DNA of 64,000 bases from Lacrimispora xylanolytica (GTDB taxonomy: Bacteria; Bacillota; Clostridia; Lachnospirales; Lachnospiraceae): contig NZ_CP113524.1 of the NCBI RefSeq assembly GCF_026723765.1, forward strand, positions 3,953,001-4,017,000. The letters are read 5' to 3'. The position numbers were made by a program, and so were the translations under genes. Shown here in pieces: positions 1 to 64,000 of the stretch (position 1 is the stretch's first letter; each line of letters begins with the position of its first letter). The notes under the pieces are model-generated. The model ran no database searches and was not told where the DNA came from. It was given only the letters and a program-made list of their open reading frames with translations.

Positions 1-954
1 GGCCAAACCTACGGTTACTGCATTCTTTTTCAGTTTTCCATCTGCATATGTATAAATAAATGGGTTTCCGCCTTCGTAGTAAACACTGTCGACGGGTACG
101 GTCAGAACATTGTCTGCCTTCTGAGACACAACATAGAGCTTAACGGAGGTACCGGTTGCCAGAGTGTTGCCATCTGGTATGGATGCCTTTACTTTAAATA
201 ATCCGCTTGCCTGGTCGATCATGGTGCTGACCTCAGTGATGGTTGCTGCGCGGTCAGTTCCGTTCTTTTCCACCTTAATGGTATCACCGGTCTTAAGACC
301 ATTTACAATTCGCTCTGGAACATAAAAGTTAACCGCTTTGCCGCCTTCCCCTGAAATAACACAAAGAACTGTGCTTGGAGCAACCATATCATGTGCCTTT
401 ACATTAAAGCTCTCCACCTTTCCAGAAATAGGTGCTGTCACCTGGCTGCTTTCCAGCTGAATGTTATAACCAATCTTAGCGTTATCATATTGTAGCTTTG
501 CAAGCTGTACTTTATCTACCAGTGATTGATAATCTGCCTCAGCAACATCTCCCGCCTGATAAAGTACGGTCATTCTGTCTAAATTCTTCTTGGCATCCTC
601 ATAGCTGACTCTTGCGGTCTCCGCAGTGATCTTAGAGCTTTCTACCTGCTTTGTATCAATGACGCAAAGGAGCTGGCCGGCCGTTACCATATCTCCAGTC
701 TGTACGCCTACATTGGTGATCTCACCATTTCCAAGAGGTGTAACATAAACAATACTATCCGGTTCGATGGTACCTATCAGTTCGCTGCTTAACTGAATGC
801 TTCTGTTTTCCGGTTTTACCACAGAAACGGCAGGGGGAACTTCTGCTACGATTTCATCCTTATTCCCCCCCAGAATTCTTGGAATCAACAGACCTGCCAC
901 CGCAACGACTGCGATTACGGCTACGGCGATTGTAATCATCTTCTTCTTTGTCAT
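1..954 (-). CDS. Efflux membrane-fusion (HlyD/RND adaptor) protein, 3' end cut by window
   Basis: This encodes the extracytoplasmic adaptor subunit of an efflux system, which links an inner-membrane pump to its exit path. The 318 codons in the window begin with a short Lys-rich stretch and one hydrophobic segment (about residues 6-27), then a lipoyl-like half (about 65-105), a helical hairpin rich in Ala, Gln and Lys (about 105-165), the second lipoyl half ending in APISGKV, and the start of the beta-barrel. The order is typical of RND/ABC-type periplasmic adaptor proteins, which in Firmicutes usually pair with a MacB-like ABC exporter. The start ATG follows AGAAGGAG at a good distance. It lies 23 bp after the TetR gene on the same strand, so the pump is probably controlled by that regulator. 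The partner pump gene would lie beyond position 1, and its type cannot be seen. Confidence 0.85.
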   Translation of the reverse strand, partial: MTKKKMITIAVAVIAVVAVAGLLIPRILGGNKDEIVAEVPPAVSVVKPENRSIQLSSELIGTIEPDSIVYVTPLGNGEITNVGVQTGDMVTAGQLLCVIDTKQVESSKITAETARVSYEDAKKNLDRMTVLYQAGDVAEADYQSLVDKVQLAKLQYDNAKIGYNIQLESSQVTAPISGKVESFNVKAHDMVAPSTVLCVISGEGGKAVNFYVPERIVNGLKTGDTIKVEKNGTDRAATITEVSTMIDQASGLFKVKASIPDGNTLATGTSVKLYVVSQKADNVLTVPVDSVYYEGGNPFIYTYADGKLKKNAVTVGLA

Positions 955-977
955 AATTCACTCCTTCTGTTTCATAA

Positions 978-1598
978 TCATTTTAAATTCTGTTTACGAA
1001 TTCCATATTGTAAAATATCTAATTTTTCCCGGAAAACTTCCTTAATTTTCTCTTTATCTTCCGGATGTACATAAAACCATTCCAGGCCTCTGGCCATTTC
1101 GTAAAATATCATGGATATCAGCATACCAAAGGTCTCTATACTCTGATCTTTAAAATCAGATTTGTCAATGGATTCATACATGACCATAAGCATGGTAAAT
1201 TGACCTGGTGACATATCCCGGGATAAATGATTGGTCACTCCATACATCTGAACACTATCTACGATATTCTTAACTAACTGCAGGATAGTCTCCTGTGAAT
1301 CAAAAACATTTCCATCAAGAAGTGATTCCATGGTCTTCCAAAGATCTCCATGGTTCTTTTTCGCACTTCTCTCCCAGGCGCACTGAAAGTTCTCAGCAGC
1401 ATCCTCAAATATGTAAGCCAATATATCATGCTTATCTTCAAAATATGTATAAAAGCTTCCCCTTGATATGCCAGCTTCTTTAATGATCTTATTAATAGAA
1501 GCTTTTTCAAACGGCACCCGGACAAATTCAGCCATGGCCGCTTGCTTTATGATTTCCTTTTTTTCCTTCGGAAGGTTATAAAATCGTTCCGTAGGCAT
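978..1598 (-). CDS. TetR/AcrR family transcriptional regulator
   Basis: This is a 206-residue DNA-binding repressor. Residues about 8-55 form the TetR helix-turn-helix; the stretch INKIIKEAGISRGSFYTYF, followed by EDKHDIL, is characteristic. The rest is an all-helical ligand-binding and dimerisation region with no recognisable subgroup. It is the first gene of an apparent two-gene unit with the efflux adaptor (gap 23 bp), an arrangement in which TetR proteins commonly repress their own efflux operon. The upstream DNA has a set of GAGTCT/AGACTC half-sites that could be its operator. The start has AGTGAGGTGAAGAA just ahead of ATG. The ligand is unknown. Confidence 0.9.
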   Translation of the reverse strand: MPTERFYNLPKEKKEIIKQAAMAEFVRVPFEKASINKIIKEAGISRGSFYTYFEDKHDILAYIFEDAAENFQCAWERSAKKNHGDLWKTMESLLDGNVFDSQETILQLVKNIVDSVQMYGVTNHLSRDMSPGQFTMLMVMYESIDKSDFKDQSIETFGMLISMIFYEMARGLEWFYVHPEDKEKIKEVFREKLDILQYGIRKQNLK

Positions 1599-1640
1599 TT
1601 CTTCACCTCACTTTTTCCCTCATCTATATTTACGCAAAAC

Positions 1641-1702
1641 AATGAGTCTAATTTGCAAAGCAGACTCTTCTTGCAAAAAAAGAGTCTGGCACGCCAGACT
1701 CT
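1641..1702. promoter_or_regulatory. Array of four alternating GAGTCT/AGACTC half-sites upstream of tetR
   Basis: The half-sites start at 1644 (gagtct), 1662 (agactc), 1682 (gagtct) and 1696 (agactc). The first pair is a 6-bp perfect dyad with a 12-bp gap. The last pair is the stem of the terminator described separately. Position just ahead of a TetR gene makes an autoregulatory operator plausible, but RNA folding is an equally good explanation for part of the array. Confidence 0.4.
1674..1702 (-). terminator. Rho-independent terminator, minus strand
   Basis: A 10-bp perfect stem (1681-1690 with 1693-1702, or 9 bp with a 4-base loop) is followed on the minus strand by seven Ts. No annotated gene ends directly upstream; the nearest upstream gene end is at 1894, with a strong promoter in between, so it most likely ends the short RNA starting near 1822 or attenuates transcription into tetR. 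Confidence 0.8.
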
Positions 1703-1822
1703 TACGCTGATGCTTCGTCACATCAGTGATAATCTTTCTTAAGCGCAGCATGTGCTTCCAGCCCGTAAGGGCTTTTGTACCACAGGACATGTTTCCTATG
1801 AAACAAAAAGGTGACAACCTGC
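1675..1822 (-). ncRNA. Candidate structured small RNA or 5' leader/attenuator of tetR-efflux operon
   Basis: Transcription from the promoter at 1828-1856 would start near 1822 and stop at the terminator at 1675-1702, giving an RNA of about 145 nt. Visible hairpins in order are GTTTC-ATAG-GAAAC, AGCCC-TTAC-GGGCT (possibly enclosed by a CATGT/ACATG pairing), CTGATG with CATCAG around an 8-base loop, and the terminator. I do not recognise a known riboswitch or RNA family. It could be an independent small RNA, or a riboswitch/attenuator leader for the tetR-efflux genes that follow on the same strand. Confidence 0.5.
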
Positions 1823-1856
1823 CACTTATTATAATGACACGTTGTCACCTTGTCAA
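1808..1856 (-). promoter_or_regulatory. Consensus sigma-A promoter overlapped by an 11-bp dyad
   Basis: On the minus strand, TTGACA (1851-1856) and TATAAT (1828-1833) are separated by exactly 17 bp, a perfect vegetative promoter. An 11-bp perfect inverted repeat, AAGGTGACAAC at 1808-1818 and GTTGTCACCTT at 1841-1851, brackets the -10 element, with arms in the spacer and around +10. Such a dyad would suit a repressor operator. There is no good coding start immediately downstream. Confidence 0.75.
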
Positions 1857-1893
1857 GAAAGGTTATATTTATTTAATAAATTTTCTCAATCCT

Positions 1894-2085
1894 TTACTTT
1901 TCCTTGTCCAAAAGTTCCTTTAATGCTTCATCGCTGTCCTCGATCCACACATCCTCTTCCTCTTCATTCAGACCAAGAAAGCGGGCAAGGGTTTCAGGTG
2001 AGCTGCCATTGTTCCATTCATCCACATAATCGTCAATGGCTTCAAACTCAATCTCACCTGCCAGATATTTTTCCTTAAATGTCAT
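1894..2085 (-). CDS. Small acidic protein, unknown function
   Basis: This is a 63-residue acidic protein (MTFKEKYLAG onward, with a run of four Glu near residue 43) without a signal peptide or membrane segment. I recognise the general type as a conserved small hypothetical of Lachnospiraceae but cannot assign a function. The start was placed at the ATG preceded by GGGAG seven bases upstream; an upstream ATG in frame has no such site and would overlap the GntR gene. It follows the GntR-type gene by 16 bp and is probably the last gene of the ispE operon. Confidence 0.7.
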   Translation of the reverse strand: MTFKEKYLAGEIEFEAIDDYVDEWNNGSSPETLARFLGLNEEEEDVWIEDSDEALKELLDKEK

Positions 2086-2101
2086 AAAAGCGCTCCCTTC
2101 C

Positions 2102-2776
2102 TTATTCCTGTTCCTTGATATTTTTAGAGACTGTAATTTCCTGATTGTCAATATGTTCCCGCATCGCTTCCTTTGCTTCTTCCACTTTGCGTCTTCTTAC
2201 AGCTTCCAATATATGATCATGCTCCAGCAACAGAATCTGGCGCTTATCTTCATCCTTAATGTATTCCAAACGGTAGCGGTACATCTGCTCTCTTAGATTG
2301 TTGATCATCTGAATCAGTCTGTCATTGCAGGTGCCTTTATAAATGACATCATGATATGCCTCATCTGTTTCTGCAATCTCCATGGGATTTCCGTTTAACA
2401 CAGCATGTTTAAATTCTTCCTGTCTCTGCTCCAGCTCTTCGACAGCATCCGGCAGCATTCTCTGGCAAGCAAGCTCAATGGCAAGCTCTTCTAAGGATCT
2501 TCGTACCTCTAATACATCCCTTAAGCTTTTCTCAGAGATCTTTGCTACTTCAGCTCCCTTTCTGGGGATCATGAGTACGAGCCCTTCCAGCTCAAGCTTT
2601 CGGATGGCTTCCCGTATGGGAGTACGGCTGACTCCAAGGCGCTCTGCAAGCTGAATCTCCATCAGACGCTCTCCTGGTGCCAGCTCCCCTTTTAAAATTG
2701 CCTGCCGCAGTGTGTTGAACACAACATCACGAAGGGGCAGATACTCATTCATATTGACCTTTAAATCATTGCCCAT
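2102..2776 (-). CDS. GntR family regulator, FadR/FCD subgroup
   Basis: This is a 224-residue transcription factor. Residues about 16-80 form the winged helix (ILKGELAPGERL, then LGVSRTPIREAIRKLELEGL). Residues about 85-215 form the all-helical FCD effector domain, with the usual metal-binding acidic and His positions visible around DEAYHDVI, LEHDHI and REHIDN. FCD regulators bind small organic acids; the ligand cannot be told here. The ATG lies within the last 11 bases of ispE and is preceded by AAGGAGG, so the two genes are translationally coupled, an unusual partnership for an isoprenoid kinase gene. Confidence 0.9.
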   Translation of the reverse strand: MGNDLKVNMNEYLPLRDVVFNTLRQAILKGELAPGERLMEIQLAERLGVSRTPIREAIRKLELEGLVLMIPRKGAEVAKISEKSLRDVLEVRRSLEELAIELACQRMLPDAVEELEQRQEEFKHAVLNGNPMEIAETDEAYHDVIYKGTCNDRLIQMINNLREQMYRYRLEYIKDEDKRQILLLEHDHILEAVRRRKVEEAKEAMREHIDNQEITVSKNIKEQE

Positions 2777-3671
2777 TGGTAACCTCCTTGGTATTATAAA
2801 AATTCGTTAAATAAACCTGTTTTGCCAGGTTCTTGCTCTTTCCATAACGCAGCTCTTCATATGCGTTTTCCGCTGCCCTGGGGCTTGTAAAAATGCCGAA
2901 CACCGTAGGACCGCTTCCGCTCATCAATGCGTTTACAGCTCCAAGCTCCTTTATTTTTTCCTTAATCTGTGCGATGACCGGATATTCCTTAATGGTAACC
3001 GTTTCAAGAATATTTCCAAGGCGCTGGGACACCTGGTGGATGTTATGATTCTCGATGGCCTCTATAATCCCATCAATATCCGGATGATCCGAAGCTTCAA
3101 GCTTTTCCAGATTAAGATTATCGTAAACAAATTTGGTGGATACCCCTACCGCAGGCTTTGCAATTAGCACCTGACATTGTGGCATATCCGGAAGAGGAGT
3201 AAGGATCTCACCGATTCCTTCCGATAAAGCGGTTCCCCGAAGCACACAGTAAGGAACATCTGCACCGATTTTTACGCCCCGCTCCATAAGCTCTTCCCTG
3301 GTAAGTCCAAGCTGGAACATCTTATTTACTCCAAATAATACGGCAGCTGCGTCGCTGCTGCCCCCTGCCATTCCAGCGGAAACCGGTATGAATTTCTTTA
3401 AATTGATCCGTATCCCGTGGGTAACATGAAACTCGTCCATTAAAAGCTTTGCTGCTTTGTATACCAGATTGTTCTCATTGACTGGTAAATAAAACAGGTT
3501 GGTAACGATTTCAATGCCTGGTGTTTCTTTTAAGTAAATATCGATCTTATCATAAAGGCCCACGGTCTGCATGATCATGCGCACATCGTGGTATCCGTCT
3601 TCCCGTCTCCGCAAAACATCAAGCCCCAGATTAATTTTTCCATACGCTTTTAATCCCAGATGTCTTATCAT
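2766..3671 (-). CDS. ispE: 4-diphosphocytidyl-2-C-methyl-D-erythritol kinase
   Basis: IspE phosphorylates CDP-methylerythritol in the methylerythritol phosphate route to isoprenoids. The protein has all three GHMP-kinase motifs: KINLGLDVL near the N terminus, the ATP loop PVSAGMAGGSSDAAA, and GSGPTVFGIF near the C terminus. The length, about 301 residues, is normal. I chose the ATG at 3671, ten bases after AGAGAGGG; an in-frame TTG two codons upstream, four bases after the same site, is the alternative. It heads an operon with the GntR regulator. A promoter is visible at 3734-3762. Confidence 0.95.
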   Translation of the reverse strand: MIRHLGLKAYGKINLGLDVLRRREDGYHDVRMIMQTVGLYDKIDIYLKETPGIEIVTNLFYLPVNENNLVYKAAKLLMDEFHVTHGIRINLKKFIPVSAGMAGGSSDAAAVLFGVNKMFQLGLTREELMERGVKIGADVPYCVLRGTALSEGIGEILTPLPDMPQCQVLIAKPAVGVSTKFVYDNLNLEKLEASDHPDIDGIIEAIENHNIHQVSQRLGNILETVTIKEYPVIAQIKEKIKELGAVNALMSGSGPTVFGIFTSPRAAENAYEELRYGKSKNLAKQVYLTNFYNTKEVTNGQ

Positions 3672-3733
3672 AGGCAAACAGCCCTCTCTTTTGTTTCAGA
3701 TTGTATTTTTATATTATTTTGTATACAGTATTT

Positions 3734-3762
3734 AGTATATACCCAAATGAGGAAAAGTACAA
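3734..3762 (-). promoter_or_regulatory. Promoter for ispE operon
   Basis: Minus-strand TTGTAC (3757-3762) and TATACT (3734-3739) are separated by 17 bp, about 60 bp ahead of the ispE start. The rest of the 300-base gap between ispE and the alarmone synthetase (3672-3972) holds this promoter and the terminator at 3923-3953; I see nothing else in it. Confidence 0.6.
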
Positions 3763-3922
3763 GCGTTATTCTTTTAACGTATCATATGATGTTTTCACGG
3801 TAAAAATTCTCAGTTACAAAGGGGCTGATTTGATCTGTTTTGGCATTTTCACCATAATGAAAGCCTTTCGTAATCGTTTATTGTATATCCTGCCCCGCAC
3901 CATTTTTTCAAGGTATTAATAT

Positions 3923-3953
3923 AAAAAGACTCCGGCAGATATTCTGCGGAGTC
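3923..3953 (-). terminator. Terminator of the alarmone synthetase unit
   Basis: The stem GACTCC-GCAGA with its complement and a one-base bulge (3928-3953) is followed on the minus strand by five Ts. It lies 20 bp after the stop of the gene at 3973. Confidence 0.8.
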
Positions 3954-3972
3954 CCTCTCGATGCTGATTCAA

Positions 3973-4551
3973 TTATAGAAATTCTTCCATTGCCTCTTCC
4001 ATACGCATTAATGAAGCGGCATAATCTTGAAATGCTTTTGCTGCCTCGGCTTCCTTATTTCCTTTATAGCAGATCCTGTGTTCCATACTGGCCCATAGAT
4101 CCATGGACATGGTACGAAGCTGAATCTCAACCGGATAATATTCCATTCCATCCGTATGATAAACCGGAACACCGAACACTATGTGATAGCTTCTATATCC
4201 ATTGGCCTTTGGTTTCCCAATATAGTCGCTCTCTTTTATAATTACAATATCATTCTGTTTTTTTAACAAATTCACGACTCCATAAATATCTCTTACAAAG
4301 AAACAGATCACACGGAGCCCTGCAATGTCTGTCAGATAGTTTCTGGCCGAATCGATACTGATTTCATGTCCATTGGTCTTAAGTTTATTCTCAATGCTTT
4401 CCTTTTGCTTAATTCTGTGCTGGATGTGATGAATGGGATAATTCTGGTACTTCCTTCTATAATCCTGATTCAGTACATCCACTCTGACCCGAAGGTTCTT
4501 AAGGGCATCCTCATAAGGCTGGACAAAGCATAGGTACTCTTCCTCGGTCAT
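3973..4551 (-). CDS. Small alarmone synthetase (RelA/SpoT synthetase domain, RelQ/RelP type)
   Basis: This is a single-domain (p)ppGpp synthetase that transfers pyrophosphate from ATP to GDP or GTP. The 192 residues contain only the synthetase fold: TDIAGLRVICFF (Mg-binding Asp at about residue 75), the substrate loop NGYRSYH (about 117-123), and EIQLRT followed by MDLWASMEH (about 142-158). No hydrolase, TGS or ACT domain is present, so it is a stand-alone enzyme, not Rel. The start is the ATG with GGGAGGTGG directly upstream; the longer reading from a TTG at 4623 has no ribosome site. It sits downstream of a YesL-like gene and ends at a clear terminator. Confidence 0.92.
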   Translation of the reverse strand: MTEEEYLCFVQPYEDALKNLRVRVDVLNQDYRRKYQNYPIHHIQHRIKQKESIENKLKTNGHEISIDSARNYLTDIAGLRVICFFVRDIYGVVNLLKKQNDIVIIKESDYIGKPKANGYRSYHIVFGVPVYHTDGMEYYPVEIQLRTMSMDLWASMEHRICYKGNKEAEAAKAFQDYAASLMRMEEAMEEFL

Positions 4552-4631
4552 ATTCCACCTCCCTGGTAATTCCTTATCACGGAAATTAAGTATAACCTCT
4601 TTTTGTGTCCATATGGTGTCCAAACTATGAA

Positions 4632-5378
4632 TTACATATCCTCAGAATTTTCTTTGGGATTTTCGTCACCCTTTCCCATTAAACTGCTGCTGATGGGTTC
4701 CTCATCATCCATAAAAAGTGGTCTCATTTCATCGGAATGCTCTTCTTTTTTAGGCATGTACTGCTCAAAAACCGGAGACAGAATGTATGAATTTATAAAT
4801 GCAAGAAGCGGAAATCCAAACAGCATGAAAATCATAAGGACCGGAGGTACTACAAAGATAAATCCCGTGGCTATCAAAGCTGCGTTGATTACAATCATAC
4901 CAATGGTACGGAACAGATGACGTAATGACATAAAGAACGCATTAAAAAAGGTTTTCTTTACGGTATTATAGAATCTGGACTGCAGTGGAAAAATGTACAT
5001 GAATACTGCAGCGTATACAATGGTCATAGCCAGGAATACGGTCAGCATTACTGTTTTTAAGGTTCCGGAACCAGTGTATAATCTGGCAAAGAAATACAGA
5101 TCCACTCCAAGAATGGCACCAATGGCCAAAAGCACCAGCCAGATTGCTGTTGCCTGCTTGAAGTTTTCCTTAAATGATTTGAAAAAGGATTTAATGGTGT
5201 ATCCGTCATCATCTCTTGCGAGCTTCAGAGTCACATAATATACAGCCGTGGTGGAAGCTCCAATGGTGAAAATCGGTATACTGAATATAAGCCATAAAAT
5301 ATTTAAGAGTATCAAATCTCCGAATTTGCCAATAAAGCGCCACACCGGATTATCATAATTAAAAAAACCTGATAGCAT
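4632..5378 (-). CDS. YesL family (DUF624) membrane protein
   Basis: This is a 248-residue integral membrane protein of the YesL/DUF624 family, often found near carbohydrate-uptake genes in Firmicutes but of unproven function. It opens with the family's typical GFFNYDNPVWRFIGKFGDLILLN and has about five membrane segments (near residues 21-50, 75-98, 108-132, 158-180 and 178-200), then a hydrophilic acidic tail of about 45 residues with many Glu and Ser. No sugar transporter is adjacent here. It has its own promoter (5414-5442), and the alarmone synthetase follows it. Confidence 0.85.
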   Translation of the reverse strand: MLSGFFNYDNPVWRFIGKFGDLILLNILWLIFSIPIFTIGASTTAVYYVTLKLARDDDGYTIKSFFKSFKENFKQATAIWLVLLAIGAILGVDLYFFARLYTGSGTLKTVMLTVFLAMTIVYAAVFMYIFPLQSRFYNTVKKTFFNAFFMSLRHLFRTIGMIVINAALIATGFIFVVPPVLMIFMLFGFPLLAFINSYILSPVFEQYMPKKEEHSDEMRPLFMDDEEPISSSLMGKGDENPKENSEDM

Positions 5379-5412
5379 ATGTCATTCCCCTTCTCTCTTT
5401 AGCGTCAAAAGT

Positions 5413-5442
5413 CATTATAGCGGATTTACCAATAAAAATCAA
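5413..5442 (-). promoter_or_regulatory. Promoter for the YesL gene
   Basis: Minus-strand TTGATT (5437-5442), a 17-bp spacer and a perfect TATAAT (5414-5419) lie about 35 bp ahead of the start. The 13-mer spanning the -10 (5413-5425) recurs exactly at 12007-12019, in front of a lipoprotein gene. Confidence 0.7.
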
Positions 5443-5504
5443 ACATTCTTAATTATTTCATGGAAAATTTAGAATTATTTTTTAAAAATTCTCCGGTAAT
5501 ATGA

Positions 5505-5510
5505 TATAAT
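5505..5510 (+). promoter_or_regulatory. -10 element for the 5551 gene
   Basis: A perfect TATAAT lies about 40 bp ahead of the ATG at 5551. The -35 region is AT-rich without a clear hexamer, so the promoter is only probable. Confidence 0.4.
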
Positions 5511-5550
5511 CAATAAAGAATTTGGAATATGATAGAAAAAGGAGCACATC

Positions 5551-6252
5551 ATGACCCCCTACGAAGACAAAACCATTAAGGACACCATGCGTGAGGAAGG
5601 AAGAAAGCTTAAGGATATGAACGGCAAGGACAAGCTATGGTATATCTGGGAATATTATAAGATCCCGATCATCAGCGTGGTGGTGGCCATATTCCTTATC
5701 TTTTCCATTGGCTCTGCAGTTTATAACAACCGATTTGAAACAGCCTTAAATTGTGTGATTTTAAACAGCCAGCTCACAAGCCAGACCACCTCTCCCGACG
5801 ATTATTTTGACAAAGACTTTCGTTCGTACATCAATCTGCCGGAGGATACGAAAATCGAAGTCAATTACTCTATGTCTCTTTCCTTTGACGAGTCAGCCAT
5901 GAGCGACTTTACCTATGCGGAGCTGGCAAAGCTCTCTGCCATGATTACCAGCAAGGAGCTGGACGTCATGATTGCAAGGAAGGATTCCATTGACCACTTT
6001 GGTAAGATGGAAGGCTATATGGACTTAAAAAAGCTTCTCTCCCCGCAGGAGTATGAGAAGGTAAAGGATAAGCTTTATTTCGTAACCGCTCAGGAAACCG
6101 GAGAGAAGATGGCCGTGGGCATTGAAATCGACAAAGAGGATTTTGAGAAAAAGACCGGCCTTCTTGTTGATGGACCCATTCTCTCTGTTATGGTAAATTC
6201 CACTCATACAGACACAGCCCTTGGCCTGATTCGCTACATGTTCGGGCTGTAA
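5551..6252 (+). CDS. Membrane-anchored protein of unknown function
   Basis: I do not recognise this 233-residue protein. It has a charged cytoplasmic N terminus of about 36 residues rich in Lys, Glu and Asp, a single membrane helix at about 37-57, and an external domain of about 175 residues with no cysteines beyond one. The external part is a mixed alpha/beta sequence with a repeated interest in Asp and Glu. AAGGAG lies seven bases ahead of ATG. The gene stands alone on the plus strand, and its last 65 bases overlap the 3' end of the convergent GNAT gene. Confidence 0.75.
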   Translation: MTPYEDKTIKDTMREEGRKLKDMNGKDKLWYIWEYYKIPIISVVVAIFLIFSIGSAVYNNRFETALNCVILNSQLTSQTTSPDDYFDKDFRSYINLPEDTKIEVNYSMSLSFDESAMSDFTYAELAKLSAMITSKELDVMIARKDSIDHFGKMEGYMDLKKLLSPQEYEKVKDKLYFVTAQETGEKMAVGIEIDKEDFEKKTGLLVDGPILSVMVNSTHTDTALGLIRYMFGL

Positions 6253-6937
6253 GTGTAAAGCCCAGAGACTTTATAAGCCTTAAAGAAGGCTGATTATCTT
6301 CCTGAATTCTTGCATAGATTCTGGGAGATATCTCCTCACCGGCATAGGTGATGATCGCCTTGCACGCTTCTAAACCATATCCCTTTTTACGAAAGGAAGT
6401 AAAGATGTGATATCCCAGCTCCACCGGGGTATCATTTTCTTTTATATAGGGCATCAATTCTTCCAGACCAGAAAGCTCCATAGGAAAGATTCCAGCCTTT
6501 CCCACCAGCCGTCCTGTCTCATTCTCTGCGAGAGCCCATACGCCGTATTCATAAAAGCCGTACTGGCAACGGATATAGTCCCTTAAAGAATCGGGATGGC
6601 TAAAGATTTCCCCGTTCTTTCCTCCATCGGCTTCATGAGGGATCTGTACGCTGTCTTCTTCTATGAATTCCCTTATGGTCAGCCGGTCTGTCCTTTTAAT
6701 CTGCAAGGGAAGTCCGAATCTTCTTCTTACCACCTTTTCTAAAAATCCATCGTCAATGTCCTCTACCGATTCCACTAGATAGGAAGCAGGAGAAAGAGAC
6801 TGCCCCTCCTTTTTTCTGTCCCATAAGCCAATAACAGCCCTGCCTTCTGCATAAGCAGAACACAGGGCTTTGGAATCATCAGACACGGTAATCTTATATT
6901 CAGTTCCTTCTATCATAAGTTCCCGTTCCAGAGTCAT
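6188..6937 (-). CDS. GNAT family N-acetyltransferase
   Basis: This is a 249-residue protein. Residues about 85-235 form a GNAT fold: the acetyl-CoA loop region ELGYHIFTSFRKKGYGLEA (about 173-191) and the NQPSLRLIKSLGF motif (about 215-227) are typical of RimJ/RimL-like enzymes. The first 80 residues are an extra N-terminal region with no family I recognise. The substrate is unknown. It starts 4 bp after the cyclophilin stop and must share its transcript. The 3' end overlaps the opposing gene by 65 bp. Confidence 0.85.
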   Translation of the reverse strand: MTLERELMIEGTEYKITVSDDSKALCSAYAEGRAVIGLWDRKKEGQSLSPASYLVESVEDIDDGFLEKVVRRRFGLPLQIKRTDRLTIREFIEEDSVQIPHEADGGKNGEIFSHPDSLRDYIRCQYGFYEYGVWALAENETGRLVGKAGIFPMELSGLEELMPYIKENDTPVELGYHIFTSFRKKGYGLEACKAIITYAGEEISPRIYARIQEDNQPSLRLIKSLGFTLTARTCSESGQGLCLYEWNLP

Positions 6938-6941
6938 GGCC

Positions 6942-7460
6942 TTATACGGTTTCTGGTTCTGGATATTCTTCGCCGAAGGTTTCTGCTGTCATGGACTTGA
7001 TCTTCTGCTCGCTCATAGGGCGGTCGTTGTAGTCTGTTTTCACATCAGCAATCTTGTTCACAATATCCATACCCTCAATCACTTTACCAAATCCAGCGTA
7101 AGCACCATCTAAATGAGGAGCTGGCTTGTGCATAATAAAGAACTGGGAGCCTGCGGAATCAGGATGCATGGCTCTTGCCATGGAAAGCACGCCTTCTGAA
7201 TGCTTAAATGCATTGGCAACGCCATTCTGGCTGAATTCACCCTTAATGGAGTAGCCAGGACCGCCGGTTCCTGTTCCCTGAGGACAACCGCCCTGAATCA
7301 TAAAACCATTGATGACTCTGTGAAAAATAAGGCCGTCATAAAATCCTTTTTTTACCAGACTTAAAAAGTTATTAACTGTGTTAGGTGCGATCTCCGGATA
7401 GAGCTCTGCTTTGATTATATCTCCATTTTCCATTGTAATTGTAATCACAGGATTTTTCAT
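6942..7460 (-). CDS. Peptidyl-prolyl cis-trans isomerase, cyclophilin type
   Basis: This is a cytosolic cyclophilin (172 residues, no signal peptide) that speeds proline isomerisation during folding. The active-site block FHRVINGFMIQGGCPQGTG is intact, including the catalytic Arg and the following Phe, Met and Gln; SQFFIM and the HLDGAYAGFGKV region complete the fold. A good promoter lies at 7502-7530, and the GNAT gene follows in the same unit. Confidence 0.95.
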   Translation of the reverse strand: MKNPVITITMENGDIIKAELYPEIAPNTVNNFLSLVKKGFYDGLIFHRVINGFMIQGGCPQGTGTGGPGYSIKGEFSQNGVANAFKHSEGVLSMARAMHPDSAGSQFFIMHKPAPHLDGAYAGFGKVIEGMDIVNKIADVKTDYNDRPMSEQKIKSMTAETFGEEYPEPETV

Positions 7461-7501
7461 ATTTTACTTCCTTTCCCGCCCTTAGGCTTACATATGTCTG
7501 T

Positions 7502-7530
7502 ATTTTATCAAATCCTTTTGTGTTTGTCCA
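7502..7530 (-). promoter_or_regulatory. Promoter for the cyclophilin-GNAT unit
   Basis: Minus-strand TGGACA (7525-7530), a 17-bp spacer and TAAAAT (7502-7507) lie about 45 bp ahead of the start codon. Confidence 0.65.
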
Positions 7531-7604
7531 GTTGTTCATATTTTGTTTAAATTTCATTCAAAAACCTTTTACACAAACAACATGATTTCTTCATGTTTCC
7601 TGGA

Positions 7605-7691
7605 TATAATTACAGTGTAAAGAAAATTGCTAAGAAGATTTTTTTCATAATACGGGCTGGTAGCGAGATACCAGCCCTCCTCCCTTTTTTT
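7605..7691 (+). ncRNA. Candidate small RNA, plus strand
   Basis: A TATAAT at 7605-7610 precedes a roughly 75-nt stretch ending in a perfect 9-bp hairpin (7654-7662 with 7669-7677), then TCCTCCC and seven Ts. Neighbouring genes on both sides are on the minus strand, so this terminator serves no gene I can see. The CCTCC between stem and T-tract is complementary to a Shine-Dalgarno core. There is no convincing -35 element, so the promoter is uncertain. Confidence 0.4.
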
Positions 7692-7711
7692 GAATATATT
7701 TTTGCCGAATG

Positions 7712-7753
7712 CATTGCATGGTCCAGCTTCCTCTGGACCATGCAATGTTTTTT
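7712..7753 (+). terminator. Second plus-strand terminator in the same gap
   Basis: A perfect 15-bp stem (7712-7726 with 7733-7747, loop 6) is followed by six Ts on the plus strand. It follows the hairpin at 7654-7677 by 35 bp and likewise has no plus-strand gene upstream. The 326-base gap 7461-7786 thus holds a divergent promoter, a candidate RNA and two tandem terminators. Confidence 0.8.
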
Positions 7754-7786
7754 ATTGTAATTGTTATGTTCCGCTAAAAGTATATA

Positions 7787-8752
7787 TTATATTCCGCCCA
7801 GATTCATAAGGGCAGGAAGGGTGGATGCCTGTTCAAACAGCCCTGCGGTTCCCACCTGAAGATTGTCATAGGTCTTAAAAAAGTATTCGCAGGTAGCGGT
7901 ATTTATAAAGGCCGTATACTTGGTGTAGTCATAGTGGCCCCGGCTGCTTATGACTGCTCCTTTTGGTATCGTGACACTCTCCATGACGTGAAAGCAGGAA
8001 ATAACCGCTTCGTTCCGGTTTTCCGGTATGGGAAGGAAGGATTTTAAATAGGCTGTGCGGGCAAACCGGGCTGGAGAGGTATAGCCGCCTGGAAGCACCT
8101 GGGTTCCTCCCGCCTGTCCAAAGGGAGTCAGTCGGGTATTTCCCCAATAGGTCTCTTCCATCTGGGCGGGACTTGCCTCCATGTAATTTCTTAAATTCGT
8201 CATATGCCAGCTAAAATCCGGGCTGTTTGCCAAAACACCTATGGTATTTCTATAAACCTCTAGCCCATTTGATGTGACTTCAATCACGATGCAGTTTCCG
8301 CTTCGGTCTACAGCGATCCAGTGAAGAGGTGCTACTGTCTTTGTTACCGGGTCCACAGCACCAGTAATCCGTACCTGTTTTAACTGCCTTTTCAGCTCTT
8401 CCACATTGGCACATTTCCCAAGCGCATAGTGAAGAAAATCAAAGGAAGCCACGGTTTCCTCTCTGCCTGTCTGTAGGACCCCATCGTAATTTGCATAGCC
8501 GGCAAAGTAAAGAGCTCCCATGGCAAGCCCCATTTCATTGACACCATCAAAAAATCCCAGCAGACCGTCAAGCTCCTGGCCAATCCCTATGAAGCGGTAC
8601 CGGTCACGAAACGTTTCTCCTGTCAATATGTTGTTCCATTCATACCCCGATGGAATGATGTATAGATGAGGATCGATGTCGTAAGAGAAATCCATATTTC
8701 TTCCAAAGAATGTTTCCCCCTGCTTTGTTTGCAGGCAAAATGCAGTACACAC
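7787..8752 (-). CDS. Choloylglycine hydrolase / penicillin V acylase family amidase
   Basis: This is an N-terminal nucleophile hydrolase of 321 residues that cleaves linear amides such as conjugated bile acids or N-acyl compounds. The nucleophile Cys2 directly follows the initiator Met, and the other expected catalytic positions are present: Arg18, Asp21, Asn176 and Arg229. Position 82 is Tyr (MGALYFAGYA), which in this family is more typical of penicillin V acylases; bile salt hydrolases usually have Asn there. There is no signal peptide, so it is intracellular. The start is a GTG nine bases after AGGGGG. It lies 38 bp downstream of an AGCS symporter on the same strand. Substrate preference is open. 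Confidence 0.9.
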   Translation of the reverse strand: MCTAFCLQTKQGETFFGRNMDFSYDIDPHLYIIPSGYEWNNILTGETFRDRYRFIGIGQELDGLLGFFDGVNEMGLAMGALYFAGYANYDGVLQTGREETVASFDFLHYALGKCANVEELKRQLKQVRITGAVDPVTKTVAPLHWIAVDRSGNCIVIEVTSNGLEVYRNTIGVLANSPDFSWHMTNLRNYMEASPAQMEETYWGNTRLTPFGQAGGTQVLPGGYTSPARFARTAYLKSFLPIPENRNEAVISCFHVMESVTIPKGAVISSRGHYDYTKYTAFINTATCEYFFKTYDNLQVGTAGLFEQASTLPALMNLGGI

Positions 8753-8790
8753 AGAAAACTACCCCCTTTTCCAAAGTTGTTTATGTATTG

Positions 8791-10137
8791 TTATTTGGGA
8801 ACCTTGACTTCTTTCATAAGAACAATCAGTGCAATGATATTAGGAAGCGCCATGAGCCCGTTCCAGATATCGGAGAATTCCCATACGGTCTCAAGCTTTG
8901 CCAGACAGCCAAGGAATACGGCACCCAGATAGAGAAGGGTATATATTTTGCCTCTTAAGATTCGTTGAAGAATGTAAAGCTTCTTTCTCTTTTTCAGGCT
9001 TTCTGCCAGATAACCGGCTGCCTGACGTCCCAGATAGTACCAGGCGATGATGGTTGCAAAGGCAAAGACCAGCATGGCACCGGATACCACATACTGTCCT
9101 AATGGTCCAAGTCTTTTTGAAAAGCTGTAGGCAGTGAGGGCAGCTCCGTCATAACCAGACCCAGCCGCATCTCCTTCTGTCATACATAGAATTACAAAGG
9201 CAGTCATGGTACAGATTAAAATGGTATCAAAAAACACTTCAAACATGGCCCACATACCCTGCTGCTCCGGTGTCGTATCCTCCGCAGCCCCATGAAGCAC
9301 TGCCATGCTCCCAAGCCCCGCTTCATTGGAGAAAACGCCTCTGGATATGCCGTATTGCAGGCTTCTGCTGATTCCATAGCCCGCGGTTCCTGAAAAAATT
9401 GAGATGGGCTGGAACGCATCTTTAAAAATACACTGAAAAATATATGGAATTTTATCAAAACAGGACATAATAACCACCATGGAAAACAGCATATAGATTC
9501 CAGCGGAAATAGGGATAAGACGCTCTGAAACAAATGCAATTCTGCTGATTCCGCCTAAAATGACCAAAAGGACCATTGCTGTTAACAGAACTCCAATGGA
9601 GACAGAAGGGATGCCAAAGGAATATTCCATGGTCTCTGCGATGGAATTAGACTGTACCATGCTTCCCATTCCAAGAGATACCATGATACAAAGAAAACTG
9701 TAGATCATTCCAAGATAAGGCTTTTTTAAACCACGCTCTAAATAGACCATGGGACCGCAGACCCAGGCACCCTTATGATCCCGGTACCGGTAGCGAATTC
9801 CCAGCATGGTCTCCGCATAGCCTGTCATCATACCAATGGCTGCAGATACCCACATCCAGAATATGGCGCCAGGTCCTCCGGCGGTAAGAGCCGTTGCTAC
9901 TCCAACAATATTGCCCGTACCAATGGTAGCTGCAAGAGCTGTACAGGCAGTCTGGAACTTGGTGACCCCTTTTTTCTCATCCTCTTCCTCTCGTATGCTT
10001 CCAATGGTCTGAATCCACCAATAGGGTAGTTTCCTGATTTGGAAAAAACCGGTTTTTATGGTATATGCAATTCCAATTCCAAGAAAAAGAAGAAGAAGCC
10101 AGGGCCCCCATACCAGTTCATGTATGCGATGTATCAT
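8791..10137 (-). CDS. AGCS family sodium:alanine/glycine symporter
   Basis: This is a 448-residue polytopic membrane protein of the alanine-or-glycine:cation symporter family, importing small neutral amino acids with sodium. The family signature region TALAATIGTGNIVGVATAL lies at about residues 68-86, and FSNEAGLGS is present further on. About ten to eleven hydrophobic segments are visible. The gene is followed at 38 bp by the choloylglycine-hydrolase family gene, so uptake of a released amino acid such as glycine is a reasonable guess for its role. Confidence 0.93.
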   Translation of the reverse strand: MIHRIHELVWGPWLLLLFLGIGIAYTIKTGFFQIRKLPYWWIQTIGSIREEEDEKKGVTKFQTACTALAATIGTGNIVGVATALTAGGPGAIFWMWVSAAIGMMTGYAETMLGIRYRYRDHKGAWVCGPMVYLERGLKKPYLGMIYSFLCIMVSLGMGSMVQSNSIAETMEYSFGIPSVSIGVLLTAMVLLVILGGISRIAFVSERLIPISAGIYMLFSMVVIMSCFDKIPYIFQCIFKDAFQPISIFSGTAGYGISRSLQYGISRGVFSNEAGLGSMAVLHGAAEDTTPEQQGMWAMFEVFFDTILICTMTAFVILCMTEGDAAGSGYDGAALTAYSFSKRLGPLGQYVVSGAMLVFAFATIIAWYYLGRQAAGYLAESLKKRKKLYILQRILRGKIYTLLYLGAVFLGCLAKLETVWEFSDIWNGLMALPNIIALIVLMKEVKVPK

Positions 10138-10232
10138 AGGATCATCTCCTGAATGCTTTCCTTAACACATATTCTTTGAAACTGCATAGTATGAAAATTT
10201 CCATTGATTTTCGTACAAAATAAAACAACGTA

Positions 10233-10241
10233 TGGTATAAT
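10233..10241 (+). promoter_or_regulatory. Extended -10 promoter for the phospholipase-like gene
   Basis: TGGTATAAT is a perfect extended -10 element (TGnTATAAT) about 45 bp ahead of the start at 10287. Confidence 0.6.
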
Positions 10242-10286
10242 CAAGGTATGCGTCATTGTACTTAAAAAAAATGCGAGGTGAACAAT

Positions 10287-11270
10287 ATGCCCGGTTTTAC
10301 GACCCATTATCTGCTGGGAGTTAAGGTTTTCAGTGATATGCCAAACAATCCTTTAAAGCGTATCATTTCCAAATACCGCTGGCTTTATCAGCTTGGTCTC
10401 CAAGGTCCGGATATGTTTTTTTACAATATTCCTATTCTGCGACACAGGGACTACAGAAACGTCGGCTCCTACATGCACGAAAACCATGTTCATGATTTTT
10501 TTGTCACCTGTTTGAGCCACCTCTCTCAGATAGAATCCAGACAGCAAAGAGAACAGGCCATTGCCTATATGAGCGGATTTTTCTGCCATTACATCGGAGA
10601 CTCTATCTGCCACCCCTACGTCTACGGCAGAATTGAATATGAGGTAAAAAACTCCACCAATTACCATCACGGACTTCATGCCATGCTGGAAAACGATATT
10701 GATGCTCTTCTGCTCATGAAATATAAGAAGAAAAAACCCTCCCAGTTCAATCAGGCCGCAACCATCTGCTTAAACGGCCAGGAGATGCAGTTTATTTCTA
10801 AATTTTTGTCAGCGTGTATCAATGAAACATATTATCCTTTGAATTACCGGAACAACTTTCAGGTGACTCCCCGCATGGTTTCCAGATCCATACTTGCCAT
10901 GCGCCTTGGCTGCCGAACACTTGCAGATCCCAGCAGCCGGAAGAAAAACAGCATAGAATTTGTGGAATCCCTATTCTTAAGCAACCCGATTGCGTCGAAA
11001 AAGCTGGTGACCGATGCTCCCCCTGACCCTGTAGTCACTTTGAATTTAAATCATGAGACCTGGTGCAATCCATGGAACCGAAGACTGGCTTCCAAGGCTT
11101 CCTTCCCCGAATTGTTCCATCAGACCATGATCAAATGCAAGGATGTATTCTACCTTCTTAATGAAGAGCTGAGTTCTCCTGTTCCATTAAAGAATTTAGA
11201 CCATAACCGGCTTTTAAAAGAGCTTGGGAATTATTCTTATCACAGCGGTCTTGCTGTGGACCAGGAATAG
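10287..11270 (+). CDS. Zinc-dependent phospholipase C-like protein
   Basis: This is a 327-residue protein of the zinc-dependent phospholipase C / S1-P1 nuclease-like fold. Possible metal ligands are clustered in GFFCHYIGDSICHPY (His, Asp, His), HHGLHAMLENDID (His, Glu) and the N-terminal TTHYLLG. It has no signal peptide, unlike the secreted clostridial toxins of this fold, so a cytosolic housekeeping role is more likely than toxin activity. The start is the ATG six bases after GAGGTG; a GTG three codons upstream lies inside that ribosome site. It is transcribed alone and ends at a bidirectional terminator. Confidence 0.8.
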   Translation: MPGFTTHYLLGVKVFSDMPNNPLKRIISKYRWLYQLGLQGPDMFFYNIPILRHRDYRNVGSYMHENHVHDFFVTCLSHLSQIESRQQREQAIAYMSGFFCHYIGDSICHPYVYGRIEYEVKNSTNYHHGLHAMLENDIDALLLMKYKKKKPSQFNQAATICLNGQEMQFISKFLSACINETYYPLNYRNNFQVTPRMVSRSILAMRLGCRTLADPSSRKKNSIEFVESLFLSNPIASKKLVTDAPPDPVVTLNLNHETWCNPWNRRLASKASFPELFHQTMIKCKDVFYLLNEELSSPVPLKNLDHNRLLKELGNYSYHSGLAVDQE

Positions 11271-11292
11271 CCGAAATAGAGCCAAATAACTT

Positions 11293-11336
11293 AAAATGGA
11301 TTAGAAATTGATTTTTATCAATCTCTAATCCATTTT
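11293..11336. terminator. Bidirectional terminator
   Basis: The stem AAAATGGATTAGA (11293-11305) with its exact complement at 11324-11336 has A- and T-rich flanks on both sides and a further inner pairing. It serves the convergent genes ending at 11270 and 11355. Confidence 0.8.
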
Positions 11337-11354
11337 ATTGTCTTATTTATGTAG

Positions 11355-11981
11355 TTACTTGGATGGTGCAGACTGAGTTGTTTCGTCGGTCTCGTTAGTC
11401 TCGTTTCCTTCTTCTGTCTCTTCTGCGTCTGTATCTTCCTCTTCATCAGCGGCCGTTGTTTCCATGATCTGAGCGCCTTCTTTTGGTACGATGGTCTGGT
11501 CAGATCCTTTTGGAATCTGCATGTCCACCAGCCAGTACTGCTTTTCCTTCATGGTGTAATCAGGCATAACAATCAGGTTTAAATCATACTCTTTAAAAAA
11601 TCCGCCGAAAGATTTATCACTTGATCTTTCATAGGAAAAATCCTGGGTTGCCACTTCATCATTTAAAAATTTAACAGCAGCATCGGCAAACTCAACTGCC
11701 TGTTCCGGAGTGGTTCCGTGTTTTACCATTAAAGTCATGTCAATGGTCTTTTTCTCTTTGTCCAGGCTGTAATTTACACTGAGGGCCATGGGATACTGCT
11801 CATTGTCTACAAATTCTTCATCAATATCGGTGTTAATTTGGGTCCAATCCAGCTCAATGCCTTTTTGTGTTTCAAAAACCGGCTCTGCCGGACCTCCTGA
11901 TGCAAGAATATTACTTTTTGTACATCCGGTTAGTAACATGGCTGACATTGCACATATCATGATTGCTTTGTTCTTCATCAT
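11355..11981 (-). CDS. Lipoprotein of unknown function
   Basis: This is a 208-residue protein with a lipoprotein signal peptide: a Lys pair, a hydrophobic run and lipobox LLTGC with Cys20. The mature part has no family I recognise. The last 40 residues are extremely acidic and threonine-rich (many Glu, Asp and Thr), like a surface-exposed tail. The start is the first of two consecutive ATGs, five bases after AGGAGG. It is monocistronic, with a TATAAT at 12008-12013. Confidence 0.8.
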   Translation of the reverse strand: MMKNKAIMICAMSAMLLTGCTKSNILASGGPAEPVFETQKGIELDWTQINTDIDEEFVDNEQYPMALSVNYSLDKEKKTIDMTLMVKHGTTPEQAVEFADAAVKFLNDEVATQDFSYERSSDKSFGGFFKEYDLNLIVMPDYTMKEKQYWLVDMQIPKGSDQTIVPKEGAQIMETTAADEEEDTDAEETEEGNETNETDETTQSAPSK

Positions 11982-12006
11982 AATTTCCTCCTTCTTGAAC
12001 AAATTA

Positions 12007-12019
12007 CATTATAGCGGAT
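12007..12019 (-). promoter_or_regulatory. -10 region of the lipoprotein gene
   Basis: A perfect TATAAT (12008-12013) lies inside a 13-mer identical to the one at the YesL promoter (5413-5425). The -35 is weak. Confidence 0.5.
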
Positions 12020-12085
12020 ACGCTGTTTTTTTTGTAGTAGTTTTGGAAAAAAGTCAGAAAATCTTCACAATTGCATCCAAATTTT

Positions 12086-12127
12086 ACTGGCATGGATTCC
12101 TTCATTTTCCTAGAAATCCATGCCAGT
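12086..12127. terminator. Inverted repeat after the glycan operon
   Basis: A 13-bp perfect inverted repeat (12086-12098 with 12115-12127) lies 20 bp downstream of licD. The minus-strand tail is AAAATTT rather than a T-run, so termination is likely but not textbook. Confidence 0.5.
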
Positions 12128-12147
12128 CCATATTAATTGCTATTTAT

Positions 12148-12984
12148 TTAAAAAATCTGTATTTCCGTACTGGAATGGGTGGGGTGCCGCATCTCCTCCG
12201 GAGGAAGCTTCTTATAATCTCCGTAAATCCAGGTGAGGACTTCATGAAAGCCTTTCGGTGCCATAAGCTTCGTATCCTCAAATTCCAAGTCCACCGTTTC
12301 CTCACACCATTCTTTTTGAAGGGTCACATAGAGGTAATCCGGCTGATAATTGCTGTAATAACGAAGTCTGCTGGTTCCCTTCCGGTCCTTGACTGCTGTC
12401 ATAAGCTGGAGCTTTCTGATTACCTTCATAGGGATCAGTTTACCTATAAGGGCTAAAATTCCAACGCATATCTTGTTGGTCAGGCTGTATTTGGAATAAT
12501 CCAACCGGTAACGATGGCCCATGGCCAGTCCGTAGATAATCGTATGAAGAAGCAGGGTCCATGTGGACGCAGCCTTTTTCTCCGGCAGCTCGTCAATGAT
12601 GAACAAATCTACCCAAAGATGATTTAACTTTCCTTCATAATACTCCATCTCTTTGGTGTCCTCATGGGTCTTGCTGTTCTTATAAAGGATTCTTGGGGTG
12701 AAGTCGTAAAATGCCTTGCCTCCCCGTAAATCCCCTGGCTCTAAAAGCTCCATATGTTCCGGCAGCTCCCGGCGGACTACCTTTAGGAAAGCCTCGTAAT
12801 TGGTTCGGGTAAATGCCACATCTGCATCATCATCCCAGGGAATAAAGCCTTTGTGCCTTACTGCCCCCAGTAACGTCCCTGCATCTAAGAGATACTTGAT
12901 CCGGTATTTCCGGCAGATGCGGTCAATCTCCTTTAATATGGAAAGATTGGCCTGATGGACCTTTGATAAATCGTATTCTTCCAT
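12148..12984 (-). CDS. licD: LicD family phosphotransferase
   Basis: LicD proteins attach phosphocholine or other phospho-substituents to surface glycans using nucleotide-activated donors. The 278-residue protein carries the family core YLLDAGTLLGAVRHKGF then IPWDDDADVAF (about residues 31-58), a nucleotidyltransferase-type metal site. It is the last gene of the operon after rfbH (gap 19 bp), which suggests that the glycan is decorated with a phospho-group. The substituent is unknown, and no choline uptake or activation genes (licA, licB, licC) are in view. A choline-binding-type repeat protein is encoded at 51516, which is compatible with choline decoration but weak evidence. Confidence 0.88.
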   Translation of the reverse strand: MEEYDLSKVHQANLSILKEIDRICRKYRIKYLLDAGTLLGAVRHKGFIPWDDDADVAFTRTNYEAFLKVVRRELPEHMELLEPGDLRGGKAFYDFTPRILYKNSKTHEDTKEMEYYEGKLNHLWVDLFIIDELPEKKAASTWTLLLHTIIYGLAMGHRYRLDYSKYSLTNKICVGILALIGKLIPMKVIRKLQLMTAVKDRKGTSRLRYYSNYQPDYLYVTLQKEWCEETVDLEFEDTKLMAPKGFHEVLTWIYGDYKKLPPEEMRHPTHSSTEIQIF

Positions 12985-13003
12985 ACTACCTCCATGTTTA
13001 TGC

Positions 13004-14344
13004 TTACTGCCTTACTGCCTCTTTGATGACCTTTGCCATGTAATCAATCATCTCATCGGTCATACCAGGATATACGCCTACCCAGAAGGTATCAGCCATA
13101 ATGCGGTCTGTGTTGGTAAGCTCTCCTACGATGCGGAAGCCTTCGTTAGCCTCTCTCATCTGGTCAAAGCATGGGTGTTTTGTCAGGTTTCCTGCAAACA
13201 GCATTCTTGTCTGAACTCCTTTAGATTCAATGTACTGAACCACTTGATTTCGGTCTACCCCTTCTTTACAGGTGATTAAAAAGCCGAACCAGCTTGGTTT
13301 TGAGTTCGGACAGGCTTCCGGAAGAATGAGCTTATCGGAAACCTCCTTCACGCCTTCATACAGGCGGTCAAAATTATGGCGTCTGCGTTCCACGAAGGAT
13401 GGGAATTTATCCAGCTGGGCACAGCCGATGGCAGCCTGCATATCCGTGGTCTTTAGGTTATAGCCAAAATGGGAGTATACGTATTTGTGGTCATAGCCCA
13501 CTGGAAGCTGACCATACTGGCGGTCAAACCGGTGTCCGCATAAATTGTCCGTACCAGACGGGCAGACACAGTCACGTCCCCAGTCGCGGAAGGAACGGAT
13601 GATCTTGTTTAACAGGGAGTTGCTGGTATAAACAGCTCCGCCCTCTCCCATGGTCATGTGGTGAGGAGGATAAAAGCTGGAGGTTCCGATATCTCCAATG
13701 GTTCCGGAAAAACGCTCTTCTCCGTCAATGGTATACTTGGTACCAAGAGCGTCACAGTTGTCCTCCACCAGCCATAAGTTGTATTTATCGCAGAATGCCT
13801 TTACCGCGGAAAGATCATATGGATTTCCAAGGGTATGGGCAATCATGACAGCCTTTGTCTTCTCAGAGCGTGCAGCCTCCAGCATGGTAACATCAATGTT
13901 ATACTGTGGAATGGTCACATCCACAAACACAGGAACTGCTCCGTACTGAATAGCAGGATTTACAGTGGTGGGGAAGCCTGCTGCCACGGTGATGATCTCA
14001 TCTCCTCGTTTGATCTGGCGCTCCTTTAAGAGAGGTGAGGTCAGGGTCATAAATGCCAGTAGGTTGGCAGAAGAACCGGAATTTACAAGGGAGCAGAAGC
14101 GTACCCCTAAGTACTTTGCAAACTTCTTCTCAAATTCATCGGTATAATGGCCTGAGGTAAGCCAGAACTCTAAGGAACTGTTCACCAGGTTTACCATCTC
14201 TTTATGGTCATAAACACGGGATGCATAGGAGATTCTGTCTCCCTCTTCAAATGGTTTTTTCTGATTATGAAAGGTATCGCAATATTCTTTTACAAGCTCC
14301 AAAATTTCTTCTCTTGCCTGATTTTCTGTTTTGTTTTCAAACAT
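13004..14344 (-). CDS. rfbH: CDP-6-deoxy-4-hexulose-3-dehydrase (RfbH/E1)
   Basis: This is a PMP-dependent, iron-sulphur dehydrase that removes the 3-hydroxyl of CDP-6-deoxy-4-hexulose, the committing step to 3,6-dideoxyhexoses. The 446 residues follow the DegT/DnrJ/EryC1/StrS aminotransferase fold, but the PLP lysine is replaced by His (SFYPPHHMTMGEGG, His228), the hallmark of E1-type dehydrases. Cysteines at 197, 259, 261 and 269 match the expected [2Fe-2S] ligand pattern. The gene follows rfbG by 21 bp. The partner flavin/iron-sulphur reductase needed to complete the deoxygenation is not in this operon. Confidence 0.93.
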   Translation of the reverse strand: MFENKTENQAREEILELVKEYCDTFHNQKKPFEEGDRISYASRVYDHKEMVNLVNSSLEFWLTSGHYTDEFEKKFAKYLGVRFCSLVNSGSSANLLAFMTLTSPLLKERQIKRGDEIITVAAGFPTTVNPAIQYGAVPVFVDVTIPQYNIDVTMLEAARSEKTKAVMIAHTLGNPYDLSAVKAFCDKYNLWLVEDNCDALGTKYTIDGEERFSGTIGDIGTSSFYPPHHMTMGEGGAVYTSNSLLNKIIRSFRDWGRDCVCPSGTDNLCGHRFDRQYGQLPVGYDHKYVYSHFGYNLKTTDMQAAIGCAQLDKFPSFVERRRHNFDRLYEGVKEVSDKLILPEACPNSKPSWFGFLITCKEGVDRNQVVQYIESKGVQTRMLFAGNLTKHPCFDQMREANEGFRIVGELTNTDRIMADTFWVGVYPGMTDEMIDYMAKVIKEAVRQ

Positions 14345-14365
14345 AATGTTTCCTCCTTTTGTTCT

Positions 14366-15442
14366 TTATGCAAAGAATTCTTCAATCTGGCGGTCCATGA
14401 CCTCCAGCATGTCGGCTCCATCCAGATATGCCTTAGCCCACTGGACGGTCTTTTCCACCGCTTCTTTTACTCCGTATCTTGGAGTCCAGCCAAAGACGCT
14501 TTTGACTCTGGAGCAATCCAGCTTTAAAAAGTTGGCTTCATGAGGGCCGCCCTCAAAACGGTTTATCCAGGAGAGTCCATCTCCCCAAGCCTGACAGAAT
14601 AAATCGGTCAGATCACCGGTGGTCACACAATCCTTATCATCAGGTCCTACGTTATAGTATCCCTGATATTTGATATCTTCATACTGCCTCATGGCTATGG
14701 TCATATAAATGGCTAACGGTTCCAGGACATGCTGATACGGCCTTGTGGAATGAGGATTTCTTAAGATGATTTCCTGCTTTTTAGAGGCCGCCCGGATACA
14801 GTCTGGAATGATCCGGTCATTGGCAAAGTCTCCGCCGCCAATGACGTTGCCTGCACGGGACGTGGATATGGCTGTTTGTCCCTGGGCAAAGAAGGACTTT
14901 GCATAGCTGTGGGTTACCAGTTCTGAGCAGGACTTACTGTTGGAATAGGGATCGTAGCCGTCTAAGGGGTCATTTTCCCTGTATCCATACTCCCACTCTT
15001 TATTTTCATACACCTTATCGGTGGTTATATTCAAAAAGGATTTAACCGAAGGGGTCAGGCGCACACATTCTAATATATGAACCGTACCCATAACATTGGT
15101 TTCGTAGGTATAAACTGGCTCTTTGTAGGAATCCCGTACAATGGGCTGGGCAGCCAGATGAAACACGATCTCCGGCTTTGTTTCTTCAAATACCTTCTTA
15201 AGATGGTCCAGATCCCGGATATCACCGATGATGGAATTCATCTCATAGGAAAGCCCTGCGATGTCAAAAAGACTGGGATCTGTGGGAGGCTCTAAGGAGT
15301 ATCCGGTCACCACTGCCCCTGCCTTAAGGAGCATACGGCTGAGCCAGGAGCCTTTAAACCCGGTGTGACCAGTTAAAAGAACCTTTTTCCCACCATAGAA
15401 TTCAGAGAATTCCTTCCATTTTAAACTTGTCCAATCGTTCAT
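14366..15442 (-). CDS. rfbG: CDP-glucose 4,6-dehydratase
   Basis: This is a short-chain dehydrogenase that converts CDP-glucose to CDP-4-keto-6-deoxyglucose. The NAD-binding loop TGHTGFKG lies at residues 24-31, FHLAAQP and the catalytic TTDKVY and YDPYSNSK (Tyr-x3-Lys) are intact, and 358 residues is the usual length. It lies one base after the cytidylyltransferase stop, with the next gene after 21 bp, in the middle of the CDP-sugar operon. Confidence 0.95.
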   Translation of the reverse strand: MNDWTSLKWKEFSEFYGGKKVLLTGHTGFKGSWLSRMLLKAGAVVTGYSLEPPTDPSLFDIAGLSYEMNSIIGDIRDLDHLKKVFEETKPEIVFHLAAQPIVRDSYKEPVYTYETNVMGTVHILECVRLTPSVKSFLNITTDKVYENKEWEYGYRENDPLDGYDPYSNSKSCSELVTHSYAKSFFAQGQTAISTSRAGNVIGGGDFANDRIIPDCIRAASKKQEIILRNPHSTRPYQHVLEPLAIYMTIAMRQYEDIKYQGYYNVGPDDKDCVTTGDLTDLFCQAWGDGLSWINRFEGGPHEANFLKLDCSRVKSVFGWTPRYGVKEAVEKTVQWAKAYLDGADMLEVMDRQIEEFFA

Positions 15443-15443
15443 A

Positions 15444-16220
15444 TCAGTTCTCCCATATCTTCCAGGGTGCCTGGCCGGACTGCCATAGGTCTTCCAGCTT
15501 CTTCATCTCCCGCTGAGTATCCATGCACTGCCAGAAGCCGGTATGATGAAAGCTCATTAACTGGCCTTCTTTTGCAAGCTTCTGTAATGGCTCCTGCTCT
15601 AAGACTGTGGTATCATCTTTCAAATAAGAAAATACTTCTGGATTTAAGACCATAAAGCCTCCGTTGATCAGGCTGGCATCTGTCTCAGCCTTTTCCCGGA
15701 AGGAGTGGACCATGTTATCCTCATTAATATCCAGCACGCCTTTTAGCTGTGCAATGTTAACGGTTGTCATGGTAGCTGTCTTTCCATGGCTCTTGTGGAA
15801 GTCAAGAAGGGCATTTAAATCCACATCACACACGCCGTCTCCATACGTGAGCATAAAGGGCTCATCGCCGATGTAGGGCTGTATGCGTTTGATTCTTCCT
15901 CCTGTCATGGTATTTAAACCGGTATCCACCAGGGTTACCTTCCATGGCTCAGAATAATTATTATGTACCTCCATGCTGTTATTGGCAAGATCAAAGGTCA
16001 CATCTGAGGTATGAAGGAAATAATCTGCAAAGAATTCTTTTACCACATACTGCTTATATCCAAGGCAGATGACAAAATCATGAAATCCGAACTGGGAATA
16101 ATACTTCATAATATGCCATAAAATCGGTCTCTCCCCGATCTCGATCATTGGCTTTGGCTTTAAATGGCTCTCCTCGCTGATCCTGGTTCCAAGACCTCCT
16201 GCTAATAAAACTACTTTCAT
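15444..16220 (-). CDS. rfbF: Glucose-1-phosphate cytidylyltransferase
   Basis: This enzyme forms CDP-glucose from CTP and glucose 1-phosphate, the first step of the CDP-deoxyhexose path. The protein (258 residues) opens with the nucleotidyltransferase signature LAGGLGTRISEESHLKPKPM and contains YGDGVCDVD, with the metal-binding Asp residues. It follows the glycosyltransferase gene by 16 bp. Confidence 0.95.
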   Translation of the reverse strand: MKVVLLAGGLGTRISEESHLKPKPMIEIGERPILWHIMKYYSQFGFHDFVICLGYKQYVVKEFFADYFLHTSDVTFDLANNSMEVHNNYSEPWKVTLVDTGLNTMTGGRIKRIQPYIGDEPFMLTYGDGVCDVDLNALLDFHKSHGKTATMTTVNIAQLKGVLDINEDNMVHSFREKAETDASLINGGFMVLNPEVFSYLKDDTTVLEQEPLQKLAKEGQLMSFHHTGFWQCMDTQREMKKLEDLWQSGQAPWKIWEN

Positions 16221-16236
16221 GTTCTGATCCTCCTGT

Positions 16237-17019
16237 CTATTCGTACTCCTTATAGGCCTTCCGGTAAAAATGCATGAGCAATTTTACAACCGGCTCCGGC
16301 CATATTTTTCTAAACATCTCTGCTTCTTCCCTGGTACGGCTGTTATCGGCAATGCATGCCTTTGTGGTCGCCTCCTGGTGAACCCGGTAAAACATCAAAG
16401 GCCGCTCCACACAGACAAAACGTCCTGGCATTCCTGACAGCTTATATAAGGTATCCCAGTCCAGTGCGAACCGATAGGGAGACGTAAACAACGGCTCTCC
16501 CAGTCTTTCCTTATGATAAGCGCATACCGGGCAGCAGATGGAATTTCCAAAGATCAGGGCGCTTCTTTTCACTGCAGGCAAATGACTGAAGACTTTCAGC
16601 CGAAGAGGAAGACGGAGGATTCTCTTGATAAATTCTACCGCTTCAAACGTTGCCAGCTTGTTATCCTTAACCACAGCGTAGCCACTGGTAAACAGGGTCA
16701 TATCCGGGTACTTCTCTGCATATGCGGCCAATGTTTTTACATAGTCCTTGTGGTAACAGTCATCTTGATGGGCAATGGTAACATAACGGGAATCCGCCTT
16801 ATGATAAGCAAAATTCCAATCATCTCTAATGCTGCTTTCCCCATGGCGGATGAACATGGGTATGCCGTACCTCTCACACAGCTCTTTTAAAAAGGGGCTT
16901 GGGGTAGAAGTACAAAGCAAAATATCTGATTTTACTGTCTGGGCCTTTAAGGAACGTATGCAGGCTTCCAGATACGGGGAATCCTTATAGGCGCAGATTG
17001 CAAATGAATGTGGTGTCAT
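16237..17019 (-). CDS. Family 2 glycosyltransferase
   Basis: This is a 260-residue GT-A type glycosyltransferase, first gene of the CDP-sugar operon. It has SFAICAYKDSPYLEACIRSL at the N terminus, and AHQDDCYH (about residues 92-99) takes the place of the DxD metal site. There are no membrane segments. It probably transfers a sugar during surface-glycan assembly; donor and acceptor are unknown. An extended -10 promoter (TGGTATAAT on the minus strand, -10 at 17058-17063) lies just upstream. Confidence 0.85.
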   Translation of the reverse strand: MTPHSFAICAYKDSPYLEACIRSLKAQTVKSDILLCTSTPSPFLKELCERYGIPMFIRHGESSIRDDWNFAYHKADSRYVTIAHQDDCYHKDYVKTLAAYAEKYPDMTLFTSGYAVVKDNKLATFEAVEFIKRILRLPLRLKVFSHLPAVKRSALIFGNSICCPVCAYHKERLGEPLFTSPYRFALDWDTLYKLSGMPGRFVCVERPLMFYRVHQEATTKACIADNSRTREEAEMFRKIWPEPVVKLLMHFYRKAYKEYE

Positions 17020-17057
17020 ATTCTACCTCTGATAATGCTTGTCTTAGTATGGGTATG

Positions 17058-17066
17058 ATTATACCA
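17058..17066 (-). promoter_or_regulatory. Extended -10 promoter of the glycan operon
   Basis: Minus-strand TGGTATAAT lies about 40 bp ahead of the GT2 start, which fits the start of the five-gene unit GT2-rfbF-rfbG-rfbH-licD. Confidence 0.6.
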
Positions 17067-17112
17067 TAAAAGATGTAAAACATTCCACCATATTCATTAT
17101 TTTGAAAGAAAT

Positions 17113-17154
17113 TGCCCCTGCGGGCCAGCTAAAACTATGCCGGTCCGTGGGGGC
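17113..17154 (-). terminator. Probable terminator of the M42 peptidase gene
   Basis: A GC-rich imperfect stem (GCCCC ... GGGGC arms, with GU pairs on the minus strand) is followed by AATTTCTTTC on the minus strand, 22 bp after the peptidase stop. Confidence 0.55.
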
Positions 17155-17176
17155 ACCTGTGTTTCCTTCTTCTTTT

Positions 17177-18202
17177 TTACCGCTCTATATATGCTTCAAT
17201 CAGCTTTAAAGTCTGTTCCATACCGTCTACATGGGTCCGTTCGGTTCCGTGGGACGCATGGACGCCCTGTCCAATCAAGGCTCCCCGAATGTCGCTGCCC
17301 CCCCGGATGGCAGCCCCTACATCAGAGCCGTAATGCGGGAAGATGTCCACTGCAAAATCAATCTTATGCTCTTTGGCCAAAGAAATCAGGCGGCTTGTCA
17401 TTTCATAATCATAAGGTCCTGAAGAGTCCTGGGCACAGATGGATACTTTATGCTCGCTTCCCGTTAAATCATCTCCCAAAGCACCCATATCCACGGCAAT
17501 AAATTCTTCAATGTCCTGAGGAATAAAACTTGCCCCAAAGCCAACCTCTTCGTAATTGCTGATAACCAGCTTTAAGGTTCTCTTAGGTAATTTACCTGAC
17601 TGGGAAATATCTTTTAAGACTCCTAAAAGCACTGCCACAGAAGCCTTGTCATCTAAATGACGTGACTTGATATAGCCGCTCTCCGTATGAACGTACATTG
17701 GGTCAAAGCTGATATAATCGCCAGTGGAAATATCAAGCTTTTTCACATCCTCCCCACTGTATACCAGCTCGTCTAAACGCACCTCCATATTTTTCGGCTT
17801 CCGCTCCAGAGACTTGGCATTGTCATATGTGTGAAGAGATGGCTCCTTTGTGAGTATGGTTCCTGTGTAAGTCTTTCCAGTTCTTGTATGAATCTTACAG
17901 TACATGCCCTCAATGCTTTCCATCATAAATCCGCCTACCAAAACGATGTTAAGTCTTCCTTCCGGTGTAATGGAACGCACCATAGCGCCTAAGGTATCAA
18001 CATGAGCGGAAAGTCCTAATACTTCCTTTGACTGTCCGGGCACCTCAATAATCAGGCCACCTTTGCGGTTATATGTGGAAGCGTAGCCAAAACTGCGAGC
18101 TTCCTCCTCCACAGCTTTCATCACCTCTTTTGTATAGCCGCTGGGGCTTGGAATGTTTACGATTTTTTCCAGGATATTTGTTACGTATGTCATAGTTTCC
18201 AT
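17177..18202 (-). CDS. M42 family metallopeptidase (glutamyl aminopeptidase-like)
   Basis: This is a cytosolic dinuclear-metal aminopeptidase (341 residues), a family that forms large tetrahedral complexes and trims peptides. The metal ligands are visible: AHVDT (His67, Asp69), HLDDKAS, the catalytic EE in NYEEVGFGAS, VDMGALGDD, and the C-terminal His in GVHASHGTERTH. It is monocistronic, with an extended -10 (TGCTAAAAT on the minus strand, about 60 bp upstream). Confidence 0.93.
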   Translation of the reverse strand: METMTYVTNILEKIVNIPSPSGYTKEVMKAVEEEARSFGYASTYNRKGGLIIEVPGQSKEVLGLSAHVDTLGAMVRSITPEGRLNIVLVGGFMMESIEGMYCKIHTRTGKTYTGTILTKEPSLHTYDNAKSLERKPKNMEVRLDELVYSGEDVKKLDISTGDYISFDPMYVHTESGYIKSRHLDDKASVAVLLGVLKDISQSGKLPKRTLKLVISNYEEVGFGASFIPQDIEEFIAVDMGALGDDLTGSEHKVSICAQDSSGPYDYEMTSRLISLAKEHKIDFAVDIFPHYGSDVGAAIRGGSDIRGALIGQGVHASHGTERTHVDGMEQTLKLIEAYIER

Positions 18203-18480
18203 TGAATATGGCCTTCTTTCTTTTGATTTATCTTTTATTAATACGGTTCTTTCTGTCTATTTTAGCAGATTTTCTTTCCTATGGCTAGAGAATTGAAGCA
18301 TCCATGGTTTACAAATCAATCAAAAACTTATTTCTACCTGATGAGAGATACATAACAATCTTTCAAATGAATTCAAATGATTCTTGTTGAAAAAGGTTAG
18401 GGATAGACCCTTTTCATCATTATCCCATTCCTTTGAACTCACCACAAAAACACATTTTAAAGAAAAAGGAGATCATAATT

Positions 18481-19248
18481 ATGGCAGATTATAATAATGC
18501 AAACTATACATATGCCCAGGTACTTGCAGGCAATGGCTATTACATGAAGGATGATAAGCTTCGTTACAGTGCAGGTGTAAAAACAATGCAGCAGAAATTA
18601 AATGCAGCAGGCTACAACTGCGGGACTCCTGACGGAAAATTCGGCAGCGGCACAGATACTGCTGTAAGAAATTTTCAGAGAGCAAAAGGTCTTACAGTGG
18701 ATGGGAAGGCTGGTAAGGCGACTCTTAAAGCTCTTGATGGAGCCGACTCCGGCGGTGGGACTACCTATTGCAGTAACAGTTATTTAAACACCAAACAAAT
18801 GACGGTAAACGCTCAATATATCTTAAACTATTTACGGAACAAGGGCTGGACCAAAAATGCCGTCTGCGGAATGCTTGGCAACATGCAGACAGAGAGTACC
18901 ATCAACCCAGGTATTTGGCAGAGCTTAAAGGAAAACAACACCAGCGGCGGTTTTGGTCTGGTTCAGTGGACACCAGCTACCAAGTACATTGACTGGGCCA
19001 AAAGCAATGGATTAACTGTTGCAAATATGGATAGTGAATTAAAGCGTATTCTGTACGAAGTAAGCAACAAAGAACAGTTCCATGCAACTACCAAATACAA
19101 TATGACGTTCTCACAATTCACCCGTTCCACTGAGAGTGCCTATTACCTGGCTTGTGCCTTTTTACATAACTATGAGCAACCAAAAAATGCCTCCCAGGAT
19201 GAAACACGTGGAAATCAGGCAACTTATTGGTTTAATACACTATCATAA
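18481..19248 (+). CDS. Phage-type lysozyme with peptidoglycan-binding domain
   Basis: This is a 255-residue peptidoglycan hydrolase. Residues about 28-85 form a PG_binding_1 domain ([22 protein letters not shown] then [21 protein letters not shown]); residues about 105-190 resemble the phage tail-tip lysozyme fold ([14 protein letters not shown] with a likely catalytic Glu, then [13 protein letters not shown]). It has no signal peptide or membrane helix, as in endolysins that need a holin, yet no holin or phage gene is near. The start is the ATG six bases after AAAGGAGATC; the upstream in-frame ATG has no site. About 280 bases upstream (18203-18480) hold the divergent M42 promoter and no other gene. 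Confidence 0.85.
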
Positions 19249-19271
19249 AAATAGTATAATGCACTCACTAT

Positions 19272-19315
19272 AAAAGAAGGGGGAAACTGTTTCTGCTTAG
19301 TTTCCCCCTTCTTTT
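19272..19315. terminator. Bidirectional terminator
   Basis: A perfect 17-bp stem (19272-19288 with 19299-19315, loop 10) has an A-run on one side and a T-run on the other. It separates the convergent lysozyme and lipoprotein genes. Confidence 0.9.
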
Positions 19316-19325
19316 AACGGTTCTA

Positions 19326-20180
19326 TTATCTATTTTCCCAAAGGTTCTGTTTCAGCAGATAGAACTGCTGTATATCACTGTATTTAAGCTGTGCTTCAAA
19401 ATGATCACTTCCAGTTGCGTGAACAGCAGGCAAACTAAACACTATACCGTCAGGCTTTAGGAAGAATTTTACATTCCCCTCAATACTAAAGGGGTCTACC
19501 GTCTGATATTCCGGTGATTGAAGCTTCAGCATTTCTGGAAAACTGGCTTTATCATAGGAAGTAACAGGGTTCTCAGGGAACATGGCTTTCTCAAAAAATA
19601 CTGCCTGGAAATCAGCATTGGTTGTATACAAATCTTTAAGATTCAGCTCTTTCATGGAATGCAGATCTACATTCATTGTAATTAAATTGTTGGTGCTATA
19701 TGCTGCATCGTCAATGGAGCTTGGACCCCAAAATATAATACTTACCACCTTATTATTGTTAAGTGTCACATCGGCTTGATAATCAATGTTTAATCTGGCA
19801 TCACTTGAAAAGAGAGATGTATCTATCTGAGCCAGGCTCTGTACTTTATCATAGACCATGGCGTTTAAGGCATCATTATTCTTGAATTGAGGATATTGAA
19901 TTTCTACAGAACTATTCTTATTTGGCGCTTCTGTATAAACAAGCATTGTAATGCTATCATCTTTTACCTTTGTTTCCTCCGTATTACTGATAGACAATGT
20001 CTCTTTTGTACTAATTTCTGTTTCTAATTCCTGTTTTTTCTCCTGCTTCTGTTCCTGCGTTTGTTCCTGCGTTTGTTCTACGGTTACCGTATATGATTCA
20101 CCATCTGCTTTTTTCCCACAGCCCCCAATAAGGATACAGGAAAAAAATACGAAGCCTAGTAAACCCATTTTCTTTTTCAT
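19326..20180 (-). CDS. Lipoprotein with DUF3298/DUF4163-like domain
   Basis: This is a 284-residue lipoprotein: signal peptide with lipobox LIGGC (Cys21), then a low-complexity Gln/Glu/Lys linker with the repeated unit EQTQ, then a region of about 200 residues resembling the DUF3298/PdaC-type extracellular domains seen in RsiV and peptidoglycan deacetylases (VEIQYPQFK, the acidic LNLKDLY, and a phenylalanine-rich end with FFLKPDGIVFSLP). No enzymatic domain is attached. The start is the ATG seven bases after GGAGG; the longer frame to 20231 lacks a site. Confidence 0.75.
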   Translation of the reverse strand: MKKKMGLLGFVFFSCILIGGCGKKADGESYTVTVEQTQEQTQEQKQEKKQELETEISTKETLSISNTEETKVKDDSITMLVYTEAPNKNSSVEIQYPQFKNNDALNAMVYDKVQSLAQIDTSLFSSDARLNIDYQADVTLNNNKVVSIIFWGPSSIDDAAYSTNNLITMNVDLHSMKELNLKDLYTTNADFQAVFFEKAMFPENPVTSYDKASFPEMLKLQSPEYQTVDPFSIEGNVKFFLKPDGIVFSLPAVHATGSDHFEAQLKYSDIQQFYLLKQNLWENR

Positions 20181-20354
20181 TGAAGTACCTCCACTTAATT
20201 TAATCCATATTATGTATGATCTCTCTATCATAATAATTACTTTTATATCTTATCATATGATGTAATAAATACGGTATTACTTGTAAGTTTTCCCTTCCTG
20301 AATCGACTTTATTTTACATGGTGTGAAACCCAACTGGCAGAGTTTTTTACATAA

Positions 20355-20400
20355 AAAATGCGCTTTGAACAGGCTGTAACAGCCGGTCAAAACGCATTTT
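20355..20400 (-). terminator. Terminator of the glutamine synthetase gene
   Basis: A long stem (AAAATGCG outer arms, TTTGA/TCAAA and GGCTG/CAGCC inner pairs) ends in a run of Ts on the minus strand, 17 bp after the stop. Confidence 0.8.
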
Positions 20401-20416
20401 GAATTTACTTATAAAA

Positions 20417-22534
20417 TTATACTTCGAAAATAAGATCGCCGTAGCTTGGTAATGGCCATATCTCTTTATCTACAATCATCTCAAGCTTATCAGCAGGTGC
20501 ACGAAGAGCTGCCATAGCAGGAACTACCTCATCGTGGTATGCAGCTGCCTGCTCTTTGTTCTCTTTGATCGCTGAGCACTTATCTGTTATCTCTACCAGT
20601 GCGGATAAGGCTACCTTCATATCAGAAAGGTACGCGCTCACTTCGATGAGAAGCTCTTCCTGTACGCTGGTATCTGCATCAGGACATGCTGTCTTGATCT
20701 TTCCTAAGGAATCTGCCAGTATGGAAGTGTATTTTACAACGGCAGGAATGAGCTGCTTTCCAGCCATATCAATCATAGTTCTGGCTTCGATGTTGATCGC
20801 CTTGGTATAAGCTTCATATTCAATCTCAACGCGAGATTCCAACTCAGCCTTTGTAAATACCTTAAATTCCTCAAACATCTTAACAGCAGCGTCTGTAGCA
20901 AGAGCTGGAATTGCATCGATCATGGACTTTAAGTTTGGAAGTCCTCTCTTCTCAGCTTCTTCTACCCATGCATCTGCATAACCGTTTCCATTGAAGATAA
21001 TTCTTCTGTGAGCGGCTAACTGCTTCTTGATTAAGTCATGAACTGCGGTATCGAAGTCTTCTGCCTTCTCAAGAATGTCTGCTGCTTCTTTGAATGCCTC
21101 TGCGGTAATGGTATTTAACACTACGTTTGGAGAGGAAATGGAATCGGAGGAACCAACCATACGGAACTCAAACTTGTTGCCTGTAAATGCAAATGGTGAA
21201 GTTCTGTTACGGTCTGTTGCATCCTTAAATAAATCTGGTAAGGTTCTAACACCTGTCTTTAAGGTGCCGCCTGCCTTGGAGCGGGTTGCCTCTCCAGTGC
21301 TGCAAAGCTGGTCAACTACGTCTTCTAACTGCTCGCCGATGAATACGGAGATGATAGCTGGAGGTGCCTCATTGGCTCCCAGTCTGTGATCATTTCCAAC
21401 GTCTGCTGCAGACTCACGAAGGAGGTCAGCGTGTTTGTCAACTGCCTTTAAGATACAGGATAATACCAGTAAGAACTGAATGTTCTCATGTGGTGTCTCG
21501 CCTGGATTTAATAGGTTGATGCCATCATCTGAGGTTAAGGACCAGTTGTTGTGCTTACCGGAACCATTCACGCCTGCAAATGGCTTCTCATGAAGGAGAC
21601 AATTAAGTCCGTGGCGTCCTGCTACCTTCTTTAAGGTTTCCATAACCAGCTGGTTATGATCTACGGCAACGTTTGCCTGCTCAAAGATTGGTGCCAGCTC
21701 GTGCTGTGCAGGAGCTACCTCATTATGCTGTGTCTTTGCCGGTACGCCTAACTTCCAAAGCTCTTCATTTACTTCCTTCATGTAAGCAGCAACTCGTTCC
21801 CGAATAGCTCCAAAGTAATGATCTTCCAGCTCCTGGCCTTTTGGAGGCATAGCGCCGAATAAAGTACGGCCAGCATAAATTAAATCTTTTCTCTGTAAAT
21901 ATTTATCGTGATCCACCAGGAAATACTCCTGCTCCGGTCCTACGGAAGGGGTAACTCTCTTGGCTGTGGTATTTCCAAATAATCTTAAGATTCTTAAAGC
22001 CTGCTCATCAACAGCCTCCATGGATCTTAAAAGAGGAGTTTTTTTATCAAGTGCTTCTCCTGTATAGGAACAGAAAGCAGTCGGTATGCAAAGGGTAACA
22101 CCAATTGCATCTTCTCTTAAGAATGCAGGTGAAGTACAATCCCAAGCAGTATAGCCTCTGGCCTCGAAGGTTGCTCTAAGTCCTCCAGATGGGAATGAGG
22201 ATGCATCCGGCTCTCCTTTTACCAGTTCTTTTCCGGAGAATTCCATGATGACCTTTCCTTCGGAAGTCGGTGCAGAGATAAAGGAATCATGCTTTTCTGC
22301 GGTAATACCGGTAAGCGGCTGGAACCAATGGGTGTAGTGAGTGGCACCTCTCTCAATTGCCCAGTCCTTCATTGCATGTGCAACTACATCAGCAATGGAA
22401 GGATCTAACTCTGCGCCATCCTCAATCGTTTTCTTTAACTTCTTGAAAACGGACTTTGGTAAACGCTCTCTCATAACGGTTTCGTTAAATACATTCTTGC
22501 CAAACTTTTCGGCTACGTTTACAACTTCACTCAT
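20417..22534 (-). CDS. glnN: Glutamine synthetase, type III
   Basis: This enzyme makes glutamine from glutamate, ammonia and ATP. At 705 residues it has the GSIII size, with the family's features: [15 protein letters not shown], the glutamate/metal site [11 protein letters not shown], the [12 protein letters not shown] block, the [19 protein letters not shown] stretch and [13 protein letters not shown] is a dodecamer common in gut Clostridia and Bacteroides. It is transcribed alone. The leader (22535-22680) contains a strong minus-strand hairpin with a T-rich tail that is either the aldolase terminator or an attenuator. GGATGGAG precedes the ATG. Confidence 0.96.
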
Positions 22535-22623
22535 AAATTCTCCATCCTCTCATATGAATTACCACTTAATAAAATTAAGTCAGTTCGCCCTTTTTAAGTC
22601 TCCTCAATAACTGAATATGCATA

Positions 22624-22663
22624 AAAAACAGAAAAGGCGCCCTCCCTTTGCAAGGAGAACGCC
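22624..22663 (-). terminator. Aldolase terminator or glnN leader attenuator
   Basis: A 10-bp stem (22636-22645 with 22654-22663) pairs fully only on the minus strand, where two positions become G-U. It is followed by TTTTCTGTTTTTT. A TTGATT / 17 bp / TATTTT promoter-like pair (about 22682-22710) sits directly upstream, so the hairpin may lie at the 5' end of the glnN transcript. A short alternative hairpin GAACG-ATGG-CGTTC overlaps its left arm. Confidence 0.65.
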
Positions 22664-22738
22664 ATCGTTCTTAATTAAAATAAATCATTTTCCTAAAAAA
22701 ATCAAGTACTTTTTCAAATATTTTTGAATTAAAAACAA

Positions 22739-23602
22739 TTATGCTTTTCCAACAGAACCAAATAATTCCATCTTCTCTTTTACAGTTCCCTTAATTGCTT
22801 CTACACCTGGTGCAAGAAGTTTTCTTGGGTCAAAGCCCTTGCCTTCTAAATCCTTGCCTGCTTCGATGTACTTACGGGTTGCCTCAGCAAAGGTAAGCTG
22901 ACACTCTGTATTAACGTTGATTTTAGCAACGCCAAGGCTGATGGCTTTCTTGATCTGATCTTCCGGAATGCCTGTACCACCGTGAAGAACTAAAGGCATA
23001 TCGCCAACTTTGTCTTTAATTGCTGCTAAAGTATCAAAGCTTAAACCAGCCCAGTTTTCCGGATATTTTCCGTGAATATTGCCGATACCTGCTGCCAGCA
23101 TGGTCACGCCTAAATCAGCTACCTGCTTACACTCGTCTGGATCTGCACACTCACCCATACCAACAACGCCGTCTTCTTCTCCGCCGATAGAACCAACCTC
23201 AGCCTCGATAGACATTCCCTTTTCTGCACAAACCTTTACAAGCTCTGTTGTCTTTTCAACATTCTCAGCAATCGGGTAATGGGAACCATCGAACATGATG
23301 GAAGAAAATCCTGCTTCGATACATTTATAACAGCCTTCATAGGAGCCGTGATCTAAATGAAGTGCTACTGGAACTGTAATCTTCATCTCTTCAATCATCG
23401 CTTTTACCATAGAAGCAACTGTTTTATAGCCAGTCATATATTTTCCAGCACCCTCGGAAACACCGAGAATAACTGGGGATTTTAACTCCTCTGCCGTCTG
23501 CAGAACTGCTTTTGTCCACTCAAGGTTGTTGATGTTGAACTGTCCGACTGCATACTTTCCGTCTCTTGCCTTTTCAAGCATCTCTTTCGCTGAAACTAAC
23601 AT
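22739..23602 (-). CDS. fba: Class II fructose-1,6-bisphosphate aldolase
   Basis: This zinc-dependent glycolytic enzyme splits fructose 1,6-bisphosphate (or makes it in gluconeogenesis). The 287-residue protein shows GQFNINNLEW, the zinc and catalytic region LHLDHGSYEGC, the GEEDG metal loop, GNIHGKYP and LHGGTGIP with the remaining His ligands. The start is the ATG eight bases after TGGAGG; the ATG five codons earlier lies within that site. It is monocistronic. Confidence 0.95.
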   Translation of the reverse strand: MLVSAKEMLEKARDGKYAVGQFNINNLEWTKAVLQTAEELKSPVILGVSEGAGKYMTGYKTVASMVKAMIEEMKITVPVALHLDHGSYEGCYKCIEAGFSSIMFDGSHYPIAENVEKTTELVKVCAEKGMSIEAEVGSIGGEEDGVVGMGECADPDECKQVADLGVTMLAAGIGNIHGKYPENWAGLSFDTLAAIKDKVGDMPLVLHGGTGIPEDQIKKAISLGVAKINVNTECQLTFAEATRKYIEAGKDLEGKGFDPRKLLAPGVEAIKGTVKEKMELFGSVGKA

Positions 23603-23776
23603 ATCTCGAACCTCCATCTATTTTTAGTTTTTATTTATTCATTATATACCATTTTGTCCTATTTGGAAAGTTTAATTTCAAAAAGATTGTTTTTTTTATA
23701 ACAAAGTTACATTTTGCTTTCATACGGTCATTGCTTTATAATGGTATTAGAATAAATACAACATGGGAGAAATGTT

Positions 23777-25132
23777 ATGAATCAGAAGACAGAAGAAGAT
23801 AGGAACCTGTTTACCAGAAAACAACTGAGAAAGCTGATTTTCCCCCTGGTCATCGAGCAGTTTTTAGCCGTTGCCATGGGAATGACGGATACCCTTATGG
23901 TGGCCGCCATCGGAGAGGCTGCCGTATCAGGCGTATCCATCGTTGATACCATTAACATTCTTTTGATCGGTCTCTTTGGTGCCATGGCAGCCGGCGGATC
24001 TGTTGTAGCAGCCCAGTACATTGGAAGAAAGGACGATAAGAACGTTGCAAAAGCTGCCGGACAGCTTTTTCTGGCCGTGGGAGGACTTTCTATCATCCTT
24101 GCGGCAATCGCCCTGATATTCAACGAGCCGCTTTTGCGTCTTGTTTATGGAAACATCAGTCAGGATGTTATGGATAATGCAAAGGTCTATTTTTTCCTGT
24201 CCGCCTTATCTTATCCTTTCCTCGCCTTTTATAACAGTTCCGCCGCGCTTTTCCGTTCCGCAGGCAATTCGGGAGTATCCATGCGGGTATCTCTCATTGC
24301 CAATGTAATGAATATCGTGGGTAATTTTATCTTTATCTTTGGACTCCATATGGGTGTGGCTGGATCTGGAATCTCCACTCTGATTTCAAGAATTTTCTGC
24401 GCTGTTATCATGCTGGTTCTGTTAAAAAGACATGCAGGATTAAGCGTTGATTTCACCCTTAAGGTGGATAAGGGAATGCTTCGAAGAATTCTTAATATCG
24501 GTGTACCGAATGGTGTGGAAAACAGTATCTTTCAGCTTGGGAAACTACTTTTATCAAGCCTGATCTCCAGTTTTGGTACCGTTGCCATTGCCGCCAATGC
24601 AGTAGCAAGTACCATATGCGGTCTGGAGACCATTCCAGCTACTGCTATCGGCATTGCCATGGTTACTGTGGTCGGACAGTGTGTGGGAGCCAGAGAACTG
24701 GATCAGGCAAAGAAATATATGGGAAGACTACTAAAAACCGCTTATCTCTGCCTCATCGTATTAAACCTCTCCATTATTCCATTTTTGAACGGAATAACGG
24801 CGCTGTTCCAGCTTTCCCCGGAAACCAGCGCCTTAGCGGTAAAACTTATGCTCTATCACAGCATCTGCTGCATGTTGATCCATCCACTGGCCTTCTGCCT
24901 CACCAACGGCCTGCGTGCCGCTGGTGACGTCCGTTTTACCATGGTGGTATCCATCTGCTCCATGTGGATCTGCCGTATCGTTCTTGCTTATTTCCTAAGC
25001 CTTCACCTTGGGCTTGGACTCATGGGCATCTGGATCGCCATGACCATCGACTGGCTGGTCCGCGCCATCTTCTTCTCCAGCCGTGTGCTGGGAGGAAAAT
25101 GGAAGCGGTTCGCCCTTCGTTCTCTGAATTAA
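23777..25132 (+). CDS. MATE family efflux transporter
   Basis: This is a 451-residue multidrug/toxin exporter of the MATE family driven by sodium or proton gradients. About twelve hydrophobic segments are visible in two similar halves; the N-terminal block LIFPLVIEQFLAVAMGMTD and GVSIVDTINILL are typical of the NorM/DinF branch. GGGAGA precedes the ATG. Its stop overlaps the stop of the convergent threonine synthase gene by 4 bp, leaving no room for a terminator between them. Confidence 0.93.
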   Translation: MNQKTEEDRNLFTRKQLRKLIFPLVIEQFLAVAMGMTDTLMVAAIGEAAVSGVSIVDTINILLIGLFGAMAAGGSVVAAQYIGRKDDKNVAKAAGQLFLAVGGLSIILAAIALIFNEPLLRLVYGNISQDVMDNAKVYFFLSALSYPFLAFYNSSAALFRSAGNSGVSMRVSLIANVMNIVGNFIFIFGLHMGVAGSGISTLISRIFCAVIMLVLLKRHAGLSVDFTLKVDKGMLRRILNIGVPNGVENSIFQLGKLLLSSLISSFGTVAIAANAVASTICGLETIPATAIGIAMVTVVGQCVGARELDQAKKYMGRLLKTAYLCLIVLNLSIIPFLNGITALFQLSPETSALAVKLMLYHSICCMLIHPLAFCLTNGLRAAGDVRFTMVVSICSMWICRIVLAYFLSLHLGLGLMGIWIAMTIDWLVRAIFFSSRVLGGKWKRFALRSLN

Positions 25133-26613
25133 TTTAAAAAACCTAAAACAGCTTCCTTCATCTGATCCGCATCGCAAACCGTGGTATGACGTACCTCGGC
25201 GGTGCGGATTTCTTCTACTGCCTGAGGAATCACAATTCCGGATACCCGGGAGAGATGGTCAATAATCTCAAACTCATCCTTTGTTTCCTGATTTCCTTCT
25301 ATGGCTTCCAAAACACTTCTTGAAAATTTATAAGGACTGGCTGTTGAGGCGATGACCGTTTTTGTATCATCCTTTGTCTCTTCTTTATAGTTACTGTATA
25401 CAGTCGAAGCGACTCCGGTATGAGTATCAATTAAGTAGCCGGTATCTTCAAACAGCTTTTTAATCGCAGCTTTATTTTCAGCTTCTGACGCAAAGCCTCC
25501 TACAAAGCCCTTCATTCTCTCTCTCATCTCACTGGTTACAGAATAGCTGCCGCTTTCTCCAAGAGCCTTCATAAGGTTTGCATTGGCTGTTGCGTCACCG
25601 CCAGCACTTAAGTAAATGAGTCTCTCTAAATTGCTGGAAATCAAGATATCCATGGAAGGAGAAGTGGTTAGTATAAATTCCCGGTTCCTGTCATAGGTTC
25701 CTGTCTGGAAGAAATCAAAAAGGACTTTATTCTCATTGGATGCACAGATTAAGGTCTTAATCGGTGCTCCCATGAGCTTTGCAAAATAAGCCGCCAGAAT
25801 GTTTCCGAAGTTACCGGTTGGCACGGCCACATTAATTTCTTCCCCTTCTTTAATCTCTTCATTTAAAAGGAGCTTTGCATAGGCATAGACATAGTAGACG
25901 ATCTGGGGAACCAGTCTTCCGATGTTAATGGAATTGGCAGAGGAAAGCTGATATCCTTTTTCTTCCAGAAGCTTTGCAAACTCTTTGTCGTTAAAGATCT
26001 TCTTTACTCCGGTCTGAGCATCGTCAAAGTTTCCGTGAATGGCTGCCACATGGGTATTCTCCCCTTTTTGTGTTACCATCTGAAGTTCCTGGACCGGACT
26101 TACTCCATCCTTTGGATAGAACACAATGATCTCGGTTCCTTCCACATCGGCAAAGCCTGCCATAGCCGCCTTACCTGTATCGCCGGAGGTAGCGGTAAGA
26201 ATTACGATCTTGTTTTTTACCTCATTTTTTTTCGCAGCGGTAGTCATCAGATGGGGCAGGATAGAAAGTGCCATATCTTTAAATGCAATGGTACTTCCAT
26301 GATATAATTCCAGATAATAAGCACCATCTGCTTTGGATAGAGGTGCAATCTCTTCCGTATCAAATTTGCTGTCATAAGCCTGATTGATGCAGCTTTTTAA
26401 TTCGGCTTCGGTGAAATCCGTAAGGAACAGCTTCATTACCTCATAGGCTGTTTCCTGGTATGTCATGAGGGATAGCTCCTTCATGGATCTGTCAAGCTTT
26501 GGAATAAAGCTTGGCATAAATAAGCCGCCGTCTGCTGCCAGCCCTTTTAAAATTGCCTGGGAAGCCGTTACACCAGCTTCGCCGCCCCGGGTACTTTGAT
26601 AGGATAATTCCAT
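25129..26613 (-). CDS. thrC: Threonine synthase
   Basis: This PLP enzyme converts O-phosphohomoserine to threonine. The 494 residues begin MELSYQSTRGGEAGV, the lysine that binds PLP is in GSTIAFKDMAL, and TATSGDTGKAA is the phosphate-binding loop; the length and VPTGNFGNILAAYFAKLMG match the long bacterial/fungal type. The start was set at the ATG ten bases after AAAGGA; a longer open frame up to 26883 has no ribosome site and crosses the promoter. A promoter lies at 26672-26700. Confidence 0.95.
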   Translation of the reverse strand: MELSYQSTRGGEAGVTASQAILKGLAADGGLFMPSFIPKLDRSMKELSLMTYQETAYEVMKLFLTDFTEAELKSCINQAYDSKFDTEEIAPLSKADGAYYLELYHGSTIAFKDMALSILPHLMTTAAKKNEVKNKIVILTATSGDTGKAAMAGFADVEGTEIIVFYPKDGVSPVQELQMVTQKGENTHVAAIHGNFDDAQTGVKKIFNDKEFAKLLEEKGYQLSSANSINIGRLVPQIVYYVYAYAKLLLNEEIKEGEEINVAVPTGNFGNILAAYFAKLMGAPIKTLICASNENKVLFDFFQTGTYDRNREFILTTSPSMDILISSNLERLIYLSAGGDATANANLMKALGESGSYSVTSEMRERMKGFVGGFASEAENKAAIKKLFEDTGYLIDTHTGVASTVYSNYKEETKDDTKTVIASTASPYKFSRSVLEAIEGNQETKDEFEIIDHLSRVSGIVIPQAVEEIRTAEVRHTTVCDADQMKEAVLGFLN

Positions 26614-26671
26614 AGTATCTGATTCCTTTCCTGCTTTGTCATAATTTAGAGTGGATAAAAACCTTGCCAGC

Positions 26672-26700
26672 ATTGTAGCACACTTTATGAAATGGCGCAA
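26672..26700 (-). promoter_or_regulatory. Promoter for thrC
   Basis: Minus-strand TTGCGC (26695-26700), 17 bp and TACAAT (26672-26677) lie about 60 bp ahead of the thrC start. Two ACATATGT palindromes lie 23-51 bp further upstream. Confidence 0.6.
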
Positions 26701-26720
26701 GCAAAAAGTATTCTTTATAC

Positions 26721-26753
26721 GGACATATGTATTTGTTGCAAAGACATATGTCT
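26721..26753. promoter_or_regulatory. Twin ACATATGT palindromes between thrC and sfsA
   Basis: Identical 8-bp palindromes at 26723-26730 and 26744-26751 have centres 21 bp apart, two helical turns, and share a G/A-GACATATGT context. Their position between divergent genes suits a dimeric regulator; no protein can be named. Confidence 0.4.
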
Positions 26754-26821
26754 GAGCTTTCCATTTGTCCCTTTCTATGGTAAGATACTCCCATGGATAC
26801 AGAAAGGATGAACTTATTTTT

Positions 26822-27592
26822 ATGAAATATGAACATATGCAGAAAGGTATTTTCCTTAGCCGGCCCAACCGCTTTATTGCCAATGTTTTAATAACTAATA
26901 AGAACGGCCAGGAAGAAACTGTCGTCTGCCATGTAAAAAATACAGGACGCTGCAGGGAGCTATTGATTCCCGGGGTGACCGTGTTAGTCCAGTTTCACCC
27001 GGAAGCCGCCCTTCTTGGAAGAAAGACTCAGTATTCCTTAATCGGAGTATGGAAGGAGCGGGAGGAAGGCCCACTTCTTATTAATATGGATTCCCAGGCA
27101 CCAAACCAGGCAGCTTATGAATGGCTTTTATCTGGAAATGCTTCTCTTCCCTATGGTAAAAAAAATATTGAGACAACCAAATTGGTTGAAGGAATACAAA
27201 ATATAAAACGGGAGGTCACCTACGGACAGTCCAGATTTGATCTTGCCTTTCAAACTGCCAATCCTGAGTTCTCCGCATTTATGGAGGTAAAAGGGGTGAC
27301 CCTGGAGGAGGATGGACTTGCCATGTTTCCCGATGCACCGACTCTTAGGGGTGTGAAACATGTAGAAGAATTGGTAAAGGCATATGAGGCAGGTTATGAG
27401 GCTTATATTCTCTTTGTCATACAGATGAAAGAGATGACAGGCTTTGCACCAAACAGAAAGACTCACCCGGAATTTGCCAAGGCTTTACAGGAAGCAAAAC
27501 GTGGAGGTGTTCATATACTTGCCTACGACTGCATTGTGACAGCTACCTCTATGACCCTGGATAAAGCAGTTCCTGTTTTATTAGATGAATAA
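26822..27592 (+). CDS. sfsA: SfsA family sugar fermentation stimulation protein
   Basis: This is a conserved 256-residue protein of the SfsA family, which binds DNA non-specifically in E. coli and has a nuclease-like fold; its true role is unsettled. FLSRPNRFIANV, HVKNTGRCRELLIPG, the acidic DLAF and FMEVKGVTLEEDGLAMFPDAPT stretches and HPEFAKAL are all typical. I chose the ATG 12 bases after AAAGGATG. It ends at a bidirectional terminator. Confidence 0.92.
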   Translation: MKYEHMQKGIFLSRPNRFIANVLITNKNGQEETVVCHVKNTGRCRELLIPGVTVLVQFHPEAALLGRKTQYSLIGVWKEREEGPLLINMDSQAPNQAAYEWLLSGNASLPYGKKNIETTKLVEGIQNIKREVTYGQSRFDLAFQTANPEFSAFMEVKGVTLEEDGLAMFPDAPTLRGVKHVEELVKAYEAGYEAYILFVIQMKEMTGFAPNRKTHPEFAKALQEAKRGGVHILAYDCIVTATSMTLDKAVPVLLDE

Positions 27593-27594
27593 AC

Positions 27595-27634
27595 AAAAAG
27601 TCTGGCTAAGGATTACTCCTTCTCCAGACTTTTT
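27595..27634. terminator. Bidirectional terminator
   Basis: The stem AAAAAGTCTGG (27595-27605) with its exact complement at 27624-27634 separates the convergent sfsA and TPM genes. Confidence 0.85.
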
Positions 27635-27648
27635 TCAATGGTATTTCC

Positions 27649-28533
27649 TTAAAACTTACGGCCCCCGCCTCCCATGGTCCGCCCGGAGGAGGAATGAGTG
27701 GTGCTTCTTCCAGAAAAACCACCGCCGGAGCTGCCGCCGGAGTTCCCTCCGTTATTTCTCGGAATGATTACATGGGTCACCGTCTTATTAATGAGATCAT
27801 CGGTCTGCTGGGAATAGCGAAACTGGCTGGCGCCTCGGTAAGCCTTTAAATAATTCCCTGACCGGTTTCTCTCCTTTTTCATGGAATACTGTCCAGCTAC
27901 AGTAAGGCAAGCAGTTCCCCCAGCAAAAAGTGCGATTCCAAAGGCTGCTGCCGCTTCATACCAGCGAATACTTCTGTAAATACTGATTTCTCCCGTTTCC
28001 TTATCATAATTATACTGGCCGCCAGGAATACCAGCCCGGTAATACTTCATAACTCCATCTAAAAAGGCCTGGGCACTGGAAGCATATTCCCCCTGACTGG
28101 CACTCTCATAAGAGCTGTCTAAAATGGCATTCCAGCGCTGATCTGTTAAGAAACGGTTCATCTTACCCACTGGGAGAATGTACATTTCCCGGTTATCCAT
28201 ATCAATTAAAAACAGAACACCTCTGTAATCAGAGCCAACGCCGTATGATCCATTGATGTAATAATCCTCTGCATACTGCTTCGCAGACTTACCGTTCGTA
28301 TCACTTGCGGTCACGATTAAAACATCCATGTTCATTTCTTTTTTCATGGATGCGATCTGGGACTGAAAGCTATCGATTTCTTTTCTGGTAAAAAGCCCTG
28401 CATCATCAAAGACCCGCGTTTCATCCCCAAGGGAATTAAGGGCCATAAAGCATGAGGAGAACAAGAAAAAAACTATAATAAAAAAGGCTGTTGGTATCCC
28501 TTTTCTCATCCATTTCCATGTTACATTCATCAT
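27649..28533 (-). CDS. TPM domain membrane protein (YdjH/YgcG-like)
   Basis: This is a 294-residue protein with an N-terminal hydrophobic segment (about 12-31), an extracellular TPM domain (about 40-170, starting VFDDAGLFTRKEID and with GVLFLIDMDNREMYI), a second membrane helix (about 192-215) and a Gly/Ser-rich C terminus ending GGGGRKF. TPM proteins are linked to photosystem repair in plants and envelope stress in bacteria. The gene overlaps the zinc-ribbon gene by 4 bp and is last of a three-gene unit matching B. subtilis ydjG-ydjH-ydjI in content. Confidence 0.85.
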   Translation of the reverse strand: MMNVTWKWMRKGIPTAFFIIVFFLFSSCFMALNSLGDETRVFDDAGLFTRKEIDSFQSQIASMKKEMNMDVLIVTASDTNGKSAKQYAEDYYINGSYGVGSDYRGVLFLIDMDNREMYILPVGKMNRFLTDQRWNAILDSSYESASQGEYASSAQAFLDGVMKYYRAGIPGGQYNYDKETGEISIYRSIRWYEAAAAFGIALFAGGTACLTVAGQYSMKKERNRSGNYLKAYRGASQFRYSQQTDDLINKTVTHVIIPRNNGGNSGGSSGGGFSGRSTTHSSSGRTMGGGGRKF

Positions 28534-29609
28534 ATGAAATACCCCACGATCAGCATGGCAGCAAGCACCGGAATGAAGATCTCCAAAAACAGAAGGAGAA
28601 GCTTTCCTTTATCCACCGGCAGCTTTCCACAGACCTTTCCGGTCTGCCCGTTTATGGTAAAATAATACATTGCATTCTTTGCCCGGTCAAAATAAGTAAG
28701 AGCCCATACAGGAAGGAGCGCATATTGCCATTGCTCCTCTGTGAAGGAAAAGGATTCATCCTGTACCCTCAAAGTATCATAGGAAGTTATGCTGTTTTTT
28801 AAGGAGTCTCTGGCAAAGGACCGTACCTCATCCTTCACTTCGCTGGAGAAGTCAGTCTCTCCCATATCTCTTCGCTCCGCTACAAAACCTGATAAGTACC
28901 CCATGGTAAATGGCTTCATCACATCGGTATCAAAAGGAAACACTCCTTCTGTCAGCTCTTTACTGGCCTTTTTTAATGCATTACGGGGTACGTATTTTAT
29001 GGGCATAAGCCCCTCTCTTTTTACTTCATAGGTCTGTGTTTCCGTATACCTGTAATTTCCGCTGACCCAGATGCGCAGACGGTCTGCCCTGGCTGTTAAC
29101 TGTCCATTGACCCGGCAGCTGTAAAGAAGATAAGGAAAATATACGCCGGAGATCTTTTCAATCTGATCTTCACTGTAAAATGCTTTTGGTGTAAATCTCT
29201 TTTTCTTCATCCAGCTTCGAAACATCTCTACTGCCTTTTCCTTTTCAATAGAAAAGGGAATGACATAATCCGGATGGTATTCGCCGGATAGTCGGCCGGT
29301 CAGAATGACCGGATTGTGACAATAGTAGCAAAAGGTGGCTGCGGTAGTTTCATCGGTTACAACCTCTGCTCCGCAGCTGGGGCAGGAATAAAGGACCGGC
29401 TCACCCTCACGTCCTGATTGCTCCGCCTTTTCCTCTTCCTGCGCCCTTTTCTCTCTTGCCTTTTCCTCTTCTTTCGCTATCTCCTCTTCCTGCGCTTCCT
29501 GCTCCGTAAATTCTGAAAGGCAAAATTCACAGGCATACTTTTGAAGCTTTGGATTAAATTTTAAGGGGCCGCCGCAGTTGGGGCAATGATAGGTTATGAT
29601 GCCGCTCAT
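28530..29609 (-). CDS. Zinc-ribbon membrane protein (YdjG-like)
   Basis: This is a 359-residue protein with two treble-clef/TFIIB-like zinc ribbons: Cys9, Cys12, Cys27, Cys30, and a second CPSC ... CYYC set near residues 75-97. They are joined by a Glu/Lys-rich stretch likely to be helical. The middle resembles the YdjG-type domain, and the C terminus is one membrane helix (about 338-358). It overlaps both neighbours by 4 bp, so the three products are probably made in fixed ratio and act together at the membrane. Confidence 0.82.
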   Translation of the reverse strand: MSGIITYHCPNCGGPLKFNPKLQKYACEFCLSEFTEQEAQEEEIAKEEEKAREKRAQEEEKAEQSGREGEPVLYSCPSCGAEVVTDETTAATFCYYCHNPVILTGRLSGEYHPDYVIPFSIEKEKAVEMFRSWMKKKRFTPKAFYSEDQIEKISGVYFPYLLYSCRVNGQLTARADRLRIWVSGNYRYTETQTYEVKREGLMPIKYVPRNALKKASKELTEGVFPFDTDVMKPFTMGYLSGFVAERRDMGETDFSSEVKDEVRSFARDSLKNSITSYDTLRVQDESFSFTEEQWQYALLPVWALTYFDRAKNAMYYFTINGQTGKVCGKLPVDKGKLLLLFLEIFIPVLAAMLIVGYFI

Positions 29610-30796
29610 GGCTTTGGCTTACCGCACTGGGAGCAGAAGTTTCCGGTATTGGACTCACCGCATTCGCACTTCCATGGTCCGGCTGGCTTTTTGTTTCCGC
29701 ATTGTGGGCAGAAATTACCGGTATTAACGCTTCCGCAGCTACAGGTCCAGCCCGCTGTAGCCTGAGTACCGGAAGGAGTATTATTTCCTGCCTGCTGTTC
29801 CTGATTAATCTTCATCTGCTGAAGGTTGGCACTTGATGCAGCACCCAGGATACCGCCTCCTACATTCATTCCCATGCCCATTCCAAGATAACCGGACATA
29901 GAACCTGCGGAATTGCCTCCGGCTGCCTCCATACCTCTGGCAGCAGCTCCCTGGACGTATCCCTCTCTTACTGACGGATCTCCAAGCATAGCGCCCTGGT
30001 TTCTCATATGAATCAGGTCCTTGGATTCCTCATCATAGGTTATGCTTGCGATTCCCACGGACTGAATGGCCATTCCTCTCCTGGCCTTCCACTGTTCGTC
30101 AAGAACATCTGACATATACTGTCCAAGCTCTCTACCCTTTGATGATACGTAAGAGATTCGGATTCCGTCTGCGGACATCTGATTGATGGAGGACTGCAAT
30201 GCCTCTAAAAATTCGGAAAGATACTGGCTGTTGATATCATCCACTTCCACGCTGACAGCGTTTCTTGGAATGACTTCCGCAAAGAATAACAGAGGATCTG
30301 TTACCTTAAAGGAATACGTTCCATGAGCCCGCAGGAATAATTCTGCATTATAAAACTGATCGAAATAATTAATGGGATTAGGGGTTCCAAATTTTACCCC
30401 TTTTATTTCCTGAAGATTGATAAAAAATACTTTTTGAGCCGTAGGTGTCTTTCCACCATAACGGACACGGTCAAAGGATTCCTTTAGAGCTTCTTCGAAC
30501 TGACCATTAAAAAGAGAGGGGAGGGAAGAATTCTTTACAGTAAAATAGCCTGGTTCTCCGGTATAGTCAATCACCTTTCCACCGTCCACTAAAATCATGA
30601 ACTGATTGGGGTAAACATGAATGACAGAACCATCTGAAACGGTGTTATCTGTTCCCCTTGTATTGGAGCCTTTTCTGATTTTTACTCCTGAAGAGAATAC
30701 GGTCTGGTCTCCCATATCTCCTGCTTCTATGACTTCAAGCCATTGATCTGCCAGTGAACCGCCTAACGCGGTTGTCAGTGCCTTTACAATTCCCAT
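29606..30796 (-). CDS. SPFH domain protein with twin zinc ribbons (YdjI-like)
   Basis: This is a 396-residue protein of the SPFH (stomatin/flotillin-like) branch found in YdjI and virion-core-like proteins. Residues about 1-260 form the SPFH part, then a Gly/Met-rich linker (about 285-325), then two C-terminal zinc ribbons with paired CxC and CPQC or CSQC knuckles. It is first of the three-gene unit, with GAGGAGG before ATG and a -10 TATAAT at 30828-30833. In B. subtilis the same set works with PspA, but no pspA gene is seen here. Confidence 0.85.
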   Translation of the reverse strand: MGIVKALTTALGGSLADQWLEVIEAGDMGDQTVFSSGVKIRKGSNTRGTDNTVSDGSVIHVYPNQFMILVDGGKVIDYTGEPGYFTVKNSSLPSLFNGQFEEALKESFDRVRYGGKTPTAQKVFFINLQEIKGVKFGTPNPINYFDQFYNAELFLRAHGTYSFKVTDPLLFFAEVIPRNAVSVEVDDINSQYLSEFLEALQSSINQMSADGIRISYVSSKGRELGQYMSDVLDEQWKARRGMAIQSVGIASITYDEESKDLIHMRNQGAMLGDPSVREGYVQGAAARGMEAAGGNSAGSMSGYLGMGMGMNVGGGILGAASSANLQQMKINQEQQAGNNTPSGTQATAGWTCSCGSVNTGNFCPQCGNKKPAGPWKCECGESNTGNFCSQCGKPKP

Positions 30797-30827
30797 GTCT
30801 GTTCCTCCTCAACTGTTAGATTCCTCT

Positions 30828-30833
30828 ATTATA
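30828..30833 (-). promoter_or_regulatory. -10 element of the SPFH operon
   Basis: A perfect minus-strand TATAAT lies about 30 bp ahead of the SPFH start, inside the 60-base gap after nfo. The -35 is not clear. Confidence 0.5.
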
Positions 30834-30856
30834 CTATAGGATTGGTAATTACGCCA

Positions 30857-31681
30857 TCAGGCATTCCTCATCATTGCAATTTCTTTGGCGTGCCCAGATA
30901 AATCGTTGGGTGTCTCTAAATAAAAAGGCAGCTCCCTAAGAACCGGATGGGTCACGATCCTTTTTATAGCCTCTATTCCGATACAGCCCTCACCTAATCG
31001 CGCGTGGCGGTCCTTGTGTGCGCCTAAGGGATTCTGGCTGTCATTTAGATGAACTGCTTTTAAACGGGAAAGGCCGATTACGTCATCGAATTTCTTTAAT
31101 ACCCCGTCTAAGTCATTTGCAATGTCATATCCGGCATCCCACACGTGGCATAAATCAAGACAGACGCCCATGAGATGGCTAAGCTCTACCCGGTCAAGAA
31201 TCTCTCTTAATTCTTCAAATTCACGGCCTACTTCACTTCCCTTACCTGACATGGTCTCAAGGAGGACCGTCGTATGAAGTTCGGGAGAAAGAATCTCTCC
31301 AAGCATATCTGCAATATACTGTATCCCGGTTTCAACGCCCTGTCCTACGTGGCTTCCCGGGTGAAAGTTATAGCAGTTTCCGGGAGTGTATTCCATTCGC
31401 AATAAATCATCCTTCATGGTATCTCTTGCGAGAATACGAAGATTTTCATCTGCAGAGCAGGCATTTAAAGTATAGGGCGCATGAGCCAGAATCCGGCCAA
31501 TGGAGTTTTCTTCTGCAAAGAGAAGAAAACGTTCCACATCGGCCGGATTCATGGCTTTGGCTTTGGTTCCTCTTGGATTTCTTGTAAAAAACTGAAACGT
31601 ATTTGCATCAATGGCCTTGGCATCCTTACCCATGGCAAGGTAGCCTTTGGCCGATGATAAATGACATCCTATTGTTAACAT
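30857..31681 (-). CDS. nfo: Deoxyribonuclease IV (AP endonuclease)
   Basis: This is a zinc-dependent endonuclease of base-excision repair that cuts 5' of abasic sites. The 274 residues have the TIM-barrel metal ligands in [51 protein letters not shown] and [11 protein letters not shown]. It follows the ABC permease by 11 bp and appears to be the last gene of the two-component/ABC transcript. Confidence 0.95.
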
Positions 31682-31692
31682 AAAACCTCCTT

Positions 31693-32607
31693 TTACTTGG
31701 TGTTTTTCATTCGTTTTCCATTGGTAGGGCTGATGGCCTTCACCGCAATAAAAAGGAAGATAGCTGCCAACAAAAGCTGGATGAAAATGCTTAGCACCAC
31801 CCAGTGATCCATAATGCCATTCTGAGGGTGAGGACCGAACCAGTTGTTAAGGCTCTTTAATACCTGATTATCTCCAGCCTGGGTATTTATCATTACATAA
31901 AATGTAGCCACAGGATTTAATAAAAGAAGATACAGGAATGAACCGGAATTGGCCTGATCTGCAATGCCGCTGACCGAGGATGCATAGGTATTGACCACAT
32001 TTAGGCGGGCAATGGATAACGCAAATATATTGATGGCATAGGTACCTGCCGCAATCATCACCAGCACTCCATAGCTTACTACCGTAGCAATGGTAGAACG
32101 CTTAAAAATAGAAGAAAAGCAGATTCCCATGCTTCCGCAAAGAAGGGCCACGGCAAGATAGCATAAAAGCAAAATAAATATATCAGAAGCTGTCACGCCT
32201 CCATATACAAATGAGACGGAAAGAAGGGGAAAGCTTGACATGACCATTAAAAACATGGTTCCAAAGGAAGCCATTAATTTTCCCCAGATAATCTCCCATG
32301 GCTTCATGGTGGTGGTGAGAAGAAGATCCAGAGTCTGGCGTTCTCTCTCCCCACTGACACTGGCCGCTGTCAGAGCCGGCATGATGAACATGAGCATGAC
32401 GAATTCCACCACTGCTACGAAAACGTATATGTTGATAAAGGATGAATACTGAATCTCAGCTGTCATCTTCACCTGTTCTACCACGGAGTACATATTAAGA
32501 AGAACTACCAGGGCAAGAATGGAATTAAACAGCACAAGAATGAGGGCCAGACGGAAGCTTCTGGAGCTGACCGTTATTTCCCGTTTATAGACCGGGTTCA
32601 TTTTCAT
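31693..32607 (-). CDS. ABC-2 type transporter permease
   Basis: This is a 304-residue membrane component with about six hydrophobic segments and a conserved cytoplasmic region, [21 protein letters not shown], typical of ABC-2 permeases of the GldF/NosY type. The start is the ATG seven bases after GGCGGTG, inside the last 23 bases of the ATPase gene. It works with the ATPase encoded just upstream. Substrate is unknown. Confidence 0.85.
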
Positions 32608-33550
32608 GTACAAGCACCGCCTTTTCTTTATCATGATCGGTTATCTGCATGAACAGGGTCTCTAAGCTCCCCTGCTCTCTGTAAAACCCGCGGATCAGTA
32701 CCTCCGCATCCACAAGCTGTTGTAGGAGAAGGGCCTCATCCTGTTCATCCCCAATGAAATTCACCCGGATATCCTGATCCTTCACGGCTATGGTCTGAAC
32801 ACAGGGCTGGCTCTTTAAGATGGAAAGAGCCCTTTCCTTATTGCCCAGAACTGCGATGATCAGGGGATTGGTGGCATTGACCCTGTGAAGGATTTCTTCC
32901 ATACTTCCTCCCAGAACCATCTTCCCCTGGTCAATGATACCAATATCCGTACAAAGCTCTGATAGCTCCGACAGCACGTGGGAGCTTATAAATATGGTCT
33001 TTCCCTGATCCTTTAACTCTTTTAAGATCTCCTTGAATTCAAATCGGGTCCTTGGGTCCAGACCGGAAGCAGGCTCATCAAGAACCAGAAGAAGGGGATC
33101 ATGGATTAAAGCCCTTGCCAGGCACAGACGCTGCTTCATACCTCTTGATAAGCTGTCTACATAAAAGTTTACCTTATCTTCCAAGCCCACCTGTTCTAAA
33201 AGGGTCATATACCGGTTTCTCGCTTTAAGCCCATCAAGTCCATAGCAGGAAGCAAAAAACTCCATGTATTCGTTGACCCTCAGATTATCATACACGCCGA
33301 AAAAATCAGGCACATAACCAATGCTTAACTTTAAATCATTTAACCCTCTGGTCACGTCGGTACCACGAATCAGGACCTGGCCGCAGTCTGCCGATAGGAG
33401 TCCGGTCATAATCTTAATGGTGGTTGTTTTACCTGCACCGTTTGGCCCCACAAATCCGTAAAGGGAGCCTTCGGGAATCGTTAGATCCAAGCCATTTAAG
33501 GCATGGAACTTACCGAATTTTTTCCATAAATTTTTGATTTCTAACATCAT
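32585..33550 (-). CDS. ABC transporter ATP-binding protein
   Basis: This is a 321-residue ATPase: Walker A GPNGAGKTT, signature LSRGMKQR, Walker B LLVLDEP, H-loop SSHVLSEL, and a C-terminal extension of about 95 residues like the DrrA/GldA group. It overlaps both neighbours by a few bases (4 bp with the 823-residue gene upstream and 23 bp with the permease). Confidence 0.93.
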   Translation of the reverse strand: MMLEIKNLWKKFGKFHALNGLDLTIPEGSLYGFVGPNGAGKTTTIKIMTGLLSADCGQVLIRGTDVTRGLNDLKLSIGYVPDFFGVYDNLRVNEYMEFFASCYGLDGLKARNRYMTLLEQVGLEDKVNFYVDSLSRGMKQRLCLARALIHDPLLLVLDEPASGLDPRTRFEFKEILKELKDQGKTIFISSHVLSELSELCTDIGIIDQGKMVLGGSMEEILHRVNATNPLIIAVLGNKERALSILKSQPCVQTIAVKDQDIRVNFIGDEQDEALLLQQLVDAEVLIRGFYREQGSLETLFMQITDHDKEKAVLVHENEPGL

Positions 33551-36018
33551 TTATCCCTTCCTGTAACCGTGAGCATAGGCAGTGTTATATACCAGTTCTT
33601 TCCTTCCGCATTGTCGCTTACATATTTAACGGTAAGGGTATTGCCCGGTGATAAATAGGGGGTCAGCTCCCCGGCTGTATAGTCCAGCTTTCCGGCGGTC
33701 ATGACATCATAATTCCCTGTGTCGTGATTGTAAAAATAAATATCTCCCTTAAACAGGTTGATGTAGGAAACGTTATCATTGTTTGTAAAGTCCGCGGATG
33801 GATTTTCAAACGACAATTTGTCAATCTCAAGGTCATTTCCAAGGAAATACTCCAGGGCTACCGGATCAACCGCATAGGTTGCGTTGGAATCAGAGTAATA
33901 CTGACCGCTGATTACTTTTGGCGGTTTTATCAGTGCAGAATGAGAGACAACTCCAAACTTCCTTGTGTTTACATCCAGAGTGGAGGTAAACATGGACATT
34001 CCAAAGGTCTCATAGTTTCCTTTGGCCAGGAACTGGCTGTCAGTCTGATTGCTGCTGAAGGCTACAATTCTGGCTTCCTGGTTATAGGCGGTGGAATATT
34101 TATCCAGGTAGAAGCTTAAAATATTGGTTCTGGACAGTGCCAGCATATAATCTGGATTGTCAATATCTGCCTTTGGATACTGATAGCTGCCTGTTACTCT
34201 GGCTGATACGTTAAAGGCGTTGTTAATGGGATAATTAATGACTGGAGCACCATCTAATTTAACAGTCTCCCCAGGCTTTAATTCATCTAGCAGAATCATC
34301 TTACCGTACATAAGAACTCCGACCTTCTCTACGGGGAAGGGGTATTCATTGGTCACAGTTCCGTAGACCTTTCCGTCTGACAGCGTAATATCACCAAGAA
34401 GTCCTCTGTGGTCTGTATTGGGAGTCCGTTTTTGCAGAGAGAAGTATTTGGGCGTAAATGCTGCTGCATTCTGAACGGAAACCTTTGTATCTCCATTTCC
34501 GTATCCTACTCTTACTTTATAATCTTCATCTCCAAGAAACTTGGGGACAGGAGACATTTCATAGTTGTTGCTCCTTGTTATGGGCAAAATCATATAAGAA
34601 GGATCCAGGGAAATGGTATAAGCCTTGTTATAAGGAGTCCTCATATTAATATAGGTATATTCATCCACATAATCCTTAGTGGAATCCAAAATAGTGGCAT
34701 AGGTAAAGAAGGTATCCTTAAACCGGGTCTTAATTCCTGTCAAGTATATGACCGCGGTAAAGATAAAGGAGATCACCACCACTGCGGTCCTGTAATATCC
34801 TCTTCTCTCCTTCTTTTTCAAATAGAGATAAAGCCCAGGTCCCACCAGGATAATATATCCCAGGATTAATACGATATAAAGAGCAAGCTTTGGAAGCTTA
34901 TCTACATTGCCTGTATTGAGCATGTTCTGAACGGACCAGAACTGGCCGGAATTTCCGCTGTATAAGTATGAGGATAAGTTGTTTAATCTGGTATCTCCCA
35001 AAATGGTGGTAAAAAGCTTATCCACATAGGAGCGGTGGGTCTCACAAAAGGAGGAAATGTCTGCAAAATCATAGGCAGCCACTCCAACGATGCCTTTTCC
35101 CTTGGATACGGAAGTAAGGACTGAGAACTGGTCATTGGAAAAAACACCTGTGCCTCCTTTTAAGGAAACATCAGCACACACAAGATTTAAAAAGGAGTCT
35201 CCAGGTCCGTTGGTGGAATATTCTACACCCATATCCACAGACCGCTCCGCTGGAGGTGCATATTGCTTCTCCAAAAGGTCCGATTGAAATGCAAAAAGTG
35301 TATCATCTGCTCTGGCTCCAGTGCCAAGAAGAAGGGTGCCGCCTTCCTTTACCCACGCCCAAATTGCTGACACCTGGTCTTTGGAAAGCTGTTTGGTATC
35401 GTAATCGGTGATAACAAGGACATCAAGAACACCCAGTCCGATTACATGATCCGGCATCTTTTCCGTCTTCATGTTAAAGGTCTTGATACGGACAGAGCTG
35501 TAATTGACTCCCACTCCCTCCATATAAGAAAGCTTATCAGCATTATCCGATAAAATGCCTACGAAGAGTTCTGCTGTTTCCGGAGTGACATTGGTTTTTA
35601 ATCGTTTTCGAATCAGCTCATTTCCACTTTGATCTAAAAGCTTCACATAGAGGGTGTCTGCCCTTCCCGCAGGAATATCCAGGGATTGATCAAGGATTTC
35701 CATCCCTTTTAAACTCACCGGATAATCATACTGGTAAATATCAAAATCTGATTCCATGGCTTCCACCCGAAGTGTACCGGTAAATGGGGCGTCCTTGTCA
35801 CTTTTTACGGTTACATTCACGGGTACAAAACGTCCGCTTTTTGCATTTCCATCATATCCATAGGAAACATCCATGGAGATTTCTGATTCAGAAACCGCAT
35901 TAAATTCATTTTCCTGAGAATTGGCATCTGTGGCTACCATGCCGAAAGCAGGCAGCTTCATGCTGCCTGCTATGGTAAGCGCTATGGCAAAAATCAGGGA
36001 TATCTTCTTGAAATTCAT
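33547..36018 (-). CDS. Large extracellular/membrane protein associated with the ABC transporter
   Basis: I do not recognise a named family. The 823-residue protein has a signal peptide (about 1-26), a beta-rich external region starting MDVSYGYDGNAKSGRFVPV, a glutamine-amidotransferase-like segment (VLDVLVITDYDTKQLS then VKEGGTLLLGTGA, about 200-245) as in GldG-type ABC partners, two membrane helices (near residues 375-400 and 408-428), and a long external C-terminal half rich in Tyr and Asn. It sits between the sensor kinase (6 bp gap) and the ABC genes, so it is likely an accessory or sensing subunit of that exporter. Confidence 0.75.
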   Translation of the reverse strand: MNFKKISLIFAIALTIAGSMKLPAFGMVATDANSQENEFNAVSESEISMDVSYGYDGNAKSGRFVPVNVTVKSDKDAPFTGTLRVEAMESDFDIYQYDYPVSLKGMEILDQSLDIPAGRADTLYVKLLDQSGNELIRKRLKTNVTPETAELFVGILSDNADKLSYMEGVGVNYSSVRIKTFNMKTEKMPDHVIGLGVLDVLVITDYDTKQLSKDQVSAIWAWVKEGGTLLLGTGARADDTLFAFQSDLLEKQYAPPAERSVDMGVEYSTNGPGDSFLNLVCADVSLKGGTGVFSNDQFSVLTSVSKGKGIVGVAAYDFADISSFCETHRSYVDKLFTTILGDTRLNNLSSYLYSGNSGQFWSVQNMLNTGNVDKLPKLALYIVLILGYIILVGPGLYLYLKKKERRGYYRTAVVVISFIFTAVIYLTGIKTRFKDTFFTYATILDSTKDYVDEYTYINMRTPYNKAYTISLDPSYMILPITRSNNYEMSPVPKFLGDEDYKVRVGYGNGDTKVSVQNAAAFTPKYFSLQKRTPNTDHRGLLGDITLSDGKVYGTVTNEYPFPVEKVGVLMYGKMILLDELKPGETVKLDGAPVINYPINNAFNVSARVTGSYQYPKADIDNPDYMLALSRTNILSFYLDKYSTAYNQEARIVAFSSNQTDSQFLAKGNYETFGMSMFTSTLDVNTRKFGVVSHSALIKPPKVISGQYYSDSNATYAVDPVALEYFLGNDLEIDKLSFENPSADFTNNDNVSYINLFKGDIYFYNHDTGNYDVMTAGKLDYTAGELTPYLSPGNTLTVKYVSDNAEGKNWYITLPMLTVTGRDK

Positions 36019-36024
36019 CCTGTA

Positions 36025-37161
36025 TCATCCTATCTTTCCAAAGTTCTCTTTGTTCACATCAAAATCAACCTTAAGCTTAACCGAAAATACAGTGCCGGAC
36101 AAATCACTGGTAACGTCTATGGCTCCGCCGTGCATATCCACAATGTTCTTTGCAATGGCAAGACCAAGACCAGTTCCTCCTGTATCTGTGGAGCGGGACT
36201 GCTCCACCCGGTAGAATTTATTAAAGATCAGAGGCAGTTCGTCTGCTGGAATCACATAACCGTAATTGACCACAGAGACTGTCACCTGTTCTTCGTTGCC
36301 ATTCACTTTTACCAGAATCCGTTTCCCATCGGCTCCGTATTTGATGGCGTTGTTGATAAGATTGTCAAACAGGCGCGCCAAAAGATTTCCATCCGCCGCG
36401 ATTACCATAGCGGGGACATTGCTTTGAAGCTCATAGGATAAGTTTTTATCCACAAAGCTGGGATAAAACTCCTCTAAAAGCTGGCTTAAAAGCTTTACCA
36501 CATCCACTCTTGATACGTGCATGGACATCTTTCCGTAATTTAGTTTTGTAAATCCGAATAAATCTTCAATCAGCTTTTCCAGCCGTTTTGTCTTTACGTA
36601 TGCGATTCCTATGTACTTTTTCTGAACCTCAGGATCAAGCTTCGTATCACCGGATAAAAGCTCTAAGTAACCGTTAATGGAGGTAAGAGGAGTCCTTAAA
36701 TCATGAGCGATGTTGGTAATCAGCTCATTCTTCGTCCGCTCTGCCTCTCTTTCCTTATCCATCAGCTCTTTTAAATCGCCCACCATCTTATTTAAGCTGG
36801 CTGCCATAACGGAAAATTCATCATCCCCTTCAATATCTACCGTGATGTTTAAATCTCCTTCGGAAATGCTGTGCATGGCGCTGGATATCTTGGCAATATA
36901 TCGCATGGATTTTTCCTGTAATAAAAGAAAGGTAACCGTAAAAATACCGATTCCGAAAACAACATAAATAAGAATCACTACGGCATCAAAGGTGGTAAGA
37001 AGCTCCACAAATGCATTGTCCCTGTCTGTATTACGCATATACGAAGCGATGAGGGAAATATTGGTTACAAGAAAAAGTTCTATCAGGACCGTGACCACAG
37101 CACTGTAAAAAATGTTGGCTACGACCCTGGCATGAAAACGGCGATTGATATCACTTTTCAA
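36025..37161 (-). CDS. Sensor histidine kinase (VanS-like)
   Basis: This is a 378-residue membrane kinase: two helices (about 14-40 and 58-82) with a short external loop of about 17 residues, HAMP (about 83-135), HisKA with phosphoacceptor His153 in NIAHDLRTPLT, and HATPase with NLINNAIKYG, TDTGGTGLGL and a terminal strand. The very short external loop suggests intramembrane sensing, as in kinases that respond to envelope damage with an ABC partner. It overlaps the regulator gene by 11 bp. Confidence 0.92.
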   Translation of the reverse strand: MKSDINRRFHARVVANIFYSAVVTVLIELFLVTNISLIASYMRNTDRDNAFVELLTTFDAVVILIYVVFGIGIFTVTFLLLQEKSMRYIAKISSAMHSISEGDLNITVDIEGDDEFSVMAASLNKMVGDLKELMDKEREAERTKNELITNIAHDLRTPLTSINGYLELLSGDTKLDPEVQKKYIGIAYVKTKRLEKLIEDLFGFTKLNYGKMSMHVSRVDVVKLLSQLLEEFYPSFVDKNLSYELQSNVPAMVIAADGNLLARLFDNLINNAIKYGADGKRILVKVNGNEEQVTVSVVNYGYVIPADELPLIFNKFYRVEQSRSTDTGGTGLGLAIAKNIVDMHGGAIDVTSDLSGTVFSVKLKVDFDVNKENFGKIG

Positions 37162-37858
37162 TTTTGTAACCTACCCCCCAAACAGTGGTGATGATCTTAT
37201 TCTGTCTGGTGTCTTCCTTCATCTTGCCGCGCAGACGTCTGATATGTACCATTACGGTGTTATTGGCTTCATAAACCTTTTCGTTCCAAACCTTTTCAAA
37301 GATCTCATCGGTGCTGAACACCCTGCCTGGATTGGAAGCCAGCAAATATAGAATGTCAAATTCTATGGGAGTCAGTTTAATTTCTTCTCCGTAAACGGTT
37401 ACCTTGTGATTATCCTTATTAATGGTCAGCCCCCGAATAGCAATTTCGTTCTTGGCTGCTTCATTGACTGAGCTGTTGGGGTTTAACTGGGTATAGCGGC
37501 GAAGCTGTGATTTTACACGCGCCGTAAGCTCCAGAGGGTTAAACGGCTTTGTTACGTAATCATCTGCCCCGGTACCAAGGCCAAGTATCTTATCTAAATC
37601 AGTGGATTTTGCACTTAGCATGATAATGGGGATATTATTTGTCTCTCGTATCTTCCTGCACATGGAAAGTCCATCCATTCCAGGCATCATGATGTCTAAA
37701 AGAACCAGATGAATCTGATGCTTTTCCAGTATCTCAAGGCCCTCCTCTGCGTGGTTTGCCTTATATACTTTATATCCATCGCTAACCAGATAGATTTCAA
37801 CCAGATCTGCAATCTCCTTCTCATCATCCACAACCAGTATGCTTATTGTCTCGGACAT
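37151..37858 (-). CDS. OmpR/PhoB family response regulator (VanR-like)
   Basis: This is a 235-residue regulator with a receiver domain (acidic DD at 11-12, phosphoacceptor Asp55 in LLDIMMPGMDG, Lys in VTKPFNP) and a C-terminal winged helix (about 130-232, ending TVWGVGYKIEK). It is the first gene of the unit RR-HK-823aa-ATPase-permease-nfo. A TGGTAGAAT extended -10 (minus strand, 37923-37931) lies about 65 bp upstream. The pair most resembles VanRS by sequence style, but no vancomycin-resistance enzymes are nearby. Confidence 0.93.
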   Translation of the reverse strand: MSETISILVVDDEKEIADLVEIYLVSDGYKVYKANHAEEGLEILEKHQIHLVLLDIMMPGMDGLSMCRKIRETNNIPIIMLSAKSTDLDKILGLGTGADDYVTKPFNPLELTARVKSQLRRYTQLNPNSSVNEAAKNEIAIRGLTINKDNHKVTVYGEEIKLTPIEFDILYLLASNPGRVFSTDEIFEKVWNEKVYEANNTVMVHIRRLRGKMKEDTRQNKIITTVWGVGYKIEK

Positions 37859-38006
37859 GAAAAAATACCTCCCTTGTCGTTATGTAAGCGGCTCTTCTTT
37901 TTACACAGAAAAGCCTGCATCCATTCTACCACAAGAAAGGTATCTTTGCCTTACTATTTTCTTACAAAAAACCTATAAAACGGTAATTCACACCTGAATT
38001 TTCCAG

Positions 38007-40148
38007 TTAGCTCTGGCTCTCATTGGGGATAAATACCCGGCTTGCCTGAGGGTTTAATTTCTTAAGTTCTTCCCTGACCGCTAGCTTTGCTTCCTCACAG
38101 AACTCCTCCTGGCTGTTTCTCTGGACCCGGCCTCTCCGGTCCGGTTTTTCATAAGTTCCATCAGGTAAAAGGATATGGGATTTTACATTATCCTCTAATT
38201 GTATCAAAAGGATCTTGATAATCCGTTCTTTTAAATCCTCATCTTCTACCGGAAACATGATTTCCACCCGTTTATCTAAGTTTCTTGGCATCCAGTCAGC
38301 ACTTCCCAGGTAAAGCTCCGGGCTTCCATCATTTTCAAAATAAAAGACTCTGGTATGCTCCAGGAAATTTCCAATAATGGAGCGGACGGTAATATTTTCA
38401 CTTAATCCAGGGACGCCTGCCCTTAAACTGCAGATGCCTCTTACAATGAGCTGAACTTTCACTCCTGCACAGGAAGCCTCATAAAGAGCCGCGATAATAT
38501 CCTTATCACAAAGGGAATTCATCTTTGCGATGATATGAGCCTGTTTTCCTGTTTTTGCATTCTTTGTTTCCCGCCTTATCATCTTTAAAAACCTGGCTCT
38601 CAGCCAGATGGGGGCAACCACCAGTTTGTTCCACTGCAAAGGCTCAGAATATCCGGATAGCATATTAAAGACTGCCGTGGCATCCTCTCCGATCTGGGGA
38701 TTGCAGGTCATTAACCCAAAATCCGTATAAAGCTTTGCTGTGGAATCATTATAGTTTCCTGTTCCCAGATGAACGTATCGTCTGATGCCATCTTCTTCTC
38801 TTCGGACCACCAGGGTAATCTTTGAATGAGTCTTTAAGCCTACCAGCCCATAAATTACGTGACAGCCTGCTTTTTCAAGTCTCTTTGCCCAGTTAATATT
38901 ATTTTCCTCATCGAAACGGGCTTTTAATTCCACCAGTACAGAAACCTGCTTCCGGTTATCTGCGGCCTCTTCCAAGGCAGCTACAATGGGAGAGTTGCCG
39001 CTGACCCGGTAAAGCGTCTGCTTGATAGCCAATACTTCAGGATCTTTTGCCGCTGCCTTTACAAAATTTACAACAGGGTCAAAGGTCTCATATGGATGAT
39101 GAAGTAAAATATCTCCCTTTCTGATATTGGTAAAGATATCATCCTCATTCATTAACTCCGGCACCTGCTGAGGGACATAGGGAACGGCCTTTAAGTGCTC
39201 GAATCCTTTCACTCCATACAGCTTCATTAGAAAGGTAAGGTCCAAAGGGCCACTGATTAAAAAGATATCACTGGAGCTGATATTAAGCTCCCTTTTTAAT
39301 ATTTTCAGGAGACCTTTATCAATCTTTTCTTCTACTTCAAGGCGTATGGCCTCGCCCCACTGTCTTTTTTTCAACTGCTTTTGAATCTCTTCCAAAAGGT
39401 CCACAGCTTCTTCTTCATCAATGGACAGATCCGCATTTCTCATGACCCGGAAAGGGCTGGCTGTGACTACGTTGTAATTTAAGAACAGGCTTCCCATATT
39501 CCGCTCGATAATTTGTTCCAGCAGGATTACCTTTTGCTCTTCCCCTTCTTTTTTAGGGAACTTAACAATCCTTGGAAGCACGCTTGGGACCTGGACCATG
39601 GCAAATTCCAGCTCCTCTTCCCCGCTCTTTTTCTTAAGAAGTGCTGCAATGTTTAAGGACTTATTCCGAATCAGTGGAAATGGTCTGGAGGAATCCACTG
39701 CCATTGGGGTGAGAACCGGATAAACATCACGTTCAAAATAGTTATCTGCAAAATTTCCTTCTTCTTCATTTAGATCTTCATGATTTAAAATTACATGAAT
39801 TCCATGTTGCTTTAAAGCTGGAAGTAAGGAGCGGTTATAGGTGGAATACTGGAGAGCAACCAGCTCATGAGTCTTCTCACTGATTTTTTCCAGCTGCTCC
39901 CCTGGTTTTAAGCCAGAGATATCAGGCTTTGTATATTTGGCATGGACCATGTCTTTTAACGATGCCACACGGACCATATAGAACTCATCTAAATTGGAGG
40001 CTGTGATGCCTAAAAATTTGACTCTTTCAAGTAAAGGAAGGCTTTTATCTCTCGCCTCGCCAAGAACCCGGTAATTAAACTCGATCCAGCTCAGTTCTCG
40101 GTTAACATAATTATCCGGATTGTTAAATATCTCATTGATGTCTGCCAT
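38007..40148 (-). CDS. ppk1: Polyphosphate kinase 1
   Basis: This enzyme makes inorganic polyphosphate from ATP. The 713 residues show the N-terminal NRELSWIEFNYRVL and ASNLDEFYMVR, the phospholipase-D-like catalytic parts with the autophosphorylated His in GLKTHSKI, VHLGTGNYND, and the second His in GNFLEHTRVF. It is downstream of the exopolyphosphatase gene and overlaps it by one base, so synthesis and breakdown are expressed together. Confidence 0.96.
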   Translation of the reverse strand: MADINEIFNNPDNYVNRELSWIEFNYRVLGEARDKSLPLLERVKFLGITASNLDEFYMVRVASLKDMVHAKYTKPDISGLKPGEQLEKISEKTHELVALQYSTYNRSLLPALKQHGIHVILNHEDLNEEEGNFADNYFERDVYPVLTPMAVDSSRPFPLIRNKSLNIAALLKKKSGEEELEFAMVQVPSVLPRIVKFPKKEGEEQKVILLEQIIERNMGSLFLNYNVVTASPFRVMRNADLSIDEEEAVDLLEEIQKQLKKRQWGEAIRLEVEEKIDKGLLKILKRELNISSSDIFLISGPLDLTFLMKLYGVKGFEHLKAVPYVPQQVPELMNEDDIFTNIRKGDILLHHPYETFDPVVNFVKAAAKDPEVLAIKQTLYRVSGNSPIVAALEEAADNRKQVSVLVELKARFDEENNINWAKRLEKAGCHVIYGLVGLKTHSKITLVVRREEDGIRRYVHLGTGNYNDSTAKLYTDFGLMTCNPQIGEDATAVFNMLSGYSEPLQWNKLVVAPIWLRARFLKMIRRETKNAKTGKQAHIIAKMNSLCDKDIIAALYEASCAGVKVQLIVRGICSLRAGVPGLSENITVRSIIGNFLEHTRVFYFENDGSPELYLGSADWMPRNLDKRVEIMFPVEDEDLKERIIKILLIQLEDNVKSHILLPDGTYEKPDRRGRVQRNSQEEFCEEAKLAVREELKKLNPQASRVFIPNESQS

Positions 40149-41716
40149 CAGGTCAACCTCCTCTTCTGCTTTAAGACTGGCCTTATTCCAAAAATCTCTT
40201 CAAAAAATTCCGCCTTTTGGCTAAAGGAAACAGATTCCAGAGTTATATCTCCCTCATAGGAAGTGGTCACCAAAAGCTGCCCGTTTTTCACATTCATACG
40301 GCTGTCTGACAGCTTTTGTTTATGGCTTCGATCCATGGAATTGGCAAGTCTTAAAATGGCGGTCAGCTTTGCCATAAGAATGGTAATATCCTCTTTGGAT
40401 AGTTCCCCTTTTGTATTGCGAAACAGCTCTTCATTTAGATGCATACGGCTGTAATCAAACTCCACTCCATTATACCGGACCACATTGGCTATGATTTCCC
40501 GTTCCATATGGGACAATCCTATAATCTCTGTGGACATAATAATATTATAAGCAGATTCGCTGGGTTTTTTCATGGAGATAAATTTTCCGCAGGCGTGCAA
40601 AATGGCGGCAATCTGTAAAAGAAGCCGTTCTCTTTTTCCCATGCCGTGATATTTTTTCATGCTGTCGAAAAGATCGACCACATATTTTTCCATAATAGCG
40701 GTATGCGGACCATGGCATTTGTATCTTTTTGCCATATTTCTGGAGGCGGCCAGGATGTCCTCGGAAAAATCGTGATGAAATTTCACAGCCTTCGTTTCCT
40801 CGGCATATTCTGCTGCTATGCTGTCACAAAGACGAATTCCCGGAATCCAGAACATGTCTGCTCCCGTGATTTCTAGCACGCGTTTAAAGATAATGGCCGC
40901 TGGAACTAAAAGGGCGGCATATTCTGCATTGACTCCAAACCGTTCCTGAATTCCTTCCACTGACATCTTTAACAGCTTTTCGTAAAATTCTCCATACTCC
41001 TCTGCGGTAATCCGTTCCACCGCCTTGCCGCCATTGCTGCCTCTGGAGAGATAGAGGATGCTCTCCCCAATCCCAATGAGACTTTTTATCTGGCGGTCCT
41101 TTAAATATACCTTTCGAAAGGTGTAAAGCTCATTATCCACCATCTCTTCAATGAGAGTGTTCTGCATTTTGGCACTGACCTGCACGTCAGCCATCATTTC
41201 CCGAATCCGCAGTACCCCAAGCATCAGATTCTGGGTGGACACAAGGGCATCCTTATCAAAGAGAGATACCTGCATGCTGCCAAAGCCCACGTCAACGATG
41301 GCGGTCCCTTTTTCTATGATTTTGCTGAACTCCGCATCTTTTGATGCAATGGCTTTATAACTGATGAAACGCTGCTCGGAATTGCTTATGATCTGTACCT
41401 CAATTCCAGTCCTGACACGGACCTGGTCCAGTACGATCTGGCTGTTTTTAGCCTCCCGTAAGGCACTTGTGGCATAAGCACGGTACCCAATTACCTTATA
41501 CGACTGCATGATTCCGGCAAAGTCCTTGATTACGCTGCACATCTCTTCCACCAGCTCATAGCTGATTTTCCCATTGTTGTAGGTATCCCTGCCAAGGGCG
41601 ATAACATGGCGAACATGATCGATCTTATTGATTCCATTTTTGACAGATATCTCATAGATGCCCAGCTCCAGTTCAAACGATCCCACATCGATGGCAGCAA
41701 ATATCTTGATTGCCAT
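40148..41716 (-). CDS. ppx: Exopolyphosphatase / GppA family phosphatase
   Basis: This is a 522-residue polyphosphatase or pppGpp phosphatase: N-terminal actin-like fold (FAAIDVGSFELELGIYE, then ATSALREAKN, then AIVDVGFGSMQVSLF) and a C-terminal HD-type region with HACGKF. The usual Gly-Gly-Ser loop is here GFGSMQ, a small departure from the family. AAGGAGG precedes the ATG. Just before it is a hairpin (41732-41748). Confidence 0.9.
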   Translation of the reverse strand: MAIKIFAAIDVGSFELELGIYEISVKNGINKIDHVRHVIALGRDTYNNGKISYELVEEMCSVIKDFAGIMQSYKVIGYRAYATSALREAKNSQIVLDQVRVRTGIEVQIISNSEQRFISYKAIASKDAEFSKIIEKGTAIVDVGFGSMQVSLFDKDALVSTQNLMLGVLRIREMMADVQVSAKMQNTLIEEMVDNELYTFRKVYLKDRQIKSLIGIGESILYLSRGSNGGKAVERITAEEYGEFYEKLLKMSVEGIQERFGVNAEYAALLVPAAIIFKRVLEITGADMFWIPGIRLCDSIAAEYAEETKAVKFHHDFSEDILAASRNMAKRYKCHGPHTAIMEKYVVDLFDSMKKYHGMGKRERLLLQIAAILHACGKFISMKKPSESAYNIIMSTEIIGLSHMEREIIANVVRYNGVEFDYSRMHLNEELFRNTKGELSKEDITILMAKLTAILRLANSMDRSHKQKLSDSRMNVKNGQLLVTTSYEGDITLESVSFSQKAEFFEEIFGIRPVLKQKRRLT

Positions 41717-41803
41717 ACTTGTCCTCCTTACCGCCCATGTAGCGGGCGTTTACACCTATTTTACTCTATCCCAATGATTTTTGTGTTAAATCCAGGTAAA
41801 ATC

Positions 41804-43105
41804 TTACAAATTTCTTCCACTTTCTTCTCTTTTCCCCAATATATGAGTGATGAACTGACTTGCCATCCTTCCGGATAGTCCTCCATGCTGAAGCTCCCAT
41901 ATATTTGCCTTGGCGTAAAGCTCTTCCGGCTGTAAATCCAACTCATAACGATCTGCCAGCTCCTTTACGATATTTAGAAATTCTGCTTTGTCCGGAGAGC
42001 CATAATAGATGGTAACGCCAAAGCGGGCAACCAAAGAAAGCTTTTCCTGGACGGTGTCATTGTTATGTAATTCATCATCCAGTTGTCTTTTATCGCTGAA
42101 CTTCTCCCGAATCAGATGGCGGCGGTTGGAGGTGGCATAAATCAGCACATTGCCAGGCCTGATTCCAAGTCCTCCTTCGATGATTGCTTTTAGATACTTA
42201 TATTCCAGCTCCGTATCCTCAAAGGATAAATCGTCCATATAGATGATAAACTTGTAATTCCGGTCCTTTAACTGCTCCTGAAGCTTTGAAAGCATCTGAA
42301 ACTGATGTTTGTAGACTTCTATAATTCGAAGGCCTCTGTCATAATATTCATTTAAAATGGCTTTGATGCTTGAGGACTTACCTGTGCCGCTGTCTCCAAA
42401 TAAAAGGACATTATTTGCCGCCTTTCCATCTAAAAAAGCTTCTGTATTTTCCACAAGCTTCTGCTTCTGGCGCTCATATCCAATGATGTGAGAGAGGCGT
42501 ATCGGTTCTATATTGGTAATGGGAAGGATTCTAAGCTCTCCTCCCTCATCTTCGATTCGAAATGCCTTATTTAAGGCAAACGTTCCAACTCCGAACCCAC
42601 GGTAGAATTCAGTAACAGCATTCTTAAATTCCTGCACATCTAAAGTGCTTGAAAGTACAGCAGCCAATGACAGAATCTGATCCCTGATCTCACCGTCATA
42701 AACTCCATTTTCTTCATCCGGAGCCTCATAGCTTTTTAAGGCTGTCCAGATACTTAAGCCAGAGCTTCCATCCAAAAGGCTTAAATCATACTGAAACAAT
42801 TCCCGGAAGATGGAAAAATCATGAGCTGCCAATTCATTTAATGTGCCTTTGACTGGACCGGTAATCTCACATGCAGTGCTGTATGGGTTTTCATGACTTA
42901 CCAGGCATAATGTTAAAAAGCAATGCCAAAGATTCCCATGAAACCCATAAACAGAAGCTATCTGGGTCAGCCGTCCGGCGCAGGCATAGGAATCCGGCAT
43001 TGCTTTTTGAAACTCCTCTCCTGATTTGGAAATGAGTGCTGCAATCTGGTCAAAAAGTTCTCTAAATTCGAAATTGCGGTAAAGGATCAGTTCCTGGGAT
43101 TTCAT
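41804..43105 (-). CDS. DUF815 family AAA ATPase
   Basis: This is a 433-residue ATP-binding protein of the DUF815 family, found widely in Clostridia with no settled function. The second half carries Walker A LLFGDSGTGKSSS, Walker B FIIYMDDLSF and sensor-like YATSNRRHL, as in MoxR/clamp-loader type AAA proteins; the first half is helical. The start is the ATG six bases after AGGAGG; an ATG five codons upstream overlaps that site. It follows pheA after a terminator-like hairpin. Confidence 0.85.
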   Translation of the reverse strand: MKSQELILYRNFEFRELFDQIAALISKSGEEFQKAMPDSYACAGRLTQIASVYGFHGNLWHCFLTLCLVSHENPYSTACEITGPVKGTLNELAAHDFSIFRELFQYDLSLLDGSSGLSIWTALKSYEAPDEENGVYDGEIRDQILSLAAVLSSTLDVQEFKNAVTEFYRGFGVGTFALNKAFRIEDEGGELRILPITNIEPIRLSHIIGYERQKQKLVENTEAFLDGKAANNVLLFGDSGTGKSSSIKAILNEYYDRGLRIIEVYKHQFQMLSKLQEQLKDRNYKFIIYMDDLSFEDTELEYKYLKAIIEGGLGIRPGNVLIYATSNRRHLIREKFSDKRQLDDELHNNDTVQEKLSLVARFGVTIYYGSPDKAEFLNIVKELADRYELDLQPEELYAKANIWELQHGGLSGRMASQFITHILGKREESGRNL

Positions 43106-43122
43106 AAATCTCCTCCTCATGT

Positions 43123-43157
43123 AAAGTTTAAGTCCGGTCTGAATCAGACCGAACTTT
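43123..43157 (-). terminator. Probable terminator after pheA
   Basis: AAAGTT/AACTTT and CGGTCTG/CAGACCG arms (43135-43141 with 43145-43151) form a tight hairpin 10-40 bp after the pheA stop. The trailing minus-strand sequence is only moderately T-rich, so read-through is possible. Confidence 0.5.
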
Positions 43158-43166
43158 ATAATGTAC

Positions 43167-44303
43167 TTAATAATTTCCTAAAATTCTTACATTGCGCCCT
43201 TCCTCACTAATGCCCTTTAACGCATTCTGAATGGATGCATGGCTTAAATTCCCTTCAATATCTACAAAGAACCGATACTCCCAGTTTCTGCCCGGGACTG
43301 GTCTGGATTCAATCATAAACATATTGACTCCGTTATAGATAAAATTACTTAAAATATTATAGAGGGAACCGCTCTTATGTGGAAGCTCAAAGCTTAAGCT
43401 TATCTTTCCTGCCTCTTCCTGGTATACTGCTTCCCTGGAAAGAATGATAAACCGGGTGGTATTATTTTTATTGGTGTTTACCTGGGTTCTTAATACCTTA
43501 AGTCCATAAAGCTCTCCAGCCGTCTCACTGGCTACGGCTGCCTGGGAAAGGTCTCCTTCTAAAATGACTTTCTTTGCCGCCACAGCTGTATTTTCAACGC
43601 TGATCTGTTTCCAGCTACGGTTTGAATTCAGAAATTCCTGGCACTGCATCAATGCCTGAGGGTGAGAAAATACGGTCCTGATATCCTTTTCCTCCGCTCC
43701 CGGCAACCCTAACAGCGCATGATTCACGGTTAAAAAGGTTTCAGCCACAATGTAGTTTTCGTATTTCATTAACAGATCGTAATTATCCGTCACAGCACCT
43801 GCAGAGGAATTCTCAATGGGAAGTACGGCATAATCAGCATTCCCAAGCTCCACTTCTTTCATGGCATCATCCCATGTGGTTACATGGTACAGGCTGGCCT
43901 CATTTCCAAAATAATTTAAGGCTGCCCCATGGCTGTAAGCACCTTCCACTCCCTGATATACCACTCTTACTCCGTTTAGCTTTAAATTCTTTACCGGCTG
44001 AAAGGAATGATTGGCCTTAAGCCCGTTTTCAGCCATTTGTTTATACTGATAATTCCGGCTGATGGTCATCATCTGGGTGAAAAGCTCTCTGACAGCCTGC
44101 TTTAAGAACTCCCCTTCCACCATTCCAGTCACGGAGTCTATCTTCTGCTGTTCCCGCTCTCCGTCATAGACCGGCTTTCCAGTACCGATCTTAAATTCTG
44201 CCACTTCCCTGCATAGCTCCATGCGCTTCTCAAAAAGGGCTACCATCTCCTGGTCAATTCCGTCCAGCTGTTTTCTGATTTCCTGCAAGTCTAAATTCTT
44301 CAT
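43167..44303 (-). CDS. pheA: Bifunctional chorismate mutase / prephenate dehydratase
   Basis: This makes phenylpyruvate from chorismate in phenylalanine synthesis. The 378 residues hold an AroQ-type mutase (about 1-90, LQEIRKQLDGIDQEMVALFEKRMELC), the dehydratase (about 110-290, GVEGAYSHGAALNYFG, IENSSAGAV, NNTTRFIIL with the catalytic Thr-Arg-Phe), and an ACT regulatory domain with the Phe-binding ESRP. The more usual GALV of the ACT site is KSGSLY here. It follows plsC by 16 bp. Confidence 0.95.
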   Translation of the reverse strand: MKNLDLQEIRKQLDGIDQEMVALFEKRMELCREVAEFKIGTGKPVYDGEREQQKIDSVTGMVEGEFLKQAVRELFTQMMTISRNYQYKQMAENGLKANHSFQPVKNLKLNGVRVVYQGVEGAYSHGAALNYFGNEASLYHVTTWDDAMKEVELGNADYAVLPIENSSAGAVTDNYDLLMKYENYIVAETFLTVNHALLGLPGAEEKDIRTVFSHPQALMQCQEFLNSNRSWKQISVENTAVAAKKVILEGDLSQAAVASETAGELYGLKVLRTQVNTNKNNTTRFIILSREAVYQEEAGKISLSFELPHKSGSLYNILSNFIYNGVNMFMIESRPVPGRNWEYRFFVDIEGNLSHASIQNALKGISEEGRNVRILGNY

Positions 44304-44319
44304 AGGTCTTATTTTCCCT

Positions 44320-45087
44320 TTATCCGTTGTATGATGATTCCTGGCTGCTATCTTGTCCCAACTGTTCCCTTATCATATCCTTAATTCGTTTTTCCGCATA
44401 GGCTCCCGGAAACTTACGAAGCTCAGGCTCCAGCTCCTTTAAATAGATTGGTTTTCCAAAGGTAATGGTCACCTTAGACGGCCGGATAAAAGGAAGGTGC
44501 TGTTCAAAAACCTCCGCAGTTCCGGTCATTGCTACGGGGATCACTGGACAGCCGCTTTTCTCAGCTATTTTAAGACTTCCTTCCTTAAAGGACAGAAGTT
44601 CCGTGGGATCTTCATTTTTATTTCTGGTTCCTTCGGGAAAAATCCATACCGATACACCATGTTTCACTTGTTCGATTCCTGTGAGAATGGTTTTTAAGCC
44701 CTCCTTCACATTCTTCCGGTCAAGAAATAAGCAGTTCACATACTTCATCCAGGTTGAGAGGAGCGGTATTTTTTCCATCTCCTTTTTAGCTACAAAACCC
44801 ATAAGGCCCGGAACCGTTACATAGCCTACCAGAATATCAAAATAACTTCTGTGATTTCCCACATAGAGAACGGCACGGTCCGTTGGAATATTTTCTTTTC
44901 CATTAACAGTAACCTTCACACCTGCCATAAAGAGAAGTGCTTTAAAAACTCCCCGCACCACTGCAATACTCTGCTCATCTCTTAAGCGGGGATTCTTCTT
45001 TCCTGTCATCCACTCAAAAAGGATTACCGGAATACTGAAAATCAAAAATAATATGACTGTTGCTGCTACTAAAATAAAACGTATCAT
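44320..45087 (-). CDS. plsC: 1-acyl-sn-glycerol-3-phosphate acyltransferase
   Basis: PlsC adds the second acyl chain to lysophosphatidic acid in phospholipid synthesis. The 255-residue membrane enzyme has an N-terminal hydrophobic helix, the catalytic HX4D (NHRSYFD) and the glycerol-phosphate motif FPEGTRNKNEDP. The start was moved to the ATG preceded by TGGAGG; the ATG seven codons upstream lies ahead of that site. Confidence 0.93.
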   Translation of the reverse strand: MIRFILVAATVILFLIFSIPVILFEWMTGKKNPRLRDEQSIAVVRGVFKALLFMAGVKVTVNGKENIPTDRAVLYVGNHRSYFDILVGYVTVPGLMGFVAKKEMEKIPLLSTWMKYVNCLFLDRKNVKEGLKTILTGIEQVKHGVSVWIFPEGTRNKNEDPTELLSFKEGSLKIAEKSGCPVIPVAMTGTAEVFEQHLPFIRPSKVTITFGKPIYLKELEPELRKFPGAYAEKRIKDMIREQLGQDSSQESSYNG

Positions 45088-45141
45088 AGATCTCGTCCTC
45101 CATTTCATCTATTATATAAAATGGTGACTTTAATTACAATA

Positions 45142-45612
45142 CTACCTCCCTCTCTTTTTTGTGATTTGTTCAAACAACAGTCCTGTGAAAAACCACAGCG
45201 GTGCAAAATCCAGGCGGATCAGACCGTCAATATTGGTGTTTCGTCCTGTATAATCCCATGGACACATTCCAGTGCTCCTTAAAAATGTCCCTGCGATATA
45301 TTCCGCCACAAAAATAAGAACCATATAAAGGAATCCATGCCGGATCGCCAGATCTGCAGGCTTTGCAGAAAGTCTCTGCCCCGGGCTCACCCACTGGTCA
45401 ATGATACCTCCAATTGGCCCGAGAAGTGCTCCTAAGCCATAAATTGGGAACATTAACAGAGAAGTCTGCCCCATGAGCCGCCAGTCATGGCGTAATATAG
45501 ATTCCGTCGAGGTAAAAATAACCTCCAGGCACCAGCCTGTCACTCCGCATTTGCAGAAGTTGATGGGTAATTGTTTAATATCGATTTTTGTTAGTGTCTT
45601 CATAATCTTCAT
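45142..45612 (-). CDS. CmpB-like multispanning membrane protein
   Basis: This is a 156-residue protein resembling the putative ABC-transporter type IV / CmpB family: CGVTGWCLEVIF and WRLMGQTSLLMFPIYGLGALLGPI near the start and CPWDYTGRNTNIDGLIRLDFAPLWFFTGLLFE near the end. About four hydrophobic segments. No ATP-binding partner is nearby, and the transporter label for this family is unproven. No strong ribosome site marks the start, so an ATG three codons in is equally possible. Confidence 0.75.
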   Translation of the reverse strand: MKIMKTLTKIDIKQLPINFCKCGVTGWCLEVIFTSTESILRHDWRLMGQTSLLMFPIYGLGALLGPIGGIIDQWVSPGQRLSAKPADLAIRHGFLYMVLIFVAEYIAGTFLRSTGMCPWDYTGRNTNIDGLIRLDFAPLWFFTGLLFEQITKKRGR

Positions 45613-45656
45613 TATGCGCCGGATCTTTTAAAATTATGTTCGGCGAAAAATGAATT

Positions 45657-47168
45657 CTATAAAAGAGGAGACAAAAGTCTGCTGCCCTGTTCCTTAATCC
45701 GGATAAAGATACTTCTTTCTCCATAGCTTTCTCTTGTGATTTCCTTGCACACCTTAAGATCTTCTATAAACAGTGCCTCCAGCTTCTTCGATGTCTCTTC
45801 ATCATAAATGACTGCATTGACTTCAAAATTAAGCTCAAAGCTTCTGATATCCATATTAGCCGTTCCAAAGGAACTGACCTTTCCATCGGTCATCACCCCT
45901 TTTGCATGAAGGAAACCATTTTCATAGGTATAGCATTTGGCTCCTGCCGAAAGGAGGTCCCCTACATAGGAATAAGAAGCCCAGTAAACAAACGGATGGT
46001 CTGGTTTGCAGGGTATCATAAGTCTTACATCAACCCCAGATCTGGCTGCAATAATCAGAGCAGAAAGTACTGCATCATCGGGAACAAAGTAGGGAGTCTG
46101 AATATAGATATGGTCCTTTGCCTTTGAAAACAACCGAATATAATTATCCCTGATCTGTCTGTTTCCTGCATCAGGGCCGCTGGCTATGATCTGAATTCCA
46201 AGCTTTTTCTTTTCCCTGCTTAAATCAACCACACCAAGACATTCTAAGCAGTTACCGTCATCACTTTCACAAAAATACCTCATGTGCTTAAACAGATTTT
46301 CCCCTGCTGCATAATTCCAGTCCAGGGCAAACCGAATCTGAAGGCTTAAAACAGAACCGCCGCTTAGCTTCAAATGAGTATCCCGCCAATAGCCGAATTT
46401 AACGTCTTTGGAAATATATTCCCGCCCGATGTTAAAGCCTCCCACGTAGCCAACTCTGTTATCTATAATTACGATTTTCCTATGATTTCTATAGTTGACC
46501 CGAAGCTGCAGACGTCCCATAATAGGAGGGAAAAAGATTCCCACTTTAACGCCATTATCCTTAAGGATCTTCCATTTGGATTTTCCCATAAAACGACCGC
46601 CCATTCCGTCGCAGAGGATTCGAACCTCAACCCCTGCCTTTGCCCGCTCAATGAGAATGGGGATGATGGAATCAAACACTTCATCATCCTTTATGATATA
46701 ATATTGGAGATGAATAAAGTGGGTGGCACGGGAAAGCTCCATTCTTAAATCACTGAATTTTTCTTCTCCGTCTGTAAATATGGTGACCTCATTATCCACG
46801 GTAAGAACAGAACCAGAGGTCTCTAAATTATAATACACCAAATCCGAATAATCACGGGATAAGGAGGTTACCAGACTCATATCATTGTTTCTTAAAAATT
46901 CTTCCTGGTTCTTTATGGAATACCGCATTCTATCCTCAATCTCTTTTACACGGAACATCTTATTCTTTCGCATATCCTGGCCCAAAAGAAGATAAAAAAG
47001 AATTCCAAATACGGGAATAAAATAAAGGGCAAGAAGCCACGTCCACACTGCCTTTGGATCTCTGCGCTGAAAAAAGACTATAATGATGGAAAGAACCAGA
47101 TTAATATAGATTAAATGCGTCATCATCCACTTCCACACTTCCACTGCCTGCATTCCTATGGTCTGCAT
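45657..47168 (-). CDS. cls: Cardiolipin synthase
   Basis: This membrane enzyme joins two phosphatidylglycerols into cardiolipin. The 503 residues begin with two helices (about 15-60, including the typical RRDPKAVWTWLLALYFIPVFGILFYLLLGQD) and contain two phospholipase-D HKD motifs: NYRNHRKIVIIDNRVGYVGG and FLHAKGVMTDGKVSSFGTANMD. The ending, with SRLLSPLL, is typical of the family. Confidence 0.95.
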   Translation of the reverse strand: MQTIGMQAVEVWKWMMTHLIYINLVLSIIIVFFQRRDPKAVWTWLLALYFIPVFGILFYLLLGQDMRKNKMFRVKEIEDRMRYSIKNQEEFLRNNDMSLVTSLSRDYSDLVYYNLETSGSVLTVDNEVTIFTDGEEKFSDLRMELSRATHFIHLQYYIIKDDEVFDSIIPILIERAKAGVEVRILCDGMGGRFMGKSKWKILKDNGVKVGIFFPPIMGRLQLRVNYRNHRKIVIIDNRVGYVGGFNIGREYISKDVKFGYWRDTHLKLSGGSVLSLQIRFALDWNYAAGENLFKHMRYFCESDDGNCLECLGVVDLSREKKKLGIQIIASGPDAGNRQIRDNYIRLFSKAKDHIYIQTPYFVPDDAVLSALIIAARSGVDVRLMIPCKPDHPFVYWASYSYVGDLLSAGAKCYTYENGFLHAKGVMTDGKVSSFGTANMDIRSFELNFEVNAVIYDEETSKKLEALFIEDLKVCKEITRESYGERSIFIRIKEQGSRLLSPLL

Positions 47169-47199
47169 GAAAATCCCTCCTGTCTAAATGGTTTTTTCC

Positions 47200-47228
47200 A
47201 AAAAGGGCCACCGCATCAGCGACGACCC
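47200..47228 (-). terminator. Terminator between the DUF4250 gene and cls
   Basis: On the minus strand GGGTCGTCGC and GCGGTGGCCC pair over 10 positions (several G-U) with a 4-base loop, followed by five Ts. Confidence 0.65.
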
Positions 47229-47259
47229 AAAGCTTTTCCCTTACGGGAAAAATCCCAGT

Positions 47260-47439
47260 TTATATAAATTGATTTTTCTCTCTATTATAATGATAATCTA
47301 TGGAACTTAAAGTATGGATAATATCCTCTTCCTTAATTCCAAGACTCTGACAGCAATCCTTTAACGAGGGATAAAAGTCTCTTAACTGAGTGTTCATATA
47401 GCTTAATAAGATAACCGGGTCCTTTGGTATATTAGTCAT
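47260..47439 (-). CDS. DUF4250 family small protein
   Basis: This is a 59-residue protein beginning MTNIPKDPVILLSYMNTQLRD, the clear signature of DUF4250, a family confined largely to Clostridia and of unknown function. No membrane segment. AGGAGA sits six bases before the ATG. It is too short for common ORF cut-offs and was found by reading the gap between cls and the asparaginase gene. It has its own terminator, so it is probably transcribed alone. Confidence 0.85.
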   Translation of the reverse strand: MTNIPKDPVILLSYMNTQLRDFYPSLKDCCQSLGIKEEDIIHTLSSIDYHYNREKNQFI

Positions 47440-47528
47440 GAATTTTCTCCTGCCTCTTAATTATATATGATTTTAGCATAGTTATCCTTACTTTTCAATA
47501 AATGGCCTGTACGAATGGAAAAAGAAGT

Positions 47529-47536
47529 GCTACAAT
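47529..47536 (+). promoter_or_regulatory. Extended -10 promoter for the asparaginase gene
   Basis: TGCTACAAT (TGnTACAAT, -10 at 47531-47536) lies about 32 bp ahead of the start. No clear -35. Confidence 0.5.
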
Positions 47537-47567
47537 CTTGTTCAGAATCTTGCAGGAGGTAATCTCA

Positions 47568-48572
47568 ATGAAAAAAATACTAATGCTGGGCACAGGTGGA
47601 ACCATAGCCTGTAAGCGAGGCGATTCCGGACTAAAACCCCTTTTAACTTCCAATGAGCTGCTCTCATACGTTCCGGATGCCAAAGAATTCTGCCAGGCCG
47701 ACAGCCTGCAAATTTTAAATATCGACAGTACCAACATGCAGCCCAAGCACTGGCTCATTATCTCGAAAGCCATTGAAAGTCATTACGAGGACTACGACGG
47801 TTTTGTAATCTGCCACGGCACTGACACCATGGCTTATACCGCGGCTGCTTTGTCTTATATGATTCAAAATTCTCAAAAGCCCATTGTAATTACCGGTGCA
47901 CAAAAGCCCATAGATATGGAAAATACAGACGCCCGCACCAACCTTTTCGACAGCCTCCGTTTTGCAAGCGATGACAGAGCCCACGGGGTGACCATTGTTT
48001 TTGACGGCAAAGCCATAGCCGGAACCAGAGGCAAAAAGGTGAGAACCAAAAGCTATAACGCTTTCTCAAGCATCAACTTTCCGTATATTGCGACCATTCA
48101 GGATGGCCATGTTATATTTTACCTTGATGACAAAAAAACATACTCCGGCAAGCTCCATTTTTTTCATGATTTGAATCCAAATGTGGCTCTTATGAAGCTG
48201 ATCCCTTCCATGGGCGCCCATGTCCTTGATTATATGGCAGAGCATTATGATGCCGTTATCATTGAATCCTTTGGTGTCGGCGGCCTTCCCTCCTATGATT
48301 CCGGTGATTTTTATAATGCCATTGAAAAATGGATCTCTCTTGGGAAAACAGTTGTCATGACCACCCAGGTGACCAATGAAGGCAGCAATATGTCCGTATA
48401 CGAGGTGGGACATTCTATAAAGAAGGAATTCGGGCTTTTAGAGGCTTATGATATGACTCTGGAAGCAACGGTTACTAAGCTTATGTGGATTCTTGGCCAG
48501 ACAGAGGACCAGAAGAAGATTCGTGAAATGTTTTACCAGACGGTTAACAGGGATATTCTTTGGAAATCTTAA
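47568..48572 (+). CDS. L-asparaginase, cytosolic (type I-like)
   Basis: This hydrolyses asparagine to aspartate and ammonia. The 334 residues carry both active-site threonine blocks, LGTGGTIACK near the N terminus and CHGTDTMAYTAAAL, plus VITGAQKP and the DSLRFA region. There is no signal peptide, so it is intracellular. AGGAGG precedes the ATG by eight bases; the longer frame to 47502 crosses the promoter and is not used. Confidence 0.92.
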   Translation: MKKILMLGTGGTIACKRGDSGLKPLLTSNELLSYVPDAKEFCQADSLQILNIDSTNMQPKHWLIISKAIESHYEDYDGFVICHGTDTMAYTAAALSYMIQNSQKPIVITGAQKPIDMENTDARTNLFDSLRFASDDRAHGVTIVFDGKAIAGTRGKKVRTKSYNAFSSINFPYIATIQDGHVIFYLDDKKTYSGKLHFFHDLNPNVALMKLIPSMGAHVLDYMAEHYDAVIIESFGVGGLPSYDSGDFYNAIEKWISLGKTVVMTTQVTNEGSNMSVYEVGHSIKKEFGLLEAYDMTLEATVTKLMWILGQTEDQKKIREMFYQTVNRDILWKS

Positions 48573-48635
48573 ACGAGGTACACATGCGCACGCACGCCTT
48601 CCCATGTTTCGGTATGAAGGACATAGATATGAAAT

Positions 48636-48682
48636 TACCCCTATACAGGACCTTTAAAATTATTGGTCCTATATAGGGGTAA
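48636..48682. terminator. Hairpin between asparaginase and clpB genes
   Basis: Arms CCCCTATA/TATAGGGG and AGGACC/GGTCCT with an A/T-rich loop. It lies between convergent gene ends and probably stops both; the T-tracts are imperfect. Confidence 0.6.
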
Positions 48683-48702
48683 GATTTTATGGAAGTGTTT
48701 GA

Positions 48703-51291
48703 CTATTCCAAGTAAGCAATTAGCTTGCTGCCATCCTCAGAGGCGTCAACTACGATGAGATCACCCGCTTTTATCTCGTCACCAAGAATTATTTTAGCTG
48801 CCAGTGTCTCCACGTGTTTTTGGAGATACCGTTTTAATGGACGGGCTCCGTATGCTGGGTCATACCCCTGATCGACTACGATATCTTTTGCAGAATCTGT
48901 AAGTTCAATTTTTAGTTCACGATCCTGTAACCGTTTATTTAAATCCATCATGAGCAGATCAATGATTCCGGTAATATTTTCCTTGCTCAAAGGCTTAAAC
49001 AGAATGATCTCATCCAGACGGTTTAAGAACTCCGGACGGAAATGACTTCTTAGATCATTCATTACCATTGCTTCTGCATTTCCCATGATTTCTCCATTTT
49101 CATCAATTCCGGAAAGGAGATACTGGGATCCGATATTGGAAGTCATGATGATAATGGTGTTCTTAAAGTCTACCGTCTTTCCTGTGGAATCTGTGATACG
49201 GCCATCGTCTAATACCTGTAAAAGTACATTGAATACATCGGGGTGAGCCTTTTCCACCTCATCAAACAATACCACAGAATAAGGTTTTCTGCGCACAGCT
49301 TCCGTCAGCTGGCCTCCCTCATCATAGCCTACATATCCAGGAGGAGCTCCAATCAAACGGGATACGGAATGCTTTTCCATATATTCGCTCATATCAATTC
49401 TGACAATGTTGTTTTCATCATCAAATAAGCTCTCAGCCAATGCCTTTGCAAGCTCTGTCTTACCAACTCCCGTAGGTCCCAAAAACAGGAAGGAACCAAT
49501 GGGCTTTGTGGGATCTTTAATTCCAGCTTTGGAACGGATGATTGCCTCCGTCACTTTAATTACTGCCTCTTCCTGGCCGATGACACGTTTATGAAGCTCG
49601 TTATCCAGATGAAGCGTCTTGTTTCTCTCACTTTCCGTCAGCCTGGATACTGGAATCCCAGTCCATTTGGATACGATTCTTGAAATCTCTTCTTCTGTCA
49701 CATTTTCATGAACAAGACTGAGGTCCTGATTTTTTACCCGCTCTTCCTCCTCTTCCAAAGCTTTTTGAAGCTGTGGAAGCTTTCCATACTGAAGCTCTGC
49801 AGCCCGGTTTAGATCATATTTTTGCTGGGCATCCTGAATCTCACGGTTTAAGCTTTCAATTTCTTCCCTTAATGAGGATAAACGGTCTACGGAAGCTTTT
49901 TCATTTTCCCACTGAGCCTTCTGAGATGCAAATTCATCATGAAGTTCAGCAAGTTCTTTTTGAAGCTCAGATAATCGGTCCTGGCTTAATCGATCGGTTT
50001 CTTTTTTGAGAGCTGCCTCCTCGATTTCCATCTGCATGATTCTTCTGGATAACTGATCAAGCTCTGCTGGCATGGAATCAAGCTCTGTCTTAATCATGGC
50101 ACAGGCTTCATCCACCAGATCAATGGCTTTATCCGGCAAAAACCGCTCACTGATATACCGGTCAGATAAGGTAGCAGCTGAAACAAGGGCAGAGTCTGTG
50201 ATCTTCACCCCATGGTAGACCTCATACCTTTCTTTTAACCCTCTTAAAATAGAAATGGTATCCTCGACCGTAGGCTCATCTACCATGACCGGCTGGAACC
50301 GCCGCTCCAGAGCCGGATCCTTTTCCACGTACTGACGGTATTCGTCAAGGGTCGTAGCTCCAATACAATGCAGCTCTCCTCTGGCCAGCATTGGCTTTAA
50401 CATGTTTCCTGCATCCATAGAACCTTCTGTTTTACCGGCTCCCACAATGGTGTGAAGCTCATCAATAAAAAGAACAATCTGTCCATCGCTCTTTTTCACT
50501 TCGTCAAGTACAGCCTTTAGACGCTCCTCAAATTCGCCTCTGTATTTAGCACCTGCAAGCAAAGCACCCATATCCAGTGCAAACAGTTTTTTATCCTTTA
50601 ATCCTTCCGGTACATCACCCCGCACAATTCTCTGGGCAAGCCCCTCTACCACTGCAGTCTTACCAACTCCAGGCTCACCAATCAGAACCGGATTGTTTTT
50701 TGTCTTTCTTGATAAAATACGGACTACATTTCGAATCTCGCTGTCCCTGCCAATGACAGGATCCAGTTTCTGATCCCTTGCCCGCTCTACCATGTCATAC
50801 CCATATTTATTAAGGGTATCGTAGGTGGATTCGGGATTATCGCTCACCACCCGCTGGTTTCCCCTGACAGTGGAAAGCGCCTGTAAAAAGCTTTCCCTAG
50901 TAATTGCGTAACTTCTTAACAGCTCTTTCACCGCTCTTGATGGCAGCTTTAAAATGGCAAGGAATAAATGCTCGACTGAGACATATTCATCTCCCATTCC
51001 CTTTGCCTCATCCTCAGCACTGATTAAAACCTTATTTAAATCATTGCTGATATAGAGCTGACCTCCGCTAACTTTAGGAAGCTTTTGAATCGCTTGAACC
51101 GTCTCATTTAAAAACTGTTCTTTTTGTATGTTCATTTTCGTAATAAGCTTTAAGATCAGGCTGTCTTCAATGGTAAGAAGGCTGTAGAGCAAATGCTCCT
51201 GCTCGATTTGCTGGTTTCCATATTCGTAGGCAAGCTTCTCGCAGCTTTGTACCGCTTCCATGGATTTTTGTGTGAATTTATTAATGTTCAT
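48703..51291 (-). CDS. clpB: ATP-dependent disaggregase ClpB
   Basis: ClpB is a hexameric AAA+ protein that pulls apart aggregated proteins with DnaK. The 862 residues have the Clp N-domain (about 1-145), NBD1 with [21 protein letters not shown], the coiled-coil middle domain (about 405-525), and NBD2 with [16 protein letters not shown] and the arginine-finger region. The start is the ATG eight bases after GAGGAGG; the frame upstream has no site. A strong promoter lies upstream. I saw no CIRCE or CtsR box near it. Confidence 0.96.
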
Positions 51292-51348
51292 AATAGCTTC
51301 CTCCTCTTTCCCGACATAAATAGAAGCATTGTTTTTTGTTCTATATGT

Positions 51349-51377
51349 AATATAACAGACCATTTTAAAGGTGTCAA
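51349..51377 (-). promoter_or_regulatory. Promoter for clpB
   Basis: Minus-strand TTGACA (51372-51377), 17 bp, TATATT (51349-51354); about 58 bp of leader before the start. Confidence 0.75.
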
Positions 51378-51438
51378 GATATTTTCCGCAAAAATCGAAA
51401 GGATTTCAGTCGAAAACCTTACGGTTCACTAACCTGCA

Positions 51439-51467
51439 TTGTATTTTATACTTTCATCACTTATAAT
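51439..51467 (+). promoter_or_regulatory. Promoter for the wall-binding protein gene
   Basis: TTGTAT (51439-51444), 17 bp and TATAAT (51462-51467) are divergent from the clpB promoter. Confidence 0.65.
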
Positions 51468-51515
51468 CGTAAATAATAATACTATTATTACAAAAGTCAG
51501 GAGGTTACTGTCCTT

Positions 51516-52052
51516 ATGAAAACAATTAAACGCCAGCTTATTATGCGCTCCATTGTGGCAATGACCGCCCTATTTTTATTTCTCCTTGCAGGCTCCAGCC
51601 ATACCTTGAGCTTTGCCCATACAAAGGATGAATCCGTTTATATCTCGGGCCAGTGGGTCGAGGATGAAGTGGGCTGGCGTTTTGTCAATCATTGGAATTC
51701 TTCTTCCCCAGCAGGTACCTGGGCAGAATATCAAGGATATTCCTATTATTTTATGGACAATGGATACATGGTCACCGGTTGGAAATATTTAAACAACCAC
51801 TGGTATTTCTTTAACAAAGACAAAGGCAAGCAGGAAGGCTCTATGGTAATCGGCTGGGTATACGATCCTGATTATAACGGTTGGTTCTATACCAACGAGT
51901 ATGGTATCCTGTCTACCGGCTGGCATCGTATCAGCGGATCCTGGTACTATTTTAACCAGAATCAGGACGGAGTACTCGGACTTATGGCTACCAACCGAAT
52001 GGTGGAAGGATCTTACGTGGATGCCAATGGCCGTATGAATGAGGTTCGGTGA
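51516..52052 (+). CDS. Secreted protein with choline-binding-type wall repeats
   Basis: This is a 178-residue secreted protein. After a signal peptide (about 1-33) the whole mature part consists of about four aromatic-rich cell-wall-binding repeats (WYFFNKDKG, GWFYTNEYGILSTGW, WYYFNQNQDG) of the CW_binding/choline-binding type, with no attached catalytic domain. It probably sits on teichoic or other wall glycans. The gene is alone on its strand. AGGAGG lies 11 bases before ATG, somewhat far. Confidence 0.85.
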   Translation: MKTIKRQLIMRSIVAMTALFLFLLAGSSHTLSFAHTKDESVYISGQWVEDEVGWRFVNHWNSSSPAGTWAEYQGYSYYFMDNGYMVTGWKYLNNHWYFFNKDKGKQEGSMVIGWVYDPDYNGWFYTNEYGILSTGWHRISGSWYYFNQNQDGVLGLMATNRMVEGSYVDANGRMNEVR

Positions 52053-52111
52053 TAGTCTGTTACGCAATCTGTTACGGTAGCCGAAATGAATGGGTTTCTA
52101 ATTCTATAATA

Positions 52112-52204
52112 AAAAAGACTGCTGAAAGTAAATATTTATACTGGAGCTTGCATGAAATATCTGCAATTAAGCTCTGGCATTCATATTACTTCAGCAGTCT
52201 TTTT
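52112..52204. terminator. Long compound hairpin, bidirectional terminator
   Basis: Outer arms AAAAAGACTGCTGA (52112-52125) and their exact complement (52191-52204) extend with AGTAA/TTACT and enclose a second stem GAGCTT-GCA / TGC-AATT-AAGCTC. It ends 1 bp before the stop of the oxidoreductase gene and serves both convergent genes. A loop this large is unusual; see findings. Confidence 0.65.
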
Positions 52205-52205
52205 G

Positions 52206-53183
52206 TTATTCAAATGGGTAACGTAATCCCCACTGGTTTCTAAGCTCGTCCATGATCTTCATAATATCAAGGGTCGTCTTATGAGGCATCTGCGGACATT
52301 CTGTCCAGCCATTTTTTATAGCTTCCGCACTTGCCGTAATCTGATATTCATATCCTGAGATTTGCTCAGGTCTTTCATGGGTCTCAATCACTTTTCGGTC
52401 CTTATCGTAAACCTTGATGGACTCAAAATTATTGATATTTTCAATCACCATATACCCTTTTGTTCCATAAATAATACCCTGACGGTCTGAGAGGACCTGC
52501 AAAGAGCTGTTTAAGATGGCCATTTTCCCGTCGGGATAGCAAAGTGTAATGCTGTTTTGTGCATCCACTCCGGTTTCAGTCTTTATTACACTGGATTTTA
52601 TATCTGTAACCTCATCACCAAAAATGAGAGAAGCAAAATTTAAAGTATATACGCCTACATCAAGCAGCGCACCTCCGGCAAGCTCAGGCTTTATCAGACG
52701 GGGCTTATCAGAAACCAGATAGCAGAGATTGGCCGTAAGTGTCATAGGCTCCCCGATAACACCAGAATTCAGGACCTCTTTAATGGTCTTAGCCATTGGC
52801 ATATATCGCACCCACATGGCTTCTGTAATCAGGAGCTTTTTATCTTCTGCCATAGCAATCATTTCTTCCGCCTGTGCCACATTGGCTGCAAAGGACTTTT
52901 CACAAAGAACATGCTTGCCGTTTTCCAGACATAGCTTTGCATGATTGCAATGTTCTGAATGAGGCGTTGCAATATAGACCAGCTCAATTTCCGGATCTTT
53001 TACCATCTCCTCATAAGTACCGTAAGCCTTTTTAATGGAGAAACGTTCTGCGAACTCCTGGGCTTTTTCCAAACTTCTGGAAGCAATACCAACAAGTTCA
53101 ACATCAGGCATTCTTACCATCGTATCAGCTAATACAGAGGCAATTCTTCCTGCTCCTATAATTCCAATTTTTAATGTATCCAT
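52206..53183 (-). CDS. Gfo/Idh/MocA family oxidoreductase
   Basis: This is a 325-residue NAD(P)-dependent dehydrogenase acting on a sugar or related alcohol. It has an N-terminal Rossmann fold with GIIGAGRIA (about 7-15), the catalytic EKSFAAN motif (Lys about 98), and GGALLDVGVY before the C-terminal alpha/beta domain. Closest in style to the YdgJ/dihydrodiol-dehydrogenase group. Substrate unknown; monocistronic. Confidence 0.9.
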   Translation of the reverse strand: MDTLKIGIIGAGRIASVLADTMVRMPDVELVGIASRSLEKAQEFAERFSIKKAYGTYEEMVKDPEIELVYIATPHSEHCNHAKLCLENGKHVLCEKSFAANVAQAEEMIAMAEDKKLLITEAMWVRYMPMAKTIKEVLNSGVIGEPMTLTANLCYLVSDKPRLIKPELAGGALLDVGVYTLNFASLIFGDEVTDIKSSVIKTETGVDAQNSITLCYPDGKMAILNSSLQVLSDRQGIIYGTKGYMVIENINNFESIKVYDKDRKVIETHERPEQISGYEYQITASAEAIKNGWTECPQMPHKTTLDIMKIMDELRNQWGLRYPFE

Positions 53184-53219
53184 AGCTTTGACCTCCTTGT
53201 ATTTTTAACTATACAATTG

Positions 53220-54107
53220 CTAATCATTAGTATAGCATAACAAGGCAGCCTGTACAATCATTCGTTCCATCGATCCATAGCAGGTAGACAAGGTGATTAA
53301 ACCATCCTTGGTAGTGGGCAAATAAGACGTTTCATACATGGAGCTTTTTTTCATCTTACAGATAAATTCTGTTTTTTCCGAGGGTCGTAAAAATTCTGTT
53401 TCATAGCATTGAAGATCAGTTTCATTTCTGAGTTGGATAGAATAAATAATTGCCTTATACCATTTCCCGTTGTAATGTAGTTGAATGCTACTGTGAGCTT
53501 TATAAAATCCCGGTTTCATATATCGCTTTAAGTCTGCAAACATGGTTCCGTCCTTCATATTATGACCGAATATTACCGTATTCCCATCTCCTGGTTCCGG
53601 CGCGTCTTCTTGAACAAATAAGCAGCCACTTGGGTTTTTAGTTCGCATAAAGGTGTGATTTAAGTAGTAACCAGGCTGTTGGTTTCTTGCTACCGGATAA
53701 TCAATAGACGTCCCCGGTATGGATAACCACATGAGGTAATCTGGATTGATTTCAATAGGTGATTTATAACTGGATTTTATATTAGTGGTTGATTTTTTAT
53801 TGTCAGATTGAGTGCTCCAAATGACTTGGTTCAGATTTGCGTATTCTTTATTGGAGGACATATATAGATTTGCTCCATTGGTCAGTATTATTGCCGATAT
53901 AAGAAATACAGAAAACCAGAATGCTAAGAGGCATACTTTTAGCGGTCTGAGATTTTTGACTAAATGCAATAGCTTGGGATTTAAAAATTGGATTTGATAG
54001 TTTCTTTTATATTGGTTTCTTTTATATTGGTTTTTCTTATGTTCTTTTGGAATCTCTATTTGACTCTCCTTTCGACTTTTTAACCTTTTTTGATCTTTTT
54101 GAATCAT
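53220..54107 (-). CDS. srtB: Class B sortase
   Basis: This is a transpeptidase that attaches surface proteins to the wall. The 295-residue protein has a basic N terminus of about 50 residues containing a tandem NQYKR repeat, one membrane helix (about 58-80), and the class B catalytic domain: His in FGHNMKDG, Cys in TLSTCYG, Arg in MERMIVQAAL. The DNA of the tandem repeat is an exact 15-bp direct duplication. No good ribosome site precedes the ATG (AAAAGA only). It lies downstream of the giant adhesin on the same strand, which is its most likely substrate. Confidence 0.93.
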   Translation of the reverse strand: MIQKDQKRLKSRKESQIEIPKEHKKNQYKRNQYKRNYQIQFLNPKLLHLVKNLRPLKVCLLAFWFSVFLISAIILTNGANLYMSSNKEYANLNQVIWSTQSDNKKSTTNIKSSYKSPIEINPDYLMWLSIPGTSIDYPVARNQQPGYYLNHTFMRTKNPSGCLFVQEDAPEPGDGNTVIFGHNMKDGTMFADLKRYMKPGFYKAHSSIQLHYNGKWYKAIIYSIQLRNETDLQCYETEFLRPSEKTEFICKMKKSSMYETSYLPTTKDGLITLSTCYGSMERMIVQAALLCYTND

Positions 54108-54303
54108 ATATGATTTTCTTTTTTATTTTTAGCTTTCCTTAATCCGCTTACTCTCCTTACTCTATTTTATCTGTTTATTCTCTTATTCCTACTATTTTTG
54201 ATTATTTTTTTGCTCTTTGTTACTCTCTTTGGTTCTTTCTATGATGCTCTTTTTAATTCTCTTTTAGCTTTCCTGTTCGATCTTTTGTTTGGCATTCTGT
54301 TTG

Positions 54304-54323
54304 ATGCTCCCCGAAGGGAGCAT
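54304..54323 (-). terminator. UUCG hairpin at the adhesin 3' end
   Basis: ATGCTCCC-TTCG-GGGAGCAT on the minus strand is an 8-bp stem capped by a very stable cUUCGg tetraloop, just after the adhesin stop. The T-tract is missing, so it may mark an RNA 3' end or processing site rather than a full terminator; srtB could be reached by read-through. The rest of 54108-54303 is a purine-rich stretch on the coding strand with no gene. Confidence 0.5.
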
Positions 54324-54326
54324 TGT

Positions 54327-57300
54327 TTATTTACTTGTAGTTCCAATCACGTTTTCTGTTTGGCCTTTTTTGTTCTTTTTTTGTTTTCCTATCTTCAATG
54401 TAATAATTGTACCTGTCAGGCTGATGAATACCCCCATGGTCCAAATGAGAAAAGAAAAATGATCTCCCGTTTTCTCCCCTTTTATCTTTCCTTTTTTACC
54501 ATAAATCAGTTCCAGCCAGGAAGGATTTAAGGGGACTTTTTGATAAAAGGCAGTAACTTTACCAACTTTTGAAGGCTCATTGGGTGGATCTGGCTGGGGT
54601 GGTGGTGGTAATGGTATTGGATCTCCTCCCGTTTTTCCCGGAGTTTTTAAATCTGTCATGAATACATCAGCAACTATATTGGCTCTTGGTACACTAAATT
54701 CAACCGGTTCAGAAAATTGATATCCCTCAGGAGGTTCTATTTCTTTAAGTATGTATTTTTCTCCTGCTTCCAGCTGCCCTTCTATTATGGTTTCTGTTGG
54801 TCCTGTTGTAAAATCAGGTATTATAACTTTCCCTTGCATGTTTACGATTCGAAGTACAGCGCCTTTAAGCTGCCTTCCTTTTGAATCTACCTTATGTATT
54901 TTAATTTTTGTTGTATCATTGACCATTTCTACTGGTGTGATTTCATTTTGCATCTCTACAGTAAATAAGACAGATTCTGCGTACGCATATCCTTTTTGAG
55001 GCTTATCTTCACATAGAAAATATGATTCTCCTGCTGCCAGCTTTCCAAATATATGATGAGGTTCTTGAGTCGATATCCACCGCTCTATGATTGCACCATT
55101 TTGATCTCTTATACTCATTAGATTACCTGGGAGTTCATTTTGATCCTTGATAGATTTTTTAGATAATATTACATGAGTCTCATCATTAACCATTAAAACC
55201 TCATCGAATTTTCCGTCCAAGCTCACTGTAAAGGGAACATCTTCTCCATAGGAATAACCCTTTGCAGGTTTTACCTCATGAATCCAGTATTGATGACCAG
55301 CTAATAGCTGACCTTTTATTACCTTCATCTCTTCTGTTGTTGTAAAAATCAGCTCCTCACCTATTTTATAAGTATCTGAATTTCTAATGGCTTTTGCTGG
55401 AGATTTGTCTTCATTTAATATCTGAAGAATATTACCTGGTAAGAGATACTCGGCTTCCGATGGAGTTCCATTTGCATGCGCTCTTGCTGTTTTCTTTATG
55501 AAAATTGTTGTCTTCTTATCCTTCATTGTTACCGTAAGCTTCGTTGGCTCTCTGGGGACCATAAACTCTATTTTCTCACTATAAGCATATCCCGCAGGGG
55601 GCTCCTCTTCTATCAATTCATAGGATTTTCCGGCAATGAGCTGCCCCTTTATTAGGATTTGTTGCCCTTCAAATGTAAAAGACTTTATGAGTTTCCCGGT
55701 ATCTTTCTCCAAGAGGGTAAAGCGGCCTCCAGATAATATCGTTCCTGTCTCTTCATCTGTTTTTTGAATATACACTTCAGTCTGCTTATCTTCCATAACA
55801 ATGGTTTCTGAAATACCAGCATTATCAGCTATAAAAAGTATATCATTTTCATAGGAGTAACCATCTGGAGCTATATCCTCACGGACAATATACGGCTGAC
55901 CTGAATTTATCAATTGAGAGGGTATTTCCACTAATTTTGCTTCTGTCATTGTAAATTCATACAAAACCTTATTACTAATGGCATCAATGAGGCTATAATG
56001 TCCGCCTGTTATGATTTGTCCAGTCTCTCTGCTAACTTTAAGAAAATTTAATTTCACTGGACGATCTTCCAGATCCAGATTATCAACCATTCCCAGATTA
56101 TTTATGGTGAATCTATATATTCCACTTGTATTACTGTTTTTATCGCTGTATTCAGTAGTCTCTGTAAGACAATAGTTACCCCCTGCTGTTAGAATTTCAC
56201 GAATAGTATAATCATCTCTGTTATTTATAAAGACAGCATTCTGTAACGTCTTTTGTATCTCTCCAGATCTGATTTCTCCTTCCAGTTCGTAATCGTCTGC
56301 TGGTTCCTGTCTGATTTCGTATCTGGTTCCGTATGGGAGTCCGGTAAATGTTATATATCCATCTCCTGAAAGAGTAATGGTTCCTTCTCCCTTGATTCGT
56401 CCCTCTAAGGAACCTTTAAATGCCTGATAACCAGATAAAATTGCTCCATTCTGGTCTGTAAGCCTTACGCGGTATGTAAATGTATCCGGTTGGTTCGCAG
56501 CGTGCCCCGCACTACTGGGTATTCCGGTACCTGTTAGCTTATTTATAATGGTGATTGATCCATCTGGTACAATCGGATTTGACAGGACACTACGTTTTGA
56601 TACGGCATTTACTCTTGTTTCAAACCATGCTTTTGCTTGTGATCCTGTCTCACCGTTTACAACTACAACTACGTCTACCGTTCCGCTTTCATGGGCAGCT
56701 ACATCGGTAAGATTCCACGTGATAATGCCATTCCGCTCCGTTCCATAGTCCGTGGATCTTAAATATTCCAGTCCATCTGTTAGAACTGCTTTTATGTGAA
56801 CATCGGTCGGTTTGTCATAGGTGTTTGTATATGTGATAGAATATTTTATAACACTTCCTGTCTTGACAGCTCCATGATTCGCTCCAATGCTGCTAGTTAC
56901 CTTGGCGATTGGAACTTCCTTGATTACCGGATTTAAAATCGTGTAATCGTGATTATCATTATTCACCGCCCAGCTTGCCAGGATGTTCCCATTCCCATCC
57001 TTTAATTCCTGTCTGGTTCCCAGATACGTCCGGGAAGGGAGGGTATAATCCCCATTTTCATTGAAGTAGATTCGCCTGGTTTCCTTAAATGATTTTTCTG
57101 ACCTTCCATCGGAATATTTGGTATACTCTGTAATCTCATACAAGTGGCCTTCTGTAATGCCGTCCCTTACTGTTACTCTTTGATTTTCTCCAGTTCCGAT
57201 TAAGGCTGGCAATTCATAGCCAGTGTCAAGGTCCTTTATCACGGTATATACTTTTACGGGCACCCGGCCAGTTATGGTAAGTGCTTCAATGGCTCCGTTA

Positions 57301-60300
57301 TCGCTGGCCAGTTTTAATACATTGAAATTATTGGATACATTTTTGATTCCCGTTCCAGCTTTATTTACCGTAAAGATCACTGGTTTTGATAGCGCATATC
57401 CAGCTGGAGCTTTTAACTCCTCCATGATGTAGACCTGGTTTGCTTTAAGTTTTTTCTTTAAGATAAAACCATTCTCTCCGGAAACAACCGTTGCAATGGC
57501 CCCTCCGTTCTTTTGATATTCTCCATCTACCACGGCTGCCTCATAAACAGCAATCTCTGCCCCCTTTACGGCTATACCGGTATTAAAGTCCGTTTTTCTA
57601 AACTGGATCTCTGTAGGGTTGTTTAGTACCTCATAGCTGTATTTCACTTCCGTTCCACTCTCTGCCCCATCAAACTGGAACTTTTTCACTCCTGCGGTGA
57701 TCTGATAATAATCAGGAGGAGAGATTTCTTCTACGGTGTAAGTGTAGGCTTTTATGGTTCCATCTGTCTGAACCTTTCCCACTGGAAGATCTCTCAAAAC
57801 GGCGTTTCCTTTGGTGCCGGTTGTCATATACCAGATAACTCCTGTTTCCTGGTTTGTCACTTTAAATCTGGCATTTTCTAAGCCTTCTGTGGTGTCGGAA
57901 GCCTTTTTATTGATTTCCAATGCTCCAACGGTGGGATAATTAGTGAAATGATAAACCGGAATCTTTTCTGCTCCCACTTCGATTTTCACTGGATCTGCTT
58001 TCTGCATATAAGCCGGTGGGGTGACTTCCAAAATATAGTAGGTTCCGTATGCGACCTTACTGATCCGGTGGGGCTTTAGATCTCCCACTTGGAATCCGTC
58101 TATGATTTTGTCGTTAAATTGATCTTCTTTGGTATAGCGTCCGTCTAATCCGGAGATCCAGGTCTCTACAAAGTGGTTTTCATCCTTTATAAAGTTTCCG
58201 TCTTCATCAGCCCGATATAGGGCAAGTTCTGCCCCTTCGGCTGCATACTGATCGGTTCCATCTGTGACAACTTTTAAGACATTGATGAACTTCTCCTCAT
58301 TTTGTAAGCTAACTCGTTGTACGGCTCCTGTTTCCGTTAAGGTGATTGCTTTTGGATCAGCTGGTTCGAATCCATCCGGAACCTTTTCTTCCACCAGGAC
58401 ATAGGCTCCTATTTTTTTACCGTTTGCTTCTACATTCAAAGGGAGATAATCAAAACGGTGCATTCCCTCTAATGTGTCATAGGATTTTATACCGTCATAT
58501 TCCTTATAGTTGAACTGGTATTCAAAGATCAAAGGAAGCTTTCCATCCGTATCCAAAACACCATTTGTCACGTTCCGGTAAATGGTGATCCGGATTGCTG
58601 CCCCTGTGTCGGTTGTCCAGGTCTGAGTCATGCTCTCTCCCTTTCCGGTTGAGATGCTCCCGGTCCGTTCCGCACTCCGCATTCCGCTTTTGGTGTACCA
58701 GGTAAGATAGGTAAGTTCCTCTCCCTTTTCCCGGTAAGCAGCCTCAAAGTCTGTTAAAAAGCTTGATTTATTATCCGTTATACCTAAGAAGCTTTTTATA
58801 CGGTCCGCAAACTTCGTACTCTTTTCTGTCAGCTCTGTATAATCGCTTAGATTGTCTGTAGTCCATTCCCCTACTTTTTTTGACTCATCGTACTGAGGTT
58901 TTCCCCCTTCCATTAAAATAGTTCCATCTTGACCTGTCTTTGCTTCATAAAGGGTAAGTCCTGCAGCGTGATCATTTGGTAACAGCGACTTATTTCCTTT
59001 ACTGTCTAAATAGTATTTATAGATTTCCAGCTTGGTATGATCATTGGTCAGGTCAAAGGTCTGAATGTCACCAGCTGCTTTCACGGTAATCTCCATGGAA
59101 GTTCTGGCATATCCACTTGCTGCCTCCGTTTCTTCAAGGATATAGTCTCCAGCCGGGATGCCTTCAAAATACTTGGCTTTCCCATCCGTGATCCAGTCGG
59201 CTACAATACGCACCGGTGCATTATCTTCCGTATTTTCTACGGTCCACTCAGCCGGTTTGTCTTCTGCTTTTACCAGATAATAACCTTTGGGATAGGTGTT
59301 ACTGTCGGTGGTGGAAACTCTCTTCGCTTTATAAAGCACCAGGTGCGCCCCTGTGATCTGCTGATAGCTGTAAGTGCCTTTGGGTTCCGTTACTATTAGA
59401 GAAGACTTATAGTCTGACCCTTGGTCATAGTCACTGATCACTGGAATCCGGTACTGACTAGAGGAATCGGTTTTCGTAATCTCCACTTTAATCTTTGGAT
59501 CTTCCATAGAAGCGGTCTGCACCTCTCTATGTTCCGTTACGGTAATTCCCTGGGGGAAGCCTTTTTGATAGCCGGAAGGGGCCTTTACCTCTTCCATGAT
59601 GTACGTTCCTGGAATCACACGCTTTAACATATCTGCCTGTCCCACGGATTTTTCGGATTGGAACGGATCATTGGGATAGGTTTCTCCAGTGATCCAGGTA
59701 TTTTCCATGATCCAGGCTTCTCCCTGGCGGTAGTAGAGCTTCGGATCATCGGTGATATCCTCATCTTCACCAATGGCATCTCTTTCGGCCTTATGATTGA
59801 TCCGGTAAGCGACCCGGTTAAAAGCCTCCAAGAGATCATCGTATTTGTATCTCACATAATCCCCGTCAATGTCATAAATAGGATCTCCCTTTTTATAGGT
59901 TTCATTGGATTTTTGATAATACTCCGGTAGGCCATGGCTGTTAAATACCGGATTCATGCTCTTTTGAAAGGTGTTCCCCTGGTATGTTCCAGTGGTGTAC
60001 TCCTGGTCGGTATCTGCATTCATGGTAGCAATCCGGAAGGTTCTTATCTTTTCCCTGGCTATAATAGCCCCAGTTTTATTTTTTGAAAGCTTTACCGGCC
60101 ATACCATAAGCTTGTTGTTATCTTTGGGGTCTGTTTCGCTACTCCGGGTATAGGCCATTCCGGTGCTAGGATTAACAAATGCATCCCGGTTCCCTTCGGA
60201 ATCCAGATGGTAAAGTGTTGTTTCAGACGGTAGGGTAAGGAGCTTGTCTGCCTTTGTATAGCGGACCTTGGTTAGATCTCCCCCAGCCAGTTCAAAGACT

Positions 60301-63300
60301 GGGTTTCCTGCCTTTAACACAAAGATGGATTCCCGGTTCTTTACAGATACCTTATTGCTGTTCCTGTCATAACCATATACAGTCCCATCAGCCCCAGCCT
60401 CTGTAACCGTAAGATCTGCCAGAGAATAAAAGAGTATGTCGGTATCTTCCCGGTCAACGGTCTGATACGTCCAGGTTCCTTCTCCGGTCTCTCCCAAAAG
60501 GCTTCCTTCCTGGTCCTGCTTGTTAATAAATTCTACGGTAGTCCCAGCGTATCCTTTTTTCACTATTATGGATTGGACGTTGTTGTTACGGTCCCTGGTC
60601 ACTTCCACGCCGTCATACCCGTAATCTCCACTATCTCCGTTCTCTTTAACCTCAATGGCATCGTATAGCGCCATTTTTGCTCCAGCTGCGTAGCGGTTCT
60701 TATCGTCAGCGGTATCCAGTGGTCTGGAGACCAGGCCATATCCAGCAAACACACCATTCAAGTAAACTGGCTCCACATCTTCTCCTGCTTCTTTTCTGGC
60801 CATAAGTGACTCTAAGGTTCCTTTGAACCAGCCATATCCTAAGTAGGTTCCATTTTTATAGCCAAACTCCAGGTTTTCCGCTCCGTATCTTTGCTTTAAT
60901 TCCAGTCCCGTTCCTTCGACTCTGGTTTCGGTCTGATAGGTGACAGTCTGGGCTGAATCCTTGATTTTAGATACTTCTAAGCGGACCGGGGTATTTGCCA
61001 CATAGACCCTTGCGGTATCCTCTTTCACAGTCCCATCTTCACCTTGATTTTCATAAATGGCTGCGGCCACTCTCTCATCCCGGTTTCCGTCCAGGTAATA
61101 AGTGGTCTGATCGGAATAGATTTCAATGGCTACCGGCTTTGTTCTCACATAACCAGCAGGAGGCTTAATTTCACAAAGAACATACGTCCCTGCGCCAAGT
61201 GGCTGGGGAGTGACAAGATATCCGGTGTTCTGATCCTGATACTCCGTCTTTCCGTTATCCTCCTCCTTGGCCTGAAGGCCGTCCCTGATGGTGGTAAAGG
61301 CTTCGAACTGTCCAGTCCTCCGTCCTTCCTGATCGGAAAGGATTACTTGTTTTGCTTCCTCGCAGGTAGGGGTTCCTGCCGGGACGATTCCGGTCCATAG
61401 AGTCTGCCCCGTTTCACCCAGCAATCCCGAATTATTTATTGTTTGTGCTCCCATGGCTTCTAAAAACTCCTTAGAGCCTTTGATTCTGGTATCTGTCTCA
61501 TAAAATTTCACCAGACCATCCATGGTTTCTCCGTCTTCTCTGGAAGCGGCATACAGGGCAAAGATGGCCCCATCATGTAAGATATTTTCTCCTGTCTCGG
61601 AATCCAGCTTTTCGATCCGCAGCCGGCTTTTATAAAAGGTGTTTGTGAACTTCCGGTATCCATACCCTTTATAGCTGGGGGTGCCATTCTGATTTTGGAC
61701 CGCATCCGTTTGCTCATTGGCCGGTTCTGTCATAGACCAGGGAACTAACATGGAAGCGTACTTGCCATTATAGGCGGTCTGCATTCCCTCCATGGCTGTG
61801 ACATGGTCTTGATAGACCACTCCGCTCTCGGCTGGAAACGCCACCTGGTCATAGATCTGTTTGTCCTCTGAGATAGAGCCGTAACGGTAGATTTTCTCAA
61901 CTCCATCGTTCTCATAGGTGGAGCCGTTTGGCGTTCTCTTTCCGGTATTCCCATCGTCGGCCAGGTAATGGCTGTTTGAACTGCCTCCGGCTTCTTTGGG
62001 GTGGACCAGGGTGTTATAGTAATCTTTTCCCGGATCGTTCTTCTCCTGGGTGATGGTAAAGTGTCCCTTTCCGGATGGGTCTCCAGGAGACGTACCGGAA
62101 ATTGCCTGAAGGTCTAAACCATAAGGATAAATTTCATAATCTCCTAACCGGCTGTGCGCCCGGATGACATATTTTCGCTTGTCCTCTCCATTCTCTCCCG
62201 GCCATTCCTCATTAAATCGAATATGATATTTGGAAGAAAGTGCTGCCACACTGTCAGAAGCATTATAGTTGTAATAGTGACTCATTGCTTCTGGCGTCTG
62301 ATCTGATCCGGCTTTCCCTCCTTCGTATACCGCTGGAAGTTCAATTTCTTTTGGAGCATCTGTCTTATAATGCTTATTGAAAAGATCTCCTAATTCCTTA
62401 TTAAAAGGCTGCTGTTCTACGGCCACGTAGGTTCCGTAGGGGAGATATTCTGACACTCCATAGCAATATCCCGCCTCTGCATCTTCCTGATCGGCGCTTA
62501 GGGTCGTGGTATCTTTGTCTTTTCCTCCTTCTTCTTCACTGTCCCAGTGAATGGAATAAATTTCATCAAGGTCGTAGCTAAAGAACGGTTTTAAATAATT
62601 TTCCGCTTTTTTAATGGCTTCAGACAAAGCCTTATCATAAAGTTCATCCGGATATTTCTTCTGTTCGAAAGCCCCCTCCCTTTCTCCGGCCGGATTCTGT
62701 TTTACCAGCTTTGCCACTTCATCATCCAAGTACCAGGTAATTGCAAACTGGCGGACATGATCAGAACGCTGGGAATTACTTTCAGCTTTAGGAGAGGTGC
62801 TAATATTGTTTTTCATGTCTGAATTGTTATGGATGGCCGGGTATTCCTTTTGTCCTCCTCCCGTTCCAAACAGTAGCTGCTTGATCCAGGCAAATGGTTT
62901 AAAGGAAGTGCTGCCTTTGTCTGTCCGGTCCCATTTATCTTCATTGGCTACTTTGATACCATCAAAAAATTTCTCATAATTGTAACCGCTGATCTCCCGG
63001 TCGTTTCCGGCTTCATCCTTAACTTTCTGCAAGCCTTTTTCCAAAATTGCTGTATACCCTGGATTTTGATCTGCATTGATATAACTATTTGTGTAACTAT
63101 AAAGTTCAGGATTGGCAATTGCTGCCTGGTTGGAATCTTTTTTCAGAGGAGTGGTCTCATAGTCTACGTTGGTGTATAGCTTTTGTGCTTTCTCCGGGAA
63201 TGAAGTCCGGTAAGCTTTGATATCCACGGTATTTCCATTCCGGTCCTGCCAGAGAATGCTTCCATCCTCTGCTCGGTAGAGCCGTTCTAAGTTGGACTTT

Positions 63301-64000
63301 AGGTAGACTTTAAACCGGAGGTTTTTCATATATGCTGCGTTGTCTTTGGTTCCCCCTCCCTGTTCGATATACTTATCCATTCCTCCAGCGTTTGCATAGG
63401 TATTATCTTCGTAGGTTCCATCCGCCTGGACCGATATATTCTTTGTGATCTTAACCTTCTGTATGATGGGCCGTCCTTGTAAGGAAACAGGGGCTAGTCT
63501 GGTCCCGCCGTCAGAATCGATCCGGGTCCGGTCATACCGGAGCGTCACGGATTCAATGTAACTTCCAGCACTGGCCATCTTTGGTGTCACAGAAATGTTA
63601 CCATAGTACTCTGCATACTCCTGGGGCGTGGTATAGGTTCCTTCCATCAGCTCCGTATTATATTTGATCCGGTACTCCTTTGTTTCGGTTCCCTCACCTC
63701 CAGATGCTTCTATGGTATAACCTGTTCCGTCATATACGGCTGTCACTGGTGTGTCCACGTCCTTTAATTCATAGCCTGGTGCTACCTGGATCTCTTCCTC
63801 TACCATGACCTTTTTTATACTTCCGTCATTGTTCCGGATGGGTTCGCCCTGGTCATAGACCCAATAGGTACGCTCCGGGCTTTCCTGTAAGGTGATTTTT
63901 GATAAATCTTCTGGAAAAACGGCCTGTTTATTAGAAAGTTCCCCGGCCTTTACCTTGGCAAAGGTAAGAAAACCATTACTATTTTCCTTATAATCTTCCA
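54327..64000 (-). CDS. Giant SpaA/Cna-B repeat surface adhesin, 5' end outside the window
   Basis: About 3,223 codons of a surface protein lie in the window, open to the right edge; the frame continues upstream of the ATG at 63806, so that Met is internal. It contains an N-terminal region of unknown type (nt 62000-64000), then many Cna-B/SpaA-like modules marked by KxxxxETG/DSxTG strands and E-xPPAGY endings (for example nt 61630-61110, 59500-59030, 58350-57950, 57600-57350), a DUF11-like domain (nt 56900-56560), an isopeptide pilin-type domain (nt 56580-56200), and about five more SpaA modules (nt 56050-54640). After a Pro-rich linker near nt 54600 comes EKTGD, a hydrophobic helix and a basic tail. 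This is sortase-substrate topology without LPxTG. Role: adhesion or a pilus-like fibre, inferred. Confidence 0.9.
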   Translation of the reverse strand, partial: EDYKENSNGFLTFAKVKAGELSNKQAVFPEDLSKITLQESPERTYWVYDQGEPIRNNDGSIKKVMVEEEIQVAPGYELKDVDTPVTAVYDGTGYTIEASGGEGTETKEYRIKYNTELMEGTYTTPQEYAEYYGNISVTPKMASAGSYIESVTLRYDRTRIDSDGGTRLAPVSLQGRPIIQKVKITKNISVQADGTYEDNTYANAGGMDKYIEQGGGTKDNAAYMKNLRFKVYLKSNLERLYRAEDGSILWQDRNGNTVDIKAYRTSFPEKAQKLYTNVDYETTPLKKDSNQAAIANPELYSYTNSYINADQNPGYTAILEKGLQKVKDEAGNDREISGYNYEKFFDGIKVANEDKWDRTDKGSTSFKPFAWIKQLLFGTGGGQKEYPAIHNNSDMKNNISTSPKAESNSQRSDHVRQFAITWYLDDEVAKLVKQNPAGEREGAFEQKKYPDELYDKALSEAIKKAENYLKPFFSYDLDEIYSIHWDSEEEGGKDKDTTTLSADQEDAEAGYCYGVSEYLPYGTYVAVEQQPFNKELGDLFNKHYKTDAPKEIELPAVYEGGKAGSDQTPEAMSHYYNYNASDSVAALSSKYHIRFNEEWPGENGEDKRKYVIRAHSRLGDYEIYPYGLDLQAISGTSPGDPSGKGHFTITQEKNDPGKDYYNTLVHPKEAGGSSNSHYLADDGNTGKRTPNGSTYENDGVEKIYRYGSISEDKQIYDQVAFPAESGVVYQDHVTAMEGMQTAYNGKYASMLVPWSMTEPANEQTDAVQNQNGTPSYKGYGYRKFTNTFYKSRLRIEKLDSETGENILHDGAIFALYAASREDGETMDGLVKFYETDTRIKGSKEFLEAMGAQTINNSGLLGETGQTLWTGIVPAGTPTCEEAKQVILSDQEGRRTGQFEAFTTIRDGLQAKEEDNGKTEYQDQNTGYLVTPQPLGAGTYVLCEIKPPAGYVRTKPVAIEIYSDQTTYYLDGNRDERVAAAIYENQGEDGTVKEDTARVYVANTPVRLEVSKIKDSAQTVTYQTETRVEGTGLELKQRYGAENLEFGYKNGTYLGYGWFKGTLESLMARKEAGEDVEPVYLNGVFAGYGLVSRPLDTADDKNRYAAGAKMALYDAIEVKENGDSGDYGYDGVEVTRDRNNNVQSIIVKKGYAGTTVEFINKQDQEGSLLGETGEGTWTYQTVDREDTDILFYSLADLTVTEAGADGTVYGYDRNSNKVSVKNRESIFVLKAGNPVFELAGGDLTKVRYTKADKLLTLPSETTLYHLDSEGNRDAFVNPSTGMAYTRSSETDPKDNNKLMVWPVKLSKNKTGAIIAREKIRTFRIATMNADTDQEYTTGTYQGNTFQKSMNPVFNSHGLPEYYQKSNETYKKGDPIYDIDGDYVRYKYDDLLEAFNRVAYRINHKAERDAIGEDEDITDDPKLYYRQGEAWIMENTWITGETYPNDPFQSEKSVGQADMLKRVIPGTYIMEEVKAPSGYQKGFPQGITVTEHREVQTASMEDPKIKVEITKTDSSSQYRIPVISDYDQGSDYKSSLIVTEPKGTYSYQQITGAHLVLYKAKRVSTTDSNTYPKGYYLVKAEDKPAEWTVENTEDNAPVRIVADWITDGKAKYFEGIPAGDYILEETEAASGYARTSMEITVKAAGDIQTFDLTNDHTKLEIYKYYLDSKGNKSLLPNDHAAGLTLYEAKTGQDGTILMEGGKPQYDESKKVGEWTTDNLSDYTELTEKSTKFADRIKSFLGITDNKSSFLTDFEAAYREKGEELTYLTWYTKSGMRSAERTGSISTGKGESMTQTWTTDTGAAIRITIYRNVTNGVLDTDGKLPLIFEYQFNYKEYDGIKSYDTLEGMHRFDYLPLNVEANGKKIGAYVLVEEKVPDGFEPADPKAITLTETGAVQRVSLQNEEKFINVLKVVTDGTDQYAAEGAELALYRADEDGNFIKDENHFVETWISGLDGRYTKEDQFNDKIIDGFQVGDLKPHRISKVAYGTYYILEVTPPAYMQKADPVKIEVGAEKIPVYHFTNYPTVGALEINKKASDTTEGLENARFKVTNQETGVIWYMTTGTKGNAVLRDLPVGKVQTDGTIKAYTYTVEEISPPDYYQITAGVKKFQFDGAESGTEVKYSYEVLNNPTEIQFRKTDFNTGIAVKGAEIAVYEAAVVDGEYQKNGGAIATVVSGENGFILKKKLKANQVYIMEELKAPAGYALSKPVIFTVNKAGTGIKNVSNNFNVLKLASDNGAIEALTITGRVPVKVYTVIKDLDTGYELPALIGTGENQRVTVRDGITEGHLYEITEYTKYSDGRSEKSFKETRRIYFNENGDYTLPSRTYLGTRQELKDGNGNILASWAVNNDNHDYTILNPVIKEVPIAKVTSSIGANHGAVKTGSVIKYSITYTNTYDKPTDVHIKAVLTDGLEYLRSTDYGTERNGIITWNLTDVAAHESGTVDVVVVVNGETGSQAKAWFETRVNAVSKRSVLSNPIVPDGSITIINKLTGTGIPSSAGHAANQPDTFTYRVRLTDQNGAILSGYQAFKGSLEGRIKGEGTITLSGDGYITFTGLPYGTRYEIRQEPADDYELEGEIRSGEIQKTLQNAVFINNRDDYTIREILTAGGNYCLTETTEYSDKNSNTSGIYRFTINNLGMVDNLDLEDRPVKLNFLKVSRETGQIITGGHYSLIDAISNKVLYEFTMTEAKLVEIPSQLINSGQPYIVREDIAPDGYSYENDILFIADNAGISETIVMEDKQTEVYIQKTDEETGTILSGGRFTLLEKDTGKLIKSFTFEGQQILIKGQLIAGKSYELIEEEPPAGYAYSEKIEFMVPREPTKLTVTMKDKKTTIFIKKTARAHANGTPSEAEYLLPGNILQILNEDKSPAKAIRNSDTYKIGEELIFTTTEEMKVIKGQLLAGHQYWIHEVKPAKGYSYGEDVPFTVSLDGKFDEVLMVNDETHVILSKKSIKDQNELPGNLMSIRDQNGAIIERWISTQEPHHIFGKLAAGESYFLCEDKPQKGYAYAESVLFTVEMQNEITPVEMVNDTTKIKIHKVDSKGRQLKGAVLRIVNMQGKVIIPDFTTGPTETIIEGQLEAGEKYILKEIEPPEGYQFSEPVEFSVPRANIVADVFMTDLKTPGKTGGDPIPLPPPPQPDPPNEPSKVGKVTAFYQKVPLNPSWLELIYGKKGKIKGEKTGDHFSFLIWTMGVFISLTGTIITLKIGKQKKNKKGQTENVIGTTSK

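Follow-up and report, generated by a model that had tools for sequence, protein, structure and literature searches.

A proline-free C-terminal signal that probably diverged together with its adjoining class B sortase on a giant SpaA adhesin of Lacrimispora

Searches for cell wall sorting signals generally rely on patterns in which Leu-Pro, or something close to it, is obligatory. The patterns given in the available portion of a 2025 survey (LP.T[GAND], NP.TG, LP.GA, LA.TG, NPQTN, and IP.TG; PMC12617251) demand residues other than those of GEKTGD, the hexapeptide described here, which they would therefore miss. The accessible text on the AbpA-SrtB system of oral streptococci describes a dedicated class B sortase that likewise lies beside one adhesin with a distinct C-terminal signal (PMC4974636; NF040525). 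However, the AbpA signal is LPKTS with a short AVK tail, and its Leu and Pro are essential (PMC4974636), whereas the signal described below has no Leu-Pro and a full helix and tail. C. difficile SrtB is a class B enzyme with (S/P)PXTG substrates in which P2 Lys is common, as it is here (PMC4155245, PMC5118464, in their available parts), and its structure (5gyj, E 2.4e-46) is one of the solved structures nearest in sequence to the enzyme of this study. Its cleaved motifs retain Pro, though, and the same portions of PMC4155245 report several proteins per sortase, no one-to-one neighbour, and a failure to cleave the proline-free NVQTG. Spy0129 of group A Streptococcus, as presented in the excerpts of PMC3019223, is another accessory sortase of class B whose motifs have no Leu-Pro, but these motifs, (E/Q/V)(V/P)PTG, retain Pro at the variable position, and Spy0129 polymerises a pilus. 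The sequence of S. aureus SrtB (1qwz, E 3.1e-35) likewise points to the class B fold, and its substrate gene is in the same operon, but its motif, NPQTN in the substrate IsdC, retains Pro and has Asn after Thr (PMC3019223, same excerpts). The components of the locus reported here all belong to known kinds. No cognate signal entirely free of proline, and no natural fusion or polyprotein of a sortase with its substrate, was found in print among the matches listed from the open-access PMC literature.

The locus lies in a 64,000-nucleotide stretch of the Lacrimispora xylanolytica genome (NZ_CP113524.1, positions 3,953,001 to 4,017,000), which we refer to as the window. Its features, in window coordinates, are as follows.

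54327..63998, minus strand: in-window part of the giant SpaA-domain adhesin gene (open reading frame; PF17802 and PF24547 matches)
54537..54563, minus strand: conserved stretch GKVTAFYQK, about 20 residues upstream of GEKTGD (alignment)
54462..54479, minus strand: candidate sorting motif GEKTGD (sequence; pN 0.00 across seven genomes)
54396..54452, approximate limits, minus strand: hydrophobic helix of the sorting signal (sequence, counted by eye; hydropathy score)
54330..54395, minus strand: Lys-rich C-terminal tail (sequence)
54327-54329, minus strand: adhesin stop codon (sequence)
54108..54326, minus strand: low-complexity gap between the adhesin gene and srtB (sequence)
53220..54107, minus strand: srtB, predicted class B sortase gene, 295 aa, adjoining the adhesin gene in the same direction (PF04203; TIGR03064 best model)

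The adhesin frame extends past the window end and, read in the genome beyond it, comprises 4,689 codons in all. A Pfam scan placed SpaA domains (PF17802, 280.6 bits) and DUF7601 (PF24547, 56 bits) in the product, whose N terminus, judged by eye only, is basic and then hydrophobic close to the start, a possible export signal. The C-terminal residues up to the stop codon read ...WLELIYGKKGKIKGEKTGDHFSFLIWTMGVFISLTGTIITLKIGKQKKNKKGQTENVIGTTSK-stop. As in LPXTG-type proteins, a helix and a basic tail follow the motif at the C terminus; Leu-Pro-x-Thr-Gly itself is absent, the motif being GEKTGD, and the C terminus scores below the cut-off of PF00746 (Gram_pos_anchor). The sequence thus bears out the earlier note on this DNA, which had described a motif without Leu-Pro followed by a membrane helix and a basic tail. 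The 18-mer coding for GEKTGD occurs once in the 4.5-Mb one-contig genome, at the window site, and a reversed-pattern control occurs nowhere. A pilin-like WxxxxYxK reading of WLELIYGK was dropped, as it is not conserved in genomes G056 and G069.

The earlier note had also called the neighbouring enzyme a class B sortase, and this identification holds. The srtB product matches the sortase domain PF04203 at 57.9 bits (cut-off 26.6), and its best NCBIfam model is the class B model TIGR03064, at 142.3 bits and below the model cut-off of 153.75; seven other members of its clade score 128.3-162.1 bits, with one above the cut-off. The model for the LPKTxAVK-specific SrtB, NF040525, gives 49 bits against a cut-off of 200. 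The TLxTC signature reads TLSTC, and His182, Cys276, and Arg282 are invariant in nine aligned enzymes and, from this conservation, are the putative catalytic residues. Class B sortases are marked by a long helix between strands 6 and 7. An AlphaFold2 model predicts such a helix (residues 242-254) between strands 215-228 and 269-276, and this helix/strand block has a pLDDT of 91-93; the whole-model mean is only 68.2, a moderate confidence, and we therefore did not use the model to place residues in the groove.

Five more distant relatives have no gap between the two genes, the stop-to-stop frames of adhesin and sortase overlapping, and in L. aerotolerans the gap (L065:9602-9913) contains an expanded repeat encoding EEIQEE-like peptides. 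Within the gap of the window, scans returned six promoter-like sites against 5.5 in shuffles and one terminator-like site against 1.3. A hairpin of 10 pairs with a TTCG loop (adhesin strand) lies at 54302-54325, directly 3' of the adhesin stop codon; its T-rich tail is on the opposite strand, and the terminator scan was at shuffle level. Next after srtB, in the window (52206-53183) and in the clade loci read, is a gene that by eye encodes a Gfo/Idh/MocA-like oxidoreductase, and past it, in the window (51516-52052) and in the closest clade loci, one for a small protein with wall-binding-like repeats, also recognised by eye.

A motif without Leu-Pro could have lost its function, leaving the adhesin membrane-anchored, an outcome that the earlier note had allowed for. 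We compared the codons of the motif among relatives picked by their sortase and not by their motif: the window's genome, Lacrimispora aerotolerans, L. algidixylanolytica, Hungatella sp. UBA7603, Clostridium sp. Marseille-P2415, G022, and G056. Across these seven genomes the six GEKTGD codons differ synonymously only (pS 0.76, pN 0.00), and the flanking segments have pN 0.33-0.44. The motif is also identical in G399, Clostridium sp. 12(A), another genome of the window's species. In members of the clade further away the motif is GARTGD (G069), NERTGD (G439), or GRKTGD (G210); with these three added, the motif has a pN of 0.124, the lowest of 49 six-codon windows (median 0.495), T, G, and D are unchanged in all ten genomes, and K or R precedes T. 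The earlier note had raised EKTGD as a possible recognition sequence. Its lack of proline holds throughout, but the strict EKTGD does not, since the motif of the clade members with separate genes is [G/N]x[K/R]TGD.

These comparisons indicate that GEKTGD is maintained by selection and has not decayed. Homologous adhesins do have (L/I)PKTG(D/E) at the same place, so a loss of Leu-Pro is the probable history, and the score below the PF00746 cut-off also fits a signal decayed from LPKTGD. However, decay that left the adhesin in the membrane is contradicted by the absence of any nonsynonymous change in the six codons across the seven genomes. srtB, moreover, is kept beside the signal in every genome whose junction sits on one contig, and the whole sortase clade has proline-free motifs. 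We rejected decay on the codon analysis and give it hardly any credence.

Conserved signal and enzyme also covary across the genus. Seven of 25 genomes encode the clade SrtB; the congeners are related by descent, so these do not make seven independent cases. The same seven have the C-terminal GEKTGD signal, which was seen in none of the 18 congeners lacking that enzyme. In the clade call, 6 of 24 genomes matched at E <= 1.7e-68 and the best match in the other 18 was at >= 3.3e-29, G399 being counted in addition. Chance can produce the bare hexapeptide: its 18-mer was found at 17 places in 14 of the 25 genomes, against four places for the reversed control. Ten of these places are not C-terminal signals. 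The full signal, with helix and basic tail, occurs only at the other seven, all in adhesins and one per SrtB-bearing genome, and we therefore set chance aside as its explanation.

What homologous adhesins carry in genomes without the clade SrtB was read from 13 C-terminal stretches, nine of which had readable ends (L223, L228, L229, and L230 were unreadable). The nine ends, from eight congeners, are LPKTGD in six, IPKTG(D/E) in two, and LPGTGD in one, and a clade profile search found no sortase ORF of at least 150 codons in any of the 13 stretches. Five of the nine homologues share the adhesin N terminus at 66-72% identity; a query with its first 600 residues matched 20 of 145 relatives. In the other four (G003, G009, G012, and G015) the match to this query is limited to about 50-60 residues, although residues 1801 to 3900 of the window adhesin align with them at 59-91%. 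The earlier note had counted LPxTG homologues at this place, together with a lack of SrtB activity on EKTGD, against a new recognition sequence. Such homologues exist, but all nine are confined to eight genomes without the SrtB clade, a distribution that fits a pairing of signal and enzyme. Adjacent and covarying genes are what is looked for in an accessory sortase with a linked cognate substrate, and both features are present here. In six of these congeners the gene next to the PKTG-type adhesin encodes a membrane protein of about 354-368 residues (L218:3023-4144, L219:2086-3186, L222, L224, L225, L227); the two copies scanned matched no convincing Pfam family.

The window's genome has two sortase matches. 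The second, 258 residues long, is also class B (TIGR03064, 193.6 bits) and lies beside a gene that looks glmM-like by eye. GEKTGD might be functional but cleaved by this other enzyme, with the neighbouring SrtB acting on another substrate. At least one class B-like match is present in each of 24 genomes of the genus, and KTGD is common to GEKTGD and LPKTGD; for this reason a proline-free signal may be one that the clade SrtB accepts without favouring it, and another sortase might act on it too. Against a main role for the other enzyme, the 18 congeners without the clade SrtB have no C-terminal GEKTGD, and fusions described below bind the clade sortase to a proline-free signal. We consider cleavage by the second sortase improbable. 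Its substrate would presumably be a second giant SpaA adhesin, encoded outside the window (L023:348-15857), which has 5,169 residues and ends in LPKTGE; none of the ORFs listed after it is a sortase by eye. The cell would then have two sorting channels, presumably without cross-reaction between them. PF00746 finds this LPKTGE adhesin as its sole match above the cut-off genome-wide, so further substrates of either sortase are possible.

To place the enzyme among its relatives, we used a 44-row tree of class B sortases. It comprises the window enzyme, the second sortase of the same genome, and 42 loci where a motif lies next to the sortase or is fused to it. Thirteen proline-free [K/R]TG rows, two of them fused to their adhesin, fall on one side of a branch with an SH-aLRT support of 91 (quick method), and most of the other rows are near [SNT]PKTG or VPQTG motifs. 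The other L034-L173 loci (most without a convincing adjacent signal), the near-duplicate L087, and repeats of the same genomes were omitted; the label of L066 was taken from L188, another contig of apparently the same genome, and four labels (L080, L111, L121, and L137) rest on signals 1.0-1.9 kb off. Proline-free motifs are also found outside the clade, at six class B loci (L047, L084, L102, L113, L121, and L137), and five changes between Pro and no Pro are required over the tree; loss of Pro alone is therefore no mark of this pairing. The clade is marked by Trp216 and Tyr124 (22/22 clade enzymes) and Lys194 (21/22), all absent from 24 Pro-motif enzymes. Residue 231 aligns with Asp164 of C. 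difficile SrtB, which the available part of PMC5118464 proposes to bind P2 Lys. It is Asp or Glu in all 22 clade enzymes and also in 16 of the 24 Pro-motif enzymes, and hence cannot account for the loss of Pro; a pair of P2 Lys and this acid was rejected as its cause.

Adhesin bodies are mosaic among the congeners. The LPGTGD adhesin of G003 shares 91% identity with the window adhesin over residues 2401-2700, 26% over 1-300, and 35% over 4501-4689, and the GEKTGD adhesin of G001 is 88% identical at residues 1-300 and 41% at 4501-4689. Two changes of motif type are needed on each of four body-block trees, where the misplaced row varies by block (G022, G003, or G001), compared with a single change on the C-terminal-block tree. 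Among six GEKTGD genomes, SrtB identity correlates with C-terminal identity at r 0.96 and with N-terminal identity at r 0.54 over 15 pairs, which are non-independent. As the C-terminal module tracks SrtB while the bodies are mosaic, the signal and srtB appear to move together, as one C-terminal cassette exchanged between adhesin bodies.

After export, the adhesin would be held in the membrane by its helix and Lys tail, and SrtB would then cleave between Thr and Gly and link the adhesin to the wall. That C. difficile SrtB left the proline-free NVQTG uncut (PMC4155245) speaks against taking this cleavage for granted. SrtB might instead, or before wall anchoring, polymerise the adhesin into a pilus-like fibre. 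The class B enzyme Spy0129 polymerises pili through its (E/Q/V)(V/P)PTG motifs (PMC3019223, as excerpted), SpaA domains are found in pilins, and a conserved Tyr-containing stretch precedes the motif: the G-x-[IV]-T-A-x-Y pattern of GKVTAFYQK is kept in all eight aligned separate-gene adhesins and is looser in fusions. However, the same pattern was seen by eye in the nine PKTG-type homologues, PKTG and GEKTGD ends both following it in the alignment, and the window ORF list holds no separate pilin ORF beside the pair. Polymerisation thus seems very improbable to us, and wall anchoring by SrtB is the course we favour.

The most surprising result is that sortases of this clade also occur fused to their substrates. 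In [Clostridium] asparagiforme (Enterocloster asparagiformis) and G197, a single frame contains SpaA domains, a proline-free TGD motif, a membrane domain, and a clade sortase. Ten of the 17 genomes in the genus of G197 have the clade sortase inside a frame of 4,074-4,322 codons; of the rest, one lacks a match and the others have shorter frames, in some cases close to a contig end. This sister genus is apparently Enterocloster, since one of the ten genomes (G475) matches E. asparagiformis. Twelve loci were read, of which L249 and L255 showed no motif, and one of the ten long frames, that of G478, was left unread. In each of the 11 fusions scanned with Pfam, SpaA and sortase matches fell within a single frame, and the order was the same in all 11 read: SpaA domains, x[V/I/F][R/K/Q]TGD, membrane domain, sortase. 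T, G, and D never vary in these 11, nor do the catalytic His and Cys, and the two residues before T are [VIF][RKQ]. At the position of the catalytic Arg, two of the 11 (L247 and L256) have Tyr, which would make for an inactive or altered active site.

The middle domain of the fusions is homologous to the free protein of about 354-368 residues that follows PKTG-type adhesins (80.6 and 38.0 bits). A signal-peptide-like segment of the free protein persists inside the fusions, all 11 of which have an [AVSTG]-x-A site where one would be expected (L174, L095, L245-L256); the shuffled mean was 4.3, and none of 2000 shuffles reached 11. At a later helix, which in some rows of this control was the third, the site occurred in 4 of 11. 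A cut by signal peptidase within the polyprotein is therefore possible. By a crude count from hydropathy, three to five helices lie between motif and sortase, so the topology of the fusions is an estimate. We propose that the clade reads a proline-free x-x-[K/R/Q]-T-G-D and that in Enterocloster the substrate, a membrane accessory domain, and the sortase make up one polyprotein, longer than 4,000 residues, that anchors itself: signal peptidase would cut it at the retained internal signal peptide, and its own sortase domain would cleave and attach the adhesin. This is a proposal that we could equally well see upheld or overturned.

A second type of fusion, of 1,644-1,670 codons, is present in four other genera (L175-L178, from G058, G051, G036, and G145), in the order thioester domain, SpaA domains, VPQTGDD, two helices (by eye), and class B sortase. 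These sortases form a separate branch with a support of 98, and fusion thus seems to have arisen more than once.

Together, the observed conservation, covariation, cassette exchange, and fusion, along with the sortase tree, favour the possibility raised in the earlier note that the adjacent SrtB has a distinct recognition sequence. On this comparative evidence, GEKTGD very probably functions as a cell wall sorting signal and has diverged jointly with the class B sortase that adjoins it, and SrtB is best read as a dedicated accessory enzyme whose cognate signal is divergent. The switch of signal with enzyme on homologous adhesins amounts to a natural experiment. If confirmed, the enzyme-signal pair may be orthogonal to Leu-Pro sortases and useful in protein ligation. 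The fusions, with their internal signal-peptidase-like site, tie a sortase directly to its substrate and make self-anchoring by a bacterial polyprotein testable; if this proposal is true, such a polyprotein would by its very construction provide enzyme and substrate at 1:1.
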